From: Planctomyces sp. SH-PL62
GTDB lineage: Bacteria > Planctomycetota > Planctomycetia > Isosphaerales > Isosphaeraceae
Direction of reading: 5' to 3'
NCBI RefSeq assembly: GCF_001610895.1
Contig: NZ_CP011273.1
Span: forward strand, 2,604,001 to 2,668,000
DNA: 64,000 bases
Both the position numbers and the translations under genes were made by a program. Below, piece by piece: positions 1 through 64,000 of this stretch (position 1 is its first letter; every line of letters starts with the position of its first letter). The notes beneath the pieces are model-generated. The model was not told the DNA's origin and made no database searches. It worked only from the letters and a program-made list of their open reading frames with translations.

Positions 1-924
1 GGGATCATCGGGCTCGACACCTCGCACACGGTGGCCTTCACCAAGCTGTTGAACGACCCCAAGGCCCCCCCCGAGGTCGCCGGCGTCCGCGTCGTCGCGG
101 CCTTCGCCGGAGGGAGCCAGGACATCCCGTCCAGCCGCGACCGGGTGCCGGAATACACCAAGACGCTGACGGAGACCTACGGAGTCGAGCTGGTCGACTC
201 GATCGAGGCCCTGCTGGAGAAGGTCGACGTGGTCCTGCTGGAGAGCGTCGACGGCCGCCCCCACCTGGAGCAGGCCAGGCCGGTCTTCAAGGCCCGTAAG
301 CCGGTCTTCATCGACAAGCCGGTCGCCGGCAGCGTGGCCGACGCGATCGCGATCTATGACATGGCGAAGGAGACGGGGACGCCGGTCTTCTCCAGCTCGG
401 CCCTGCGGTTCGCCCCCGGCATCGCCGCGATGCGCGAGGGCAAGCTCGGCGCGGTGGCCGGCTGCGACGCCTACAGCCCCTGCGAGCTCGAGGAGCACCA
501 CCCCGACCTGTTCTGGTACGGCGTCCACGGCGTCGAGACCCTCTTCACCATCATGGGGACCGGCTGCGAGGCCGTCTCGCGAACCTCCACGCCCGGCTCC
601 GACGTGGCCGTCGGCGTCTGGAAAGGGGGCCGGATCGGCACCTTCCGCGGCATCCGCGACGGCGCCCCGCACGACTTCGGGGCCACGGTCTTCGGGGCCA
701 AGGGCATCGGCCAGAGCGGCGGCTACGTCGGCTATCAGCCGCTGGTCGTCGAGATCGTCAAGTTCTTCAAGACCGGCCAGGCCCCCGTCTCCCCCGAGGA
801 GACGCTGGAGATCTTCGCCTTCATGGAAGCCGCCGACGAGAGCAAGCGTCAGGACGGCCGCCCGGTGACGATCGAGAGCGTCGTCGCCAAGGCCCGCGCC
901 GAGGTCGCCTCCCGCGGCAAGTGA
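1..924 (+). CDS. Gfo/Idh/MocA family oxidoreductase (5' truncated by window)
   Basis: The reading frame is open from base 1, so the true start lies upstream; about 307 residues are visible, up to the TGA at 922-924. The visible N-terminus (GIIGLDTSH) looks like the end of the first Rossmann strand and loop. Further on, IDKPVAG matches the EKP-type signature of NAD(P)-dependent sugar or inositol dehydrogenases of the Gfo/Idh/MocA family, with Lys as the usual catalytic residue. A later YGVHGVE segment resembles the helix carrying the active-site His in this family. It is probably cytoplasmic; a Tat-secreted form cannot be excluded because the N-terminus is missing. An MFS transporter lies downstream on the same strand, which fits sugar-acid use, but the substrate is unknown. 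Confidence 0.85.
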   Translation, partial: GIIGLDTSHTVAFTKLLNDPKAPPEVAGVRVVAAFAGGSQDIPSSRDRVPEYTKTLTETYGVELVDSIEALLEKVDVVLLESVDGRPHLEQARPVFKARKPVFIDKPVAGSVADAIAIYDMAKETGTPVFSSSALRFAPGIAAMREGKLGAVAGCDAYSPCELEEHHPDLFWYGVHGVETLFTIMGTGCEAVSRTSTPGSDVAVGVWKGGRIGTFRGIRDGAPHDFGATVFGAKGIGQSGGYVGYQPLVVEIVKFFKTGQAPVSPEETLEIFAFMEAADESKRQDGRPVTIESVVAKARAEVASRGK

Positions 925-965
925 TCCGAGCCGGACGACATGATCGCAAAGGCCGCGCTCGCGAC

Positions 966-1112
966 CCCTTCCCCCTTCGCGGGGGAAGGCGCGAGTCCGA
1001 CGACCGGATGAGCGGGCGGCGAGCGTGAAAGCCGTCGCATCATCGGTCCGTCCGCGATGACGGCCCCCCTCTTCCGGCCTTCGGCCGCCTTCCCCCACCA
1101 GGGGGGGAGGCG
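966..1112. repeat. dispersed palindromic repeat, copy 1 (CTTCCCCC/GGGGGAAG family)
   Basis: Two inverted CCTTCCCCC...GGGGGAAGG-type palindromes (about 967-990 and 1087-1111) bracket a conserved core. Read on the minus strand, the segment from 1110 down to about 1030 is nearly identical to 43447-43525: both contain GGCGGCCGAAGGCCGGA, then ATCATCGCGGACGGACCGA (with small changes), then GATGCGACGG. A third, shorter copy lies at 33604-33680. It is intergenic and non-coding, and may act as a transcription terminator or a REP-like element; function is unknown. Confidence 0.75.
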
Positions 1113-1165
1113 AGAAATCGTCGGCATTCCTTGATGCGAATCCTTCCCGCGGAGCCTCTGATCCG

Positions 1166-2506
1166 ATGACGGAAACTTCCGAGGCCACGACGCGAGTCCG
1201 GTATGGGGTGCTGGCCTTCCTGGCGGCGATGACGTTCGTCCTGTATCTGGACCGGGTCTGCATCGGGCAGGCGGCTCCTGCGATCCAGCGGGAGTTGGGG
1301 ATCTCGGATACGAGGATGGGGTGGGTGTTCTCGGCGTTCAGCCTGTCGTACGTGCTGTTCGAGATCCCGACGGGACGCTGGGGCGACCGCTACGGCTCGC
1401 GCGGGGTGCTGACGCGGATCGTGGTCTGGTGGTCGGTGTTCACGATGCTGACGGGGGCGGCCGGGGGGCTCATGAGCCTGCTGGCGATCCGGTTCCTGTT
1501 CGGCGCGGGGGAGGCGGGGGCCTTGCCGAACTCGGCCCGGGTGCTGCGGGTCTGGTTCTCGGACTCGGATCGGGGCCGGGCGCAGGGGATCGTGGCGACC
1601 TCGATGATGCTGGGAGGGACCTTCGCGCCGATGGTCAGCCAGCGGCTGATCGACGTCCTCGGCTGGCGGGGGACGTTCTGGGCCTTCGGCCTGGTCGGCC
1701 TGGCGTGGGCGGCGGCCTTCTACCTCTGGTTCCGCGACGACCCCGACTCCCACCCGGCGGCGAACGAGGCCGAGCGCCGACTGATCACCGAGGGGAGGGG
1801 GGGGGAGGACGTGTCGAACACCCACGCGCCGATCCCCTGGCCCCTGGTCTTCCGCTCGCCCGACGTCTGGCTGCTGGGCGGGGCCATGATCACGATGGCG
1901 GCGATCTACAACCTCTTGATCTCGTGGTATCCCAAGTATCTCCAGCAGGCGCGCGGGGTCTCGACGGGGGACTCGGCGAACCTCGCCAGCCTGGTGCTGG
2001 GCGCGGGGGCCGTCGGCTGCCTGCTCGGCGGCTGGCTGACCGACCGCCTCTCGAACGGCCCCGCCGGGATGCGCTGGGGGCGGACGCTCCAGTGCGTCCT
2101 GGGCGCGGCGGTCGCGGCCGGGGCGCTGGCCGGGAGCCTCTCGGTCGACTCGCCGACGGCCTCGGCCCTGCTGGTGGCGCTGGCGCTCTTCGGGGTGCAG
2201 ATCCAGGTCCCCGCCTGGTGGGCCGCCGCCACCCAGGTCAGCGGCCGGCACGTCGGGGCGTTGTTCGGACTCATGAACATGATCGGCAACGTGGGGGGGA
2301 TCGTCTCCCCCTCGTTCCTGGGCTGGTTCGTCGACGCGATGAAGGAGTCCGGCCGCACCGGCCGCGCCCAGTGGGACCCCGGCTTCTGGATCTACGTCGG
2401 CGTGGCCCTCGTCGGCCTGGTCTTCTGGCTGCTGATCGACCCGCGCCGGGTCGTCGAGGCCGAGGGACGCGCCGACGAGCCTCACCCGCAGGCGGCGGGG
2501 GCGTAA
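1166..2506 (+). CDS. MFS transporter, anion:cation symporter (ACS)-like
   Basis: A 446-residue polytopic protein with about 12 hydrophobic segments. After a short cytoplasmic N-terminus, TM1 carries LYLDRVCIGQAAP, which resembles the (Y)xDRxxI motif of the hexuronate/glucarate/phthalate (ACS) branch of the MFS. The loop between TM2 and TM3 carries GRWGDRYGSRG, the MFS signature loop. A central loop near residue 205-220 separates the two halves. It probably imports an organic anion such as a sugar acid by proton symport. The upstream Gfo/Idh/MocA gene on the same strand supports a carbohydrate role, but a repeat element separates them, so co-transcription is uncertain. Confidence 0.85.
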   Translation: MTETSEATTRVRYGVLAFLAAMTFVLYLDRVCIGQAAPAIQRELGISDTRMGWVFSAFSLSYVLFEIPTGRWGDRYGSRGVLTRIVVWWSVFTMLTGAAGGLMSLLAIRFLFGAGEAGALPNSARVLRVWFSDSDRGRAQGIVATSMMLGGTFAPMVSQRLIDVLGWRGTFWAFGLVGLAWAAAFYLWFRDDPDSHPAANEAERRLITEGRGGEDVSNTHAPIPWPLVFRSPDVWLLGGAMITMAAIYNLLISWYPKYLQQARGVSTGDSANLASLVLGAGAVGCLLGGWLTDRLSNGPAGMRWGRTLQCVLGAAVAAGALAGSLSVDSPTASALLVALALFGVQIQVPAWWAAATQVSGRHVGALFGLMNMIGNVGGIVSPSFLGWFVDAMKESGRTGRAQWDPGFWIYVGVALVGLVFWLLIDPRRVVEAEGRADEPHPQAAGA

Positions 2507-2524
2507 GGTCGAGACCGCGGCGCC

Positions 2525-3631
2525 TCAGACGCGAACGGCGGGAAGCTTCTCGACGCTGAGGCGGCGGTTGACGGCGACCTGCTTCGCAAGATCGGGCGGG
2601 AGGTTCCCGCGCGTCAGGAGGCGGTCGGCGACGGCGATCGCCTCGGCGTGGCCTCCGGTGTAATACAGCGAGACGCCGTACTCCAGCTCCAGCAGGTAGT
2701 CATAGACCGTCCGCCAGACGAACAGCCGCCGGGGATCGGGGCGGGGGACGTCCAGGGCGCGTCGGAAGAACAGCTGGGCCGTGTGGAACTCGCGGGCGGC
2801 CTGGTGGTGCATGCCGGCCTTGTACAGGGGCTCGGCGCGGTCGGGCGAATGCTCGAAGGCGGTCAGGTAATCCGCCAGGACCTCGGGCCAGGCGTCGCCC
2901 CGGCGCTCCCGGAGGACGGCGATCTGGAAGAGGGCGTACCAGACCTCCTCGGACCACCCGCCCATCGCCAGCCGACGCCGGTAGTTCCGGATGGCCAGGT
3001 CCAGCTCGCCGGCGTCGCGATAGCTCTGGGCGAGATAGAAGACGTACCGCTCGTTGGCCGGCTCGTCGACCAGCGCCTTCTCCAGCAGGAGGGCGTCGCG
3101 GCGATAGGTCAGGGGATCGTGCGCGCGGGCGCCGTCGTGGGTGACGATCGTGCGGAGGCCGGGCAGGTGGGCCTCGGTGCGGGCCTCGGGGCAGGTCAGG
3201 TACTCGTGGAGCACGCCCCGGTACTTCCACGGCAGGGCGCCGCGGACGAGCTGCTTGCGGTGGTAGCAGGTCGAGCCGTAGTGGACGGTCACGTCGTAGG
3301 AGTCGGCCTCGAGCTTCGGCCGCTCGAAGCCGTCGTCGAACGCCAGGGTCTCGTCGGCGTCGATGGTGAAGGTGTACGCCGCACGGTCGCGGGCCGCGTC
3401 GAGCACCTCGTTGCGATTGTGGGCGAAGTCGACCCAGGGGCGCTGGAGGAGCGTGCCGGGGAGGCCGCCGAGCGCGTCCCGGATCAGATCCTGGGTGCCG
3501 TCGGTCGATCCGGTGTCGGCGATCACCCAGGTATCGATGAAGGGCCGGACCGACTCCAGGCAGCGACGGATCACCGGGGCCTCGTCCTTCACGATCATCC
3601 CGAGACAGATGGTCGATTCTCGCGCGTTCAT
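2525..3631 (-). CDS. Glycosyltransferase family 2 with C-terminal TPR-like helices
   Basis: A 368-residue protein starting at the ATG at 3631, chosen because GGAGAGG lies 5-6 bases upstream and because the GT-A fold begins at once (CLGMIVKDEAPVIRRCLES, then IADTGSTDGTQ). IDADETL is the metal/nucleotide-sugar binding DxD-type motif. After about residue 190 the sequence becomes helical with YVFYLAQSYRDAGELDLAI-type segments, as in SunS-like or TPR-fused GT2 enzymes. It lacks TM segments and is probably cytoplasmic. It is divergent from the collagen-like gene at 3917, with 285 bp between the starts. Because collagen-like bacterial proteins are often O-glycosylated on Thr, that protein is a plausible acceptor; this is inference from context only. 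Confidence 0.8.
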   Translation of the reverse strand: MNARESTICLGMIVKDEAPVIRRCLESVRPFIDTWVIADTGSTDGTQDLIRDALGGLPGTLLQRPWVDFAHNRNEVLDAARDRAAYTFTIDADETLAFDDGFERPKLEADSYDVTVHYGSTCYHRKQLVRGALPWKYRGVLHEYLTCPEARTEAHLPGLRTIVTHDGARAHDPLTYRRDALLLEKALVDEPANERYVFYLAQSYRDAGELDLAIRNYRRRLAMGGWSEEVWYALFQIAVLRERRGDAWPEVLADYLTAFEHSPDRAEPLYKAGMHHQAAREFHTAQLFFRRALDVPRPDPRRLFVWRTVYDYLLELEYGVSLYYTGGHAEAIAVADRLLTRGNLPPDLAKQVAVNRRLSVEKLPAVRV

Positions 3632-3841
3632 CAGCCTCTCCGTTCCGATCCTCAAGCCTCGCCTCGCCTCGCCCGACCCTTCGCCAGCCCGCGCGGACGC
3701 GTTTCCATGCCGGACATGATCATACGACGGCCCCGCGCCGATCAGGACCGATCCGCGAGATTTCCCGTCTCCGCCGGGCCGATCGACGAAAACCGCCCAT
3801 TCGGCCGCTTCGCCGTCAGACATCGTCGCCCGACGTTCTAA

Positions 3842-5386
<1,545 letters not shown>

Positions 5387-5458
5387 TGCGTTCGGAGGGC
5401 GTCGCGAGAACCAGATCTCGACCTCTCGGATGTGAGAACGCCGAGTCTTGAGAATCAG

Positions 5459-5498
5459 GACGGGGGCGAATCCATCGCCCCCGTCCCGAATTTTTTTT
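5459..5498 (+). terminator. intrinsic terminator of the collagen-like gene
   Basis: Perfect 11-bp stem (GACGGGGGCGA / TCGCCCCCGTC) with a 5-base loop, followed after 5 bases by eight T residues. It lies 73 bases past the stop codon at 5386. The rest of 5387-5757 holds nothing else I can recognise. Confidence 0.85.
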
Positions 5499-5757
5499 GC
5501 CGTCCTTGGGCCTTCGCGACCGGATTTCGAGGGAGATCGTCCGGTCCGGCCACGGATCGGCGACGCGTTCTCGATCGGGAGGGCCTGCGCCCTTTCCGAC
5601 GTCGACGCGGACTCCGAGATGTTGCGCCGGCCGACGACGCCGACTGCATCGCCGCGTCCTTCGTCGACGCGACGCCCCTGGCGCCGACGGTCAAGATCGG
5701 CGCGGGGTCCTTCCCTCGCCCGCCGAGCAACCTGCGCCGTCGGGGATCGGTTCGGGC

Positions 5758-5982
5758 TCAGACCCCCGAAGTCCCCGTCCGCAAGACGAGAGCCGTGGAG
5801 GCGGGCCGGAGGTCGGGCGCGAGGGCGGATCGGATGTAGCTGATCTCGCGCCTGAGCCGCTGGACGGCGCGGCGGCAGCGAGGGCAAGCCTCGACGTGGG
5901 AGCGCACGCCCGGGGACGAGTCGTCCCCGGCGGCGCAGGCCAAGAGATCGCAGTTCTCAGGGCAGGCGATCGTCCGGGTCAT
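5758..5982 (-). CDS. Small zinc-finger anti-sigma-like protein
   Basis: 74 residues from the ATG at 5982. The sequence VRSHVEACPRCRRAV contains H-x3-C-x2-C, the zinc-binding core of the anti-sigma (zf-HC2) domain; a further Cys pair lies nearer the N-terminus (ACPENC). No membrane segment follows, so it is a minimal cytoplasmic form. It overlaps the 3' end of the ECF sigma gene by 26 bp and is almost certainly translated with it. Its role as the partner of that sigma factor is inferred from the motif and the overlap. Confidence 0.7.
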   Translation of the reverse strand: MTRTIACPENCDLLACAAGDDSSPGVRSHVEACPRCRRAVQRLRREISYIRSALAPDLRPASTALVLRTGTSGV

Positions 5983-6574
5983 GTTTGAGCTCCTCGTCGT
6001 AGCGCCGGCATAGTTCCTTGACGTCCTGGAGCACCCGCCACGAATTGACATAGACGGCATCCGTCTTCAGTCCCAGCTCCTCGGCCACCTGGGCGCCGGT
6101 GCGGCCGTGGACCACCGAGAGTTCGAAGCAGGCCCAGACCCGCTCCGACTTCCGCCGCCGGACCTCCGCGAAGGCGAACTGGAGGATCCGCCGATGGTGG
6201 CTGTACTCGAACTCCCGGCGCTGCCGTTCCTCTTCGTCCTCACGGGTCGCCAGCACCTGGCTCACCCAACCGTCGAGCGCCTTCTTCTGCGAGTTCCGCC
6301 GCCGCGCCTGGTCGATCAGGGTGTGGCGAGCGACCGTGAACAGCCAAGTCCGGAACCGCGTCCGGGAGCGGTCGTAGGTCTGGATCTTCTTGAGCAGCTT
6401 GAGGAAGACCTCCTGGACGAGATCCGACGCGTCCCCCTCGGGGAGCCCCTGCTTGCGGAAGTACGCCAGCAGCATGGGCTTGTAGATCTCGTAGAATTCC
6501 CGCCAGCGGTCCGGCTCTTGATCCCGAACGCCCTCGATGATCGAGGCCCTCGTGTCTGCTTCAGTGCTGGCCAT
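5957..6574 (-). CDS. ECF-family RNA polymerase sigma factor
   Basis: 205 residues from the ATG at 6574. Region 2 includes DASDLVQEVFLKLLKKIQTY and FRTWLFTVARHTLIDQARR, the classical sigma-70 region 2.2-2.4 pattern. Region 4 near the C-terminus reads FELSVVHGRTGAQVAEELGL, then DAVYVNSWRVLQ, a helix-turn-helix. The length suits an ECF sigma factor. The linker is rich in Arg and Glu (TREDEEERQRRE). A candidate ECF-type promoter lies just upstream (6622-6652), suggesting that it activates its own gene. It is co-transcribed with the small zinc-finger protein that overlaps its end. Targets are unknown. Confidence 0.9.
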   Translation of the reverse strand: MASTEADTRASIIEGVRDQEPDRWREFYEIYKPMLLAYFRKQGLPEGDASDLVQEVFLKLLKKIQTYDRSRTRFRTWLFTVARHTLIDQARRRNSQKKALDGWVSQVLATREDEEERQRREFEYSHHRRILQFAFAEVRRRKSERVWACFELSVVHGRTGAQVAEELGLKTDAVYVNSWRVLQDVKELCRRYDEELKHDPDDRLP

Positions 6575-6621
6575 GGTATAGGTCCGGCTGTAACAGGAGA
6601 AGGTCCGACGCATTCCCTTGG

Positions 6622-6652
6622 TACGACGTGCTGATCCAGCCGACAAGTTACC
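6622..6652 (-). promoter_or_regulatory. candidate ECF-type promoter of the sigma factor gene
   Basis: On the minus strand GGTAACTT (6652-6645), a 16-base spacer and CGTCGTA (6628-6622) resemble the GGAAC...CGTC pattern of many ECF promoters. It would place transcription start about 40 bases before the ATG. This is by eye and fits autoregulation, but is not proven. Confidence 0.4.
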
Positions 6653-6875
6653 AACAATCATTGCGTGCGGCACGAAAAAACCGGAATCCGCCGTTCCTTT
6701 TCGGAAACGTCGCGGGGCCTCCCCCCCAGCCTTACTCCACAGATACGTCGACGGCGGATCGAGCTTACACCGCGGGGTCGGAATCCTCGGCGATCGTAGT
6801 AGAATGGGACGCCGGGCGGATCGCCCCTTCCTGGGCGGCGCGGCGGCGGATGCATGAGGGAGTCGGAGACCGAAC

Positions 6876-7355
6876 ATGGCGATCGACGCGTTGATCCAGC
6901 GCAAGGTGATGGGGCGGTTCGCGACCGGGGTGACCGTGGTGACGACCGGCGGCTCGATGGGCCTCCACGGGCTGACGGCCAACGCCGTGACCTCGCTCTC
7001 GCTCGACCCGCCGCTGATCCTGGTCGCGGTGGACAGGCGGGCGCACAGCCTGGAGTTCATCAAGGCCAACCGCTGCTTCGCCGTCAACATCCTGCGGGTC
7101 GACCAGGAGGAGATCTCCCGGCGGTTCGCCCGGCCCGGCCCCAAGGATTTCCTCGGCCTGGACCTGACCACCGACGCCACCGACGCGCCGATCATCGCCG
7201 GCGGCCTCGCCTATCTGGACTGCCGGCTGTACGACGTCCTCCCCGGCGGCGACCACGAGATCTTCGTCGGCGAGGTCGTCGGCGGATCGGTCCAGGAGGA
7301 GGAGGGCGATCCGCTGCTCTACTTCGCCGGCGGCTACCGGAGGCTCGCCGACTGA
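6876..7355 (+). CDS. Flavin reductase family protein (FMN-binding split barrel)
   Basis: 159 residues from the ATG at 6876, with GGAG upstream. The N-terminal FATGVTVVTTG and the following LTANAVTSLSLDPPLILVAV are diagnostic of the DIM6/NTAB and HpaC-like flavin reductase family; HSLEFIKANRCFAVNIL and YLDCRLYDVLPGGDHEIFVG complete the barrel. It is probably a cytoplasmic NAD(P)H:FMN reductase supplying reduced flavin to an oxygenase. No oxygenase is nearby. The next gene, a transporter of the aromatic-acid symporter type, starts one base after its stop, so a joint role in uptake and breakdown of an aromatic or organic acid is plausible but unproven. Confidence 0.85.
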   Translation: MAIDALIQRKVMGRFATGVTVVTTGGSMGLHGLTANAVTSLSLDPPLILVAVDRRAHSLEFIKANRCFAVNILRVDQEEISRRFARPGPKDFLGLDLTTDATDAPIIAGGLAYLDCRLYDVLPGGDHEIFVGEVVGGSVQEEEGDPLLYFAGGYRRLAD

Positions 7356-7356
7356 C

Positions 7357-8820
7357 ATGGGCTCGACGACCTCTCCCGAATCGCCGGAGGCGGCCCCGTC
7401 GGGAGGGCTCGGCCTCTCCTCGGCCCACTGGTGGATCCTGGCCGCCGCCGCGCTCGGCTGGCTGTTCGACGCCATGGACCAGCGCCTGTTCATCCTGGCG
7501 CGGACGCCCGCCCTCCGCGACCTCTCGCCGGCGACCGCCCCCGCCGACCTGCCGACGCTCGCCGGCTGGGCCACGGCGCTGTTCATCGCCGGCTGGGCCA
7601 CCGGCGGCCTCGTCTTCGGCCTGATCGGCGACCGCTACGGCCGGGTGCGGACGATGGGGCTGACGATCCTGATGTACTCCGTGTTCACCGGCCTCTCGGG
7701 CCTGGCTCAGTCCTGGCCGGAGTTCGCCGCTTATCGCTTCCTCTGCGGCATGGGCATCGGCGGCGAGTACGCCGCGGGCGTCGCCTTGGTCGCCGAGGCC
7801 ATGCCGACGCGGTGGCGGGCGCTGGCGCTGGGCATGGTCCAGGCGGCCTCGTCGATCGGCGCGATGATCGGCTCGGGGCTGAGCGTGCTGATCGGCCCGC
7901 AGTCGCGCGTCGGCGGCTATGCGGGATGGCGCCTCCTCTTCTTCTTCGGCGTGTTCCCCAGCGTCCTGTTGGTCCTGCTCCGCCTCCGGGTCCCCGAGCC
8001 CGACCGCTGGCTCCGCGCCCGCGACGAGGCCCGCCGCGACCCCCGGCCCGGCCGTAAGATGGGGGACGTCCGGGAGATCTTCGCCGACCCGGTCCTCCGG
8101 CGCCGCACCCTGATCGGCATGACCCTGGGGATGGTCGGACAGGTCGGCCTCTGGAGCATCGGCCTCTACACGCCCGAGCTGGTCCGCGACGCCCTGTTCC
8201 AGGAGCGTCGGACCGAAGTCCTGGCCGAGTTCCGCGACCGGGGCTGGGACGCCTCGGCGATCGCCGCGGCCTCGAACGTCGACCAGCTGGCCCACGAGTG
8301 GGCCTCGCGGGAGCAGGCCGACCCCGCGCCCCGGCTCGCCGGGTGGAAGGCCGAGGCCGACGGCTACGTCGGCTGGGGGACGCTCCTGCAAGACGTCGGC
8401 TCGCTCTTCGGCGCGCCGTTCTGCACCTGGATCGCGATCCGCTTCGGACGCCGACGCGCGTTCGCGACGGCCTACGCGATGGCCCTGGCGTCGGTCTGGC
8501 TCGTCTTCCTCGGCCTCTCCAAGGGCCCGGACGTCTACTGGATGCTGCCGCTGCTGGGCTTCTGCACCTGCGGGATCTTCGGCGTGATCGTCGTCTACCT
8601 CCCTGAACTTTACCCGACCCGACTGCGGACGACCGGCATGGGCTTCTGCTACAACATGGCCCGATACCTCACCGCCGCCGGGCCGGTCCTGCTGGGACGC
8701 CTGGCGCTCGGCGCCGGCGGATACTCCCGCGCGGCGCTCATCATGTCGTCCATCTACGTCCTCGGGCTGATCGTCGTCCCCTTCGCCCCCGAGACCCGCG
8801 GACAGCCCCTTCCCGATTGA
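7357..8820 (+). CDS. MFS transporter, sugar/aromatic-acid:H+ symporter-like, with a large periplasmic-type insertion
   Basis: 487 residues with about 12 TM segments. LFDAMDQRLFILA in TM1 and the loop GDRYGRVRTM match the MFS pattern of the aromatic acid and sialate/metabolite:H+ symporter groups; GIGGEYAAGVALVAEAMP is the TM4 motif of these groups, and LPELYPTRLRTTGMGFCYN is the conserved motif before TM11. Between TM7 and TM8 (about residues 272-339) there is a roughly 65-residue hydrophilic insertion rich in Arg, Glu and Ala that typical family members lack. The gene begins one base after the flavin reductase stop, so the two form an operon. Substrate unknown. Confidence 0.85.
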   Translation: MGSTTSPESPEAAPSGGLGLSSAHWWILAAAALGWLFDAMDQRLFILARTPALRDLSPATAPADLPTLAGWATALFIAGWATGGLVFGLIGDRYGRVRTMGLTILMYSVFTGLSGLAQSWPEFAAYRFLCGMGIGGEYAAGVALVAEAMPTRWRALALGMVQAASSIGAMIGSGLSVLIGPQSRVGGYAGWRLLFFFGVFPSVLLVLLRLRVPEPDRWLRARDEARRDPRPGRKMGDVREIFADPVLRRRTLIGMTLGMVGQVGLWSIGLYTPELVRDALFQERRTEVLAEFRDRGWDASAIAAASNVDQLAHEWASREQADPAPRLAGWKAEADGYVGWGTLLQDVGSLFGAPFCTWIAIRFGRRRAFATAYAMALASVWLVFLGLSKGPDVYWMLPLLGFCTCGIFGVIVVYLPELYPTRLRTTGMGFCYNMARYLTAAGPVLLGRLALGAGGYSRAALIMSSIYVLGLIVVPFAPETRGQPLPD

Positions 8821-8843
8821 TTGACTGATCGAGGAGTCGCCCC

Positions 8844-11294
8844 ATGCTCCGCCGACGATTCGCGACGGTGCTCCTGCTGCTGCTGATCACCGCGACGGCG
8901 ACCCCCGCCGAGCCCCTCGTCCTCCGCGAGGGCCTCGTGCTCCCCGGCGGGCGTCGCGGCCGTCGCGAGGCGATCCCCGCCGACCCGGTCGTCGCTCGGA
9001 TCGTCGCCGGGACGTGGACCCCGCCGAAGGCCGGCGAAGCGATGGACTTCGGCGAGGGCCGCGACCGCAAGTGGGAGCCGATCCCGTCGCAGGACGACGG
9101 CTTCCACGCCCCGCCAGGGTCATACCTCGCGGTCGACGCCGAATCCCCCGAGGACCGGGTGATGATCCTGGAGGCCTCCGGCCACGGCGCGGCCTACGTC
9201 GGCGACGAGCCCCGCGTGGGCGACCCGTACGCCACGGGGTACGTCCGCCTCCCGATCAAGCTCCGCAAAGGGTCGAACCCGATCCTGTTCCTGGGGGGCC
9301 GGGGGCGGCCGATCCCGGTGAAACTCGCACCGCCTCGGGCGTCGGCCGAGCTGAACGCGGGCGACGTCACGACGCCCGACCTCGTGGAAGGGGAGGCCCT
9401 GGAGGCCGACGCGGCCGTCGTCGTCCTGAACGCCTCGGACGCCCCCCGCGAGGGCCTGGCGATCGTCGCGCGGGTCGACGGCGGCCCCGAGGTCCGCACG
9501 CCCGTCCCCGCGATCCCCCCGCTCGCGATCCGAAAGGTCCGCTTCGCGATCCGGGCCGAGCCGAAGCCCGGCGCGGCCGACCGGCCGCTGGAAATCCGGC
9601 TGGTCGACGGCGACGGCGACGGCTCGAAGCTCGACGAGGCGACGATCCCGCTGAGGAACCGACGCCCCGACCAGGAGCGCAAGCGGACCTTCCTGAGCGA
9701 CATCGACGGAAGCGTCCAGTATTACGGCTGGGTCTCGGCCGCACCCGCGCCCGGGGGCGATCGGCCCGGCCTGATCCTCACGCTCCACGGCGCGTCGGTC
9801 GAGGCGATCGGCCAGGCGGCGGCGTACCGGCCCAAGCCCGGCCTGCACATCGTCGCCCCGACGAACCGCCGGCCCTACGGGTTCGACTGGGAGGACTGGG
9901 GCCGCAAGGACGCGATCGAGGTGCTGGAGAAGACCTCGGCGGAGCTGGGCGTCGACTCCCGGCGGACGTACCTGACGGGGCACTCGATGGGGGGCCACGG
10001 GACCTGGCACCTGGGCGTGACCTTCCCCGACCGCTTCGCCGCGATCGCCCCCAGCGCCGGGTGGGTCAGCATGTTCAGCTACGCCGGCGCCTCGCGGGCC
10101 GAGTCCCCCGATCCGGTCGACGAGCTGATCGCCCGCGCGACGAACCCCAGCGACACCCTGGCGCTCGTCCGCAACGTGGCGGGGCGGGGGGTCTACGTCC
10201 TGCACGGCGACGCCGACGACAACGTGCCCGTCTCCCAGGCCCGCTCCATGCGCGAGCAGCTCGGCGCGTTCCATCCCGACTTCGCCTACTACGAACGCCC
10301 CGGCGCGGGCCACTGGTGGGGGAACGAATGCGTCGACTGGCCTCCCCTGATCGCATTCCTGCGCGAGCATGAGTCGCCGCCGATCGACCAGGTCCGACGG
10401 GTCGACTTCGTCACGATGAGCCCGGGCGTCTCGGCCCGGTCGGCCTGGGCGACGATCGAGTCGCAGGCGAAGTCCCTGGCCCCCAGCGCCGTCCACCTGG
10501 CGTCCGCCCCGGAGAAGCGGCAGATCGAGGGGACGACGGAGAACGTCGCCCGGCTGGCGATTGAGGTCTCCACGGCTCCCGGCCCGCTCGATGTGACGCT
10601 CGACGGCCAGGCCCTGAACGGCGTCGTCCCCGAGGGGGGCTCGATCCGGCTGGCGCGGTCCACGGACGGCGCCTGGTCGGCCCTGGCCGGTCCCACGCCC
10701 CCCGACCAGAAGGGGCCGCGCCGCGACGGGCCGTTCAAGGAGGCGTTCAACCATCGCTTCGTGCTCGTCCACGGGACGACGGGGACTCCCGAGGAACGGG
10801 CCTGGGCGCTGGCCCGCGCGCGATACGACGCCGAGGTCTTCTGGTATCGCGGCAACGGCTCGGTCGACGTCGTCTCCGACGCGGCCTTCCTCGACCCGGC
10901 GCGGGCCGACGAGTTCCGCGACCGGAGCGTGATCCTCTACGGCCACGCCGGGAGCCACGCGGCCTGGGGCCCGCTCCTCGGCGACGGCCCCGTGCGCGTC
11001 GATCGCGGCGTCGTCCGGGTCGGCGACCGCGAGATCAGGGGGGACGACCTGGCCTGCCTGTTCGTCCGACCCCGGCCGGGGAGCGCCGTCGCCTCGGTCG
11101 GCGTCGTCTCGGGGACCGGACCGGCGGGGCTCCGCCTCAGCGCCGCGCCGCCGTACTTCGTCTCCGGCGTCGGCTTCCCGGACCTGACCGTCCTCCGCGC
11201 CGGCGACGGCGCCCGGCCTCCGCGCGCCGTCGCCGCCGGCTACTTCGGCGACGATTGGGGCGTGGATTCGGGCGAATTCGCCCACCGCGACTGA
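8844..11294 (+). CDS. Secreted alpha/beta hydrolase (prolyl oligopeptidase/PHB-depolymerase-like)
   Basis: 816 residues. Residues 1-22 form a signal peptide (RRRFATVLLLLLITATATPAE). An N-terminal beta-rich region (about 25-270) precedes an alpha/beta hydrolase core with the nucleophile in GHSMGGHGTW (Ser381), the acid in HGDADDNVP (Asp456 or 458) and the base in GAGHWWG (His490). A C-terminal region of about 300 residues with no recognised fold follows. The catalytic core is like that of planctomycete secreted esterases and peptidases in the S9 clan. It probably acts in the periplasm on an ester or peptide. It stands 23 bases after the MFS gene and may be read with it. The exact substrate cannot be inferred. 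Confidence 0.8.
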   Translation: MLRRRFATVLLLLLITATATPAEPLVLREGLVLPGGRRGRREAIPADPVVARIVAGTWTPPKAGEAMDFGEGRDRKWEPIPSQDDGFHAPPGSYLAVDAESPEDRVMILEASGHGAAYVGDEPRVGDPYATGYVRLPIKLRKGSNPILFLGGRGRPIPVKLAPPRASAELNAGDVTTPDLVEGEALEADAAVVVLNASDAPREGLAIVARVDGGPEVRTPVPAIPPLAIRKVRFAIRAEPKPGAADRPLEIRLVDGDGDGSKLDEATIPLRNRRPDQERKRTFLSDIDGSVQYYGWVSAAPAPGGDRPGLILTLHGASVEAIGQAAAYRPKPGLHIVAPTNRRPYGFDWEDWGRKDAIEVLEKTSAELGVDSRRTYLTGHSMGGHGTWHLGVTFPDRFAAIAPSAGWVSMFSYAGASRAESPDPVDELIARATNPSDTLALVRNVAGRGVYVLHGDADDNVPVSQARSMREQLGAFHPDFAYYERPGAGHWWGNECVDWPPLIAFLREHESPPIDQVRRVDFVTMSPGVSARSAWATIESQAKSLAPSAVHLASAPEKRQIEGTTENVARLAIEVSTAPGPLDVTLDGQALNGVVPEGGSIRLARSTDGAWSALAGPTPPDQKGPRRDGPFKEAFNHRFVLVHGTTGTPEERAWALARARYDAEVFWYRGNGSVDVVSDAAFLDPARADEFRDRSVILYGHAGSHAAWGPLLGDGPVRVDRGVVRVGDREIRGDDLACLFVRPRPGSAVASVGVVSGTGPAGLRLSAAPPYFVSGVGFPDLTVLRAGDGARPPRAVAAGYFGDDWGVDSGEFAHRD

Positions 11295-11561
11295 TTTCCG
11301 GCGTCCCCCTCCCCGCACCGCACTGGCCGGCCAGCGCGGCTCCCGTGCATCTTGCGCGCCGCGGACGGCGACCACAAAATTCGCCGCAAACACAACTCTG
11401 CAAGGGACATCCATACAATAAACAGAGTTAATCCGTATCCAATATGCTTGTTAATACAGAAATTTCAGTCTTTTTCGTCAAACCCCCTTTTCTTGTCTCG
11501 ACTGAACTCTATAGTTCCTCCGAACAACCCGTCCCGCTCGACACCATTCAAAGGGAATTTT
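11295..11561 (+). other. AT-rich leader/promoter region of the fasciclin gene
   Basis: 267 bases without a gene. From about 11380 to 11530 the composition is far richer in A and T than the surroundings, with runs such as AATAAACAGAGTTAATCC and TTTTTCG. A TATAGT hexamer at 11510-11515 could be a -10 element, but no matching -35 at 17 bases was found. AAGGGA before the ATG at 11562 is a plausible ribosome-binding site. Confidence 0.4.
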
Positions 11562-12044
11562 ATGAACAAGTTCTTTGCATCGGTCGCCCTCTTCGCCCTG
11601 GCCGTACCGGCCTTCGCCGCCGAGAAGGACATCGTCGACACGGCCGTCGGGGCCGGCGATTTCAAGACGCTGGTCGCGGCGGTCAAGGCCGCCGGGCTCG
11701 TCGACACCCTCAAGGGCGACGGTCCGTTCACGGTCCTGGCCCCCACGGACGAGGCGTTCGCCAAGCTCCCCGAGGGGACGGTCGAGTCGCTGCTGAAGCC
11801 TGAGAACAAGGCCAAGCTGATCCAGATCCTGACCTACCACGTCATCCCTTCGAAGGCCATGGCCGCCGACGTCGTCAAGCTCGACGGCAAGTCGGTCAAG
11901 AGCGTACAGGGGGGGGAGATCAAGGTCACGGTCGACGGCGACGACGTGAAGGTGAACGACGCCAAGGTCGTCAAGACCGACGTCAAGTGCAGCAACGGCG
12001 TCATCCACGTCATCGACACGGTGATCATGCCGCCCAAGAAGTGA
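11562..12044 (+). CDS. Secreted fasciclin (FAS1) domain protein
   Basis: 160 residues from the ATG at 11562. A signal peptide ([19 protein letters not shown]) is followed by one complete FAS1 domain: [19 protein letters not shown], then [27 protein letters not shown] and [14 protein letters not shown], the H1 and H2 motifs of the family. The protein ends directly after the domain, as in small bacterial fasciclins related to mycobacterial MPT70. It is likely a periplasmic or surface adhesion protein. It stands alone, with an AT-rich leader and a hairpin after its stop, so it is probably monocistronic and strongly expressed. Confidence 0.92.
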
Positions 12045-12079
12045 CCGTCCGGCCCACGCCCGGCGGCCCCTGAGCGCAA

Positions 12080-12118
12080 CCGGCCCGCTCCGTCCCCTCG
12101 CGGGGCGGGGCGGGCCGG
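12080..12118 (+). terminator. GC-rich hairpin after the fasciclin gene
   Basis: CCGGCCCGC...GCGGGCCGG arms with a further CCCC/GGGG inner stem around TCGC give a strong hairpin 36 bases after the stop codon. No T run follows, so it is either a U-less terminator or an mRNA-stabilising structure. Confidence 0.5.
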
Positions 12119-12213
12119 GTTCGTTCGGGCGATCCCCCCTTCCGTCGCGACGTCGGGGCCGCGATCATGGCGGGGACGCGTCGATCCCCCTTCGTCCCGG
12201 ACAGGACCCTCCG

Positions 12214-13101
12214 ATGAACCGGCCTTCCTCGCGAATCCGCGCCTCGCGCCTCGTCCCGGCCTGCCTCCTGGCGTTCCTGCCGCTCGCCGCCCTGGCCGAC
12301 GAGCCCTTCAAGCTCAACCTCCGCTCGCGGAGCGTGGCCGACGGCCGGGTCTCGGTGGTCGAATCGGCCGCGACGTGGGAGCCGAGGAAGACGGCGATCA
12401 TCGTCTGCGACATGTGGGACCAGCACTGGTGCAAGTCGGCCGCGCGTCGCGTGGGGGAGATGGCCGGGCCGCTGAACGCGACCCTCAAGGCGGCCCGCGA
12501 CCGCGGCGCGTTCATCATCCACGCCCCCAGCACCACCACCGGCTTCTACGACGGCTCCCCGCAGCGCCTGCGCGCCCAGAAGGCCCCGCACTCGCCAACG
12601 CCCGCCCCCCTCGCCGACAGCCTCCGATGGGGCACCGCCTGGTACTGGACCGACGCCAGCCGCGAAGGGGTCCTCCCCATCGACGACTCCGACATGGGCT
12701 GCGACTGCGCGGAGAAGTGCGAGATCACCGCCCCCTGGACGCGGCAGACCGCCGCCATCGACATCGACGACGCCGACGCGATCACCGACGACGGCCAGGA
12801 AACCTGGAACCTCCTCGCCGAGCGCGGGATCGACCACGTGATCCTCTGCGGCGTCCACCTCAACATGTGCGTCCTGGGGCGGCCGTTCGCCATCCGCCAG
12901 CTGACCGTCCTCGGCAAGCAGGTCGCCCTGATGCGCGACATGACCGACACCATGTACAATCCCGAGCGCCCTCCCGGCGTCGGCCACTTCGCCGGCACCG
13001 ACCTCGTGGTCGAGCACGTCGAACGCTACTGGTGCCCCACGTTCCTCAGCACCGACCTCACCGGCGCCCCCGCCTTCCGGTTCCCGGCCGACCCCCGGTG
13101 A
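12214..13101 (+). CDS. Secreted isochorismatase-like cysteine hydrolase
   Basis: 295 residues. A signal peptide (about 1-28, ending LAALADE) precedes an isochorismatase/nicotinamidase-type domain. IIVCDMWDQHW holds the catalytic Asp (Asp66), and CGVHLNMCVLGRPFAIRQL holds the nucleophilic Cys (Cys219) in the usual GVxxxxCV context. The insertion with DMGCDCAEKCEITAPW (about residues 163-178) is cysteine-rich and not part of the core family. It probably hydrolyses an amide in the periplasm. It is monocistronic, convergent with the next gene, and its substrate is unknown. Confidence 0.85.
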   Translation: MNRPSSRIRASRLVPACLLAFLPLAALADEPFKLNLRSRSVADGRVSVVESAATWEPRKTAIIVCDMWDQHWCKSAARRVGEMAGPLNATLKAARDRGAFIIHAPSTTTGFYDGSPQRLRAQKAPHSPTPAPLADSLRWGTAWYWTDASREGVLPIDDSDMGCDCAEKCEITAPWTRQTAAIDIDDADAITDDGQETWNLLAERGIDHVILCGVHLNMCVLGRPFAIRQLTVLGKQVALMRDMTDTMYNPERPPGVGHFAGTDLVVEHVERYWCPTFLSTDLTGAPAFRFPADPR

Positions 13102-13168
13102 ACGAGACTGGGGCAAGCTCGCTCCCGACCGATCAGCGGTGCCCATCGATCGGCGGACCGAGCCGGAT

Positions 13169-13633
13169 TCACGGGCCGCCGCCGAGTGAGTCGACGTAAA
13201 CGGCGGTCGCGATGTTGACGCCGGCAAAGGCCAGCCAGAAGAACACTCCCAGCATGAGCCACATGCCGTCGAAGCGGTGAGTTTTGCTCGCGAATCGATA
13301 CGTCTCGAATCCGAGACCGTACCGAGCCACGTCGAATCGTCCCTCAAGCTCTCTTGCGTACTCGGAGAGCGTCCTCAAGGCATGGCTGTGGTAAAGGTAT
13401 TTGATCCCTAGAAAGCCTGTGATAGCGGCGGGGATCAGGATCGAAACTTGCCGATATCGATTATTGTCCGACGCCAGGACCCAGGCCCAGATGCCCCCGG
13501 CCGCCAGCAGGCCGTAACTCATGTCGTTCTCGATGCGTTCGACCCGGCTGAGGATGTCGCTTTTCACCTCGGAGTACTCCGCCAGGAGGAACTCCTTCTG
13601 GTCCTCGCTCAGTTTGCTTGCCTCTTCCGTCAT
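13169..13633 (-). CDS. Hypothetical membrane protein
   Basis: 154 residues. A charged, helical N-terminus (about 1-38) is followed by hydrophobic segments at about 40-55 (MSYGLLAAGGIWAWVLA), 64-80 (VSILIPAAITGFLGIKYL) and 125-148 (GMWLMLGVFFWLAFAGVNIA). No family recognised. The local base composition is lower in GC than that of its neighbours. It is convergent with the isochorismatase-like gene and 114 bases beyond the start of the propeller gene's stop, on the same strand. Confidence 0.7.
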   Translation of the reverse strand: MTEEASKLSEDQKEFLLAEYSEVKSDILSRVERIENDMSYGLLAAGGIWAWVLASDNNRYRQVSILIPAAITGFLGIKYLYHSHALRTLSEYARELEGRFDVARYGLGFETYRFASKTHRFDGMWLMLGVFFWLAFAGVNIATAVYVDSLGGGP

Positions 13634-13747
13634 CTCGCAGTCCTCCCAGTTCAGGAAATCCCCGCCCGTTCCTCACCTCCCATCGCGATCAGACGCATGG
13701 AGTGGGCGTGGGCCCGGCCGATCGAGCGACGGCCCCACGCCCGGCTT

Positions 13748-14752
13748 TCACTTCGCCCGCACGAGCTTCATGATGCGGCCGGAGACGTTCCAGTCCTGGA
13801 TGTAGAGGTTTCCGAGCTGGTCCCAGGACGAGCCGTGGGTGCCGCTGAAGATCCCCTCGATCCACTGATCCTGGGGGATGTTGTAGCTCCCCCCCTTGGC
13901 GCGGTCGGGGTTGTTGCCCAGTACCGAGATGATGGTGTTGGTCTTGTCCAGGACCACCAGCCGCCCGTGCAGGTCCGGGATGGAGACGAACTCCCCCTGG
14001 ACGCAGGCCGAGGTGGGCATCCCCAGGCCGGTGACGACCTCCTCGATGAAGTTCCCGTCCAGGTCGTAGTGGACCAGGCGGCCCTTGGGCTGGTGGTTGC
14101 GGTCGCAGATCAGCAGGCGGGGGGGGTCATACCGGGTGTCCAGGGTCATGCCGTGGGCGGTGTTGAACTCCTTCAGGCCGTTCCCCTTGGTCCCGAAGTG
14201 CATCAGGTACTTGCCGGCCTTGTCGAACTTGAAGATGTGGTCGCTGGCGTAGCCGTCGGCCAGGAAGATGTCGCCGTTGGGGGCGACGGTGATCGCCGTG
14301 GGGTTGAACGCCTTGAGGTCCAGCCCCGACTCTTTCGGGAACGGCAGGGTCAGGACGATCTCGCCGGTGCGGGCGTCGAACTTGATCCCCTCGGCGTTGT
14401 TGTTGCGGGCGCCGTAGAGGAACTCGACGCCGTCTTCCTCGCGGATCTTGATGTCGTGGATGTCGGAATGGCGGTCGTCGAGGAAGCTGCGGATCACCGC
14501 CCCCTCGGGCGAGAAGACGAAGACGCCGGCGTGGGCGCTCGTGTAGATGCTGCCGTCCTTGCCGACGGCCACGCCGCCGTGGGTCGGCCCGATGGCGGAC
14601 TTGCCGTCGGGGGCCAGGCCCCAGCCCGGCGCGGTGTCGAACGTCATCTGGCCGCACCCCATGCGGACGGGCCGGGCCTCGCCCTCCGCGAGCGCCTGCG
14701 GCGCGAGCCCGAAGGCGAGGATCAAGGCGAGGGAGGTCGATCGAAGCTTCAC
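13748..14752 (-). CDS. Secreted NHL/SMP-30-type beta-propeller protein
   Basis: 334 residues from a GTG at 14752, chosen because CAGGAG lies about 8 bases upstream and a clean signal peptide follows at once (KLRSTSLALILAFGLAPQALA). The rest contains repeated blades such as HGGVAVGKDGSIYTSAHAGV, TAITVAPNGDIFLADGYAS and GEFVSIPDLHGRLVVLD, as in six-bladed NHL or gluconolactonase-like propellers. It ends in NLYIQDWNVSGRIMKLVRAK. It is likely periplasmic. Many planctomycete proteins of this kind are of unknown substrate. It is divergent from the DUF3500 gene. Confidence 0.8.
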   Translation of the reverse strand: MKLRSTSLALILAFGLAPQALAEGEARPVRMGCGQMTFDTAPGWGLAPDGKSAIGPTHGGVAVGKDGSIYTSAHAGVFVFSPEGAVIRSFLDDRHSDIHDIKIREEDGVEFLYGARNNNAEGIKFDARTGEIVLTLPFPKESGLDLKAFNPTAITVAPNGDIFLADGYASDHIFKFDKAGKYLMHFGTKGNGLKEFNTAHGMTLDTRYDPPRLLICDRNHQPKGRLVHYDLDGNFIEEVVTGLGMPTSACVQGEFVSIPDLHGRLVVLDKTNTIISVLGNNPDRAKGGSYNIPQDQWIEGIFSGTHGSSWDQLGNLYIQDWNVSGRIMKLVRAK

Positions 14753-15023
14753 GATCAGGGCTCCTGACGGGACGGAGAGGATGTCGGGGCGGGAGACGCC
14801 GCCCTCGGAATCGGTGCCATCGAAAAAGGGTAACAGCCCCGGCAGGCCAGAGACAGGCCGCGCCCCGCTCGCGCGCCGGGAGGGATTCCGCCCGGTCGAT
14901 CGCCGTCGGGCGGCCCGGGAACTTCGCCTCGGGTCGACCGCGAGCTTGATGCTTTCGGTCGGAGGGCTGGTATCATGGGCTCCTGAAATGTTTAACAAGC
15001 CATCCCTCTCAGGAACCCTCGCG

Positions 15024-16130
15024 ATGCCACGCGCCAGCAGACTCTCCTTCGCGATCGCGATCGCCTTCGCGGTCGCGGCGATCCACGGCCGTCCGCCCCT
15101 CGCCTCGGCCCACGACGGCCCGGGGGCCCACACGCACGAAGCGTCGACCGCGAAGGCCGGCCGCGAGATGGCGGCGGCGGCCAGGAACCTCTGGGCGTCG
15201 CTCACGCCCGAGCAGAAATCCAAGATCGGCTTCGAGTTCAAGGACGCGCTCCGTCACGACTGGCACTTCGTCCCGAGGCCTCGCAAGGGCCTTCCCTTGA
15301 AGGAGATGACCGGCGGGCAAAAGGCGCTGGGGCAGGCCCTGCTCGCCAGCGGCCTGAGCCAGAGCGGCTTCATCAAGGCGGAGACGATCGTCAGCCTGGA
15401 GCAGATCCTGGCGGATCTCGAACAGGGCAAGGGCCCGGTCCGCGATCCGGAGCTCTACTTCTTCAACCTGTTCGGCGACCCGAATTCGGGCGACTCCCAG
15501 GAGCCCTGGGGCTGGCGCTTCGAGGGCCATCACCTGGCGCTGAACTTCACGATCGTCGGCGATCAGGGCGTGGCCGGCGGGCCGACGTTCATGGGGACCA
15601 ACCCCGCCGAGGTCCGCTCCGGGCCTCGCGAGGGCCTTCGGGTCCTGGGCGAGGAAGAGGAGCTGGCGCGGAAGCTCGTCAAGTCGCTGGACGACGCCCA
15701 GCGCAAGAAGGCGATCGTCCAGGAAGTCGCCCCGGGTGACATCCTCTCGCTCGCCGCCCGCAAGGCCGAGCCGATCCATCCGGCCGGGATCCTGACGCCG
15801 GAACTCAACGCCGAGCAGAAGGAACTCCTGAACTCGATCGTCGTCCTTTACGCGGAGCGGCTCCGCCCGGAACTGGCCGGCGACGACCTGGGCAAGATCC
15901 TCAAGGCGGGCGTCGACAAGGTCGGCTTCGCCTGGGCCGGCGGCCTGGAGCGGGGGCTGCCCCACTACTACCGCATCCAGGGTCCGACCTTCCTGATCGA
16001 ATACGACAACACCCAGAACAACGCCAACCACGTCCACAGCGTCTGGCGCGACTTCGCCGACGACTTCGGCGAGGACCTGCTCAAGAAGCACTATGAGACG
16101 GCCACCGCCGCGCACGGCCACGCGAAGTGA
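15024..16130 (+). CDS. DUF3500 family secreted protein
   Basis: 368 residues from the ATG at 15024 (AGGA upstream; an ATG at 14988 is also possible). A signal peptide (SRLSFAIAIAFAVAAIHG) precedes a His-rich stretch (HDGPGAHTHE) and a DUF3500 domain: WGWRFEGHHLALNFTIVGD, GGPTFMGTNPAEVRSGP and the C-terminal QGPTFLIEYDNTQNNANHVH with HSVWRDFADDFG. The conserved His pairs suggest metal binding, but no function is established for the family. A hairpin follows the stop codon. Confidence 0.85.
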   Translation: MPRASRLSFAIAIAFAVAAIHGRPPLASAHDGPGAHTHEASTAKAGREMAAAARNLWASLTPEQKSKIGFEFKDALRHDWHFVPRPRKGLPLKEMTGGQKALGQALLASGLSQSGFIKAETIVSLEQILADLEQGKGPVRDPELYFFNLFGDPNSGDSQEPWGWRFEGHHLALNFTIVGDQGVAGGPTFMGTNPAEVRSGPREGLRVLGEEEELARKLVKSLDDAQRKKAIVQEVAPGDILSLAARKAEPIHPAGILTPELNAEQKELLNSIVVLYAERLRPELAGDDLGKILKAGVDKVGFAWAGGLERGLPHYYRIQGPTFLIEYDNTQNNANHVHSVWRDFADDFGEDLLKKHYETATAAHGHAK

Positions 16131-16141
16131 GGGTCGGAAGT

Positions 16142-16180
16142 GGGGCCGGCCGCGGTCGTCGCCACGGCCGGTCGGCCCCG
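16142..16180. terminator. possible bidirectional terminator hairpin
   Basis: GGGGCCGGCCG and CGGCCGGTCGGCCCC form a strong imperfect inverted repeat between the convergent stops at 16130 and 16186. There is no long T run on either side. Confidence 0.4.
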
Positions 16181-16185
16181 CTTCC

Positions 16186-17175
16186 TCATCGAGGCTCTCG
16201 TCGCCCACCACCCTCTGAATTCGGGCCGAGAATCGCCAGGACCCGCGGCGCCAGACGCTCGGACGACCAACGGGCGGGAAGCTCGGCGTAGGAGCGGCGG
16301 AGTTCGCCGAAGACGAGGCCCAGCATCTCGACGTCGCCCCGGAAGCTGACGCCGCCCGCCCGCGGCGCCGGAGTCGTCCACTCGCACCTGGGCTCCGGGC
16401 CGAAGACCTGCTCCAGCAAGGGCGAGGCCCAGACCCCCTCGCGCTCGTTGCCGGGCACGTAGACGGGCTGGTCGAGGGAGATCGGCCGATCCAGGATCAG
16501 CCCCGAGAACCGGACGAAGCAGAGGGCGGTGAGCGGGAAGTCGGCCAGGTTCTCCCAGTCTCCGATGCGGACCGCTTCCGAGAGGGCCAGGCCCTGCGAA
16601 CGGAAGGCCTTCTCGGTGAGTTCGAGGCAATACAGGCTGGCGTCGTCCATGCGGAACTCGAAGTCGAACGGCACCTGCGACTCGAACGCCCAGCGGCAGT
16701 AAGCGAGTACGCCGGGGATGTGACGTCGATGTTCGGGCCTCAGCCGCCTCACGCCCAGGGACCCGAAGCAGTCGAGCATCCAGACCTCGAACGACTGGCG
16801 CTGGACGCCCGCGGAAGAGGAGTCGTAGACCACGGGCGAGCCGTCCTCGATCGCGACGATCCCGGTGTGCGAGAACGCGCTGTTCGTCGCCTTGGCGATG
16901 AACCGGCTCAGGGGGAATAGGCCGCGAAGGGCCCGCGCATCCCCCATCCGGAAGACGACGTCCCCCTCGCGAAGGACCCCCTGCCCCCAGTCCCGCCAGT
17001 GGGCCATCGCCGGGGTCGTCGGCAGCGGAGGCAGTCGCCCGTCCGTGCGGGCGAGGGTCGCGGCCGGGCCCCAGAAATTGCCGGTCCAGCCGGGCGGCTC
17101 CATCCAATCGGTCGGCTCCGCCGCGCTCTGCTCGTAAGACGCCAAGGCGACCATCCAGCAGATGAAATAGAGCAT
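16186..17175 (-). CDS. YiiX/YebB-like permuted NlpC/P60 cysteine hydrolase
   Basis: 329 residues. The N-terminus (LYFICWMVALASYEQSAAEP) may be a signal peptide or anchor. LREGDVVFRMGD opens the permuted papain-like fold seen in YiiX proteins; KATNSAFSHTGIVAIEDG carries the catalytic His, and DDASLYCLELTEKAF carries the Cys nucleophile in the permuted order His before Cys. Such enzymes cut amide or ester bonds in peptidoglycan peptides or lipids. The last 90 residues are less conserved. Upstream, 17176-17463 is non-coding, with an AT-rich patch near 17380-17420. Confidence 0.8.
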   Translation of the reverse strand: MLYFICWMVALASYEQSAAEPTDWMEPPGWTGNFWGPAATLARTDGRLPPLPTTPAMAHWRDWGQGVLREGDVVFRMGDARALRGLFPLSRFIAKATNSAFSHTGIVAIEDGSPVVYDSSSAGVQRQSFEVWMLDCFGSLGVRRLRPEHRRHIPGVLAYCRWAFESQVPFDFEFRMDDASLYCLELTEKAFRSQGLALSEAVRIGDWENLADFPLTALCFVRFSGLILDRPISLDQPVYVPGNEREGVWASPLLEQVFGPEPRCEWTTPAPRAGGVSFRGDVEMLGLVFGELRRSYAELPARWSSERLAPRVLAILGPNSEGGGRREPR

Positions 17176-17463
17176 CGAGATGGCCAGCGCCGGTATTCAG
17201 GAGCCGCCCCGGGTCGGGCCGAAGGACGCGAATCGGCCAGGCCGGCCAGGGGCCTTCAGGAGTCGATGGGGAGAACCGGAATGCGACGCGCGATCGCGCG
17301 ACCTCGGAAGGAACTTTCGCCGAGCCGAAACACCCAGGGTTCCAGCCGATCTCGCCTCGCGTTCATCCTCTTCTTTCATTTTAGCACAATTTTTGCGACA
17401 CATCTTGAATCTTTCATCCCCGGCGGACTGCCCCGGACCGGCCGGGGACGAAGCGGGCCGGGC

Positions 17464-17832
17464 TCAGGATCGCGGGCGCTGCTCCAGGTAGTCCTTGAGG
17501 ACGACGGCGCCGTTCCGCGCCTCGTCCCTGGCGGCGTAGACGAACGTGACCGGCCCCTCGCCGACCCGCCTGCGGAGGTCGTCGAGCACCTCGCCCTTGG
17601 CGTCGAGTTCCGCCTTGTAGCGGTCGCGGAACTCCTCCCAGCGATCCGGGTCGTGACCGTACCACTTGCGGAGCTCGGTGCTGGGCGCGACTTCCTTCGG
17701 CCAGGCGTCGATCGCCGCGTCCTGCTTGGTCACGCCGCGAGGCCAAAGCCGCTCGACCAGGATCCGCGCGCCGTCCTCCTGCGATGGCGCCTCGTAAGCC
17801 CGCTTGAGCCGAATCCTCGGTTTCTCGGCCAT
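17464..17832 (-). CDS. DUF488 family protein (YeaO-like)
   Basis: 122 residues, the full length of the YeaO-type DUF488 proteins. LKRAYEAPSQEDGARILVERLWPRGVTK and APSTELRKWYGHDPDRWEEF are the hallmark segments, followed by VTFVYAARDEARNGAVVLKDYL. It is small, cytoplasmic and of unknown biochemical function. It is probably monocistronic. The 346 bases between it and the cytochrome gene (17833-18178) hold only a short GACC/GGTC hairpin and nothing else I can name. Confidence 0.9.
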   Translation of the reverse strand: MAEKPRIRLKRAYEAPSQEDGARILVERLWPRGVTKQDAAIDAWPKEVAPSTELRKWYGHDPDRWEEFRDRYKAELDAKGEVLDDLRRRVGEGPVTFVYAARDEARNGAVVLKDYLEQRPRS

Positions 17833-18178
17833 CTCTTCGACGCCTTTCTTCGGGTCCGCAAGAAGATCGGAATGTCTGGTGCAACCCGTTGACCTGGCAT
17901 CCCGACAAGACCAGCATAAGGGCTTGTCGAACTCCGGAACGCCCGAGCGGCCCGTTTCGCGGCATGACCGCTCGTCACCTCGACGGATCGGGAGTCCGCG
18001 GGCCGCACCCCTTCCTCTGAGATTCCTCGAAGACGGCTCGACAAACTAGACCTTCTGGTCCAGAATAGAACCCGTCGATTCCGACGACACAGGAACGACG
18101 AAAACCACGGAAACATCGGGAATGCCGATCGAACGTAAGGATCGGCCCCTTCTCGTTCTCCCATCCGAGGGCGGCGCC

Positions 18179-19249
18179 ATGTCCGGGGCGAAGGTGAAGG
18201 CGGCGATCTACGGGACGCTGGCGACCGTGATCCTGGCGATCCTGATCGTGATGGGCTCGCGGAATCTGGCCCATTTCGACGCGGCGCTGGTCGGCTATAC
18301 GTTCGCCGTGCTGTTCGCCGCGTTCGGGATCGTCTATCGGTACGCGATGTGGCTCCAGCGTCCGCCGACGGCCCTCTACTGGAGGAGGGGCTGGCAGCTC
18401 TTCTTCCAGCCCCGATGGATGGGGCGGAACCTGGCCCAACTCGCGGCGAGGCTGGTCGGCGGCTTCGCGGTGAATCGGTTCATCTGGAAGCGGAACTGGG
18501 GCCGGGGCGCGGCCCACATGCTGATCATGTGGGGCTGCGTGCTCGCTTCGGCGGTCACGTTCCCGCTGGTGTTCGGCTGGGTCCACTTCGCCACCGTGCC
18601 GGGGCGGTTCGACCTGTACCAGGCGCACGTCTTCGGCTTCCCGACGCAGACGTTCCCGGTCGAGTCGTTCTTCGCCTTCCTCGTCTTCCACGCCCTGGTG
18701 TGGGCCTCGTTTTTGGTGATCGCGGGGGTGATGCTGGCGATGCGGCGGCGGATGCGCGAGCACGGGGCCGCAGCGGTGCAGCAGTTCGGCGAGGACTTCC
18801 TGCCGCTGATCCTGCTGTTCGCGATCAGCGCGACCGGCCTGATGCTGACGGCCAGCTACACCTGGATGAAGGGCTACGCCTACGACTTCCTGGCGATCCT
18901 GCACGCGGCGACCGTGATCTTCACGCTCCTGTGGCTCCCCTTCGGCAAGCTGTTCCACATCTTCATGCGGCCGGCGCAGCTCGGGGTGAGCTTCTACAAG
19001 GACGTAGGCGCGAGGACCGAGCCGGCGCGGTGCCGGCGCTGCGGGGAGGAATACGCGTCCCGGATGCACGTCGAGGACCTGATGGACGTCGAACGTCGGC
19101 TGGGCTTCCAGTACGAGTCGGACATCCCCGGGATCGAACATTACCAGTGGATCTGCCCGGGGTGCCGACGTCGGATGTTCGCCCTGGCGCAGGGACGCCT
19201 CTGGGGCGGCGCCGCGGGTCGTCCCGCCGGCGCCCCCACCCTGGACTGA
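18179..19249 (+). CDS. Cytochrome b-like membrane subunit of the nitrate reductase cluster
   Basis: 356 residues from the ATG at 18179 (GAGGGCGG upstream); an ATG at 18122 would add 19 residues. About six TM helices carry paired His residues suited to haem b ([29 protein letters not shown]), as in NarI, HdrE and DsrM-type quinol cytochromes. The C-terminal cytoplasmic tail has two CxxC pairs ([10 protein letters not shown] and [10 protein letters not shown]), a zinc-ribbon or cluster site. The next gene, 20 bases on, is the molybdenum nitrate reductase, so it probably takes electrons from quinol and passes them to that complex. The haem assignment is inferred. Confidence 0.75.
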
Positions 19250-19269
19250 CTGACGCGAGGAAAGGACCG

Positions 19270-21516
19270 ATGGCCAGCACACCCCTCGACGCTCTCGAGA
19301 TCATCGACGTCTACGGCCCGCACCGGAGCTACCCCTCGGGCGCGAGGCTGGACACGGGCGTCGAGCCGGACCGCCTGGTGAAGACCCACTGCTGCTTCTG
19401 CGGCCAGCAGTGCGGCATCCAGTTGAAGGTGAAGGACGAGAAGGTCATCGGCTTCGAGCCCTGGGCCGACGCCCCGTTCAGCAAGGGGATGCTCTGCCCC
19501 AAGGGGGTCCGCCGCTACCTCCAGGGGAGCCACCCCGACCGCCTGCTGACGGCGCTGAAGCGCGACCCGACGGCGCCCGGCGGCTTCGCGCCGATGGGGT
19601 ATGAAGAGGCGATCGCGCGGGTGGCCGCCGAGATCGACCGGATCCAGAAGGAGCACGGCCCGGACGCCTTCGCGGTGCTCACCGGGGCGAGCCTGACGAC
19701 CGAGAAGGCGTACCTGATGGGCAAGTTCGCCCGGGTCTGCCTGAAGACGGCCAACATCGACTACAACGGCCGGCTCTGCATGGTCAGCGCCGCGGCGGGG
19801 AACAAGAAGGCGTTCGGCGTCGATCGGGCGGCGAACCCCTGGTCCGACATCCCCAAGACCGACCTGGTCTGGGTCAGCGGGGCCAACATCGCCGAGTGCG
19901 CCCCGATCACCACGAACTACATCTGGCAGGCCCGCGAGAACGGCGCGAAGATCATCGTCGTCGACCCCCGGCTCACGCCGATCGCCCGCACCTGCGACCT
20001 GTTCCTCCCCGTCAAGCCGGGCCGCGACGTGGCCCTGTTCAACGGCGTCCTGCACCTGATGATCGAGCACGACTGGCTCGACCACGACTTCATCCGCGAC
20101 CGCACCAACGGGTTCGAGAAGACGGCGGAGCACGTCCGCGAATGGACGCCCCGGCGCACCGCCGAGGTGACCGGCGTCGCCGAGCGCGCCATCCGCCAGG
20201 CCGCCGAGATGTGGGGGACGGCCGGCTCCAGCTTCCTGCTGCACGCGCGGGGGATCGAGCACCACAGCCACGGCGTCCAGAACGTGCTGGGGGCGATCAA
20301 CCTGGTGCTGGCCTCCGGCCGGATCGGCCGCGAAGGGTGCGGCTACGCCACCATCACCGGCCAGGCCAACGGCCAGGGGGGCCGCGAGCACGGCCAGAAG
20401 TGCGACCAGCTCCCCGGCGGCCGCGACATCTCCGACCCCGAGCATCGCGCCTTCGTCGCCAAGGTCTGGGACGTCGACCCCGACTCCCTCCCCGGCCCCG
20501 GCGTCGACGCCTACGAGATCTTCCGGGAGGTCGACCGCGGGCGCATCAAGGGCCTGCTCTCGATCTGCTTCAACCCCAAGATCTCGCTCCCGGACAGCGA
20601 CTTCATCGCCCGGATGCTGGACAAGCTGGACTTCTACGTCGCCATCGACTTCTTCCTCAACGAGACCGCCCGCCACGCCGACGTCGTGCTCCCCGGCTCG
20701 CTCCAGGAGGAGGACGAGGGGATCGTCACCCAGGTCGAAGGCCGGATCATCAAGATCAACAAGGTGGTGGATTCTCCCGGCGACGCCCGGCAGGACTGGA
20801 AGATCATCCAGGACGTCGCCGCCGCCCTGGGCCGCCCCAGGGGGTTCACCTTCCAGGAGCCCCGCGAGATCCTCGACGAGCTTCGGCGCGCCAGCGCCGG
20901 CGGCACGGCCGACTACTCGGGCGTCACTTATGAGAAGGTCGAGCGCCAGGGGGGGGTCTTCTGGCCCTGCCCGAGCGACGACCACCCCGGCACGCCGAGA
21001 CTCTTCGAGGAAGGGTCGTGGAACCCGATCGCGAAGGGGGCCGGGCCGTTCTATTTCCTCGACGGCAGGGCGAAGTTCCACGCCGCCGAATACACGCCCC
21101 CCGCCGAGGACGTGGACGCCGAGTTCCCCCTGATGCTCACCACCGGCCGGGTCGTCAGCCAGTTCCTCTCCGGGACCCAGACGCGACGGATCGGGCCGCT
21201 GGTGGACCAGTACCCCGAGCCCCGGGTCGAGCTCCACCCGAGGCTCGCCGCCGAGCTCGGCGTCGCCGACGGCGACTGGACGGTCGTCGAGTCGCGCCGC
21301 GGGACGTGCACCCTGCGGGCGATGGTGGTGACCACGATCCGCCCGGACACCGTCTTCGTCCCCTACCACTGGGCGGGGCCCAAGAGCATCAACCGCCTGA
21401 CCATCTCGGCCCAGGACCCGATCTCCCGGATACCCGAATACAAGGTCTGCGCGGTCCGCGTGGCGAGGGCCCCGGCCCCTCCCGATTACGAAGGCCGACT
21501 CGAACCCCAGCAATGA
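19270..21516 (+). CDS. Molybdopterin nitrate reductase catalytic subunit (NasA/NarB-like)
   Basis: 748 residues from the ATG at 19270 (AGGAAAGGA upstream). The N-terminal [4Fe-4S] site is Cys41, Cys44, Cys48 and Cys76 ([10 protein letters not shown] ... GMLCPKG). [18 protein letters not shown] holds Cys170, the expected molybdenum ligand of Nas/Nap-type nitrate reductases. Later segments bind the two MGD cofactors ([70 protein letters not shown]). There is no Tat leader, so it is cytoplasmic. It lacks the C-terminal extra cluster domain of some NasA enzymes. Together with NarK this supports nitrate reduction; a formate dehydrogenase role is less likely given the Cys context. Confidence 0.85.
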
Positions 21517-21541
21517 TCAACCGAGCCGACTCGGAGGGGCC

Positions 21542-22242
<701 letters not shown>

Positions 22243-22243
<1 letters not shown>

Positions 22244-22787
22244 TGATCGGCGACCAGCCCGAACCGGGAACCCGGTTCCCCGACTCCCGGCCCGAGAGCG
22301 AACAGCCCCCCTGGCGGCTCGACTTCCCGATCGACGTGCCCCAGGACAACTACATCGCCCGCCGGGACTCGGTGAAGTTCCTCGTCCTGACGAGCTTCGC
22401 GTTCGTCGTCGGCCAGATCTGGATCGCCGCCAAGAGCCTCGTCCGGGGCCGCGGCGCGCCCCCCTCGCAGCGGATCGCGACCGTCGACGAGATCCCCCTC
22501 GGCGGGGCGATCGGCTTCAACTACCCCGGCCCCACCGACCCTTGCCTCCTCCTGCGCACGGCCGACGGCACGCTCCTGGCGTACGGGCAGAAGTGCACAC
22601 ACCTCTCCTGCGCCGTCGTCCCGGAGCTGGAACACGACCGCCTCCACTGCCCCTGCCACGTCGGCTCGTTCGACGTGGCGACCGGCCGCCCCCTGGCCGG
22701 GCCCCCCGACGCCCCTTGCCCCTGGTGAAGCTGGACGTCCGCGACGGCGTCGTGTACGCCGTCGACGTCGAGGAGCGGACGACATGA
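22243..22787 (+). CDS. Rieske 2Fe-2S protein, frameshifted near its 3' end
   Basis: The frame opened at 22243 runs to a TGA at 22726-22728 (161 residues). [19 protein letters not shown] is a Tat-like membrane anchor, and KCTHLSC (Cys118, His120) with [10 protein letters not shown] (Cys136, His139) bind the Rieske cluster. The frame then reads DAPCPW and stops, whereas the neighbouring frame continues [20 protein letters not shown], the normal Rieske C-terminal strands, and ends in a TGA (22785-22787) that overlaps the next ATG. One C missing from the run at 22712-22715 explains this. I give the restored span. Either a sequencing error or a true recent mutation is possible; the cluster-binding residues are intact in both forms. 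Confidence 0.8.
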
Positions 22788-23007
22788 AGCGTCCCTTCAC
22801 CCGAGACCAGAAGACGACCATCGTCTACGGCGTCCTGTGCATGGTCCTCATCCTCGTCGTCCTCCAGCTCTGGCTGCTGACGGCGACGATGAACGCCTTC
22901 CTCGGCGGCGACGTCGCCGTCGTCTGGCCCGCCCTCGCGGCAAGCCTCGTCTGCCTGCTGCTCAACGCCGGGCTCCTGAGATACGTCTACGCCCTGGAGA
23001 GTCATTC

Positions 23008-23011
<4 letters not shown>
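22784..23011 (+). CDS. Small two-helix membrane protein of the nitrate cluster (DUF6755-like)
   Basis: 75 residues with two TM segments (about 13-33, [20 protein letters not shown]; about 45-68, [20 protein letters not shown]). It overlaps the restored Rieske stop by 4 bases (ATGA) and the transporter start by ATGA as well, so it belongs to the same operon. It resembles small membrane proteins found beside planctomycete nitrate reductase genes. It may help assemble or anchor the complex; its function is not established. Confidence 0.7.
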
Positions 23012-24234
<1,223 letters not shown>

Positions 24235-24252
24235 CCCCGACGGGCCGCCGGC

Positions 24253-25320
24253 TCACGCGTCGAAGGTGATCAACGGCTTGACGACCCCGTCCGCCTTCGT
24301 CTCCATCAGCCGGAGGGCCTCGCCCACCTCCTCGAACCGGAACCGATGGGTCGTCAGCGGGGTCGGGTCGATCCGGCCGGTCTCCAGCAGCCGGAGCAGG
24401 CGCCGCATCCGCAGGCTCCCGCCCGGGCAGAGGCCGGTGCGGATCGTCTTGTCGCCCATCCCGACGCCCCAGGCCAGCCGGGGGATCGCCACGGAATCGC
24501 CGTGGCCGAAGTAGCCGGCCACCGAGATCGTCCCGCCCGGCCGGGTCGCCTCGACGCACGCCTCGAAGGTCGCCTGGGCCCCCAGGCACTCGATCGCCGA
24601 ATCGACCCCGACCCCGTCCGTCAGCCGCAGGATCTCCTCGACCGCGTCCCCCCGCGAGGGGTCCACGACCACGTCGGCCCCGAAATGCCGGGCCAGCTCC
24701 CGGCGCTTGGGGACGCCCTCGACCGCGATGACCAGGCCCGCCCCCAGCAGCCGGGCGCAGGCCGTCGCCATCAGGCCCACCGGCCCCTGGGCGAAGACCG
24801 CCACCACGCCCCCGGGCGGGATGGCGGCGTGCTCGGCCCCCATCAGCCCGGTGGACATCATGTCGGCGCAGTAGACCGCCGCCTCGTCGGGGATCGCGTC
24901 CGGGATCGGCGTCAGGTTGGCCCGGGCGTCGTTGACGTGGAAGAACTCGGCGAAGACGCCGTCCTTGTCGTTGGCGTACCGCCAGCCGCCGAGCAGACCC
25001 CGGCACTGCGAGGTGTAGCCCCGCTGGCAGTTCTCGCACGAGAAGTCGGGGGTGATGGCCCCGACCAGCACCCGATCCCCGACCCGGAAGCCCTTCACCT
25101 CGCCCCCCAGCTCGGCGACGACCCCGACGGCCTCGTGGCCCAGCGTCAGGTCGCGCCGCTCGCCGACGCCGCCCCGCAGGGTGTGGACGTCGGACGTGCA
25201 GACCAGGGCGCGCGTCGTCTTGACGACGGCGTCGTTGGGCCCGGGCGTCGGGACGGGCTTGTCCATGAACCCGACCTCGCCGAGCCCCTTCATCACGAAA
25301 CACTTCATCGTCGCGGCCAT
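24253..25320 (-). CDS. Zinc-dependent NAD(P) secondary alcohol dehydrogenase
   Basis: 355 residues; GGAGGA lies 5-7 bases before the ATG at 25320. It is a medium-chain dehydrogenase closely resembling the Thermoanaerobacter and Clostridium isopropanol dehydrogenases: VCTSDVHTLRGGVGERRDL with the zinc ligand Cys41, LGHEAVGVV with His62 and Glu63, the ITPDFSCENCQRGYTSQCRG segment, DGVFAEFFHVNDARANL, and WGVGMGDKTIRTGLCPGG. The nucleotide-binding loop is FAQGPVGLMA. It would oxidise a secondary alcohol or reduce a ketone in the cytoplasm. Monocistronic, convergent with narK. Confidence 0.88.
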   Translation of the reverse strand: MAATMKCFVMKGLGEVGFMDKPVPTPGPNDAVVKTTRALVCTSDVHTLRGGVGERRDLTLGHEAVGVVAELGGEVKGFRVGDRVLVGAITPDFSCENCQRGYTSQCRGLLGGWRYANDKDGVFAEFFHVNDARANLTPIPDAIPDEAAVYCADMMSTGLMGAEHAAIPPGGVVAVFAQGPVGLMATACARLLGAGLVIAVEGVPKRRELARHFGADVVVDPSRGDAVEEILRLTDGVGVDSAIECLGAQATFEACVEATRPGGTISVAGYFGHGDSVAIPRLAWGVGMGDKTIRTGLCPGGSLRMRRLLRLLETGRIDPTPLTTHRFRFEEVGEALRLMETKADGVVKPLITFDA

Positions 25321-25482
25321 GATCGTCCTCCGATCGCCGCTCGCCGCCCCCGGCGAGGCGAGGGTGCGCCGACCGGGAGCGGACTCGTCGGCCTATCGAC
25401 CAGCGTAGCCGCGCCCGGACGCCTCCGCCATCGCGCCCCCGGCCGACGTGGCACGGAAGAAACGCCGGCCGCGGCCGGCGGC

Positions 25483-26600
25483 TCAGCGCGGGGCGGCGGG
25501 CGCGACGCGGCGGATGCGGTGGTTGCCGGTGTCGCCGATCACGAACGAGCGGCCGTCGGGGGCGAAGGCGACGCCGTGGGGCCGGTCGAGGCCCGCGGCG
25601 ACGGCCGGGCCGCCGTCCCCGGCCCCCCCTTGACGCCATGACCGGCGACGGTGGAGACGAGCCCCGTGGCGGCGTCGAGGCGTCGGATCGCGTGGTTCTC
25701 GGTGTCGACGATGAGGAGGTCGCCGTTCGGGGCGGCGTCGAGTTCCTTCGGGCCGTCGAAGGCCGCGTCGCGGGCCGGGCCGCCGTCGCCGCGATAGCCC
25801 TTCCCGCCGCCGGCCAGCGTGGAGACAGTCCCGTCGGCGGCGACCGCGCGGAGCGAGTGGCCGTTGCGTTCGAGGATCAGGAGCGAGCCGTCGGGGAGGG
25901 CCTCGACGGCGCGCGGGCCGAAGAACGAGGCCGTCGCGGCGGGGCCGCCGTCCCCCGCGCGTCGGCCCCGGCCGTCGCCGGCGAAGGTGGCGATCCGGCC
26001 CGAGGCGAGGTCGACCACGCGGACCCGGTGGCCGGAGACGTCGGCGATGAACAGCCGGCCCCGGCCGTCGAGGGCCACGTCGTTGGGCTCGACGATCCCC
26101 GCCTCCGGCCCCGGCCCGCCGTCGCCCGAGGTCTCCTCGCCGCCGTCGCCGGCCACCGTCGTGATGACCCCGGTGCCGCCGTCGACCCGTCGCACCCGGC
26201 GGTTGAGCCGGTCGGCGAAGTAGATCGTCCCGTCGGCGTCGATCGCCATCCCGTAGGGCTCGTCCAGTCGGGCCGAGGTCGCCGGGCCGCCGTCTCCGGA
26301 GAACCCCTTCCCGCCGTCGCCGGCCACCGTCGTGATGACGCCCGTCGCGGCGTCCACCCGCCGGATGCGATGGTTCCCCGTGTCCGAGAGATACAGGTTC
26401 CCCGCGCGGTCGTACACCACGTCGAACGGCTGATCCAGCCGGGCTTGCGCCGCCGGCCCGCCGTCCCCCGAGAACCCGGCCTCGCCCGTCCCGACGATCG
26501 TCTCGATCCGGGCCGCGCCGGCGCCGGCGTCGTCCCCGACGAGTCCCAGCAAGCTCGCGGCGAGCGTCAACGCCGTCGGCAGCATCGCGAAAGCGAACAT
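25483..26600 (-). CDS. Secreted NHL-repeat beta-propeller protein, frameshifted near its 3' end
   Basis: The start is placed at the ATG at 26600 (AGGGGG upstream; [19 protein letters not shown] is the signal peptide). Five or more blades repeat the pattern [17 protein letters not shown], then [19 protein letters not shown], then NRRVRRVD. In the last blade the frame runs off ([12 protein letters not shown]) to a stop at 25539, but the neighbouring frame continues with [27 protein letters not shown] and NHRIRRV and ends at 25483. One G missing from a seven-G run (minus strand, 25623-25629) explains it. I give the restored span. Likely a periplasmic or surface protein of unknown ligand. Confidence 0.78.
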
Positions 26601-26727
26601 GGATCGCAGTCCCCCTGTCATCCCGGATCGTCTTGAAACGGCGGGCGTCGATCCCGCCCGGCCCATCCCAAGACGGTAAAGCGCCGGGGGCGGAGAACCC
26701 AGGGGGGAGCGAGGGAGAAAGGCCCCG

Positions 26728-26898
26728 TCAGCGTCCCGGTCGGGTTTCGGGGCGATCGGCCGAAGGATCGACGGCGGTCGACGAACGGCGCCAGAACGCG
26801 AGTTCGCCGAATCCGCGACCCCGGAGGTTCCAGATGATCAGGAACGCCGCCGAGTTGACGCACAGGCCGAGGAGCAGAATCACCCAGAGAAAATCCAT
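26728..26898 (-). CDS. Short membrane protein
   Basis: 56 residues. The first 23 residues form one TM helix (DFLWVILLLGLCVNSAAFLI), followed by an Arg/Asp-rich cytoplasmic tail (FGELAFWRRSSTAVDPSADR). Its ATG is one base after the stop of the DUF983 gene, so it is probably translated from the same mRNA. No family recognised; the reading frame, hydrophobic start and position support it as real. Confidence 0.5.
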   Translation of the reverse strand: MDFLWVILLLGLCVNSAAFLIIWNLRGRGFGELAFWRRSSTAVDPSADRPETRPGR

Positions 26899-26899
26899 G

Positions 26900-27355
26900 T
26901 CAGTCTCCCGACCCCTCGGGGTCCAGATAGCGGTCGAGGTGGATGAACAGCACCCGCGAATAGCGGAACACCGCCGGCGCCAGCGGCAGGAACGCGGCCC
27001 AGGCCGCGACGATCACCCAGGTCATGGGCCAGGACGGGGCGAGCCAGAACCGGCCGATCGCCGTCCCGGCCGCGATGATCGGGATGCCCAGCGCGTAGCT
27101 GAAATACATGGCCCCGGTGAAGTATCCCGGCCCGCGCTCGAACCGGCAGCCGCAGCACGGACAGGTCTCGTTCATCCCCAGCGAAGACCGGAAGACCCGC
27201 CCCTCGCCGCACTCCGCACACCTCTGCGACAGCACGGCCCGGGGCTTCAGGCGTCCCCCGCCCCCCCCGCGCCGCCTCTCCTGGACTCTCAACGTCCACC
27301 CCCATCCTGGCCTCGCCGCGACGGATCCGGCTCGATCCATCTCCTGGATATCCAT
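26900..27355 (-). CDS. DUF983 family zinc-ribbon membrane protein
   Basis: 151 residues from the ATG at 27355; an ATG at 27340 is also possible, and no clear ribosome-binding site decides it. LSQRCAECGEGRVFRSS and ETCPCCGCRFERGPGYFTGA give the two CxxC pairs of DUF983, followed by two TM helices (MYFSYALGIPIIAAGTAIG and WVIVAAWAAFLPLAPAVFRY) and FIHLDRYLDP at the end. Function is unknown in the family. It is read with the 56-residue membrane protein. Confidence 0.82.
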   Translation of the reverse strand: MDIQEMDRAGSVAARPGWGWTLRVQERRRGGGGGRLKPRAVLSQRCAECGEGRVFRSSLGMNETCPCCGCRFERGPGYFTGAMYFSYALGIPIIAAGTAIGRFWLAPSWPMTWVIVAAWAAFLPLAPAVFRYSRVLFIHLDRYLDPEGSGD

Positions 27356-27508
27356 TTTGGGCCTGTCCCGTCGGAAACCACAATCCTTTCTGTTCGCGAG
27401 GGCCGACCTGGCGGACCGTCCGGCGCCGCGGGACGGAGCCTTGAGGCGGCCCGGGGCGGCCGCTAGACTGACCGTCGGCGTCGCACCGTCCGCAGGGGAG
27501 GGCCGGCG

Positions 27509-28198
27509 ATGGGCGAAGGGACCGAAGGGCGGGGGGGGACCGAGCCCTGGGACGCCGATGAGGCGTTCCGGCGGCTGCGCGAGGCCGTGCGGGGGCTCCC
27601 CAAGGCGGCGGTGTTCGACCTCCGCGACCGCGGGTTCGGCAGCCCGTTCGAGGTCCTCGTCGCCAGCCTGATCTCGGCCCGGACCCGCGACGAGACGACG
27701 CTTGCGGTCGGCCTCCGGCTGTTCCCGATCGCGGCCTCGCCCCAGGCGATGATCGACCTGGGGGAAGCCCGGCTGGTCGAGCTGATCCGGCCGGCGACCT
27801 TCCCCGAGCCCAAGGCGCGGGACATCCTGGAGCTGTCGCGGCGGATCCTCGCGGAGCACGGCGGGGAGGTCCCGGAGACGGTCGAGGAGCTGACGGCCTT
27901 CCGCGGGGTCGGCCCGAAGATCGCGGCCCTGACGCGGGCCGTGGCGTTCGGCGCGGCGACGATCCCGGTCGACGTCCACGTCCACCGGGTCGCCAACCGC
28001 TGGGGCCTGGTCGCCACCCGCACGCCGGAGGCGACCATGAAGGCCCTGGAGGCCGTCCTTCCCAGGCGCTACTGGATCGAGACCAACGAACGCCTGGTGC
28101 CGTTCGGCAAGTTCATCTGCACGGGCGTCGCGCCGTTTTGCTCGACCTGCCTCCTGCTCTCGATGTGCCGGCGCGTCGGGGTGACGCGGAGCCGGTGA
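27509..28198 (+). CDS. nth: Endonuclease III family DNA glycosylase
   Basis: 229 residues. The helix-hairpin-helix segment LTAFRGVGPKIAALTRAVAFG includes the expected catalytic Lys137, and IPVDVHVHRVANRWGLV includes the catalytic Asp155. The C-terminal cluster site is Cys204, Cys211, Cys214 and Cys220 (C-x6-C-x2-C-x5-C), exactly that of the Nth [4Fe-4S] loop. It removes oxidised pyrimidines and nicks abasic DNA. The N-terminus is 15-20 residues longer and acidic compared with E. coli Nth. It is monocistronic. Confidence 0.92.
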   Translation: MGEGTEGRGGTEPWDADEAFRRLREAVRGLPKAAVFDLRDRGFGSPFEVLVASLISARTRDETTLAVGLRLFPIAASPQAMIDLGEARLVELIRPATFPEPKARDILELSRRILAEHGGEVPETVEELTAFRGVGPKIAALTRAVAFGAATIPVDVHVHRVANRWGLVATRTPEATMKALEAVLPRRYWIETNERLVPFGKFICTGVAPFCSTCLLLSMCRRVGVTRSR

Positions 28199-28271
28199 GC
28201 GGCCCGGCGGCGGGCTCAGCTCGACTTGTGCGGTTTGCACGAGGCGAGAAAGATACACGTCGACATCTGAG

Positions 28272-29339
28272 TCAGAGCACCGCGCCGGCATGTCTTAGCA
28301 GGGCGGCGGCCTCGGCTTGACCTTCCTTCAACGCCCAGGCCAGCGGAGTGAGGCCATCTCCCCCGGACCGATTCGGATCGGCTCCCCGCGCGATCAGCAA
28401 CTCCATCGCTTCGATGTTCCCCCCCTTCGCGGCCAGCGCGAGCGGCGGGGTGCCGTCATAGGCATCGTGATGGAGAACGGCCCCGCGATCGAGCGCCATC
28501 TGAAGGACCACGACGTTTCCTACCTCCGCCGCATAGGCCGCCAGGCGACCACCGCCCCATCGGCTGATGTGGTCGACATCCGCGTCCTCCCGCAGTTGCG
28601 CGTCGAGGAGACTCTCAAACATGATCAAGTCGCCTTCATTCAGGGCATCGAACATCCTGATCTTCGCCCCCCTCGCGAGCAGCAACTTGTACAGGGGCCG
28701 ATTTCCCTTCTCGCTCGCGTGCGACAGGGCGCTCATGCCGTACTGGTCGACGACGTCGACGTCGGCACCATAATCCAGGAGTCGCCGGACGACTTCCACG
28801 TGGCCTCGCTCCGACGCGACCGTCAGGGGGCGTTCGTGGATGTCGCTCTCCTCTTCGGTGTCGGCCCCCCGGGCGAGAAACAGGTCGACCATCGCGAGGT
28901 CGCCCAGGAGGCTGGCGACCTGGAGCATCGTCCCGTGATACGTCCACCCCTTGCCGAAGTCGACGTCGGCTCCCTCGTCGAGGAGGGTTCGGGCGAGTTC
29001 GACGTCGCCCGACCAGACCGCGTCCGGGAGGGTCTGGCGTCGGCCGCCGGCTGCGAGCAGGATCGGCAGCATCTCGTGCCCGTTCCTTGGGGCGGCGATC
29101 GCGCAGGTCGTCGCCGAGTAGCCCTGGGCGTCTGTCAGGTTCGGGTCCGCTCCCCGGTCCAACAAGAGCCGAACCACGTCGAATTGTCCCCACCCCACGG
29201 CCTGCATCAACGCGGTAATGCCGGACGCGCTGCCGGCGTCGACGTCCATTCCCTGGTCGATAAAGGCGGCGACCGCAGCCACGTCGCCGCGGCGGGCGGC
29301 CTCGATCCATCGGAAATGGCGATGCTCGTTTTCATCCAT
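28272..29339 (-). CDS. Ankyrin-repeat protein
   Basis: 355 residues, made almost wholly of about ten ankyrin repeats, e.g. FDVVRLLLDRGADPNLTDAQG, GHVEVVRRLLDYGADVDVVDQ, and NIEAMELLIARGADPNRSGGD then LTPLAWALKEGQ. There is no leader or TM segment, so it is cytoplasmic. It lies 26 bases after the start of the membrane patatin gene on the same strand, hence downstream of it, and may be co-transcribed. It probably mediates protein binding; its partner is unknown. Confidence 0.88.
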   Translation of the reverse strand: MDENEHRHFRWIEAARRGDVAAVAAFIDQGMDVDAGSASGITALMQAVGWGQFDVVRLLLDRGADPNLTDAQGYSATTCAIAAPRNGHEMLPILLAAGGRRQTLPDAVWSGDVELARTLLDEGADVDFGKGWTYHGTMLQVASLLGDLAMVDLFLARGADTEEESDIHERPLTVASERGHVEVVRRLLDYGADVDVVDQYGMSALSHASEKGNRPLYKLLLARGAKIRMFDALNEGDLIMFESLLDAQLREDADVDHISRWGGGRLAAYAAEVGNVVVLQMALDRGAVLHHDAYDGTPPLALAAKGGNIEAMELLIARGADPNRSGGDGLTPLAWALKEGQAEAAALLRHAGAVL

Positions 29340-29365
29340 GAATCATCCCGTGGAGGCTCAGAGGC

Positions 29366-32182
29366 TCAGTCGGGCGCGACCTCGCCGCCGCGCGAGCGCC
29401 ACCATTGCTTGAGGCGTTCGAGGCGGAGGTGGTTGCGGTCGCGGCCGGTCTGGGTCGCGGGGTCGAAGCGGTTCATGTTGCCCTCGATCTGGCGGTACTC
29501 GACGGGGTCGATGTACCAGTTGAGGGTCTCGACGTTCTGCGCCGCCTGGCCGACCTGGATGGTGTCGCAGGTGAAGACGACCGTGCGGAAGAACTCGTCG
29601 TCGCCGGTGAGCCGCTTGAAGACGTCGTGGAGGACCTCCAGGTTCTCGTCGTTGCGGAAGAACATGGACGATTCGCGGGCCATGGCGACCCCCTGGGCCG
29701 GGATGGCGACCGAGCGGGCGCCCTCGTGGATCAGGGTCAGGAACTGGGGGACCAGGCCGACGCCCCAGGCGACCCACTCGTAGAGCCCGATGGTCGTCTC
29801 CGCCGGGGGCTTGGCCGGGGCGTAGACCTCCTGGTCGAGGATCTTCAGCCGCTTCTCGTTGCGGAAGGCGCGGACCTGGACGACGAGCACGCCGGCGGCG
29901 TTCTTGCGGAGCCAGTCCTTGTGGCTGTTGATCCAGGCCGCGCCCAGGTTCACGCCGTAGTTGTCGTAGTAGCCGGCGTCGACCACGTGCCGCGCCGGGA
30001 ACGTGGGGAGCGTGACGACCGAGGTGATGAAGGGGAACGTGGCGCTCATCCGGACGGCCGAGGCCAGGCGGAGGTGGTCCAGCGCCTCGTGCTCGGCGAA
30101 CAGCTTGGAGAACTCCATCGCCGAGAACGAGCTGAGGGCCGGGTATTCCAGGTCGTAGTCGTCGACGTCGGCGGCGGTCTTGAGGCGGCCGTTCTTGTCC
30201 TTGGGCTTGCCCTTCAGGTAGCGCTGGAGGAGGGCGTCGCGACTCTCGTCGAGCAAGACGCCGTTGAGGTGGACGGTCATGTCGGCCATCGGCAGGTTGG
30301 CGATGATCACCCGCCGGCCGTCCTCGACGAGCATCGGCGAGAAGACGATCGAGGGGATCTCCCCGGCCTTCTCCTTCTCCGCCAGCTCGCCGAAGGTGCG
30401 CCCCAGCTCCGGCGCGTAGTCGAGCCAGACGTCCTCCAGCTTGTCGCCCCGGTTGTAGACCGGGAACGGGGTCAGGGCGTTGGGGAGGAAGTCGTGGAAG
30501 GCGATCTGCCAGGCGATGGGGGCGAGGAAGTCGGGATGGCGGCCCCCCTGGGGCATGACCCGGTCCGCGCCGTGTTCGGCGTGCAGCGCCACGTATCGCG
30601 CCGCGCCGAGCATGCCGCCGGAGGCCCCGGTGATCAGGCGGGTGTGGCGGTGGAAGCCGGGGAAGGTCTCGTCGAGCCGACGGAGGACCGCCTGGGTCCA
30701 GACCCCGGCGCGGAGGGCGCCGCCGCTGGTCGTCACCACCACCACGATCGGCTTGCCCCGGCCCGCCGCGCCCGCCGCGGATTCCGACCCGCCCCAGCGC
30801 ATCCCGGCCAGCCAGCGGTCCAGCAGCTTCTGCCGGGCCGCGAAGTCGGCCGCCCCGTCGGACAGCTCTCGCGACTTCTGGAACTTCGCCAGGTCGACGA
30901 CCTCGCCATACGTCCGCGGCTTGGACTGGCTGAGGCTCAGGTGGTAGCGGTACTGCTCCAGGACCGTCGGGTAGAGGTCGGGCGCGCCGGGGGTCTTGCC
31001 GGCCAGGTCGCGGACGACCACGTCGTAGTCCAGCATGCCGGACCCCGCCACCAGCGTCAGGACCGCGACCGCGGCGATCACCCGCGACTTCCGATGCTGC
31101 CGGACCCCCAGCCAGACCGAGAACGTCGCCAGCACGCCCAGCAGGATGCAGAGCGAGAACGCCGGCGGGAACATCCTCTGGGTCGCGTTGGGGAAGACCC
31201 ACGCCACCAGATAGAGGATCCCGACGATGATCAGCATGTTCTTGGCGTTCCCCTCGGGATCGAGCCGGTCGGAGTCCAGCCGCCAGAGCTGGCCGAGGTC
31301 CAGCCGTCGGCCGAGGGCCTGCCGCCGCAGCTCGTTCAGCCGGGTCGGGATCCGGGTGAGGACGACCACGACGGCGATCACCGCCCCGCCGGCCAGCCCC
31401 ATCAGCCAGGGACCGGCCACGATCTCCTGCACGGCCCCGGAGCGGATGGTCGGCAGGACGGCCGGCAAGGCCAGCATCGTCAGGATCGGCGAGGCGGCGA
31501 AGAAGACGAACCAGCCCATCTGCTCGCTGGCCGGCGGCGCCGTCGGCACCAGCCGATCGAGCGCGGGGGGGAGGAACCGCCGGAGCACCGGCGCCAGGCT
31601 GCTCCACGCCCGATGCTCCGGGTCCTCCCGATGCGCCTCGTAATCGCTGACGAACAGCAGGTAGAGCATCCAGAAGATGAACAGCGTCACCCCCATCCCC
31701 GCCGTGAACTGGTCGCTCGGCTCGGGGCTCCAGAACAGGCCCGGCATCCCCATCCCGGAGAGCCCGCCGTAGACCAGCCAGAGCACCAGCGCCACTTCCA
31801 ACAGCAGCACGTGGTTCGCCAGCCCCGTGTGGACGACCCGCCAGAGGATCGGATACAGCCGCCACGTCGAGACCGCCGTCAGGCCCAGGACCAGGGTGAG
31901 GATCGTCCACTGCGAGTCCAGGAAGATCCGCGCCACCGTCGGCAGGTTCGAGTCGGCCCCGCTCGCCCCGCCCCGCGCCACCGACAGGAGCTTCTGGGCG
32001 TCGACCGCCGCCGCGGGGGTCCCGGCCTCGAGGCTCGCGGAGGGGTCGCGGGCGAACGACAGGCAGTACGCCAGGTAGAAGGGAGTCGCCGCCACGATGA
32101 TCCAGGCGAGGCCCGCCATGCGCAGGCCCCAGCCGTCCCCGCGCCACGGGCGCGCCCGAGTCGTCTCTGCCGCGTCGGTCAT
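29366..32182 (-). CDS. Membrane-anchored patatin-like phospholipase
   Basis: 938 residues. The N-terminal half (to about 450) contains some ten TM helices (e.g. MAGLAWIIVAATPFYLAYCL, LMGLAGGAVIAVVVVLTRIP, FPPAFSLCILLGVLATFSVW). From about residue 480 a patatin domain follows: PIVVVVTTSGGALRAG as the oxyanion-like glycine-rich segment, RLITGASGGMLGAA with the Gly-x-Ser-x-Gly nucleophile (Ser521), and HVVDAGYYDNYGVN with the catalytic Asp. It is probably a membrane-bound lipid acyl hydrolase with the active site in the cytoplasm. It is divergent from the nucleotidyltransferase-HD gene. The large TM region attached to patatin is a planctomycete-style architecture. Confidence 0.88.
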   Translation of the reverse strand: MTDAAETTRARPWRGDGWGLRMAGLAWIIVAATPFYLAYCLSFARDPSASLEAGTPAAAVDAQKLLSVARGGASGADSNLPTVARIFLDSQWTILTLVLGLTAVSTWRLYPILWRVVHTGLANHVLLLEVALVLWLVYGGLSGMGMPGLFWSPEPSDQFTAGMGVTLFIFWMLYLLFVSDYEAHREDPEHRAWSSLAPVLRRFLPPALDRLVPTAPPASEQMGWFVFFAASPILTMLALPAVLPTIRSGAVQEIVAGPWLMGLAGGAVIAVVVVLTRIPTRLNELRRQALGRRLDLGQLWRLDSDRLDPEGNAKNMLIIVGILYLVAWVFPNATQRMFPPAFSLCILLGVLATFSVWLGVRQHRKSRVIAAVAVLTLVAGSGMLDYDVVVRDLAGKTPGAPDLYPTVLEQYRYHLSLSQSKPRTYGEVVDLAKFQKSRELSDGAADFAARQKLLDRWLAGMRWGGSESAAGAAGRGKPIVVVVTTSGGALRAGVWTQAVLRRLDETFPGFHRHTRLITGASGGMLGAARYVALHAEHGADRVMPQGGRHPDFLAPIAWQIAFHDFLPNALTPFPVYNRGDKLEDVWLDYAPELGRTFGELAEKEKAGEIPSIVFSPMLVEDGRRVIIANLPMADMTVHLNGVLLDESRDALLQRYLKGKPKDKNGRLKTAADVDDYDLEYPALSSFSAMEFSKLFAEHEALDHLRLASAVRMSATFPFITSVVTLPTFPARHVVDAGYYDNYGVNLGAAWINSHKDWLRKNAAGVLVVQVRAFRNEKRLKILDQEVYAPAKPPAETTIGLYEWVAWGVGLVPQFLTLIHEGARSVAIPAQGVAMARESSMFFRNDENLEVLHDVFKRLTGDDEFFRTVVFTCDTIQVGQAAQNVETLNWYIDPVEYRQIEGNMNRFDPATQTGRDRNHLRLERLKQWWRSRGGEVAPD

Positions 32183-32469
32183 GTTCCGGCCGTCCTTAAC
32201 TAGCTGCGAGCAAACCCCGCCCCGAGACGTCGGCGTCCTGCCGAGTTCGTATTCGAATGGACCCTCACAATGCGTCAGCCGGCCGGGGAAATCAAGAGCG
32301 ATCGCGGCCCGCGCGAGCCCGGATCGCCTTGACCCGCCGCCTCGCCGGGGATACGATCCCTCAGGAATCTCTCCACTCGTTCGAGACGCGTCGCCTCCTC
32401 CAAAACGAGGGAGTCGGCGCGTCAGCCCGGCGTCGCCTCGATGGGCCTGAATCGACGCACCCTCCTCCC

Positions 32470-33579
32470 ATGGCCGACGAACGCCTCCGGCGGCAGATCG
32501 CCTTCCTCGCCGCCCAGTTGATGTACAATCGGACCGAATCCGAATACTTCACCGCCAAGCGCAAGGCCGCCAAGCAGCTCGGGGTCGAATACCGATTCCG
32601 GCCCGGCGACCTCCCTTCCAACGCCGAGATCCGCGACCAGATCCAGGCCATGGCCCGGATGCACGAGGGCCCCAAGCGGCTCGACGACCTCCGCGCCATG
32701 CGGCTGGAGGCCCTCCGCATGATGCGCAAGCTCGCGCGGTTCCGGCCCCGGCTGATCGGCAGCGTCTGGACGGGCCACGTCCGCCAGGGCTCCGACATCG
32801 ACCTGCACCTCTTCTGCGACTCCCAGGCCCTGGTCACCGACGTCCTGGACGAGCACGGCCTGGCCTATGAGGTCCAGCACAAGCGGATCGTCAAGTACGG
32901 CGAGGAACGGACCTTCACCCACGTCCACATCGACGACCGCCACCCGTTCGAGCTGACCCTCTACCCCGAGGACAAGGCCCACTACGTCTTCAAAAGCTCC
33001 ATCACCGGCAAGGCCATCGAGCGCGCCTCGATCGCCGAGCTGGAGGCGTTTCTGAAGGCCGAGGAACCGGAGATCGACCTGGACTTCGAGGTCGAACGCG
33101 TCGAGGACCACGTCGACCGCTTCGAGATCTACCGCCTGCTGCTCCGCCCGCTCGAAGCGGTGAAACAGGACCCCAGGTATCATCCCGAGGGGGACGCCCT
33201 CTACCACAGCCTCCAGGTGTTCGAGCTGGCCCGCGACGAACGCGTCTACGACGAGGAATTCCTCCTCGCCGCCCTCCTGCACGACGTCGGCAAGGCCATC
33301 GACCCGTCCGACCACGTCGGCGCGGGGCTCCAGGCGCTCGAAGGGACGATCACCCCACGCACCGAGACGCTGATCGCCCTGCACATGGACGCCCTGGCCT
33401 ACCGCCGCGGCATCCTCGGCGCCCGCGCCCGAGCCCGCCTGGAACAGTCCGAGGAATTCGACGACCTGATGCTCCTCCGCGAACTCGACACCCGCGGCCG
33501 ACAGCCCGGCGCCATCGTCTGCGAGCTGGAAGAAGCCCTGGATTTCCTCCGCGACCTCGCCGAGCAAAACGAGGAATGA
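32470..33579 (+). CDS. Nucleotidyltransferase-HD phosphohydrolase fusion
   Basis: 369 residues from the ATG at 32470. RPRLIGSVWTGHVRQGSDIDLHLF (read in two parts around GHVRQG) is the GSx(n)SDIDL motif of polymerase-beta-type nucleotidyltransferases, with Asp109 and Asp111. A C-terminal HD domain includes ALYHSLQVFELA, AALLHDVGKAIDPSDH (His271, Asp272) and a later LIALHMDALAYR. The combination could make and break a nucleotide or RNA modification, or it may be a distant tRNA-processing enzyme. It is monocistronic. Downstream, 33580-34226 holds the palindromic repeat and the MITE and no gene. Confidence 0.75.
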   Translation: MADERLRRQIAFLAAQLMYNRTESEYFTAKRKAAKQLGVEYRFRPGDLPSNAEIRDQIQAMARMHEGPKRLDDLRAMRLEALRMMRKLARFRPRLIGSVWTGHVRQGSDIDLHLFCDSQALVTDVLDEHGLAYEVQHKRIVKYGEERTFTHVHIDDRHPFELTLYPEDKAHYVFKSSITGKAIERASIAELEAFLKAEEPEIDLDFEVERVEDHVDRFEIYRLLLRPLEAVKQDPRYHPEGDALYHSLQVFELARDERVYDEEFLLAALLHDVGKAIDPSDHVGAGLQALEGTITPRTETLIALHMDALAYRRGILGARARARLEQSEEFDDLMLLRELDTRGRQPGAIVCELEEALDFLRDLAEQNEE

Positions 33580-33603
33580 CGGGAATCCGGGCCCGCACCA
33601 TCA

Positions 33604-33757
33604 AGCCCTTCCCCCCTCGCGGGGGAAGGTGGCCCGAAGGGCCGGATGAGGGGGAAGACCAGCACAAGGACCGTCGGCCTTTCAAGCGGCCGGATCGCGA
33701 ATCCCGACGGCTTTCCGGCTCGTCCTCCCCGTCATAACGTCCTTCCCCCCTCGCGGG
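33604..33757. repeat. dispersed palindromic repeat, copy 3
   Basis: CCTTCCCCCCTCGCGGGGGAAGG at about 33606-33629 is followed by GTGGCCCGAAGGGCCGGATGAGG and later by another CCTTCCCCCCTCGCGGG at 33741-33757, the left half of a palindrome that a MITE has split. The other half resumes at 34000. It belongs to the same family as 966-1112 and 43440-43625. Confidence 0.7.
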
Positions 33758-33999
33758 CTTACAAGGGGAGGTATTTTCGCAACTACTGGTTTTGAGAGAG
33801 GTTGCTGATCGTGATTTCGGGGCTTCGGATCGACGCGTGAGTTCACCGTTCGTGGAGAACCCCGTGATTTACGGGGCCAGATCACGGCGGCGTTCTGGCA
33901 CATGATTAATCGACTTCCGTAACGGCCGCGATTCCGTGCGATTTGTCCACGCAACCTGTTTCAGCCCAGAATCTTGCAGAATACCTCCCCCTACAAGCC
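33758..33999. mobile_element. 242-bp MITE with imperfect terminal inverted repeats and 11-bp target duplication
   Basis: The left end reads CTTACAAGGGGAGGTATT and the right end, on the other strand, reads CTTGTAGGGGGAGGTATT; the similarity continues to GCAA and later AGGTTGC about 40 bases in. The element is flanked by CCCCTCGCGGG at 33747-33757 and again at 34000-34010. Removing it and one copy of that 11-mer restores CCTTCCCCCCTCGCGGGGGAAG, the palindrome found intact at 33606. It contains no credible coding sequence, so it is non-autonomous. The 11-bp duplication suggests mobilisation by an IS4-like transposase, which is inference. Confidence 0.8.
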
Positions 34000-34226
34000 C
34001 CTCGCGGGGGAAGACCGTGATCGAGCACGTACGCCGTCGGCGTCTTCGGTGCGTCGGCGATGGGTCCACCACGCCCGCCCGGCGGGCCTCATGATCGCGG
34101 CGGCTTCGGTCTACGCGGGAAGGGCCGACGGCGACGGTCGCGCCACCCCTTGCCTCCGGCGGGTCTGCACGCTAGACTCTTGTTGAACAAATTTCCTACA
34201 TCAGTCACCGCGCGGAGCGAACGGAT

Positions 34227-35576
34227 ATGCTGACACTCTGGGGCCCGGGCGGCGGTGGCGGACGGTATTGCGACGGAGTCTCTCGGCGTTCGTTCATCCG
34301 GGTGGGCGGCCTGGCGATGGGGGGGCTGTCGCTCCCCGGCCTGCTGCAAGCCCAGGCGCGGGGGGATTCGGCCGGGGCGCGGGACAATCACAAGTCGGTC
34401 ATCATGATCTACCTGACGGGCGGGCTGGCCCATCAGGACACGGTCGACCCCAAGCCCGACGCCCCCGAAGGGGTCCGCGGCGAGTTCAAGCCGATCGCCA
34501 CCAGCGTCCCGGGCGTCTTCCTCAGCGAGCTGATGCCCCGGACGGCCGCGTGCATGGACAAGGTCGCGATCATCCGGTCGCTGGTCGGCCAGGTCGACGA
34601 GCACTCCAGCTTCCAGAGCATGACCGGCTTCACGATGGGGACGTCCCAGCGCGAGGGGAGGCCGCACTTCGGCTCGGTCGCCTCGCATATCCAAGGGCCG
34701 GTGGACCCGGTGGTGCCGCCCTTCGTCGACCTCGCCCCGGTGATGCAGCACCGCCCGTACAACACGCCGGGCGCGGGGATGCTCGGGCAGTCGTTCAAGG
34801 GGGCGAGGATGGAAGGGGACGACCTGGCCCTGCTCAGGCCCCCGGCCGACGTCGCCCCGGAGCGGTTCGCGGGCCGTCGCGACCTCCTGGGCCAGTTCGA
34901 CGGCTTCCGCCGCTCGGTCGACGGCGCGGCGGTCGACGGCATGGGCTCCTGCTACAAGCAGGCGTTCGACGTGCTGACCTCCGACGCGCTGGCGAAGGCC
35001 CTGGACGTCGAGCGCGAGGCCCCCGAGCTTCGCGCCCGCTACGGGATGGGCTCGGCCAAGCACCTGGGCGACGGCGGCCCGATGTGGAACGACCAGTTCC
35101 TCGTCGCCCGACGGCTCGTCGAGGCCGGCTCGCGCTGCGTCACGCTCTCGTACGGCTTCTGGGACACCCACGGCAACAACTTCGGCCACCTCCGCAACGT
35201 CATGCCGCTGTTCGACCAGGGGGTCTCGGCCCTGGTGGAAGACCTCCACCAGCGCGGCCTGGACCGCGACTGCACGCTGGTCGTCTGGGGCGAGTTCGGC
35301 CGCACGCCGAAGATCAACAAGGACGCCGGCCGCGACCACTGGGCCCCGGTCAACTCGGCGATCCTCGCCGGCGGCGGCATGAAGGTCGGCCAGGTCATCG
35401 GCTCCACCGACAAGATCGGCGGCTACGCGACCAGCCGCCCCATCCACTACCGAGACGTCCTGTCCACCGTCTACCACAACCTCGGCATCGACTCCCGCTC
35501 CTACATCTACGACAAGGCCGGCCGCCCCAACACCATCCTCCCCGCCGAGCACGAGCCGATCGCCGAGCTGATCTGA
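34227..35576 (+). CDS. DUF1501 family protein with Tat leader
   Basis: 449 residues. CDGVSRRSFIRVGGLAMGG is a twin-arginine leader typical of planctomycete DUF1501 proteins. The domain follows: KSVIMIYLTGGLAHQDTVDP, GVFLSELMPRTAACMDKVAI, DEHSSFQSMTGF and LVVWGEFGRTPKINKDAGRD with HWAPVNSAILAGGGM, the conserved segments shared with alkaline-phosphatase-like and sulfatase-like folds. It is exported and presumably metal-dependent, but the reaction is unknown. The usual DUF1549/DUF1553 cytochrome partner gene is not adjacent here. Confidence 0.92.
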   Translation: MLTLWGPGGGGGRYCDGVSRRSFIRVGGLAMGGLSLPGLLQAQARGDSAGARDNHKSVIMIYLTGGLAHQDTVDPKPDAPEGVRGEFKPIATSVPGVFLSELMPRTAACMDKVAIIRSLVGQVDEHSSFQSMTGFTMGTSQREGRPHFGSVASHIQGPVDPVVPPFVDLAPVMQHRPYNTPGAGMLGQSFKGARMEGDDLALLRPPADVAPERFAGRRDLLGQFDGFRRSVDGAAVDGMGSCYKQAFDVLTSDALAKALDVEREAPELRARYGMGSAKHLGDGGPMWNDQFLVARRLVEAGSRCVTLSYGFWDTHGNNFGHLRNVMPLFDQGVSALVEDLHQRGLDRDCTLVVWGEFGRTPKINKDAGRDHWAPVNSAILAGGGMKVGQVIGSTDKIGGYATSRPIHYRDVLSTVYHNLGIDSRSYIYDKAGRPNTILPAEHEPIAELI

Positions 35577-35717
35577 TCTGATCCGAGGGGGGAGCCCCGA
35601 GGTCGAACCCGCCTTCCAGACCGTCTCTCCCTCTCGCGGTGAGACGGGCCTCGTCGGGGCCGGAAGGCGGGAGGGTCGCGCACGGATGTCGTTGAACGGC
35701 CGGCCCCCGCCCCAGCC

Positions 35718-36230
35718 TTGCTCGGGGGTCGCACGAACGTCTTCCCACGCGAGGGCCCTTCGATCTTGCCGCCCCAACCCACCGTCTTCGAATCATTCGC
35801 CTGCGAATGGCGACGCCGGGGCGTGGATCTGGCGCCACCCGTCTCGGCGGCCGCGATCTCGCGGGTCTTCGCCGACCTGGGCCGATCGATCTCGGCCGAC
35901 GTGCTGGCGCTTTACGCCGCCGTGGGCGGGTTCGCGGAGTGCCGCCACGACCACAGCGTCTGGTCGCTCTGGACGCCCGACCGGATTCGCGAGCAGGGGG
36001 GCGCGACCGCGGGGCCGTTCGTGCTGTTCGCGGATTGGATGTTAGAATCACATTACTACGGCCTGCACTACGAAAGCCCCGAGGTCTCGTCGGTGTACAT
36101 CCTCCTCGGCCCGGAGTTCCCCCCGTACAGGTGCGCCGACGACCTCGCCGGCTTCCTGGAGATGCTCTTGCGCGAGCCCGACGAGCGCGAGGCCCGGGCG
36201 CCCGGAGATCAGCAGGCCGGTTCCTCCTGA
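35718..36230 (+). CDS. SMI1/KNR4 (SUKH)-like protein
   Basis: About 170 residues from an ATG at 35718; a TTG at 35766 with GAGGG upstream is an alternative that removes 16 residues. ISADVLALYAAVGGFAE and SVWSLWTPDRIREQG are like the hallmark of SUKH proteins (a short helix ending in hydrophobic-x-x-x-N/G-G), and the C-terminal PYRCADDLAGFLEMLL matches the last helix of the fold. In other bacteria SUKH proteins often serve as immunity proteins or binding modules, but no toxin gene is seen here. Its stop overlaps the start of the next gene (TGATG). Confidence 0.6.
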   Translation: MLGGRTNVFPREGPSILPPQPTVFESFACEWRRRGVDLAPPVSAAAISRVFADLGRSISADVLALYAAVGGFAECRHDHSVWSLWTPDRIREQGGATAGPFVLFADWMLESHYYGLHYESPEVSSVYILLGPEFPPYRCADDLAGFLEMLLREPDEREARAPGDQQAGSS

Positions 36231-36809
36231 TGCGGACCATGCTCCCGCTCCCCCTGCACGTGCTCCTGGACCGCAGCCCCTGGCAACGGCTCGCCGCGGC
36301 GGCCCTGGTCGGCGGGGTCGGCCTGGCGTTCATCGGCGTCCGGGTCGGCTTTGAGGACGAAGGCTGGCCGGGCGCGCTTCGGGGGGCCTTCCTGGGGGAG
36401 CGCTGGGAGGCGCGGCGGGGCGTCGCTGGTCGAGGCGGCGTATCTCATCCTCCGGCTCGCGGCCCGCCTGCTGGGCCCCGGCGGCCTCGACGGCCCGATC
36501 CGCCGGCCCGACCGTTGGGCCTCCCCGCGCTCGTGCTTGGCCTGCGGTTGGCGAACCTGGCCGGGGGGGACTTACACCGTCCGCGAATGCCTGCTCCCCG
36601 TCCCCGACTGCCCCGCCTGCGGCGGCCTGCTCGTCCCGATCACTCCCCGATGCCCGCGTTGCGGCGAGAGCCGCCCGCGAGCCATCCGAAAGTCCCGAGG
36701 CGTCTTGCCCGCGTCCTGGACCCACAAATCCTGCTGCACCTGCGGCGCCGAGTTCGACAGGTGGGGACGCCCGGTCTGGCCGATCGACGACGAGGTCGAG
36801 CAGACGTAG
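36230..36809 (+). pseudogene. Zinc-ribbon membrane protein with a frameshift
   Basis: Translation from the ATG at 36230 (overlapping the previous stop) gives MRTMLPLPLHVLLDRSPWQR and a TM helix (LAAAALVGGVGLAFIGVRVG) but then degenerates at about residue 60. Another frame, continuing to the stop at 36807-36809, carries a second hydrophobic segment (LVEAAYLILRLAARLLG) and a zinc-ribbon region with CLACGW, CLLPVPDCPACGG, CPRCGESRP and CCTCGAEFD. One extra base between about 36380 and 36413, where G runs occur, joins them. It may be a sequencing error. No family recognised. Confidence 0.55.
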
Positions 36810-36827
36810 GCGTCGGGCGCCTCGTCG

Positions 36828-37373
36828 TCACCCCTGGCTCGCCTCGAGCGTCGCGATCTCCGACCCCCGGCGGGCGCGATACCTCTCGATCTCGCGACGG
36901 TTGCGGGCGGCGTTCGCGCGGATCCCGATGACGAACGTGGCGAACAGACGCGACGCGGTCGCGGCCCCGAAGACCGAGGCCGCCCAGGGGTGGCGTTCCA
37001 GGATGGTCAGCAGTTGCGGCAAGCCGAGGACGCCGATGTAAGCCCACGCGTACGGTCGGACCTGGCCGGCCTCGCCCGATGGATCGGCGACGGGGACGGG
37101 GTCCGGGCTGGACGCCCAGCGGCCGAGGAGGAAAGTCCACTGGACCAGCACGACCGTCGCCAGCATCGCGGCGACCACGAACAGGACGGCGTCCAGCCCC
37201 ACCAGGCCGGGATGCTCGGCGATCGTCTTCTCCGGTCGAATCCCGAAGACCCCGCGATGAACCAGCGCCACCAGGCATAACGACCAGAACAAGACCCCGA
37301 ACCGTCGTCTGAAATCGGCTTGCGGATCGGTCGTGGTGGAAATGGGCCGCTCCTTTCGAGACTCCTCAGTCAA
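36828..37373 (-). CDS. Hypothetical membrane protein, start uncertain
   Basis: The core contains TM segments (RFGVLFWSLCLVALVHRGVF, DAVLFVVAAMLATVVLVQWT, AYIGVLGLPQLLTIL) and an Arg-rich C-terminus (IGIRANAARNRREIERYRAR). No Met occurs before the first TM except far upstream, inside a palindromic repeat. I give the TTG at 37373 (181 residues); a GTG at 37379 is also possible. AAGGAG lies 6 bases before an ATT at 37343 (171 residues), which would be an unusual start outside the repeat. No family recognised. Confidence 0.5.
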   Translation of the reverse strand: MTEESRKERPISTTTDPQADFRRRFGVLFWSLCLVALVHRGVFGIRPEKTIAEHPGLVGLDAVLFVVAAMLATVVLVQWTFLLGRWASSPDPVPVADPSGEAGQVRPYAWAYIGVLGLPQLLTILERHPWAASVFGAATASRLFATFVIGIRANAARNRREIERYRARRGSEIATLEASQG

Positions 37374-37483
37374 CTCCACCGCCTCAATCTCGTCGCGGGG
37401 CGTCGCTCGGGTGCCACGGGTTCTCCGAACTCGTGGCACCCGAGGGTTTTCCGCCGCAACCCGGTGGAGTCGACTGAGGAATC
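37360..37483. repeat. nested palindromic repeat element
   Basis: Outer arms at 37360-37380 and 37463-37483 are 19/21 identical as an inverted repeat. Inside, CTCGGGTGCCACG (37406-37418) and CGTGGCACCCGAG (37432-37444) form a perfect 13-bp stem with a 13-base loop. The two nested stems suggest a structured mobile repeat or a bacterial interspersed element. It lies at the 5' end of the membrane protein gene and may supply part of its apparent reading frame. Confidence 0.65.
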
Positions 37484-37644
37484 TCCTGCTTTCAGGTCGA
37501 GGCTTCGCGGCTTCCGACGTCGTCTCGACGACCGCGAGGAACTCCCCCACGCCATGTGGGCTTGAAGGATGTTCGGCGAACCTGCCAGGTTATTGTAGCG
37601 TCGATGGTCGGGGAAGTTCGTCGGTTTGAGCGCGGAAGGGATGC

Positions 37645-39042
37645 ATGGATCGTCTTCAGAGGGACCTGTTGCGGCGGGGCGTGAGGCTGGAGCTGGGGCC
37701 GATGCTGCGGCTGGCGGGGCCGGTGGTGTCGGCGGAGCTGGGCTGGATGACGATGGGGATCGTCGACACGATCGTCGTCGGCCGGTTGGGGGCCGAGGCG
37801 ATCGGGGCGGTCAGCCTGGGGAACGCGCTCTACTTCGTCGTGGCCATCTTCGGGATGGGGCTGCTGCTGGGGCTGGACGCCCTGGTCTCGCAGGCGTACG
37901 GGGCGGGGGACCTGCACGAATGCCACGACTGGCTGGTCCAGGGCCTGTACCTGTCGGCGATCGTCTGTCCGCTGGCGATTCTGCTGCTCTGGCTGGTCGG
38001 CCCGCTGTCCGAACGGATGGGGTTCGACCCGGCCGTCCTGGGCCCGGCCAGGCTCTACCTGAGTTCGGTGATCTGGGGGACCCCCGCGCTCTTCGTCTAC
38101 GCGGCCTTCCGGCGGTACTTGCAAGGGATGGGCCTGGTCAAGCCGGTGATGGCGGCCTTGCTGTCGGCGAACGTCGTCAACGCCCTGATGGACTGGATGT
38201 TCGTCTACGGCAAGCTCGGCGTCCCGGCGATGGGCGTCGAGGGGGCGGGCTGGGCGACGACGATCTCGCGGTGCTACATGGCGGGCTTCCTGATCGTCTA
38301 TGCGATCTGGAACGACGTGCGGAACGGCTCCGGGCTGATCCGGACGAAGCTCGCGCCGAGGCTGGCGGCGATCGGTCGGCTGTTCACGTTCGGCCTGCCG
38401 GCGGCGACGCACCTGCTGCTGGAAGTCGGCGTATTCGGGCTGGCGACGATGCTGGCGGGGAGGCTCGACGCGACCTCGCTGGCGGCGCACCACATCGTCC
38501 TGGAGATGGCCAGCGTCACGTTCATGATCCCGCTGGGGCTGGCCTCGGCGGGCGCGATCCGCGTGGGCCAGGCGATCGGCCGGGGAGAGCCGGCGGCGGC
38601 CGGCCGCGCGGGGTGGACCGCCCTGGTCCTGGGCGCGGCCTTCATGGCGACGTCGGGCCTGGTGATGGTGACGTTCCCCAGGCCGCTGATCGCCCTGTTC
38701 ACCGACGACCCGCGCGTGATCGCGACGGCGGCGTCGCTGATGCTGGCGGCGGCGGCCTTCCAGCTCTTCGACGGCTTGCAGGGGGTCGCCACCGGCGCGC
38801 TCCGGGGCGCGGGCGACACCCGCACGCCGATGGTCCTGACCCTGATCTGCTACTGGCTGATCGGCCTGCCGCTGGGCTGGCACCTGACCTTCAACGCCGG
38901 CCGGGGCGTCCTCGGCCTCTGGATCGGCCTGGCCGTCGGCCTCTTCATCGCCGGCCTCGCCCTGCTCCTCGCCTGGCGCCGCCGCTCCCAGGCCCTCATG
39001 CGCGGCGAGTTCTCCATGGCCGGCGCGGGCGTCGGCCATTGA
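37645..39042 (+). CDS. MATE family efflux transporter
   Basis: 465 residues with 12 TM helices in two halves. GPMLRLAGPVVSAELGWMTM and VDTIVVGRLGAEAIGAVSLG are the N-terminal signature of NorM/DinF-type MATE exporters, with GMGLLLGLDALVSQAYGAGD following; the second half repeats the pattern at about 240-260 (TFGLPAATHLLLEVGVFGLA). It probably exports cationic drugs or metabolites by sodium or proton antiport. It is monocistronic. Confidence 0.92.
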   Translation: MDRLQRDLLRRGVRLELGPMLRLAGPVVSAELGWMTMGIVDTIVVGRLGAEAIGAVSLGNALYFVVAIFGMGLLLGLDALVSQAYGAGDLHECHDWLVQGLYLSAIVCPLAILLLWLVGPLSERMGFDPAVLGPARLYLSSVIWGTPALFVYAAFRRYLQGMGLVKPVMAALLSANVVNALMDWMFVYGKLGVPAMGVEGAGWATTISRCYMAGFLIVYAIWNDVRNGSGLIRTKLAPRLAAIGRLFTFGLPAATHLLLEVGVFGLATMLAGRLDATSLAAHHIVLEMASVTFMIPLGLASAGAIRVGQAIGRGEPAAAGRAGWTALVLGAAFMATSGLVMVTFPRPLIALFTDDPRVIATAASLMLAAAAFQLFDGLQGVATGALRGAGDTRTPMVLTLICYWLIGLPLGWHLTFNAGRGVLGLWIGLAVGLFIAGLALLLAWRRRSQALMRGEFSMAGAGVGH

Positions 39043-39218
39043 CGCGGGATGCCGCGTCACCCGAAGGAGCGGCCCGCCCTCGCTGCATCACCGGCCCTTC
39101 GCCCCGGTCGTCGGATCTTGCCGGCCGTCGGCCTTCGGTCGATAATCGCATCGTGTGAAATGGTACGGCGTTCTCCTTTGCGACGCCTTTCGATTCGTCC
39201 TGAGAAAGTCGCTTCGCC

Positions 39219-39902
39219 ATGAGAGCACCGATCGTCGTCACCGTCCTCGCCGGGTTGATCCTGGGGGCCGACTCCCCCGGGCCGAAGTCCACCGCCTCGC
39301 CCCGACCGGAGATCGTCTCCGCTTCGGAATGGGGTTCGAAGCCCCAGCCGATCCCGGAGTCGCGCAAGCATACTCCGAAGTACGTGACGCTCCACCACGC
39401 CGGAGTGATCTGGACCGCCAAGGTTTCGCCGGACGTGTTCGTGCGAAACATGCAGTCCTGGGGGCAGAGGGAGAAGGGGTGGCCCGACCTCCCGTATCAT
39501 TTCCTCATCGCCCCGGACGGCCGGATTTTCGAGGGCCGTCCGCTGGGCTTCGAGCCCGAGTCCAACACGAAGTATCCGCTGCAGGGGAACATCGGGGTCG
39601 AGATGATGGGCAGCTTCGAAGCCCAGCGTCCCGACCCGCGGCAGGTCGCCTCCTGCGTGAAGCTGACGGCGTGGCTCTGCGACCAGTACGACATCGACCT
39701 GTCGCGGGTCCGGGGGCACAGGGATGCGGCCTCCGGCCAGACGACTTGCCCCGGCAAGGATTTCGAGCGTTACCTGAAAGACGGCCAGTTCCCCCGCTGG
39801 GTCCGGGAAACCCTCGACGGCGAGACCCCGGCGATCGACCTCGGCCCGCCGTTGCCCGACGGCCCGACCGACCTGATCCCGGCGACCGCTCCGAAAGAGT
39901 GA
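39219..39902 (+). CDS. Secreted N-acetylmuramoyl-L-alanine amidase (PGRP/Amidase_2)
   Basis: 227 residues. The first 17 residues (RAPIVVTVLAGLILGAD) are a signal peptide. KYVTLHHAGV (His59/60), VRGHRDAASGQ (His167) and TTCPGKDF (Cys177) provide the three zinc ligands of T7-lysozyme-type amidases, and PYHFLIAPDGRIFEGRP and NIGVEMMGSFEAQRPD are the conserved strands. It cleaves the lactyl-amide bond between the glycan and the peptide stem of peptidoglycan in the periplasm. It agrees with a peptidoglycan-containing planctomycete. Confidence 0.92.
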   Translation: MRAPIVVTVLAGLILGADSPGPKSTASPRPEIVSASEWGSKPQPIPESRKHTPKYVTLHHAGVIWTAKVSPDVFVRNMQSWGQREKGWPDLPYHFLIAPDGRIFEGRPLGFEPESNTKYPLQGNIGVEMMGSFEAQRPDPRQVASCVKLTAWLCDQYDIDLSRVRGHRDAASGQTTCPGKDFERYLKDGQFPRWVRETLDGETPAIDLGPPLPDGPTDLIPATAPKE

Positions 39903-39942
39903 GCCGACGCCGCCAGGCCCGATGGTCCTTCGGGAGGGTCGG

Positions 39943-41394
39943 TCAGGGCTTCGCGTCGGCCTCCGCCTTCTTCTTCTGGAGTTCGGCGGCCAACTGAGCG
40001 AGCTGGGCGCGCATCTTTTGCAGGCTCTGGAGCGGCGTGAAGGGGAACTCCGACCAGGTGGTGAGATCGTCGCCGAGGATCTGGAACTGGGCGTGCGACT
40101 CGGGCCAGCGGTCGGCCCGGTAGAGGAGCATGGCGTACTTGCTCCGCGCCCCGGCGTCCTTAGGGAAGTGCTTCAGGTATTCCTCGTACGCCGGGCCGAT
40201 GTCCGACCAGACCGCCGCCGGGGAGAGGTAGGCGGTCATCGCCGTCGGTTCCATCCGGCCGACGCGGCGGTAGTGGGCGTCGCCGGCGAGCAGGGTGATG
40301 CCGGTCCGCCAGTTCTTGGTGGCGCCGCAGGCGCGGCCGAAGGCGATCAGATCCTCCCACGAGCCGTGCCACTTGGGGTCCAGCCAGTCGAGCTTGGACC
40401 AGCAGGCGCCGCGATGGTCGGGGTCCAGCTTCATGGCCCGCTCGAACCACATCTCCATGTTCTTGCGATCGCCGCCGACCGCCTTGTCGACCTCGATCAT
40501 CAACTCGGCCGTCTGGGGGTCGGGCCGGAGCGACCACGACTTCTCCAGGGCCTCGCGCGCCTTCTTCAGCCGCTCCTCCAGCCTGGCGAAGCCCCCCTGG
40601 GGGACGGCCGGGGCGAACCCCGTGGAGCGGGCCTCCCAGCCGTAATCGAACCAGAACTTGCCGCGGAACTTCAGACGCAGGGCCTCCAGGTCCGGGGCCT
40701 TGGCCAGCGCGGCGTCCACCTTCTCATAGGCGGGCAGGGGTTCGAGCCCCGTATCCCGGAGGCCCCTGAGGATCTGCTGGAGGGTCGCGTACCAGAGCAC
40801 CTCGCAGATCGGGCCGCGATCGTCGTCGGCGGCCTTCTCCGTCAGGAGCGCCAGGGCGGCCTCGTACTGGTCCCGGGCCTGCTTCAGGAGCACCTCGTCT
40901 TTCCCGCCTCGGCCGACCCAGGCCAGGCCGTCGGCGGAGTTGGCGAGGGCCGCCGCGCGGCGGATGGCGGGGTACTTGCTGGCGTTGAGGGCCGTCGCGG
41001 CTTCCTTCATCCGACGCGCCGGCTCCGCGAAGCTCCCGAGGTCCGGCTGGTAGTCCTGGGTGCGTCGGAGCAGATAGACGACGATTGGATCGTCGCAGCC
41101 GGCGGAGACGGCCGCCTTGGCCGGCGCCTGGATCTCCTCGGGGTTCGCCGGCGGGTCCACCTGCTGGCTGAACACCCGCGCGGCCGTCTCCAGCGCCTCT
41201 CGCGCCTTCGCGTCCCATCGCGCGTCCTTCTTGCCGACCTTGTCGTACGCCCCCACCAGCGTCTTCCGGTTCCACTCCAGCCGCTCGGCCGAACGCTTCG
41301 CCGCCAGCGCGGCGTCCTGCGGGATGGGGGCGTCGGCCGCCAGGGTTGGAACGGCCGCGAGCAAGGCGAGCAAGGCCGGGGATGCCAGGCGCAT
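39943..41394 (-). CDS. Secreted helical (TPR-like) hypothetical protein
   Basis: 483 residues with a signal peptide (RLASPALLALLAAVPTLAAD). The rest is helical: DGLAWVGRGGKDEVLLKQAR, LLTEKAADDDRGPICEV, SWSLRPDPQTAELMIEVDKA, ERAMKLDPDHRGACWSKLDW and YLKHFPKDAGARSKYAMLLY read like tetratricopeptide repeats. It resembles planctomycete proteins with TPR or DUF4034-like regions; I do not claim the family. It probably acts as a periplasmic scaffold. It follows the sigma factor gene downstream on the same strand, 117 bases away. Confidence 0.7.
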   Translation of the reverse strand: MRLASPALLALLAAVPTLAADAPIPQDAALAAKRSAERLEWNRKTLVGAYDKVGKKDARWDAKAREALETAARVFSQQVDPPANPEEIQAPAKAAVSAGCDDPIVVYLLRRTQDYQPDLGSFAEPARRMKEAATALNASKYPAIRRAAALANSADGLAWVGRGGKDEVLLKQARDQYEAALALLTEKAADDDRGPICEVLWYATLQQILRGLRDTGLEPLPAYEKVDAALAKAPDLEALRLKFRGKFWFDYGWEARSTGFAPAVPQGGFARLEERLKKAREALEKSWSLRPDPQTAELMIEVDKAVGGDRKNMEMWFERAMKLDPDHRGACWSKLDWLDPKWHGSWEDLIAFGRACGATKNWRTGITLLAGDAHYRRVGRMEPTAMTAYLSPAAVWSDIGPAYEEYLKHFPKDAGARSKYAMLLYRADRWPESHAQFQILGDDLTTWSEFPFTPLQSLQKMRAQLAQLAAELQKKKAEADAKP

Positions 41395-41511
41395 GAAGAG
41401 GCTCCGCGAGCGACCGGAGGTGAGGGGATGCCTGAACGATGAAATCCGTGCATCACGATATCGCGGGGGCGCCGACCCGGCAAGGGAGCCGGGCGCTTTC
41501 CATACCTCCGC

Positions 41512-43086
41512 TCACGGAAGGTCCTCTATGGTCAACTTCGCGTCCGGGAAATGCTCCTTCGTCCAGGCGATCAGCTTCCTCACCGTCCCCGATTGCTCCT
41601 CGAGCGGTCGGAGTTCGCGTTGCAGCGTCGCAACGTCCCGCCTCGCGGATGCGAGCCGGTCTTCCGCCTCCTGGATGGCCCGAGATGCGGCGGCCACCTT
41701 TTCACCCTGCTCCTCGATCGTCTTGTAGGACTCCCCCCTGACGGCCTTGAGCTGGGCCCAGCGGACCGCGCGCACCTGATCCAGCTCGTCGACCTCCTTT
41801 TTCGCGGCTTCGAGGGCCCTCTGCGCCGACTCGTACTCGTCTTGCATGTCCAGCAGCCGGCCCAGGAGGATGCGGACCTGCTGGACGACGGCCTCCACTT
41901 CGTCCCAGGAGATGAGGGCTCGCTCGAAGAGGGTCTGCCGGAGCTGGCGGCTCTGATAGCCGTTGATGAGTCGGGCCTCGATCTCGCGCAGGCTCCTCGG
42001 GCCGGGCGCGGCCTGATCGTCCGTCGAGGCGACGTCGGCCCGGGGCTGTCGGACGATCCTCGCGGGCAGGGGGGTGGCTGGCTTCGCCAGCATCTCCGCG
42101 ATCCGGTCGAGCTTCGCCTCCAGCGCGTCGATCCGCAGTTCGACCGGGATCGGGGCGGGCGGGTCGGCGGGCTTCGCGGTGGGGGGCTGGGGCTCCGGGG
42201 CTCCGTCCTGGGCGGCCGGGGCGAGCGAACCGGCGGCGACGGCGACCGCGCCGGCGGCCAGGCCGACGGAGACGCCCGCGAATCCGAGCAGCTTCCACGG
42301 GGATGGGAACATGGTCGCGATCACTCCTTGGGCCAGAGCCGCGGCGGGCCAGGGGGCTGACGTCGCGAGGGACGAGGCCGGGCCGACGAATCGGCCGGCG
42401 GCGTCGACCGTCGCCGCGACGAGCGACGACGGGACGAGGGGGGCGGCGGGGTCCGCCTTCGCCAGCGCGAGGCACGCGGGGGCGTCGACGCCGAGCCGGG
42501 TCAGGCGGCCTTGCAGCAGCGCGCGGGCCCTGGCCGTCCGACTCCGGACCGTGCCCGGGGGCCAGCCCAGCTCGGCGGCGGCCTGGTCGTACGTCCGACC
42601 CTCCAGGTGGCAGAGGACCAGCGGGGCGCGGTATTTCTCCGGCAGCCGGGCCAGCTCGCGATGCAGGGCTTCGAACGCGTCGTCGCCCCCCCGCGCGGGC
42701 GAGGCGACGGCCGCGTCGAGCCGCGCCGGGCTCCCCTCGCGGGCCCGACGCTTCAGCAGGTCGGCCCGCGCCCGGACCGCCACCCGGCGGGCCACGCCGT
42801 GGAGCCAGCAGGAGAGGGCGGCGCCGTCTCGCAGGCGTCCCCCCTTGCGGACCAGGACCAGGAACGTGGCCTGGAACGCGTCGTCCACGTCGGCCGGGTC
42901 GCGGAGATACCGACGGCAAAGCGCCAGCACCATCGGCCCGTGGCGGTCGACGATCGCCCCGAAGGCGGACTCGTCCCGCTCCGCCAGGAACCGATGCAAG
43001 AGCCGCGCGTCCCCCCCGGGCTGGTCCACGCCGTCCCGGAGCAGCCGCTCGACCTCCCGCCCCGTCCGCCATCGCGATGCCGACAT
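41512..43086 (-). CDS. ECF sigma factor with transmembrane and coiled-coil extension
   Basis: 524 residues. Residues 1-200 form the ECF core: DAFQATFLVLVRKGGRL (region 2.2), LSCWLHGVARRVAVRARADL, and region 4 with EKYRAPLVLCHLEGRTYDQA then AAELGWPPGTVRSRTARARA. A hydrophobic region at about 260-290 (LLGFAGVSVGLAAGAVAVAA) forms one TM helix, followed by a Pro-rich linker and a C-terminal periplasmic coiled coil (ALEAAKKEVDELDQVRAVRW, AIQEAEDRLASARRDVATLQ). This sigma-TM-extension form is a known planctomycete type in which the anti-sigma-like sensor is fused. Proteolytic release could free the sigma domain. Confidence 0.88.
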   Translation of the reverse strand: MSASRWRTGREVERLLRDGVDQPGGDARLLHRFLAERDESAFGAIVDRHGPMVLALCRRYLRDPADVDDAFQATFLVLVRKGGRLRDGAALSCWLHGVARRVAVRARADLLKRRAREGSPARLDAAVASPARGGDDAFEALHRELARLPEKYRAPLVLCHLEGRTYDQAAAELGWPPGTVRSRTARARALLQGRLTRLGVDAPACLALAKADPAAPLVPSSLVAATVDAAGRFVGPASSLATSAPWPAAALAQGVIATMFPSPWKLLGFAGVSVGLAAGAVAVAAGSLAPAAQDGAPEPQPPTAKPADPPAPIPVELRIDALEAKLDRIAEMLAKPATPLPARIVRQPRADVASTDDQAAPGPRSLREIEARLINGYQSRQLRQTLFERALISWDEVEAVVQQVRILLGRLLDMQDEYESAQRALEAAKKEVDELDQVRAVRWAQLKAVRGESYKTIEEQGEKVAAASRAIQEAEDRLASARRDVATLQRELRPLEEQSGTVRKLIAWTKEHFPDAKLTIEDLP

Positions 43087-43439
43087 GTCGCCCCCCCTTC
43101 ATGAGAGGCTACTGCATCGACACGCCCCGCAGGTCCCGAATTCTCGGACCCCGTCGTTTTCCCGAGACGCCCGGCGCTCGCGATCGGCGATCCGGCCGCA
43201 TCATCCCTTTAGCCGCCCCACGCTCCCTGGCGTCCCGAACCTCGAAGCGCGCCCCACGCCGGCGCAAAACTCCTCGCGGCGAGCGAGGCCGAAACGGCCG
43301 AACGAAGCCAATCCCGAAATCCAAAAAACCAACACAACACGATGCGCTTCTTGACTATACACCCGACGGATCGACTTCCCACCCGGCGCGATCGAAGCCA
43401 ATCCCGTGCGCAGCGGGGGGCAAGAGATGTTCGCGCAGA

Positions 43440-43625
43440 CAAGCCTTCCCCCCTGGTGGGGGAAGGCGGCCGAAGGCCGGATGCGGGGGACCATCATCGC
43501 GGACGGACCGAGGATGCGACGGCCCTCGCGCTGGTCTTCCCCCGCGAGCGGGGAAGGAAGGATGGCGAGACTCCGAGGGCTCTCGGGCCGCCTTCCCCCG
43601 CGAATGGGGGGAAGGCGGCGGGGGA
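43440..43625. repeat. dispersed palindromic repeat, copy 2 (three hairpins)
   Basis: Three palindromes with CTTCCCCC/GGGGGAAG arms at about 43447-43470, 43534-43558 and 43594-43620. The first and its right flank (GGCGGCCGAAGGCCGGATG, then ATCATCGCGGACGGACCGA) match copy 1 in the opposite orientation. Before it, 43087-43439 is non-coding and contains a 14-bp direct repeat CGAAGCCAATCCCG at 43303 and 43393. Confidence 0.75.
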
Positions 43626-43639
43626 GAGGTCGGGCCAGG

Positions 43640-46600
43640 TCAGTGACCGGAGCCGGCGGCATGGGCCTGGCCGTGGCCCTTGTCGTGGCCGTGGTCTGGG
43701 CCGTGGGCGGCGTGGTCGTGGCGGAAGAGGGGGTGGTTGGGGTCGCCGGCGGCGGCGATGTAGGCGACGAGATCGACGATCTCCTCGCGGGTCAGCTTGT
43801 CGAGCAGGCCCTTGGGCATGATCGAGACGCTGGATTTGGCGCGGTCGGCGACGTCGGCCTTGGCGATCTCGCGAGGCACGACGCTGGCCAGGGGGTTCTC
43901 GACGAGCTTGATCGTCTCGGGGGTTTCCTCGACGATCAGGCCGGTGAGCACCTGGCCGGATTCGAGGCCGATCGCGTACCCGGCGTACTTCTCATTGATG
44001 TTCGCCGAGGGGTCGAGGATGTTCTTGAGCAGGTCGGCCGGGCCTTGCTTGGGGTCGAGCGCGGCGAGGTCCGGGCCGAACGCGGCGCCGACGCCGCCGA
44101 GCTGGTGGCAGGTGGCGCAGGAGGCGAGCTGGAAGAGCTGGCGGCCGTTCTGGAACGACCGGCCGGCGCCCGCGTCGAGCTGGGCGATCGAGGGTTGCAG
44201 GTCCTCGAACGTCCATTCGGTCCGCGGCCGGGTCGACTTCAACAGCTCGTCGGCGATCGGCAGCGGGTGGGCGGCCAGGTAGCCTTCGGGCGAGGCCAGG
44301 TACTCGTCCAGGTCTTCCACCACGTAGAGCGCCCCGTACATCCGGCGCCAGTGGCCGGGGTAGGTGCAGACGTAGGGGAGGACGCCCGGGGTCGTCGGCG
44401 CGGTGAAGCTGATCCGCTCCACGTCGCGGGGCTGGAGCAGCTTGCTGGCCAGCAGGATCTTGTCCGAAGGGGGGACGTACTGCCGCTTCATGGCGTCGGG
44501 CTGGAGGCCCGTGGCCTCGGCGAGCTGGCCGACTTCCTCCAGGGCCCCGGCCTGGGTGATGACGAAGTTGTGGGGCATGACGTCGACGTTCTCGAAGACG
44601 AACTCGACAGGCTTGCCGGCCTGGACGACGATCCGGTCGACGTCGTACCGCATCTGTTCGAGCACGGTGCCGACGCGGATGGCGCGGACGCCCAGGTCGC
44701 CGAGGGCCTTGCGGACGACCTTGGCCTGGTCGACCGGGAGCCTCGCCGCGATCCGGTCGCCGAGCTGCAAGGCGTCGAGCGCGGCGGGGGTGCGGCGGTC
44801 GGCCACGGGGATCTTGGCCACCTCGGCGAGCAGGGAGTCGGCCAGCGGCTTCAGCTCGTCGTCGGGCCATGAGGCCGGCGGCAGCTTCTGGATCGCCAGG
44901 ATCGCGGCGCGGCGGTCGACCCCTTCGCGGATGAACCCGGAGAGGGCCTTGAAGGTCTCGGCCTCATGGCCGCGCAGGGTGGTCAGGGCGTCCATCGCGG
45001 CGCGCCGGACGAGGCCCGCCGGGCCGTCGCCGTCGTAGTCGAAGCGGGCCTGGGTCTCGGGCGCGGGGAGGCCTTTGCGCTCGTCGACGACGTTGCGGGA
45101 GCCGTCGAGGACGGTCAGCTCATAGCCCTGGAGCCGGGAGCCGAGCGTCCCTTCGTTGCGGTTGTAGACGACGATCGCCTCGATGGGGACCTCGGCGCCG
45201 AGGTCGACTTCCCACCAGGGGTCGTCGGTCCCCTCCTGGCTGTGGGTCTGGCCGCCGCCGCCGTATGTGGGGGAGGCGTTGCCGTCGATGGCCCTGGCGG
45301 CGTCGCCGCCATTGGCGGTGGTCTTCTGCGAAGCCTTGCCCTGGCGGGCGACGTTGCGGCCGTCGCTGAAGACCTCGACTTCGGCCAGGGTCAACGTCCC
45401 CCGGCGGGGCAGGGCGATGCGGACGAAGCGGCCGACGGCACCCTTGCCCGCCTCGGCGGAGAGCCCGTCCGGCAGGCCGCGGAGCAGCGGCTCGATCCGG
45501 GCGTGGAGGTCCGACCGGACGAGCGAGTCGCGGATCAGGGGGGTGGCGGCCAGGAAGTCGCGGAGCGAGGCGATCGAGCGGACGGCCAGGGCCCAGGCGG
45601 GGTCGGCCGAGCCGTCGGCCGCGATCATCGCCGCGTAGCCGATCCGGCGGACGATCGGGGCCTTGCCCGAGGAGGCGAGGGCCTCGGCCTGGGGGCGGAC
45701 GGCCGCCAGCTCGGCCCGGTCGCGGTCGCCGAGCATCCGGGCCAGCTCCATCGCCACGGCCTCGTCGAGGCCGCCGGCGCCTTCGGCGTCCCTGGCGGCG
45801 AGGTCTTCCACCAGCACCTTCGCCGGGGTCTCGCCGACGAGCGCGGCGAGGTCGGCCAGGGCCTGACGGCGGTCTTCCTCGCGGAGCCCCGGACGGAAGA
45901 GGATCTCGCGGAGGACGGGCCGGGACCGCTTCATCTGGAGGAGGTCTTCCGGCGCCGCGCGGTCGAGGAAGTAGCGGGCGGCGGCGTCGCTGCGGAACTC
46001 GATCGTCCGGCCTTCGCCGAGGGCCTTGCGGACGTGGGGCTCCAGCGCCCGGAGGGTCTCGCCGCGGGCGTAGTCGAGGTAGTAGTCGGTCGCGCTCTCG
46101 GCGGTGGTCAGGGCCACGTCGAGGGCGTCGGGGTCGGTGAAGAAGCTGGCGGCGCGGACGACTTCCAGGCGGACCCGGGGGTGCTCGTCGCGGGCCAGCT
46201 TGCGGAGCACGTCGAGCGCCTCGGGCGTCCGGTCGCGCCAGCAGCAGAGGACGCGGACCGCCGCGGCGCGGGCGCGGGGGTCGGGGGACGCCAGGCAGCG
46301 GTTCAGGAGGTCCGGGTTCACGACGTCATACGTCTGGTGGACCCAGAGGGCCTCCAGGACGTGGTGCTCGCGGTCGGGGTCGGCCGGGTCGAGCGCCTCG
46401 ACCCAGGCGGCCAGCGCGGGGAGGACCTCGTCGGCGTCTCGGGCGCAAAGCTCGAACTTGGTGCGGTAGCGGACGCGGTCCTCGGACGACTTGAGCAGGT
46501 CGAGCAGCTCGGCGACCGGACGGCCGGCGATGGCGGCGGGGGGCGAGAGCGGGCGACCTTCGTGGGTCACGCGGTAGACCCGGCCGTGGACGACGTCGCG

Positions 46601-48706
46601 GCTGGGGTCGCGAAGGTTGTGCTGCATGTGGCCGATGATCGGGTTCTGCCAGTCCACGAAGTAGACCGCGCCGTCGGGGCCGGTCTCGATGTCGACCGGG
46701 CGGAAGTTGGGGTCGCTGGAGAAGACCAGCGGCTCCTGCTCGACGGCCGTGAACCCGGAGCCCTCGTCCTGGTAGCGGTAGCGGTGGATCCCCTGGAAGC
46801 CGATCACGTTGGCGACCAGCAGGTCCCCCTGCCAGTCGTCGGGGAAGTGCTTGCTGGAGAGGATCTCGGTGCCGCCGCAGGGCCGGGTGCGCTGCTGGAA
46901 GTAGGGCTTCATCGACCGGTGCTTCTCGGGGAAGTCCAGGTGGCCGGAGAAGGCGGCGGCGAAGTAGTTGACGTTGCCGGTGCCGTCGGTGACGAAGTCC
47001 TGGCCCCAGCGGTCGAAGACGTGGCCGTGGGGGTTGGCGAACGGGTAGGTGACGTAGACGTCGATCTTCTGCGAGCGGGGCTCATAGCGGAAGACGCCGG
47101 CGTTCGCCAGGCGGACCGGCGGGCCGAACGGGGTCTCGATCTGGGAGTGGTGGAAGGTCCCCTCCTGGAAGTAGACGTCGCCGCCGGGTCCGGTGCGGAA
47201 GCTGTTCGAGGTGTGGTGGGTGTCGGCCGAGTCCAGGCCGCTGAGCACGCGGACGCGGACGTCGGCCACGTCGTCGCCGTCAGTGTCCTTCAACAGCATG
47301 AGGTCGGGCGCCTGGGCGACGAGGACCCCCTGGGGGACGATCTCGAAGCCGGTCGGGCAGTGGAGGTCGCCGGCGAAGGTGGTCTGCTTGTCGGCCTTGC
47401 CGTCGCCGTCGGTGTCTTCCAGGATCAGGATCTTGTCGTTCCGGGGCGACTTCGGCTTCCAGTGGGGGTACGTGACCCAGCAGGCGACCCAGAGCCGCCC
47501 CCTGGCGTCGAACGTCATCTGCATCGGGTTGGCGAGGTCCGGGAACGTCTCCTCGGAGGCGAACAGGTTGACCTTCAGGTCCTTGCCGGGGGTCATCTTG
47601 GTGATGGCCTCCTCGCCGCTCAGGAACAGGTGCTCGCCGTTGGGGCCCTCGCCCGGCTTGTTGGTGACCACCGGGATGAACGGCGGGGTGTTGGAGTCGT
47701 CGACCTGCTTGTCCCCCCCCTCGGCGATCGCCCAGATCCGCTCGTCGCGATTGGCGGTCATCACGTCGAGGACTTCCATCTCGCGCTGGGCGACCACGCG
47801 GTTCGTCTGGTTCTCGACGAAGGCGAGGTCGGCCCGGCCGCCGTAGATGGAGTAGCCGTCGACGGTCCGGTAGCGGTTGAACCAGATGTCGCTCTTGTCC
47901 AGGACGGCCTGGCGGAGCTTCGCGAACCGCTCGGCGTCCTGCTTCTTGTTGCTTCCGAAGAGGGCGCGCTCGACGACCTCGGCGACGAGGCGGTCCCCCT
48001 CGGAGGTGAGGTGGAGGCCGTTGATGGTCAGCGGCGTCTTGGCGTCCTCGTAGAGCTTCCGACTGGGCTGGAACAGGTCGATGAACCGGACGTCGCGGGC
48101 CTCGGCCAGGTCTCGCATGACGGCCGTCAGCCGCTCCAGGCGGAGGTTCACGTCCTTGCCGTCGGGCAGCGACGGGTCGTGCCGGTCCTCGAAGGCGATC
48201 GGCGAGAAGAGCACCAGCTTGGGGGCCGTCCGGCCGTTGTACTTCTGCTCCCGCGTATGCTTGATGAAGGCGTCAAGGTCGGTGCGGAACTGGGCGAGGT
48301 TGCCGTACGACTCGTTGTAGCCGAAGAACGCGCAGACGACGTCGGTCTGGTTCTTCGTGAGCCATTCGTCGGGGGTGCCGAACGCGGCCGAGCGGAGCCG
48401 GGTGGTCAACTCGTCGCCCGAGAAGGCGAGGTTGCGGATCGTCAGGTGGTGCGCCGGGAACCGGCCGTGGATGATGGCTTCGAGCCAGCCGGTGTGCTGC
48501 ATGCGGTCGGCCAGGGTGTTGCCGATCACGCTGATGTGCGACCCCTTGGGGAGGTCGAGGTTGGGGTCGGGGAGCCGTCCGTCCCTTCCGTCCGCGGCGA
48601 ACACGGCCGAAGCCGAAGCCGACAGGGCCCAGCCCGCGGCCATCGCGAGCGCGAGCCCCCAGGCCCCCGGCCGCCTTCGCTCCCTGAAGTGACGGGTCGA
48701 TTCCAT
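43640..48706 (-). CDS. Giant secreted protein: SGNH hydrolase, propeller, HEAT, discoidin, cupredoxin and PVC-type cytochrome c
   Basis: 1688 residues from the ATG at 48706 (GGGAGAAG upstream). In order: signal peptide (about 13-38, WGLALAMAAGWALSASASAV); SGNH/GDSL-like domain (IGNTLADRMQHTGW, FGYNESYGN, INGLHLTSEGD); a propeller of the PVC dehydrogenase type (MQMTFDARGRLWVACWVTYP, DTDGDGKADKQTTF); HEAT-like repeats (about 730-1080); an F5/8 type C domain (about 1090-1210); a type-1 copper domain with His1379, Cys1447, His1452 and Met1456 (MPHNFVIT, YVCTYPGHWRRMYG); a CATCH haem c site (Cys1530-His1534) with the conserved PVC C-terminal domain; and a His-rich tail (HDHAAHGPDHGHDKGHGQ). It probably acts in the periplasm on a polysaccharide or sugar and passes electrons through copper and haem. 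Confidence 0.88.
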   Translation of the reverse strand: MESTRHFRERRRPGAWGLALAMAAGWALSASASAVFAADGRDGRLPDPNLDLPKGSHISVIGNTLADRMQHTGWLEAIIHGRFPAHHLTIRNLAFSGDELTTRLRSAAFGTPDEWLTKNQTDVVCAFFGYNESYGNLAQFRTDLDAFIKHTREQKYNGRTAPKLVLFSPIAFEDRHDPSLPDGKDVNLRLERLTAVMRDLAEARDVRFIDLFQPSRKLYEDAKTPLTINGLHLTSEGDRLVAEVVERALFGSNKKQDAERFAKLRQAVLDKSDIWFNRYRTVDGYSIYGGRADLAFVENQTNRVVAQREMEVLDVMTANRDERIWAIAEGGDKQVDDSNTPPFIPVVTNKPGEGPNGEHLFLSGEEAITKMTPGKDLKVNLFASEETFPDLANPMQMTFDARGRLWVACWVTYPHWKPKSPRNDKILILEDTDGDGKADKQTTFAGDLHCPTGFEIVPQGVLVAQAPDLMLLKDTDGDDVADVRVRVLSGLDSADTHHTSNSFRTGPGGDVYFQEGTFHHSQIETPFGPPVRLANAGVFRYEPRSQKIDVYVTYPFANPHGHVFDRWGQDFVTDGTGNVNYFAAAFSGHLDFPEKHRSMKPYFQQRTRPCGGTEILSSKHFPDDWQGDLLVANVIGFQGIHRYRYQDEGSGFTAVEQEPLVFSSDPNFRPVDIETGPDGAVYFVDWQNPIIGHMQHNLRDPSRDVVHGRVYRVTHEGRPLSPPAAIAGRPVAELLDLLKSSEDRVRYRTKFELCARDADEVLPALAAWVEALDPADPDREHHVLEALWVHQTYDVVNPDLLNRCLASPDPRARAAAVRVLCCWRDRTPEALDVLRKLARDEHPRVRLEVVRAASFFTDPDALDVALTTAESATDYYLDYARGETLRALEPHVRKALGEGRTIEFRSDAAARYFLDRAAPEDLLQMKRSRPVLREILFRPGLREEDRRQALADLAALVGETPAKVLVEDLAARDAEGAGGLDEAVAMELARMLGDRDRAELAAVRPQAEALASSGKAPIVRRIGYAAMIAADGSADPAWALAVRSIASLRDFLAATPLIRDSLVRSDLHARIEPLLRGLPDGLSAEAGKGAVGRFVRIALPRRGTLTLAEVEVFSDGRNVARQGKASQKTTANGGDAARAIDGNASPTYGGGGQTHSQEGTDDPWWEVDLGAEVPIEAIVVYNRNEGTLGSRLQGYELTVLDGSRNVVDERKGLPAPETQARFDYDGDGPAGLVRRAAMDALTTLRGHEAETFKALSGFIREGVDRRAAILAIQKLPPASWPDDELKPLADSLLAEVAKIPVADRRTPAALDALQLGDRIAARLPVDQAKVVRKALGDLGVRAIRVGTVLEQMRYDVDRIVVQAGKPVEFVFENVDVMPHNFVITQAGALEEVGQLAEATGLQPDAMKRQYVPPSDKILLASKLLQPRDVERISFTAPTTPGVLPYVCTYPGHWRRMYGALYVVEDLDEYLASPEGYLAAHPLPIADELLKSTRPRTEWTFEDLQPSIAQLDAGAGRSFQNGRQLFQLASCATCHQLGGVGAAFGPDLAALDPKQGPADLLKNILDPSANINEKYAGYAIGLESGQVLTGLIVEETPETIKLVENPLASVVPREIAKADVADRAKSSVSIMPKGLLDKLTREEIVDLVAYIAAAGDPNHPLFRHDHAAHGPDHGHDKGHGQAHAAGSGH

Positions 48707-48820
48707 CGTGCGCTTCTCCCGCGATCCCATTCGAATGCGACGCCCCGCCGGGGCCCCTTCCGGACCCCGCGAACCACGTGCGCCGCCATCTTCGTCGCAA
48801 GCCTCGATTGTCCGACCCAT

Positions 48821-48854
48821 CCAGGCCGATTTCAATCAAGAATTCAATACCCGC
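48821..48854. repeat. 34-bp direct repeat, left copy
   Basis: CCAGGCCGATTTCAATCAAG followed by AATTCAATACCCGC; 31 of 34 bases match the copy at 49474-49507 in the same orientation. The pair brackets the gene at 49019-49471. Confidence 0.65.
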
Positions 48855-49018
48855 ACCGAACAGGGTCGCGAGGAGGGTCGAGAGCCAAGGGCCGACCCCC
48901 ATCGGCCGAACGGCGGTCGGGACCAGGCGAGCCGACCCGTTCGGACCGTTTCCGACGATTCGCGAAGCCGCCCGGCAAGACCTTGGCCTGGACCGGAATC
49001 TCTCTCCAGGACTCCAAC

Positions 49019-49471
49019 ATGCCTTCCTTCAACTTCAAATTCTCCATCGCCGGGGCCATGCTCTTCGTGTTCCTGTCGTGCTTCGTCCTGGCCGCCCTGG
49101 GGAACGCCAATGACCTCTGGGCGAGCCTGACGTTCACGCTCGCGATCCTCTCCGTCTGCACGAGCGCCGTGGCGGCCTCCGTCCGCAAGGATCGAGCGGC
49201 CTGGGCGGGGTTCGCCCTCGCCGGATGGGCGGCCTTGCTGGTCTGGCTGCTGACGTCGCAGGCCGTCGGGGATATCGATGGACATCCCCGACCATTCTTC
49301 GCCCTGCTCGCGGCGCATTTCCGTCCTCAGCTCAACCCAGCGGCGTCGGGGGGAAGTCCGCTCATTCACTACCGGCACGTGTCGCAGGCGTTGGACGTGA
49401 TGCTCACGGGGTTCGCGGGCTCGCTCCTGGCCCGATTCATCGCCAGGGCTGATCGAGCGGATCAGCGATGA
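49019..49471 (+). CDS. Small hypothetical membrane protein
   Basis: 150 residues from the ATG at 49019, with AGGA about 10 bases upstream. TM helices at about 9-28 (AGAMLFVFLSCFVLAALGN), 33-52 (ASLTFTLAILSVCTSAVAAS), 58-78 (AAWAGFALAGWAALLVWLLT) and near 125-140. No family recognised. It is flanked by a 34-bp direct repeat (48821 and 49474), which suggests insertion or duplication of the segment. Confidence 0.6.
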   Translation: MPSFNFKFSIAGAMLFVFLSCFVLAALGNANDLWASLTFTLAILSVCTSAVAASVRKDRAAWAGFALAGWAALLVWLLTSQAVGDIDGHPRPFFALLAAHFRPQLNPAASGGSPLIHYRHVSQALDVMLTGFAGSLLARFIARADRADQR

Positions 49472-49473
49472 CC

Positions 49474-49507
49474 CCAGGCCGATTTCAACCAGGAATTCAA
49501 GACCCGC
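49474..49507. repeat. 34-bp direct repeat, right copy
   Basis: CCAGGCCGATTTCAACCAGG followed by AATTCAAGACCCGC, beginning 3 bases after the stop of the 150-residue membrane protein. It matches 48821-48854 at 31 of 34 positions. Confidence 0.65.
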
Positions 49508-49652
49508 GGCGCGTCGAGGAAGCATCGAAGACGTTTCGACGAATTCCGCCTAATCTGTTGCGGCGGCCGGCGAACACCCACTGCGGATTCTCGAACGGTT
49601 TCGAGACGGAAGCGACGGGCCCCCCAGACTCCTTCTATCTATTGGGAAAGCG

Positions 49653-49919
49653 ATGGCGGCCATTTCGATGAGAAAGTCCACGACGGCGATTTCCCTGGCC
49701 CTGATCGGCTCGACGCTCCTGCTCGGCGGTTGCTCGTCGAGGACCGACCGCGAGGAAGAAGAGCGGGAGCAGACCTCGCAGGGGGGGGCCTCGCACGCGG
49801 GCCGGGTCCCCCTCCTCATCGGCCGAGGCGGCGCGGGCCGCGGGACCTCCGGCGCATCGGTCGGGTCTTCGGCCCGGGGCGGCTTCGGCGGTTTCGGCGG
49901 GGCCTCCGCGTCGTCCTGA
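49653..49919 (+). CDS. Small lipoprotein, YgiB-like
   Basis: 88 residues. The N-terminal helix ends in the lipobox LLLGGC (ISLALIGSTLLLGGCSSRTD), so it is anchored by lipid to a membrane. An acidic stretch follows (REEEEREQTSQ), and the C-terminus is rich in Gly, Ser and Phe (SSARGGFGGFGGASASS), reminiscent of YgiB/DUF1190 proteins. The next gene downstream is a glutathionylspermidine-synthase-like protein (YgiC-like), and ygiB-ygiC is a conserved gene pair in enterobacteria. The family assignment is tentative. Confidence 0.6.
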   Translation: MAAISMRKSTTAISLALIGSTLLLGGCSSRTDREEEEREQTSQGGASHAGRVPLLIGRGGAGRGTSGASVGSSARGGFGGFGGASASS

Positions 49920-50060
49920 CGCCGGACGCCTTCCCCGCGACCCGTCCGTTCCTCGTCGCACCCGACCCTCACGGATTTCGGCGGGCCTCCAACGAAAACG
50001 GCCTTCCCCCCTAATCCTTGACGGTCGGCGAAGTTCTTTGACGCCATTCGAGAGGCCGCG

Positions 50061-51299
50061 ATGCTCCGCATAGCCACGCCCCCTCGCGCCGACTGGAAAG
50101 CGGCGGTGGAATCCAAGGGGCTGCTCTTCCATTCGCTCGACGACCGGCCGTACTGGGACGAGACCGGCTACTATCTGTTCGAGGCCGGCGAGATCGACCA
50201 GATCGAGGCCGCCACGTACCGCCTGAACGAGATGTGCCTGGCCGCCGTCGAACGTGTGATCGCTGACGGCCGGCTCGGCGAGTTCGACGTCCCGTCTCCT
50301 TTCCACCGCTTCGTGGCGGAGAGCTGGGAACGCGACGAGCACACGATCTACGGGCGGTTCGACCTGGCCTTCGACGGCTGCGGGCCGCCGAAGCTGCTGG
50401 AGTACAACGCCGACACGCCGACTTCGCTGCTCGAGGCCGCCGTCATCCAGTGGTTCTGGATGAAGGACCTCCTGGCGGCTCAGGACGACTCGAAGTCGGC
50501 GGGTTTCGACCAGTTCAACAGCATCCACGAGCGCCTGATCGAGGCCTGGCGGCGCTTCCGACGCGAACGAGGCGCCCGGGTCGCGTTCGCGGTCCAGGAC
50601 GATGCGATCGAGGACGTGATGACGGTCGCCTACCTCCGCGACACGGCCATGCAGGCGGGGCTCAAGACCCAGACGCTGGCGGTCGCGGAGATCGGCTGGC
50701 ATGCGGGGCGCGGCACCTTCACGGACCTGGCCGAACGCCCCATCGAGGCCCTCTTCAAGCTCTACCCCTGGGAGTGGATGCTCCGCGAGGAGTTCGGACG
50801 CCACCTCCCGTCCGCGGCCACGCGCTGGCTGGAGCCCCCCTGGAAGATGGTCCTGAGCAACAAGGCGATCCTGCCGATCCTCTACGAGATGTTCCCGGAG
50901 AGCCCCTACCTCCTGCGGGCGTCGTTCGAACCGATGGCGGGCGACCACGTCGTCAAGCCGTTCTACTCGCGCGAGGGGGCGAACGTCTCGATCCGGCGCG
51001 ACGGCCGCATCGTCGCCGAGACCGACGGCGACTACGCGGACGGCCCGTGCATCTACCAGGAGTACCGACCCCTCTGGAGCGACGGCGACCGCCAGGCCGT
51101 CCTGGGGAGCTGGATCGTCGACGGCCACGCCTGCGGCCTGGGCGTTCGCGAGGACGACGGGGCGATCACCGGGAATACGAGCCGCTTCCTCCCCCACTTG
51201 TTCCGCACCGACCGCTACGCCAGGCCGCCGATCCTGAACCCCAAACCCAAGCCAAGGCCGGAGGATCACCCGCTCTGGGATGCGGACTTCGATCGCTGA
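50061..51299 (+). CDS. Glutathionylspermidine synthase family ATP-grasp protein (YgiC/YjfC-like)
   Basis: 412 residues. WDETGYYLFEAGEIDQIE and RFDLAFDGCGPPKLLEYNAD belong to the pre-ATP-grasp part of the synthase domain; WMLREEFGRHLPS, VLSNKAILPILYEMFPESPY, VVKPFYSREGANVSI and IYQEYRPLWS lie in the ATP-grasp portion. The amidase domain of E. coli Gss is absent, as in YgiC and YjfC. It would ligate a polyamine or amine to a peptide carboxylate using ATP in the cytoplasm; the substrate is unknown. It is preceded by a small lipoprotein as in ygiBC. Confidence 0.88.
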   Translation: MLRIATPPRADWKAAVESKGLLFHSLDDRPYWDETGYYLFEAGEIDQIEAATYRLNEMCLAAVERVIADGRLGEFDVPSPFHRFVAESWERDEHTIYGRFDLAFDGCGPPKLLEYNADTPTSLLEAAVIQWFWMKDLLAAQDDSKSAGFDQFNSIHERLIEAWRRFRRERGARVAFAVQDDAIEDVMTVAYLRDTAMQAGLKTQTLAVAEIGWHAGRGTFTDLAERPIEALFKLYPWEWMLREEFGRHLPSAATRWLEPPWKMVLSNKAILPILYEMFPESPYLLRASFEPMAGDHVVKPFYSREGANVSIRRDGRIVAETDGDYADGPCIYQEYRPLWSDGDRQAVLGSWIVDGHACGLGVREDDGAITGNTSRFLPHLFRTDRYARPPILNPKPKPRPEDHPLWDADFDR

Positions 51300-51345
51300 A
51301 TGGGATCTTCGCCTCGGCGGCGCCGACGCGGTCGCGGTCGCTCCA

Positions 51346-52920
51346 TCAGGGCTTCCCGTTCGCCCGCTCGCGCCGCCAGGCGTAGTAGGCGTCGAGGGCC
51401 TGCAATTGCGGGAGGTTGGGGACGGGCCGGGCGGAGGGGGCGGCGTCGAGGTGGAGGACCTTCGGGTCGTCGGGGGCGAAGGGGGGCCAGGGGGGGAGGC
51501 CTTCGCCGTTGGGGTCGCCGGTCTTCGCGAAGTTGACCCAGCAGGCGCTGATGAGGTCGGACGCGGCGACGTCCTCGGGTTTGGGGGCGGGGCCGAAGAG
51601 GCCGCCGAGGGCGTCGAGGTTGCGGAAGACGAAGGGGATCTCGGCCGCGTGCGAGGAGCCGTCGGGGGAGCTGGGCGAGCGGCGGTCGAAGTAGTAGACG
51701 AACGCCGGATTCGCCCCCTTCTCGGCCTGGAGCCGGGCCCAGGCCCAGGTGTTCCAGCCGAAGACCGAGTCGCGGAACAGGTCCTTGGTCGCCTTGAACG
51801 CCTCGTCGGGGGTCGCGTGAGGGTAGGCGGCGAGGACCTTCTCGGCGTGTTCCCCATAACCGGCGCGGACGAGCTCGGCGAACCTCTCAGGGCTCGTCGA
51901 CGGGCCGGGGCGGACGAACATCGCCCCCTCGTCGGAGTTCGCGCCGATCAGGATCGGCGTATCGTGGAACCGGCCCGCCCGGTACAGCTCGTACTGGTCG
52001 CCGGGGAGGACGTCGCCGTCGAAGTTCGGCCACCACCAGCGCGGGAGCTTCAGGAGGTCGGCCGCCGGCAGGGCGCGGGCGGCGGCGAGGTCGGCGACGC
52101 CCAGGTCGTCGAGGAACCGCTCGCCCTCGGCCTCGGCGAGCTTCAGGGGCCGGACGTTCAGCCCCCCCTCGTCGGCGAGCTTGGCCGGGGCGAACGAGCC
52201 GCCGCTCTGGGAGATCGCCCGGTGGAACAACCCCTTCGCCCTGGGCGAGGCCGCCAGCATGCTCACCGAGATCGCGCCGGCCGACTCGCCGAAGATCGTC
52301 ACCCGGTCCGGGTCGCCGCCGAACGCCTCGATCTCGTCGCGGACCCACTCCAGCCCGGCGACCTGGTCGCGGAGCCCGTAATTGCCCGAGACCCCGCCCC
52401 CCTCACGGCTCAGCTCGGGGTGCGCCAGGAAGCCGAGCGGGCCGACTCGGTAGGCGATCGAGACCACCACGACCCCCTTCTCGGCGAGCTTCGCGCCGTC
52501 ATAGAGCGGGACGTTGGTCGAGCCCATCGCGAAGGCCCCGCCGTAGATCCAGACCATCACCGGCAGCCGCTCGTCGGCGGTCCCGGCGGGCGTCCAGACG
52601 TTGAGGTACAGGCAGTCCTCGCTGAAGTTCAACGGGGCGCCGGTCATCGCCGCGACCAGGGCGTTCTGGATCGGCCCCGGGGCGAACGCCTTCGCCTCCC
52701 GGACCCCCTCCCACCTCGGCGCCGGTCGCGGGCCCTTCCAGCGCAGCTCGCCCACGGGGGGCTCGGCGAACGGGATCGCCAGGAAGGCGCGCACCCCGTT
52801 CTCCCGCACCGTCCCCTCGACCGCCCCCTTCCTCGTCTCCACCCGATCGGCGACCGCCACGCCCCCGGCCACCCCCGCCACGACCACCGCCGCCAAGATC
52901 CGCATCCCTTCGCGTCGCAT
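51346..52920 (-). CDS. Secreted carboxylesterase (type B)
   Basis: 524 residues; a signal peptide (RILAAVVVAGVAGGVAVADR) precedes a full esterase domain. AFLAIPFAEPPVGELRWKGP, EDCLYLNVWTPAG and IFGESAGAISVSMLAASP (Ser213 as nucleophile) are the type B signatures; ANSDEGAMF holds the catalytic acid and SSHAAEIPFVF the catalytic His. It hydrolyses carboxylic esters in the periplasm or outside. A second ATG (MRILAAV) at 52905 may be the true start. Convergent with the preceding gene. Confidence 0.92.
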   Translation of the reverse strand: MRREGMRILAAVVVAGVAGGVAVADRVETRKGAVEGTVRENGVRAFLAIPFAEPPVGELRWKGPRPAPRWEGVREAKAFAPGPIQNALVAAMTGAPLNFSEDCLYLNVWTPAGTADERLPVMVWIYGGAFAMGSTNVPLYDGAKLAEKGVVVVSIAYRVGPLGFLAHPELSREGGGVSGNYGLRDQVAGLEWVRDEIEAFGGDPDRVTIFGESAGAISVSMLAASPRAKGLFHRAISQSGGSFAPAKLADEGGLNVRPLKLAEAEGERFLDDLGVADLAAARALPAADLLKLPRWWWPNFDGDVLPGDQYELYRAGRFHDTPILIGANSDEGAMFVRPGPSTSPERFAELVRAGYGEHAEKVLAAYPHATPDEAFKATKDLFRDSVFGWNTWAWARLQAEKGANPAFVYYFDRRSPSSPDGSSHAAEIPFVFRNLDALGGLFGPAPKPEDVAASDLISACWVNFAKTGDPNGEGLPPWPPFAPDDPKVLHLDAAPSARPVPNLPQLQALDAYYAWRRERANGKP

Positions 52921-53028
52921 GACCCCTCCCCACTCCCAGGCTCCCAGACGTCGACCGGCGCTGCACTCCCATCCTATCCGGCAAGGCCGCGGACCGGGGA
53001 ATCGGCGGACCAGCCCCGGGGAAGATCG

Positions 53029-53058
53029 TTGACCCGGCCAACCCGATTCGGCTATAGT
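53029..53058 (+). promoter_or_regulatory. sigma-70-type promoter of the PepSY gene
   Basis: TTGACC (53029-53034) and TATAGT (53053-53058) are separated by 18 bases, a good match to -35 and -10 elements. Transcription would begin near 53065, about 125 bases before the ATG at 53191. Confidence 0.65.
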
Positions 53059-53067
53059 CGTCGCAAC

Positions 53068-53082
53068 TGAGACTGAGTCTCA
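53068..53082 (+). promoter_or_regulatory. Fur-like 7-1-7 palindromic operator
   Basis: TGAGACTGAGTCTCA is a perfect 7-1-7 inverted repeat right at the predicted transcription start. It matches 11 of 15 positions of TGATAATGATTATCA, the classic Fur box core. A PepSY membrane protein, often iron-regulated, follows. The regulator could also be another dimeric repressor. Confidence 0.5.
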
Positions 53083-53190
53083 ATGCCCAGCGGCCGCCGC
53101 CTGGTTCGCTTCCGGGGCCTCCTCTCCCCGGCGGGTTCGGCGTGGCCGTCGATGATCCTTCGCCTTCCATCCCCCCGAGAGAGCGTGTTT

Positions 53191-54525
53191 ATGGATCACG
53201 AGTTCCGTGACGTTGCGGACCAGGCCGTCGAGGAAGCGACGGAGTTCGTCGACCAGGCGTCCGACGAGGGTGCGGTTTCGGCCTCGGTCGTCGCGGAGGC
53301 TCCCCAGGCCAGGCCGGCGCTGGCGATGGCGCACGCGGCGGCGGTGAGGGCGGCCGTCAGGGAGGAGGAAGACCCGACGCCCAAGGGACGGGCCTGGGGC
53401 CGGGACGCGCTGATGGTGGTCCGCCGCTCGCACCTGTACGCGGGCCTGCTGCTGTATCCGTGGGTGCTGCTCTACGGCGTCACCGCCTTCCTGTTCAACC
53501 ACCCGACGGCCTTCCCGGACCAGACCATCATCCGGTTCGGTCGCGAGCCGATGAAGGGGACGACGCTGGAGACCCTGCCGACGCCCGCCGACCTGGCGGC
53601 GAAGGTGGTCGCGGCGATCAACGACCGCGCCGAAGGAAAACCCGCCTATACGTTGATCAAACCCGAGTTCGCCCGGTTCGAACGCGGCGGCCTCGCCGCG
53701 ACCGTCCAGGCCGACGGCGGCAAGTCCTACACGGTGTCGCTGGACCGCGACGGCGGCCTGATCCGTCCCGCCCCCACGACCGGAGCCGGGGCCGGCGGGG
53801 CCGGGGGTCCCGGAGGCGAGGGCGGGCCGACGGGCGAACAGGGAGGCATGCGCCGGGGACGCGGCGAAGCCGCCCCCGCCGAAGGCGGCATGCGACGGGG
53901 ACGCGGCGAAGCCGCGCCCGAAGGCGAGAGAGGGATGCGACGGGGACGCGGCGAGGGCGCGCCCGATGGCGTAGGCGCGACCGAGAACGAGGCCGGCGAG
54001 CGTCGCGGCCCGGCCGGCGGGCCCCGCGCGCCGTTCGCGGCGGCCTCCGGCGTGACGATCGACGGGCCTTCGCTCGACGCGATCCGCCGGGAGCTTCCGG
54101 CCGTCCTGACCCGCGCGGGGCTGGCCGATCCGAACGTGTCCGAGGTCCGCGCCGCGCCGCTCTCGTTCCAGATGGAGGGCGAGGGCCGCCCGTGGCTGGT
54201 GACCTACAACCTGCAAACCGGCGCGGTCTCGGGCCGGGCGGTCGACGATCCGGCTTCCCAGGCCGAGCTGTCCACGCGACGCTTCCTCCTCCGCCTGCAC
54301 ATGATCCACGGCTACCCGTCCGAATTCGGCCAGCGCTGGATCTGGTCGTTCCTCGTCGACGTGATGGCCTTCCTCATGGTCTTCTGGGCGATCTCCGGGA
54401 TCGTCATGTGGTGGCAGATCAAGCGCCTCCGACGCGTCGGCGCCGCCGCCCTGGTCCTGAGCACCTCCGCCGCCGTCTGGATCGGCATAGGCATGCACGG
54501 CTACTTCGTCAACGGCGGCCGCTGA
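53191..54525 (+). CDS. PepSY-associated transmembrane protein with Arg/Gly-rich insertion
   Basis: 444 residues from the ATG at 53191 (GAGAGAG upstream); the ATG at 53083 would add 36 residues of poor quality and lies inside the operator. RRSHLYAGLLLYPWVLLYGV is the first helix and motif of PepSY_TM proteins; a periplasmic domain follows. Residues about 219-260 contain three copies of an Arg/Gly-rich repeat (GMRRGRGEAAP). Near the C-terminus FLLRLHMIHGYPSEFGQRW and VDVMAFLMVFWAISGIVMWW form the second PepSY_TM motif, then a last helix. Homologues act in ferric siderophore reduction. The Fur-like site upstream agrees with an iron role. Confidence 0.8.
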   Translation: MDHEFRDVADQAVEEATEFVDQASDEGAVSASVVAEAPQARPALAMAHAAAVRAAVREEEDPTPKGRAWGRDALMVVRRSHLYAGLLLYPWVLLYGVTAFLFNHPTAFPDQTIIRFGREPMKGTTLETLPTPADLAAKVVAAINDRAEGKPAYTLIKPEFARFERGGLAATVQADGGKSYTVSLDRDGGLIRPAPTTGAGAGGAGGPGGEGGPTGEQGGMRRGRGEAAPAEGGMRRGRGEAAPEGERGMRRGRGEGAPDGVGATENEAGERRGPAGGPRAPFAAASGVTIDGPSLDAIRRELPAVLTRAGLADPNVSEVRAAPLSFQMEGEGRPWLVTYNLQTGAVSGRAVDDPASQAELSTRRFLLRLHMIHGYPSEFGQRWIWSFLVDVMAFLMVFWAISGIVMWWQIKRLRRVGAAALVLSTSAAVWIGIGMHGYFVNGGR

Positions 54526-54563
54526 CCCCGATCGGTCGTCGCGAGCATCCCTTCTCCCAACAG

Positions 54564-54621
54564 GGTGCTCCGTCGAAAGCACTTCGGAACGGCCGACGCC
54601 CAGTGTTTTCGACGGAGCACC
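54564..54621. terminator. inverted repeat between convergent genes, probable bidirectional terminator
   Basis: Arms GGTGCTCCGTCGAAAGCAC (54564-54582) and GTGTTTTCGACGGAGCACC (54603-54621) pair at 18 of 19 positions with a 20-base loop. It lies between the stops at 54525 and 54658. There is no T run, so a repeat element is an alternative. Confidence 0.5.
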
Positions 54622-54657
54622 TTTAGGGAAGAAGGCCTGATCGCTCGACGCGGGGCC

Positions 54658-55872
54658 TTACTCCTTGTCGCGGACCTGTTCGAGGAGGAACACGCCCTTC
54701 TTGTTGGCGGTGACGATGTCGAGGAGGCCGTCGCCGTTGAAGTCGAGGACTTCGAACTGGGTGCCGATGCCGCTCTGGTCGTCGATCTCCTTGGGCTCGA
54801 AGGCGATCTTCCCGTCCGGCCCCTTCGAGGCGCGGAACCAGTAGAGGTGGGCGGGCTTGTCGGAGCCGGGCTCGCTCTTGCCGTGGGACCAGAACCGCTT
54901 GCCGGTGACCAGGTCCTTCAGGCCGTCGCCGTCGATGTCGGCGGCGATCAGGGCGTGGGTCTCGGAGACGAGGTCGGGGAACAGGTCGTGGCGGGTGAAC
55001 GTGGGCGAGCCGTCCTTGACCTCGCCCTGCTCGAACCACCAGATGCCGTACCTGTGCGCGGAGCTGGCGACGACGTCGGCCTTGCCGTCGCCGTTGACGT
55101 CATAGGCGATCATGTCGGCCACGGCGTCGCCGAGCTGCGCGGGGTGGAAGGCCCAGGGGCCATTCGATCCCGGCTCGGGCTGTTCCCACCAGCCGCCGGT
55201 GCAGATCACGTCCTTGCGGCCGTCGCCGTTCAGGTCGCCGACGCCGAGCCCGTGGGCGAACCGCTGGGTGCCGGGGACGCCTTCGCCCTGGCTGATCTCG
55301 TGCTTCTCCCAGGGCTGCTTCGGGTCGGCGCCCGGGGCGAACCAGGCCATCCGGCCGGCGTCTTCCTTGCCCTCGGGCTGCCAGCCCATGACCAGCACGC
55401 GGCGGCCGTCGCCGAACAGGTCGGTGTAGAGGGGCGTCTCGTTGCAGGCGCTCGGCGAGATCTCGTGGCGCTCCCAGAAGCCGTGGACCCCCCTGGGGTT
55501 CTCATACCAGGCGGCGGCCTTGCCGGGGAAGCCGATCACGATCTGGTCGGGCCAGCCGTCCTTGTTCACGTCGTCGGCCCAGCAGGTCATGCACTCGCTG
55601 TAGGAGTGCAGGCCGTCGCCGAGGTCGCCGGGCTGGCGGATGTCGTCCTTGGTCCAGGAGGGCGCCTCGTACCACGAGTCGCCGATGAGGATGTCGAGCT
55701 TGCCGTCCTTGTTCACGTCGGCCGTGGCGACCCCCTCCGAGCGGAACTTGCCCTCGATCGTCGTCTTCTTCCACGAGATCGGGGCGGCCTTCCCCGGCTC
55801 CGAGGCGTCGGCCCAGGTCGACAAAAGGGCCGAGGCCCCCAGGATCGCAGCCCAGTTGCGCACGCTCATCAT
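54658..55872 (-). CDS. Secreted FG-GAP/VCBS repeat protein
   Basis: 404 residues. The signal peptide is about 1-23 (SVRNWAAILGASALLSTWAD). Seven or so blades carry calcium-loop motifs: ADVNKDGKLDILIGDSWYEA, DDVNKDGWPDQIVIGFPGKA, GDLNGDGRKDVICTGGWWEQ, YDVNGDGKADVVASSAHRYG, ADIDGDGLKDLVTGKRFW and DFNGDGLLDIVTANKKG. This is a beta-propeller of integrin-alpha/FG-GAP type, common in planctomycete exported proteins. Role unknown, perhaps binding or scaffolding outside the cell. Confidence 0.9.
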   Translation of the reverse strand: MMSVRNWAAILGASALLSTWADASEPGKAAPISWKKTTIEGKFRSEGVATADVNKDGKLDILIGDSWYEAPSWTKDDIRQPGDLGDGLHSYSECMTCWADDVNKDGWPDQIVIGFPGKAAAWYENPRGVHGFWERHEISPSACNETPLYTDLFGDGRRVLVMGWQPEGKEDAGRMAWFAPGADPKQPWEKHEISQGEGVPGTQRFAHGLGVGDLNGDGRKDVICTGGWWEQPEPGSNGPWAFHPAQLGDAVADMIAYDVNGDGKADVVASSAHRYGIWWFEQGEVKDGSPTFTRHDLFPDLVSETHALIAADIDGDGLKDLVTGKRFWSHGKSEPGSDKPAHLYWFRASKGPDGKIAFEPKEIDDQSGIGTQFEVLDFNGDGLLDIVTANKKGVFLLEQVRDKE

Positions 55873-56042
55873 GATGAATGCAGCCCCGGCGGGTCACGGA
55901 AACAAGGCGGCCCCCCGCGCCGGAGGGCGACTCCTCGAAGATACTCCGACCCGATCGGGATGCCAGGGGGGACCGCGCCGCCCGGGGGACGGCCGCCTAC
56001 AATTGACGGCGGGACGCGACTTCCTCGTGGAGATCCACTTCG

Positions 56043-56462
56043 ATGTTGATCGAGCTTACGAAGCTGGCGAAGCAGGGGGACGAGGTCGGCGTCCGCCGCC
56101 TCCTCGAACAGGGCGTCCCGGCGGAGGGGGTCGACCGCGACCGACTCCAGTGGTCGCTCCAGATCGCCGCCGGGCGCGGACACCTCGAAATCGTGAAATT
56201 GCTGCTGGCCGCGGGGGCGGACGTCGACCATGCCGATCGCGACGGCTTCACGCCGACGACCTCGGCCGCCCGCGCCGGGAAATGGCGGGTCGTCAAGCTC
56301 CTGGCGGAACAGGGCGCCGACTTCAGCATCCTCGACGGGTACGGCCGATCCGGCCTCGACTACCTGCAACGCTGTCGCGGCAAGCGGAACCGGGCCGAGA
56401 TCGAGGCCGTGCTGGCCGCGCGCGGATCCGGCCCGATCCAACACTCGCCCGCTTCGGAGTGA
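56043..56462 (+). CDS. Small ankyrin-repeat protein
   Basis: 139 residues with three to four ankyrin repeats: TKLAKQGDEVGVRRLLEQGV, AAGRGHLEIVKLLLAAGADV and ARAGKWRVVKLLAEQGADFS. No leader or TM segment, so it is cytoplasmic. It is short but complete, and convergent with the J-domain gene. Confidence 0.85.
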   Translation: MLIELTKLAKQGDEVGVRRLLEQGVPAEGVDRDRLQWSLQIAAGRGHLEIVKLLLAAGADVDHADRDGFTPTTSAARAGKWRVVKLLAEQGADFSILDGYGRSGLDYLQRCRGKRNRAEIEAVLAARGSGPIQHSPASE

Positions 56463-56509
56463 TCCGGTCTCGCCGGACCTCCCCGATACCGATGCGGGGA
56501 GTCGGCCCG

Positions 56510-57055
56510 TCAGCCGCGCCAGGCGGCGTACTCGACGGCCGCTTCGTAGGCGGCGTTGAGCTGGACCATCGCCGCGTGGTCGCCTCCCCGGTCGGGATGG
56601 AGCTGGACGGCCTTCCGACGATACGCGGCCTTGATCTCGTCGAGCGACGCGGCGCTGAAGAGGCCGAGCGTGCTGAACGCGGCGGACGGGCCCCCCGGCG
56701 ACCAGAGCGCCGCGCGGGCCCGCATCCGCGCCTGCTCCGCCTCGCGGTCGCGACGGCGGAGCATCTCGTCGGCGTACGCTGCGATCCCGCCGGTCAGGGC
56801 CCCGCAGAGCAGGAACCGGGCCCTGGCCTTGCGATCAGAGAGCACGTCCTCCGCATGCGCCGCCCACCGCTCCGCGACCGCGCGCAGCGCCGGGTTGGTC
56901 TGGAGCCGCTCCAGGAAGGCGGCCTCGGCCTCGTCCCGGTTCCGATACTCGCCGAGGTGCAAGACGATCCGGCTTCGGATCCGCCCCTTGGGCCGGTGCA
57001 GCTCCACCACCACCCAGATGACCCGCTCGTCCTGCTCCTCCGCCATCAGCAACAT
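56510..57055 (-). CDS. J-domain (DnaJ-like) protein
   Basis: 181 residues from the ATG at 57055 (GAGGGG about 10 bases upstream); a TTG at 57091 and an ATG at 57046 are alternatives. The N-terminal part is unknown (VIWVVVELHRPKGRIRSRIV) and includes a possible short hydrophobic segment (FLLCGALTGGIAAYADEML). The C-terminal 65 residues form a J domain: GLFSAASLDEIKAAYRRKAV then QLHPDRGGDHAAMVQ with the HPD triad. It would stimulate a DnaK-type chaperone. The C-terminal position of the J domain is typical of small co-chaperones. Confidence 0.85.
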   Translation of the reverse strand: MLLMAEEQDERVIWVVVELHRPKGRIRSRIVLHLGEYRNRDEAEAAFLERLQTNPALRAVAERWAAHAEDVLSDRKARARFLLCGALTGGIAAYADEMLRRRDREAEQARMRARAALWSPGGPSAAFSTLGLFSAASLDEIKAAYRRKAVQLHPDRGGDHAAMVQLNAAYEAAVEYAAWRG

Positions 57056-57147
57056 CGCGGCCCGCCCCTCGTCCCCACAACCGCCCCGCAAACCTCCAGG
57101 TTAGCGATCGGTGGGAACGGCGTCGACGTCGACCTGCCGAACCGCCG

Positions 57148-57402
57148 TCCGCAATCGGCGAACCGGAGCCATCCTCTCCCTGGGGCGCTGCGCGCCGAAC
57201 CAAGCTCCTGGACAATTCGTGAATCGGTCCCGCCATCGAATAACGCCCCGCCCAGCTCGCTCCCCGAGCGGGAGGCGAGGCAGGAAAACCGCCGAACGAA
57301 CCCGATTTCAGCCCACGCTCTTCCGCCGCAACAAGCCTTGATTAAACGCCTTATGTCCCACGGATTCATTTCGACGAGGCGCGAACGAACCCAACTGCGG
57401 GA
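57148..57402. repeat. 255-bp dispersed repeat, copy A
   Basis: TCCGCAATCGGCGAACCGGA through CGCGAACGAACCCAACTGCG. It aligns along its whole length with 58723-58977 in the same orientation, at roughly 75-85 % identity by eye. Both occupy gene-free stretches (57056-57628 and 58385-58987). No transposase or terminal repeat is visible. Confidence 0.75.
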
Positions 57403-57558
57403 TAGGCACCGAGGCTCAGGTCCGGCCACTTGCGTTCCAGAAACGCCGTCCCGCCGATCGGCCGCGCGATCGGCGAAACGCTTCACGAGGAAGTGCTTCC
57501 GCGGACGCGAATCTCGACGTGGACATCTCCAGCCCCGTCTTGAATAGAATCTCCTAGC

Positions 57559-57592
57559 ACCCCCAGACTATCCTGCTTGAGTGCCTGGCCAA
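57559..57592 (+). repeat. hairpin repeat GTGCCTGGCC family, copy 1
   Basis: CCCCCAGACTATCCTGCTTG then AGTGCCTGGCCAAC. The pairing is weaker than in other copies, but the right half is exact. It ends 36 bases before the ATG of the next gene. Confidence 0.55.
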
Positions 57593-57628
57593 CGAATCGA
57601 TACCTGTCTCCAGAAGGGCGATCGGATC

Positions 57629-58384
57629 ATGAGCGTGCAGCGACGTCCGAAAGCGGATGATGAGTCGTCGCCCAGGAAGGGCCCGGCGACCGGAGTGAGA
57701 GTCTCTACCCATCGCTCGCTCTTGGTGGAAGGCTTTCAGCGCCTCCTGATCGCGGCCTTGTGCTTCGGGGTCGGATACGCGTCATGGGGACAGGGCCGGT
57801 CCATCATCCGCACGGGGGAATACTCCTACGTTCTGGAGACCTCGAATGGCTCCAGGGGAGCACCGGCCCGACGCCAATCGAACTTCATTCGGGAAGAAGT
57901 CCATGCCACTGGAGATTGGGCTCGTGAGCAGGCTTTCGGTTTCATGGCCGCAGGCCTGACCGTGGCCTATTGGGGCTGTCTCATCGTCCTCGGCTCGATC
58001 GGCCCTTTCACCAATCCGCTTGTGTGGAGCCCGCTGCGGACCGCGATGACGGCCCTCTCATTCGCCGGCTGCACGGCGTCGGTTTTGGCGTTCTTCCCCC
58101 CCTGGCGGATCGGCTCGTCCATGAGCGCCAACGCCTTCTACCTGGTCCTGGCGGCTTCTGCTTACCTCGCGACGATTCGCGACCCTCGACACCTCAAGGC
58201 GCAAAGCCAGAAGGTCTTCCCGGCCCTGATCGCCTCGGCCGCGATCGTCGGAAGCTTTTCATCCGGATATGGGGTCGGAATCATCACCGGCATTTTCATC
58301 TGCCTGCTGCTCGCCTTCCACGTCGTCATGCTCATCCCCAAAGTTCGAGCCGAACTCCTGCGGGGGGCGAACCGGTATCGCTGA
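57629..58384 (+). CDS. Hypothetical polytopic membrane protein
   Basis: 251 residues from the ATG at 57629 (AGAAGGG upstream). A basic N-terminus (to about 30) is followed by TM segments at about 37-52 (RLLIAALCFGVGYASWGQG), 108-128 (AAGLTVAYWGCLIVLGSIG), 138-155, 168-183 and 203-235 (FPALIASAAIVGSFSSGYGV, IITGIFICLLLAFHVVMLI). No family recognised. The gene has somewhat lower GC than its neighbours. Confidence 0.65.
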   Translation: MSVQRRPKADDESSPRKGPATGVRVSTHRSLLVEGFQRLLIAALCFGVGYASWGQGRSIIRTGEYSYVLETSNGSRGAPARRQSNFIREEVHATGDWAREQAFGFMAAGLTVAYWGCLIVLGSIGPFTNPLVWSPLRTAMTALSFAGCTASVLAFFPPWRIGSSMSANAFYLVLAASAYLATIRDPRHLKAQSQKVFPALIASAAIVGSFSSGYGVGIITGIFICLLLAFHVVMLIPKVRAELLRGANRYR

Positions 58385-58630
58385 GTAAAGGGGCTGACAT
58401 CGGCCGGCTGACATCGGCCAGGCACCCGAGAAAGCTCGTCCGAGGGCTTCAGGAGATTCAGGGGAGGGACCGGATGGGGGTCAGGCGCTCGACAGAGAGA
58501 GATCGGGCGAACGGTGGCCGAGTTCCTTCGGTCGCCTGAGGCTGGCTTGACGTCTCCCCAGAAATCAGAAGCGATCGGAAGTTGTCCGCCGGCCGGCCAC
58601 TCAGGAGTTTCGCGAGCGATCCCAGATCCT

Positions 58631-58661
58631 CCAGGCCACCCATTTCAAGTGCCTGGCCAAC
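58631..58661 (+). repeat. hairpin repeat GTGCCTGGCC family, copy 2
   Basis: CCAGGCCACCCATTTCAAGT then GCCTGGCCAAC; CCAGG pairs with CCTGG and CAC with GTG. A short reverse-oriented relative (GGCCAGGCACC) lies near 58417. Confidence 0.55.
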
Positions 58662-58722
58662 ACCTGTTGCGTCATCGACGCCGACCCGCCGAGCCCACGT
58701 TTCCATTCCATCGCCCCCGACA

Positions 58723-58977
58723 TCCGCAATCGGCGAACCGGAGCCATCCTCTCCTTGGGGCGATGCGCGCCGAACCAAGGCTCTTTGACAATCCGTGAGT
58801 CGGTCCAGCCACCGAACAGGGGCCCGCCCGGGAGCGAGCCGGGCGGGAGGCGAGATAGGAAAACCGCCATACGAACCCAATTCCGCCCCACGCTTCTCAG
58901 ACGCAACACATCCTTTGAACACACCTTACGTCCGACGGCTTCGTTTCCGACGGGCGCGAACGAACCCAATTCCGGGA
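58723..58977. repeat. 255-bp dispersed repeat, copy B
   Basis: Same order of sequence as copy A: TCCGCAATCGGCGAACCGGA, a GGGGCG box, GGAGGCGAGATAGGAAAACC, and CGCGAACGAACCCAATTCC. The right end is 10 bases before the stop codon of the hydrolase gene. The rest of 58385-58987 carries hairpin repeat copy 2 and no gene. Confidence 0.75.
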
Positions 58978-58987
58978 CGGTCGTCCC

Positions 58988-60337
58988 TCACACGACCCGC
59001 TCGCCGGCCTGGCACCGGGAGGCGAATCGGGCGATCGCTCGGTTGAAGGGGCCGTGGTGCTCGAACAGGCCCATGTGTTTGGCCGGCGCGAGCTTGACCA
59101 GCTCGGCGGAGGGGACGTGTTCGGCGATGAAGTCGCCGCACTCCGGCGGGGTCGTCGTGTCCTTGTCGCCGACCACCACCAGCGTCGGCACGGGGATCCT
59201 GGGGAGGGCCTCGGTCGCGTCGTAGGCGAGCATCCCGAGCATGCCGCGGGCGAGCACGTCGGGTCGACACATGGGCACGAACCGGGAGATGAAGTCGAGC
59301 TGGCCGCGGGTCTCGTTCCCGGAGAACGAGGACTTGTGGGTGGATCGGTGGGCGGAGCCGTTGAGGTAGCTCAGCCACATCATCGCCCAGGCGAGCGGCC
59401 AGAGGCCGATGGTCAGGTAGAGCAGGGGGACGATCACCGGCTTCTCGATCGACGTGTAGAAGGCCGCCATCCGCGTGGTGCGGACCGGGTTGGTGTAGGT
59501 CGTGTGCACGAGCGCCAGGCCGGCGACCCGCGTCCCCAGCAGCTCGGGATGCTCCCTGGCGAGCGTCAGCGTGATCATCCCGCCGATGCTATGGCCGGCG
59601 AGCAGCACGGGACGCTCGCCGGCGAAGGCGATCACGTCCTTCAGGGCGCCCGCCAAGTTCTCCAGGCTGAAGTCGTCGTCGTCCGGCTTTTTGGACAGGC
59701 CCATCCCGGGGATGTCCCAGACGATGAGCCGGAACCGATCGGCCAGGAAGCGCTTCTGGTAGAACCACTCCGTGGAGTCGGCGCCCCAACCGTGCGACCA
59801 GACGATCGGCGGGGCGTCCGGCGGGCCGTAGCACTCGATGCGAAGCTCGCTCCCGTCCGGTCGGCGAACCTTGTGGACCTCGCCGTGCCGATCGCCGTAC
59901 GGGTCGACGTCGGGCTCGGGCGGGGCGTCGGCGCGGTCGTCCCCGGCGCGCCGGGCCGGCGCCGCCTCCGGCGCGGCGGAAGGGGCCTCTCCAGTCCTCA
60001 AAGTGAGCGACCGGACGCCGCTCCCGATCCAACGCCCCAGGGAGGCCCAGGCCAGCAAAGCCAGCGCCCCGGCCAGCTCGTACGTGGGCCGATTCCATCC
60101 CGGCTCGAACCGGAAGACCCGAACGGCCGGGGCGGGGGTTTCCGTCGCGATGGGCTTCCCTTCAGGATCGCGACGCACGTCGTCCGGCCCGGCGGCCGTC
60201 GCGGGGACCGAGACGCGCTCGACCACCCGGGAATCGTCGTACCAGCGAGAGAGCAGATAGAGTCCCCCGCCCAGGATGGCGATCGAAAGAAGCCCGCGAA
60301 ACCAGATCCAGAGGATGTTGAACGGCATGAACGGCAT
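58988..60337 (-). CDS. Membrane-anchored alpha/beta hydrolase
   Basis: 449 residues from the ATG at 60337 (another ATG at 60328). Two N-terminal TM helices (about 7-27, ILWIWFRGLLSIAILGGGLY; about 90-108, ELAGALALLAWASLGRWIG) and a hydrophilic linker precede an alpha/beta hydrolase domain. VWSHGWGADSTEW is the oxyanion loop, LLAGHSIGGMITLTLA the nucleophile elbow (Ser), VVVGDKDTTTPP the acid and PAKHMGLFEHH the base. A further hydrophobic stretch (VIVPLLYLTIGLWPLAWAMM) in the cap region may contact the membrane. A lipid or hydrophobic ester substrate is likely but not identified. Confidence 0.85.
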   Translation of the reverse strand: MPFMPFNILWIWFRGLLSIAILGGGLYLLSRWYDDSRVVERVSVPATAAGPDDVRRDPEGKPIATETPAPAVRVFRFEPGWNRPTYELAGALALLAWASLGRWIGSGVRSLTLRTGEAPSAAPEAAPARRAGDDRADAPPEPDVDPYGDRHGEVHKVRRPDGSELRIECYGPPDAPPIVWSHGWGADSTEWFYQKRFLADRFRLIVWDIPGMGLSKKPDDDDFSLENLAGALKDVIAFAGERPVLLAGHSIGGMITLTLAREHPELLGTRVAGLALVHTTYTNPVRTTRMAAFYTSIEKPVIVPLLYLTIGLWPLAWAMMWLSYLNGSAHRSTHKSSFSGNETRGQLDFISRFVPMCRPDVLARGMLGMLAYDATEALPRIPVPTLVVVGDKDTTTPPECGDFIAEHVPSAELVKLAPAKHMGLFEHHGPFNRAIARFASRCQAGERVV

Positions 60338-60462
60338 GATCCGACCCCGATCGTGGAGATAGACGGGCGGGGCGAAAGCTGCCTCCCCTAGCACCCGGGC
60401 CCGACAGCACGGCAAACGCGGTGCCGAAGCCCGCACTCGCCCTTCGCTCGAATCGTCTGATG

Positions 60463-60495
60463 CCCCCAGGCCACCCTCCTTGGGTGCCTGGCGAA
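60463..60495 (+). repeat. hairpin repeat GTGCCTGGCC family, copy 3
   Basis: CCCCCAGGCCACCCTCCTTG then GGTGCCTGGCGAA. This is the clearest copy: CCAGG-c-CACCC, loop TCCTT, GGGTG-CCTGG. Confidence 0.65.
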
Positions 60496-60576
60496 TTGCG
60501 GCCGAATGGCGGCCGGGCCGATGGCGACCGGCGAATGACGGCTCATTCAAGGCGTTTTATGGGGCGGATTGCTGCT

Positions 60577-61320
60577 TCAAGCCGAGGTCAACGCTAGCAG
60601 GAACTTGCGATCGGCCTCCAACGCTTCTCGTTCTGTCTCAAGCCGTTCTGCCCATTCTGGCTGACAGAGGGCGAGGATTTCATGAACGAAATCCATGCCC
60701 GGTGTTCCAGCAACGAAGCATATGATTCCTGAGCCGGTAGAGACTCGCGCAACCAAGCCCTCCAGGATGTTACCCTCACCAAGGGCCGGGCTCAGCATTT
60801 CGATCATGAACGAACGTCCGCCGAGGCTTGCCGAGTAAATATGGCTCTCGGGTGGTTGAGAACGCTCCCACTGGAGCTTGCGCTCTCTCGTTAGTCTCAA
60901 GAGCAGAGAGAGCGCGTCCAAGCCGAGGGCCGAGGGTTTTCCACTTTCAGGCATAGGACTGTCCTCAGCTTCCTCGTACCATTTGTCGCAACCAAAGGGA
61001 TCCAAGCCAGTCGCAATCCTGCGGAAGTGCTCCTGCATTCCTGGGCTTATCTCCCCCAGAAGACGGGTCGCCGAGTCCATGCTCTCGGTGCCCCAGGCGG
61101 ATGTGCACCGCCATTTTTTGGACAAGACCGACAGGCATTGCCGGTCGATAGTAAAACCATCCTCGTCGTACCAATATAACCACCGGACCTCATAGGTTCG
61201 ACCTCGTACATTCGAGCGGAAGCCGTTTTCGTACGGGTCGATCGCCCTCCATTTCAAGGTCCCAAGCCGTGTGGCGTCGGCCAGGAGCCGCAGGACATTC
61301 ATTTTCAGCTCTTCAGACAT
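60577..61320 (-). CDS. Hypothetical protein with an internal duplication
   Basis: 247 residues. Two halves look alike: LRLLADATRLGTLKWRAIDP with TYEVRWLYW in the first, and LLLRLTRERKLQWERSQPPE with SFMIEMLSP in the second, each then followed by a beta and helical part. No TM helix or leader. The gene is visibly lower in GC than neighbouring genes, which suggests transfer. No family recognised. Confidence 0.6.
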   Translation of the reverse strand: MSEELKMNVLRLLADATRLGTLKWRAIDPYENGFRSNVRGRTYEVRWLYWYDEDGFTIDRQCLSVLSKKWRCTSAWGTESMDSATRLLGEISPGMQEHFRRIATGLDPFGCDKWYEEAEDSPMPESGKPSALGLDALSLLLRLTRERKLQWERSQPPESHIYSASLGGRSFMIEMLSPALGEGNILEGLVARVSTGSGIICFVAGTPGMDFVHEILALCQPEWAERLETEREALEADRKFLLALTSA

Positions 61321-61441
61321 CTAGCCCTCAGTTATAGAGTGGCATCGGCCATAACCTCAGGCCGAGAGGCCGGGATCCTCAGAGGCCAGGCACCAAATCA
61401 GGAGGATTTACGCGGCATACGGGAATTCAAAACCGATCAGA

Positions 61442-61478
61442 CCCCCATGCTTGCCCTGTTTAAGCACCTGGTCAATGG
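61442..61478 (+). repeat. hairpin repeat GTGCCTGGCC family, copy 4 (degenerate)
   Basis: CCCCCATGCTTGCCCTGTTT then AAGCACCTGGTCAATGG. A diverged member of the family in the intergenic stretch 61321-61588, where a reverse-oriented relative (GGCCAGGCACC) lies near 61383. Confidence 0.4.
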
Positions 61479-61518
61479 ACGAATGGACCAGCCTGGCTGT
61501 GCCAGTCAAGTCGCGTCC

Positions 61519-61588
61519 ACCCAAGGCCACCCCCTCGTCCTGGATCCTCTTAATCCCCCAGATCGGCCCGCTTGGGTGCCCGGCCAAA
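61519..61588 (+). repeat. hairpin repeat GTGCCTGGCC family, copy 5 (extended)
   Basis: Begins ACCCAAGGCCACCCCCTCG and ends CTTGGGTGCCCGGCCAA. The left box recurs in copy 7 (63661), so the extended form has two conserved blocks about 25 bases apart. It abuts the stop of the epoxide-hydrolase-like gene. Confidence 0.55.
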
Positions 61589-62467
61589 TCAACCGGTCTC
61601 GCTGCGGAGGAAGTCCAGCAGCAGTCGGTTCACGCGTTCCGGTTCCTCGTGCTGCACCCAGTGCGTCGCCTCCTCGAGGAATTCCAGGCGCCCCTGGTCG
61701 CATCGGGCGAGGCTTTCCTCCGCCAGGCGGCGGTCGAGGGCATGGTCCCTGGCACCCCAGACGATCAGCGTCGGCGCGGCGATGCGGGCTTCGGCGTCCT
61801 GGGAAGTGTCGGGCGGCGGGGCCCGATACCAGTTGATCATGGCGGACATGGCCCCGGGCTGCGACCACGCCCTGGCGTACTCGCCGAGGTCGGCGTCGGT
61901 GAACGCGCCGGGGCGGCTGGTCCGGCGAAGCGCGCGTTTCAGCAGCGCCCAGTCCCTCAGCCCGAACAGCGACTCAGGCAGGCGCGGGACCTGGAAGAAG
62001 AACGCGTACCAGCTTTTGAGTACCTGCCGTGGCGACTTCTTGATGAATCGTCGGAACGCGATGGGATGCGGGGCGTTGAGGATCGCCAGTTTTCGGACGC
62101 GCTCGGGATGCCGGGCGGCCACCCACCAGGCGACGACCCCTCCCCAGTCATGGCCCACGAGCGAAGCCCGCTCAAGGCCGAACGAATCCAGCAACCCGAC
62201 GACGTCGCGGGCCAGCAGGTCGAGGTTGTAAGCCGAGCGCGGGCGCGGCTTCTCGCTCGTGTTGTAGCCACGCTGGTCGGGGACGATCACTCGAAAGCCG
62301 GCATCGGCGATCGGGCCGATCTGCCGCCTCCAGCCGTACCAGAACTCCGGGAAACCGTGCAGCAGGACGACGGGCGGGCCGTCCGTCGATCCCGCCTCGA
62401 CGACGTGCAGGCGGACGCCGCCCACCTCTTGCGCCGTGTGCCTGAGCCGCTGTTCGAGGTCGCTCAT
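61589..62467 (-). CDS. Epoxide hydrolase-like alpha/beta hydrolase
   Basis: 292 residues from the ATG at 62467 (GGGAGAG upstream). VVLLHGFPEFWYGWRRQI is the HGxP oxyanion motif of epoxide hydrolases, GHDWGGVVAWW carries the nucleophile Asp107, GARDHALD the acid and ATHWVQHEEP the base. Aspartate rather than serine at the elbow distinguishes it from esterases; fluoroacetate or haloalkane dehalogenase is an alternative. No leader, cytoplasmic. Flanked by hairpin repeats on both sides. Confidence 0.88.
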   Translation of the reverse strand: MSDLEQRLRHTAQEVGGVRLHVVEAGSTDGPPVVLLHGFPEFWYGWRRQIGPIADAGFRVIVPDQRGYNTSEKPRPRSAYNLDLLARDVVGLLDSFGLERASLVGHDWGGVVAWWVAARHPERVRKLAILNAPHPIAFRRFIKKSPRQVLKSWYAFFFQVPRLPESLFGLRDWALLKRALRRTSRPGAFTDADLGEYARAWSQPGAMSAMINWYRAPPPDTSQDAEARIAAPTLIVWGARDHALDRRLAEESLARCDQGRLEFLEEATHWVQHEEPERVNRLLLDFLRSETG

Positions 62468-62553
62468 GGTCTCTCCCGCCCGCCCCGGCCGAGGGCGAGC
62501 GCCGACGGCTTCGGCAGGTCGAAGGGCACGCCTTCGCCCGAGCACCCCGAAGG

Positions 62554-62585
62554 CCCCAGGCTACCCTCCTTGAGTGCCCGACCGA
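62554..62585 (+). repeat. hairpin repeat GTGCCTGGCC family, copy 6
   Basis: CCCCAGGCTACCCTCCTTGA then GTGCCCGACCGA, in the gap between the epoxide-hydrolase-like and LRR genes. Confidence 0.55.
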
Positions 62586-62642
62586 TGGCGGTCCGGTTTC
62601 CTCGCGAATTCTCCTCTACCGGATGACGCAACCAATGGCATG

Positions 62643-63503
62643 CTAACGTTCAATTCGCAGTTGCGGCAAAAGTATTCTCAATTCTGAAATCGCCTTGTCC
62701 GTCACGTCCGTATTCTTGACGCCAAGCACCTTGAGCGACTTCATGTCTTGCACGAATCGTATTCCCTGGTCATCGATGCGAGTTCCATCCAGATACAAAG
62801 TCGTGAGACGGCGGCACTCCTTGAGCGATTCAACAGCAACGTTGCTGATCGGAGTGCCGCTGACGTCAAGGTAGTTCAGCATGCGGCACTTCGAAAGCTT
62901 CTTGATGCCTTCATTGGAAATCCGCGTGCCGGCGACGTTCAAGCTGTCCAAGTTCGGCAGCGAGGTGAGATGATCCAAGCCATCGTCGCCAATTTTGGTT
63001 CGACTCAGGAGCAATGAGGTCATCTGCTTGGCAGCGGCAATGCTTCGCGCTCCATCATCGTCGATGTCGACGCCCTCCAACATGAGATCCCTCAAATTTT
63101 TCATGGCGGCCAATCGAACGACGGCTCGTTGAGAGACAGAGCATCCGCCCAGATCGACGGTCTCGAGCTTTTCGCACCTCAGAATTTCGTTCACGACCTG
63201 ATCGGTCACCTTCGTGCCGGCCAGGATGAGTAATATCAATTCCGGCAGCGACGAGATACCCTTGACATCGGCGTCGACGGCGTCGGTGTATCTCAGATCC
63301 ACCGAGATGATCGGGTTCCCCGGCTTTATCTCCGAGCGCAATATGGTGCCGCCGGCCTTCTCAATACGTTGAACCAGGTCGATTTCATCCCTCGATTGCG
63401 CAAGCGCCGATTGATATACCAGCAAAGTCGACGCAAGGACGATCGCAAGGCGAACAGAAAAGGAATGAACGCCGGCTGTCGGGAGCGAACTTCGAATGAT
63501 CAT
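62643..63503 (-). CDS. Secreted leucine-rich-repeat protein
   Basis: 286 residues from the ATG at 63503 (AGGAG about 9 bases upstream). A signal peptide (SVRLAIVLASTLLVYQSALA) is followed by about eight short leucine-rich repeats, e.g. LDSLNVAGTRISNEGIKKLS, LNYLDVSGTPISNVAVESLK, LTTLYLDGTRIDDQGIRFVQ and LKVLGVKNTDVTDKAISELR. These resemble the cysteine-poor LRRs common in planctomycetes. It is exported and probably binds a protein partner. The gene has a lower GC content than its surroundings. Confidence 0.88.
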   Translation of the reverse strand: MIIRSSLPTAGVHSFSVRLAIVLASTLLVYQSALAQSRDEIDLVQRIEKAGGTILRSEIKPGNPIISVDLRYTDAVDADVKGISSLPELILLILAGTKVTDQVVNEILRCEKLETVDLGGCSVSQRAVVRLAAMKNLRDLMLEGVDIDDDGARSIAAAKQMTSLLLSRTKIGDDGLDHLTSLPNLDSLNVAGTRISNEGIKKLSKCRMLNYLDVSGTPISNVAVESLKECRRLTTLYLDGTRIDDQGIRFVQDMKSLKVLGVKNTDVTDKAISELRILLPQLRIER

Positions 63504-63660
63504 CTCAATGAACTCCTGGGTTGAAATTCTCCCTGGCCAGGAACTTCCGTTTGGAAGGCTTGAAAGGCATAGGCGAATCCGTCGTGGCAAAGCGAGTCAA
63601 CCCCGATCATCCGGACATCCCAGTCGTCTACGCATGGCCGTGACAGTCTCGTCGCGACAA

Positions 63661-63722
63661 ACCCAAGGTCACCCCCTCGCAGTCTCTCCCCCCGATCAAC
63701 CTCTTGACTGCTTGGCCAACGG
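63661..63722 (+). repeat. hairpin repeat GTGCCTGGCC family, copy 7 (extended)
   Basis: Begins ACCCAAGGTCACCCCCTCG and ends CTTGACTGCTTGGCCAACGG, the same two-block form as copy 5. It lies 34 bases after the stop of the oxidoreductase at 63756 on the other strand. Confidence 0.5.
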
Positions 63723-63755
63723 GGGGATGAACGATTCCGCCGTCACGCCCCGCCC

Positions 63756-64000
63756 TCACGCCTCCGCCGGGTGGGTGGTGGGGACGACGCGGATGACGAC
63801 GGATTTGGAGGAGGGGGTCAGGCTGTGGGGGTCGACGTCGTCGACGGCGATCAGGGGGTTGGTCTCGGGGTAGTAGGCGGCGGCGCAGCCTTCGGGGATG
63901 TCGTGGACGACGACGGCGAAGCGGGGGGCGAGGCGGGTCTGGCCCTGGTATTCGCCGATCAGGTCGACGACCTGGCGGTCGACCAGGCCGAGGCGGGCGA
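63756..64000 (-). CDS. FdhF/YdeP family molybdopterin oxidoreductase (3' end only)
   Basis: The last 81 residues are visible; the gene continues beyond the window. The sequence includes LVDRQVVDLIGEYQGQTR, VVVHDIPEGCAAAYYPETNP and PSSKSVVIRVVPTTHP before the TGA at 63756-63758. A Tyr-Pro-Glu-x-Asn-x-Leu motif and a SKSVVVR-like end are typical of the C-terminal dihydropterin-binding domain of YdeP/FdhF-like proteins. Its reaction is unknown, and the family is related to formate dehydrogenases and acid resistance in E. coli. Confidence 0.75.
   Translation of the reverse strand, partial: ARLGLVDRQVVDLIGEYQGQTRLAPRFAVVVHDIPEGCAAAYYPETNPLIAVDDVDPHSLTPSSKSVVIRVVPTTHPAEA

Follow-up and report, generated by a model that had tools for sequence, protein, structure and literature searches.

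The DNA analyzed here, a 64,000-nucleotide stretch of Planctomyces sp. SH-PL62 (the window; G000:C1:2604001-2668000), belongs to a genome of 6,784,659 bp in five contigs, with a chromosome of 6,507,102 bp. At positions 33758–33997 of the plus strand, the window carries a 240-bp noncoding MITE, one of four copies in the genome. The element opens with the terminal inverted repeat CTTACAAGGGGAGGTATT (33758–33775, plus strand) and closes with CTTGTAGGGGGAGGTATT (33980–33997, minus strand), the two 18-bp ends agreeing at 15 positions. An 11-bp target duplication, CCCCTCGCGGG, flanks it on the left (33747–33757) and on the right (33998–34008), and outside the duplication lie the arms CTTCC (33742–33746) and GGAAG (34009–34013) of a split 21-bp palindrome. 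When the MITE and one 11-mer are taken out, the rejoined flanks read CTTCCCCCCTCGCGGGGGAAG, the same sequence as that of the intact palindrome at 33608–33628. The original prediction had described a MITE with terminal inverted repeats and an 11-bp duplication whose removal restores this palindrome; our analysis recovered each of these features and corrected the length, which had been given as 242 bp.

A Multicopy Noncoding Element in a Dispersed Palindrome

Bacterial MITEs are short and noncoding, have inverted termini in common with an autonomous insertion sequence (IS), and are flanked by target duplications. The element resembles them in all these respects and occurs in several copies: the four in the genome are 98 to 100% identical and each exactly 240 bp long, with an 11-bp duplication at three copies and a 12-bp one at the fourth (MITE 1230995). 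A sequence search of the other 44 genomes of the family returned no copy. The longest stop-free stretch in the six frames does not exceed 67 codons, in agreement with the predicted lack of coding sequence. The single strand of the element folds back upon itself (z = –4.2); reading it as a structured RNA was dropped, as a search of the region 33300–34400 against Rfam, up to E = 1, gave no match. With four copies of the 240-mer at 98 to 100% identity and 93 intact palindromes against none for a control pattern, the arrangement is not due to chance, and the element is confirmed as a real noncoding transposon inserted in a palindrome.

The original prediction regarded the locus as direct proof of insertion and proposed comparison with an empty site in a relative. 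The gene left of the MITE has one close ortholog in each of the five sister species (86 to 93% identity), but the DNA beyond the ortholog does not align by eye, and no orthologous empty allele was readable in any of them. In G031 (L081), a palindrome of the same family follows the ortholog and holds no element. The 93 intact palindromes served as the stand-in for the empty site, and the argument for insertion therefore depends on the multicopy comparison. That comparison supports insertion, and it also excludes the single-copy occurrence with conserved flanks that the prediction had named as the contrary outcome.

The Target Repeat

In the genome, 93 intact copies of the palindrome, CTTCCCCC-N5-GGGGGAAG, were counted and none of the reversed control pattern; being short and in high copy number, the palindrome fits the description of REP and BIME sequences. 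Within the window, it is found at 33608–33628, 43445–43465, and 968–988. It is part of a larger mosaic repeat, and a second small hairpin follows it in most of the stretches read. Among the matches listed, at least nine pairs of palindromes lie 146 to 152 bp apart in opposite orientation, a BIME-like pairing at about 147 bp. The palindrome is abundant in four of the five sister species (60 copies in G029, 250 in G030, 155 in G031, and 319 in G032, with controls at zero), and G028 has none. REPs have been reported in Planctomycetes and cited as IS targets (PMC3733652). Spread of the repeat by a RAYT was rejected, as the genome contained no match to the Y1 transposase (PF01797) in a search that was positive in 5 of 14 control genomes.

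A Resident IS4-Family Insertion Sequence

Searching with the MITE termini led to a 1,306-bp IS in five places of the genome (1286559, 2579259, 5736144, 5868344, and 5879446). The five copies differ at three positions in total, and in each of them a 395-amino acid transposase is encoded by a single open reading frame without stops or frameshift. The original prediction held that an autonomous partner must exist elsewhere and suggested looking for a transposase between the same terminal repeats as well as for further copies with 11-bp duplications; both are answered by the five full-length copies of the IS, whose ends are of the same kind and whose target is the same, and by the four MITE copies.

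The transposase matches the Pfam domain DDE_Tnp_1 (E = 1.9e-11) and scores 91 bits against the NCBIfam model NF033591 (transpos_IS4_2), below the curated cut-off of 152. Its catalytic residues are D111, D174, and E277, with 62 and 102 residues between them, and the Y(2)R(3)E(6)K signature is present as Y270, R273, E277, and K284. This agrees with the published definition of the IS4 family, which combines the catalytic spacing D(60–110)D(100–150)E with the YREK signature (PMC2266710). The duplication is also of the expected size of about 10 bp, or one helix turn, measuring 11 bp in three of the five copies, with the other two having no matching duplication. A sequence search for relatives of solved structure returned none up to E = 1. 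In an AlphaFold2 model with a mean pLDDT of 75, the transposase is predicted to have a Tn5-like (RNase H) fold, the best structural match being the Tn5 transposase (1muh_A; Foldseek E = 2.7e-9; VIA-align Z = 20.2, rmsd 4.8 over 331 residues). By spacing, signature, single reading frame, duplication, and predicted fold, we assign the IS to the IS4 (Tn5-like) family. It resembles the IS10 subgroup in having ends that start with CT, a length within 1,200 to 1,350 bp, DDE and YREK residues, and a single reading frame, but its duplication is 11 bp and not the 9 bp listed for IS10 (PMC2266710), and for this reason we give it no subgroup.

One Palindrome, One Phase

All nine copies, four of the MITE and five of the IS, lie in the palindrome CTTCCCCC-N5-GGGGGAAG and in the same phase, with the centre of the duplication coinciding with the dyad. 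The sites in use differ in their loop (CTCGC, CTGGC, or the complements of these). Clean duplications flank seven of the nine copies, 11 bp long in six and 12 bp in one. By hand arithmetic, the approximately 102 21-bp targets make up about 0.03% of the 6.78 Mb. The pattern is that of site-specific transposition, with a REP-like mosaic repeat as the target. This strict site specificity for the palindrome, the main point of the present analysis, was absent from the original prediction.

The two copies without matching duplication are both of the IS. The copy at 5868344–5869649 (L025) is flanked by halves of two different palindromes, and at 5879446–5880751 (L013) the 11 bases are present on one side only; the two are in inverted orientation, about 10 kb apart on the chromosome contig (G000:C1). 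A composite transposon of the two was rejected, as their outer flanks carry different palindromes, and so was a single inversion between them, which does not restore matching duplications when the flanks are paired by hand. We infer that the duplications were lost through recombination between copies, the explanation given for three irregular copies of ISRm22; it does not fully account for the one-sided case at 5879446.

The uniformity of the sites could have other causes. Were the target chosen by structure, with insertion at the tip of an extruded hairpin (cruciform), any strong hairpin should suffice. The dyad-centred duplication and the differing loops agree with such a choice, as does the 50% identical element of the genome G281, which sits on the dyad of a different palindrome. 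All nine copies are nevertheless in one palindrome sequence, despite the second hairpin adjacent in most stretches read, and the targets of four relatives lack symmetry, so that structure-guided choice seems unlikely. Alternatively, targeting could be loose and only the copies in a harmless repeat have survived selection. The repeats do seem intergenic where inspected, but a single base-pair phase in nine of nine copies is not something that selection would produce, and we consider loose targeting very improbable.

Strict recognition of the palindrome may have a further side to it, in that the terminal repeats could imitate the target arms, the junction re-forming a stem from target arm and element end (CTTCCCCC...GGGGGAGG). 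Stems were found at all four junctions tested, at –4.2 to –5.0 kcal/mol vs. –7.8 for the intact palindrome. As the match is a short G-run, the stems give only a hint. In the G281 element, GGGGTAGGTC is contained in the ends and GGGGGAGGTC in the target arm. We regard such mimicry as a speculative and rather improbable proposal. If it were true, occupied palindromes would stay hairpins, the element and the repeat would be coadapted, with the repeat serving as a renewable landing pad, and each IS lineage would tune its ends to the palindrome of the host.

The Mover of the MITE

The similarity between MITE and IS is confined to the termini, the best blastn piece being the 19 terminal bases. With only the termini in common, the MITE is not a simple internal deletion of the resident IS. 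The outer bases of the MITE (CTTACAAG and CTTGTAGG) also differ from the resident IS ends (CTTTCAGG), which deviate at bases 4–5 or 4–7.

The target palindrome is occupied in two sister species as well. G029 contains an IS remnant with DNA 86% identical over IS positions 784–1306, and in G030 an IS end is seen at the edge of a contig. Each borders on the same half of the palindrome, and palindrome targeting extends to these species, with one IS end in each. The remnant in G029 (L064; G029:C2, near 4990489–4991012) is joined to DNA that, by eye, looks like part of an IS110-type transposase gene. The end in G030 (G030:C55:16-33) is identical to the right end of the MITE over 18 bases.

From these data, the 1,306-bp IS is likely the autonomous partner of the MITE or a close sister of that partner, and the putative mover in trans is, with high probability, the IS4 (Tn5-like) DDE transposase of the resident IS or of a close sister IS. 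The transposase would bring the two ends together and move the element by cut-and-paste, excision being followed by insertion at an 11-bp stagger whose centre is the dyad. The dyad-centred insertion would follow from the strand-transfer complex reading the palindrome as a symmetric site, and the repeats would offer many docking sites where insertion probably harms little. The two copies without matching duplication speak against this reading, as do the mostly nonpalindromic targets of relatives outside the genus.

Given the identity of the MITE right end to the G030 end, it may in truth have been a sister IS that moved the MITE. Here the MITE would have been moved by an IS with G030-like ends (CTTGTAGG) that is now absent, leaving the resident IS as only a cousin and the MITE dormant in this genome. 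Besides the 18 identical bases, the G030 end runs on into IS-like sequence and abuts the palindrome, and the deviations of the resident IS ends, together with the different outer bases and the unrelated MITE interior, would count against the resident IS as the mover. Against this, the resident IS and the MITE agree in target, phase, and duplication length, the G030 element is incomplete in the assembly, with 33 bases at a contig edge, and the transposase search found no transposase in G030. A mover of this sister type is possible, if somewhat doubtful. The 240-bp unit could even be no transposon but an enlarged form of the mosaic palindromic repeat, spread by recombination between palindromes. 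The element does sit within a mosaic, multicopy repeat, but the clean duplications, the uniform 240-bp length of all four copies, and the ends in common with an element that encodes a transposase and occupies the same point of insertion make this origin scarcely credible.

Relatives of the Transposase

In the transposase search, 7 of the 45 genomes of the family gave matches, the own genome included, as did 12 of the 297 genomes of the class sample at E up to 1e-20; with the G281 protein as query, 6 of the 95 genomes of the G281 family matched at E up to 1e-30. Among plasmids, 31 records matched, and the best of them (10 of 31 matches listed) were from Methylomagnum (49%), Nostoc (43 to 45%), and Stanieria (41%). 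A protein scan of genome contigs confirmed no relative, and the sole match to an end-plus-GGG pattern, in Yoonia, was taken as chance, about four being expected by hand arithmetic.

Both ends could be defined for 10 relatives at 41 to 51% identity, and these ends follow the CTTWCAAG type, which has GTAGG as its core, or are similar. Seven of the 10 have duplications of 11 to 12 bp: 11 bp in six (two from Methylomagnum, two from Nostoc, Stanieria, and G287) and 12 bp in G281. The other three (G255, G228, and the third Methylomagnum copy) have none. Elements such as those of the Methylomagnum, Nostoc, and Stanieria plasmids (L120–L126) form a coherent group, in which a length of about 1.3 kb goes with ends of the CTTWCAAG type and 11-bp duplications and which spans planctomycetes, a methanotroph, and cyanobacteria. 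It may constitute a separate IS4 subgroup; only the own copy was scored on the NCBIfam IS4 model, where it falls below the cut-off.

We tested target symmetry on the seven duplication-bearing relatives and on G018 (33% identical, 10-bp duplication). Left aside were the IS copies 5868344 and 5879446, which lack a matching duplication; L104, L105, and L121, whose ends were found but which have no duplication; L110 and L112, both about 30% identical, the former with ends but no duplication and the latter with a duplication of 8 bp; L106 and L125, in which a search for ends was negative; L107 and L036, where no end was convincing, and L034, which has none; L109/L119; L118, whose second end falls outside the contig; and the single ends of the sister species in L064 and L065. 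The six copies of the own genome with an 11-bp duplication showed 9 to 10 complementary pairs out of 13, the share of flanking centres as good being 0.0000 to 0.0095. MITE 1230995 reached 7/13 in a forced 11-bp frame ("TSD diff"), its real duplication being 12 bp. The G281 target is a palindrome dyad (10/13) with no equal centre in the flanks. Symmetry is weak in the targets of Nostoc CENA543, Stanieria, and G018 (7/13, share 0.02 to 0.04) and absent from those of G287, both Methylomagnum elements, and Nostoc C057 (2 to 5/13). By eye, the G287 site lies within the arm of a long inverted repeat. The comparison indicates that the 11-bp duplication belongs to the lineage. For strict palindrome use, the evidence extends to this genus only, a scope we adopt because just one of the seven duplication-bearing relatives, the G281 element, is clearly on a palindrome; for this element, palindrome use is suggested.

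Discussion

Strict targeting of REPs by ISs is already established, and what is new here is a further case, in a planctomycete. The closest precedent is ISRm22 of Sinorhizobium meliloti, filed under IS4 and described in 2006 as inserting strictly in REPs (PMC1525189). Its nine copies all occupy one and the same point of a REP, the axis of palindromy, and perfect direct repeats flank six of them, the other three having been explained as hybrids that arose by recombination between copies. The direct repeats of ISRm22 are 6 bp long vs. 11 bp here, its REP has a different sequence, and the part of its description at hand mentions no target-sharing MITE (PMC1525189); the likeness rests on insertion behaviour, not on transposase sequence. 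Other REP-targeting ISs are ISPsy8, ISPa11, ISPpu9, ISPpu10, and ISRm19 (PMC1525189), and the reference list of the same paper adds IS1397, ISKpn1, and IS621. Strict insertion at a single point of a dispersed palindromic repeat is common to them and our elements, but several belong to the IS3 and IS110 families, with different enzymes and different REPs, and ISPsy8, ISPpu9, ISPpu10, and ISPa11 have duplications of two to three bases or none, unlike the 11 bp here (PMC1525189).

Among the papers listed in literature searches, judged by titles and the openings of abstracts, none describes an IS with this kind of targeting in a planctomycete or a MITE that has a target of this kind in common with an IS. 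Compared with bacterial MITEs generally, the target of the present one is unusually strict, and its interior is unrelated to the resident IS. The elements add a clear palindrome-targeting IS and a target-sharing MITE in a planctomycete. They also show that one branch of a transposase lineage can use a palindrome strictly when its relatives keep the 11-bp duplication and mostly have other targets, and the determinant of target choice would therefore be testable by domain swaps between relatives.
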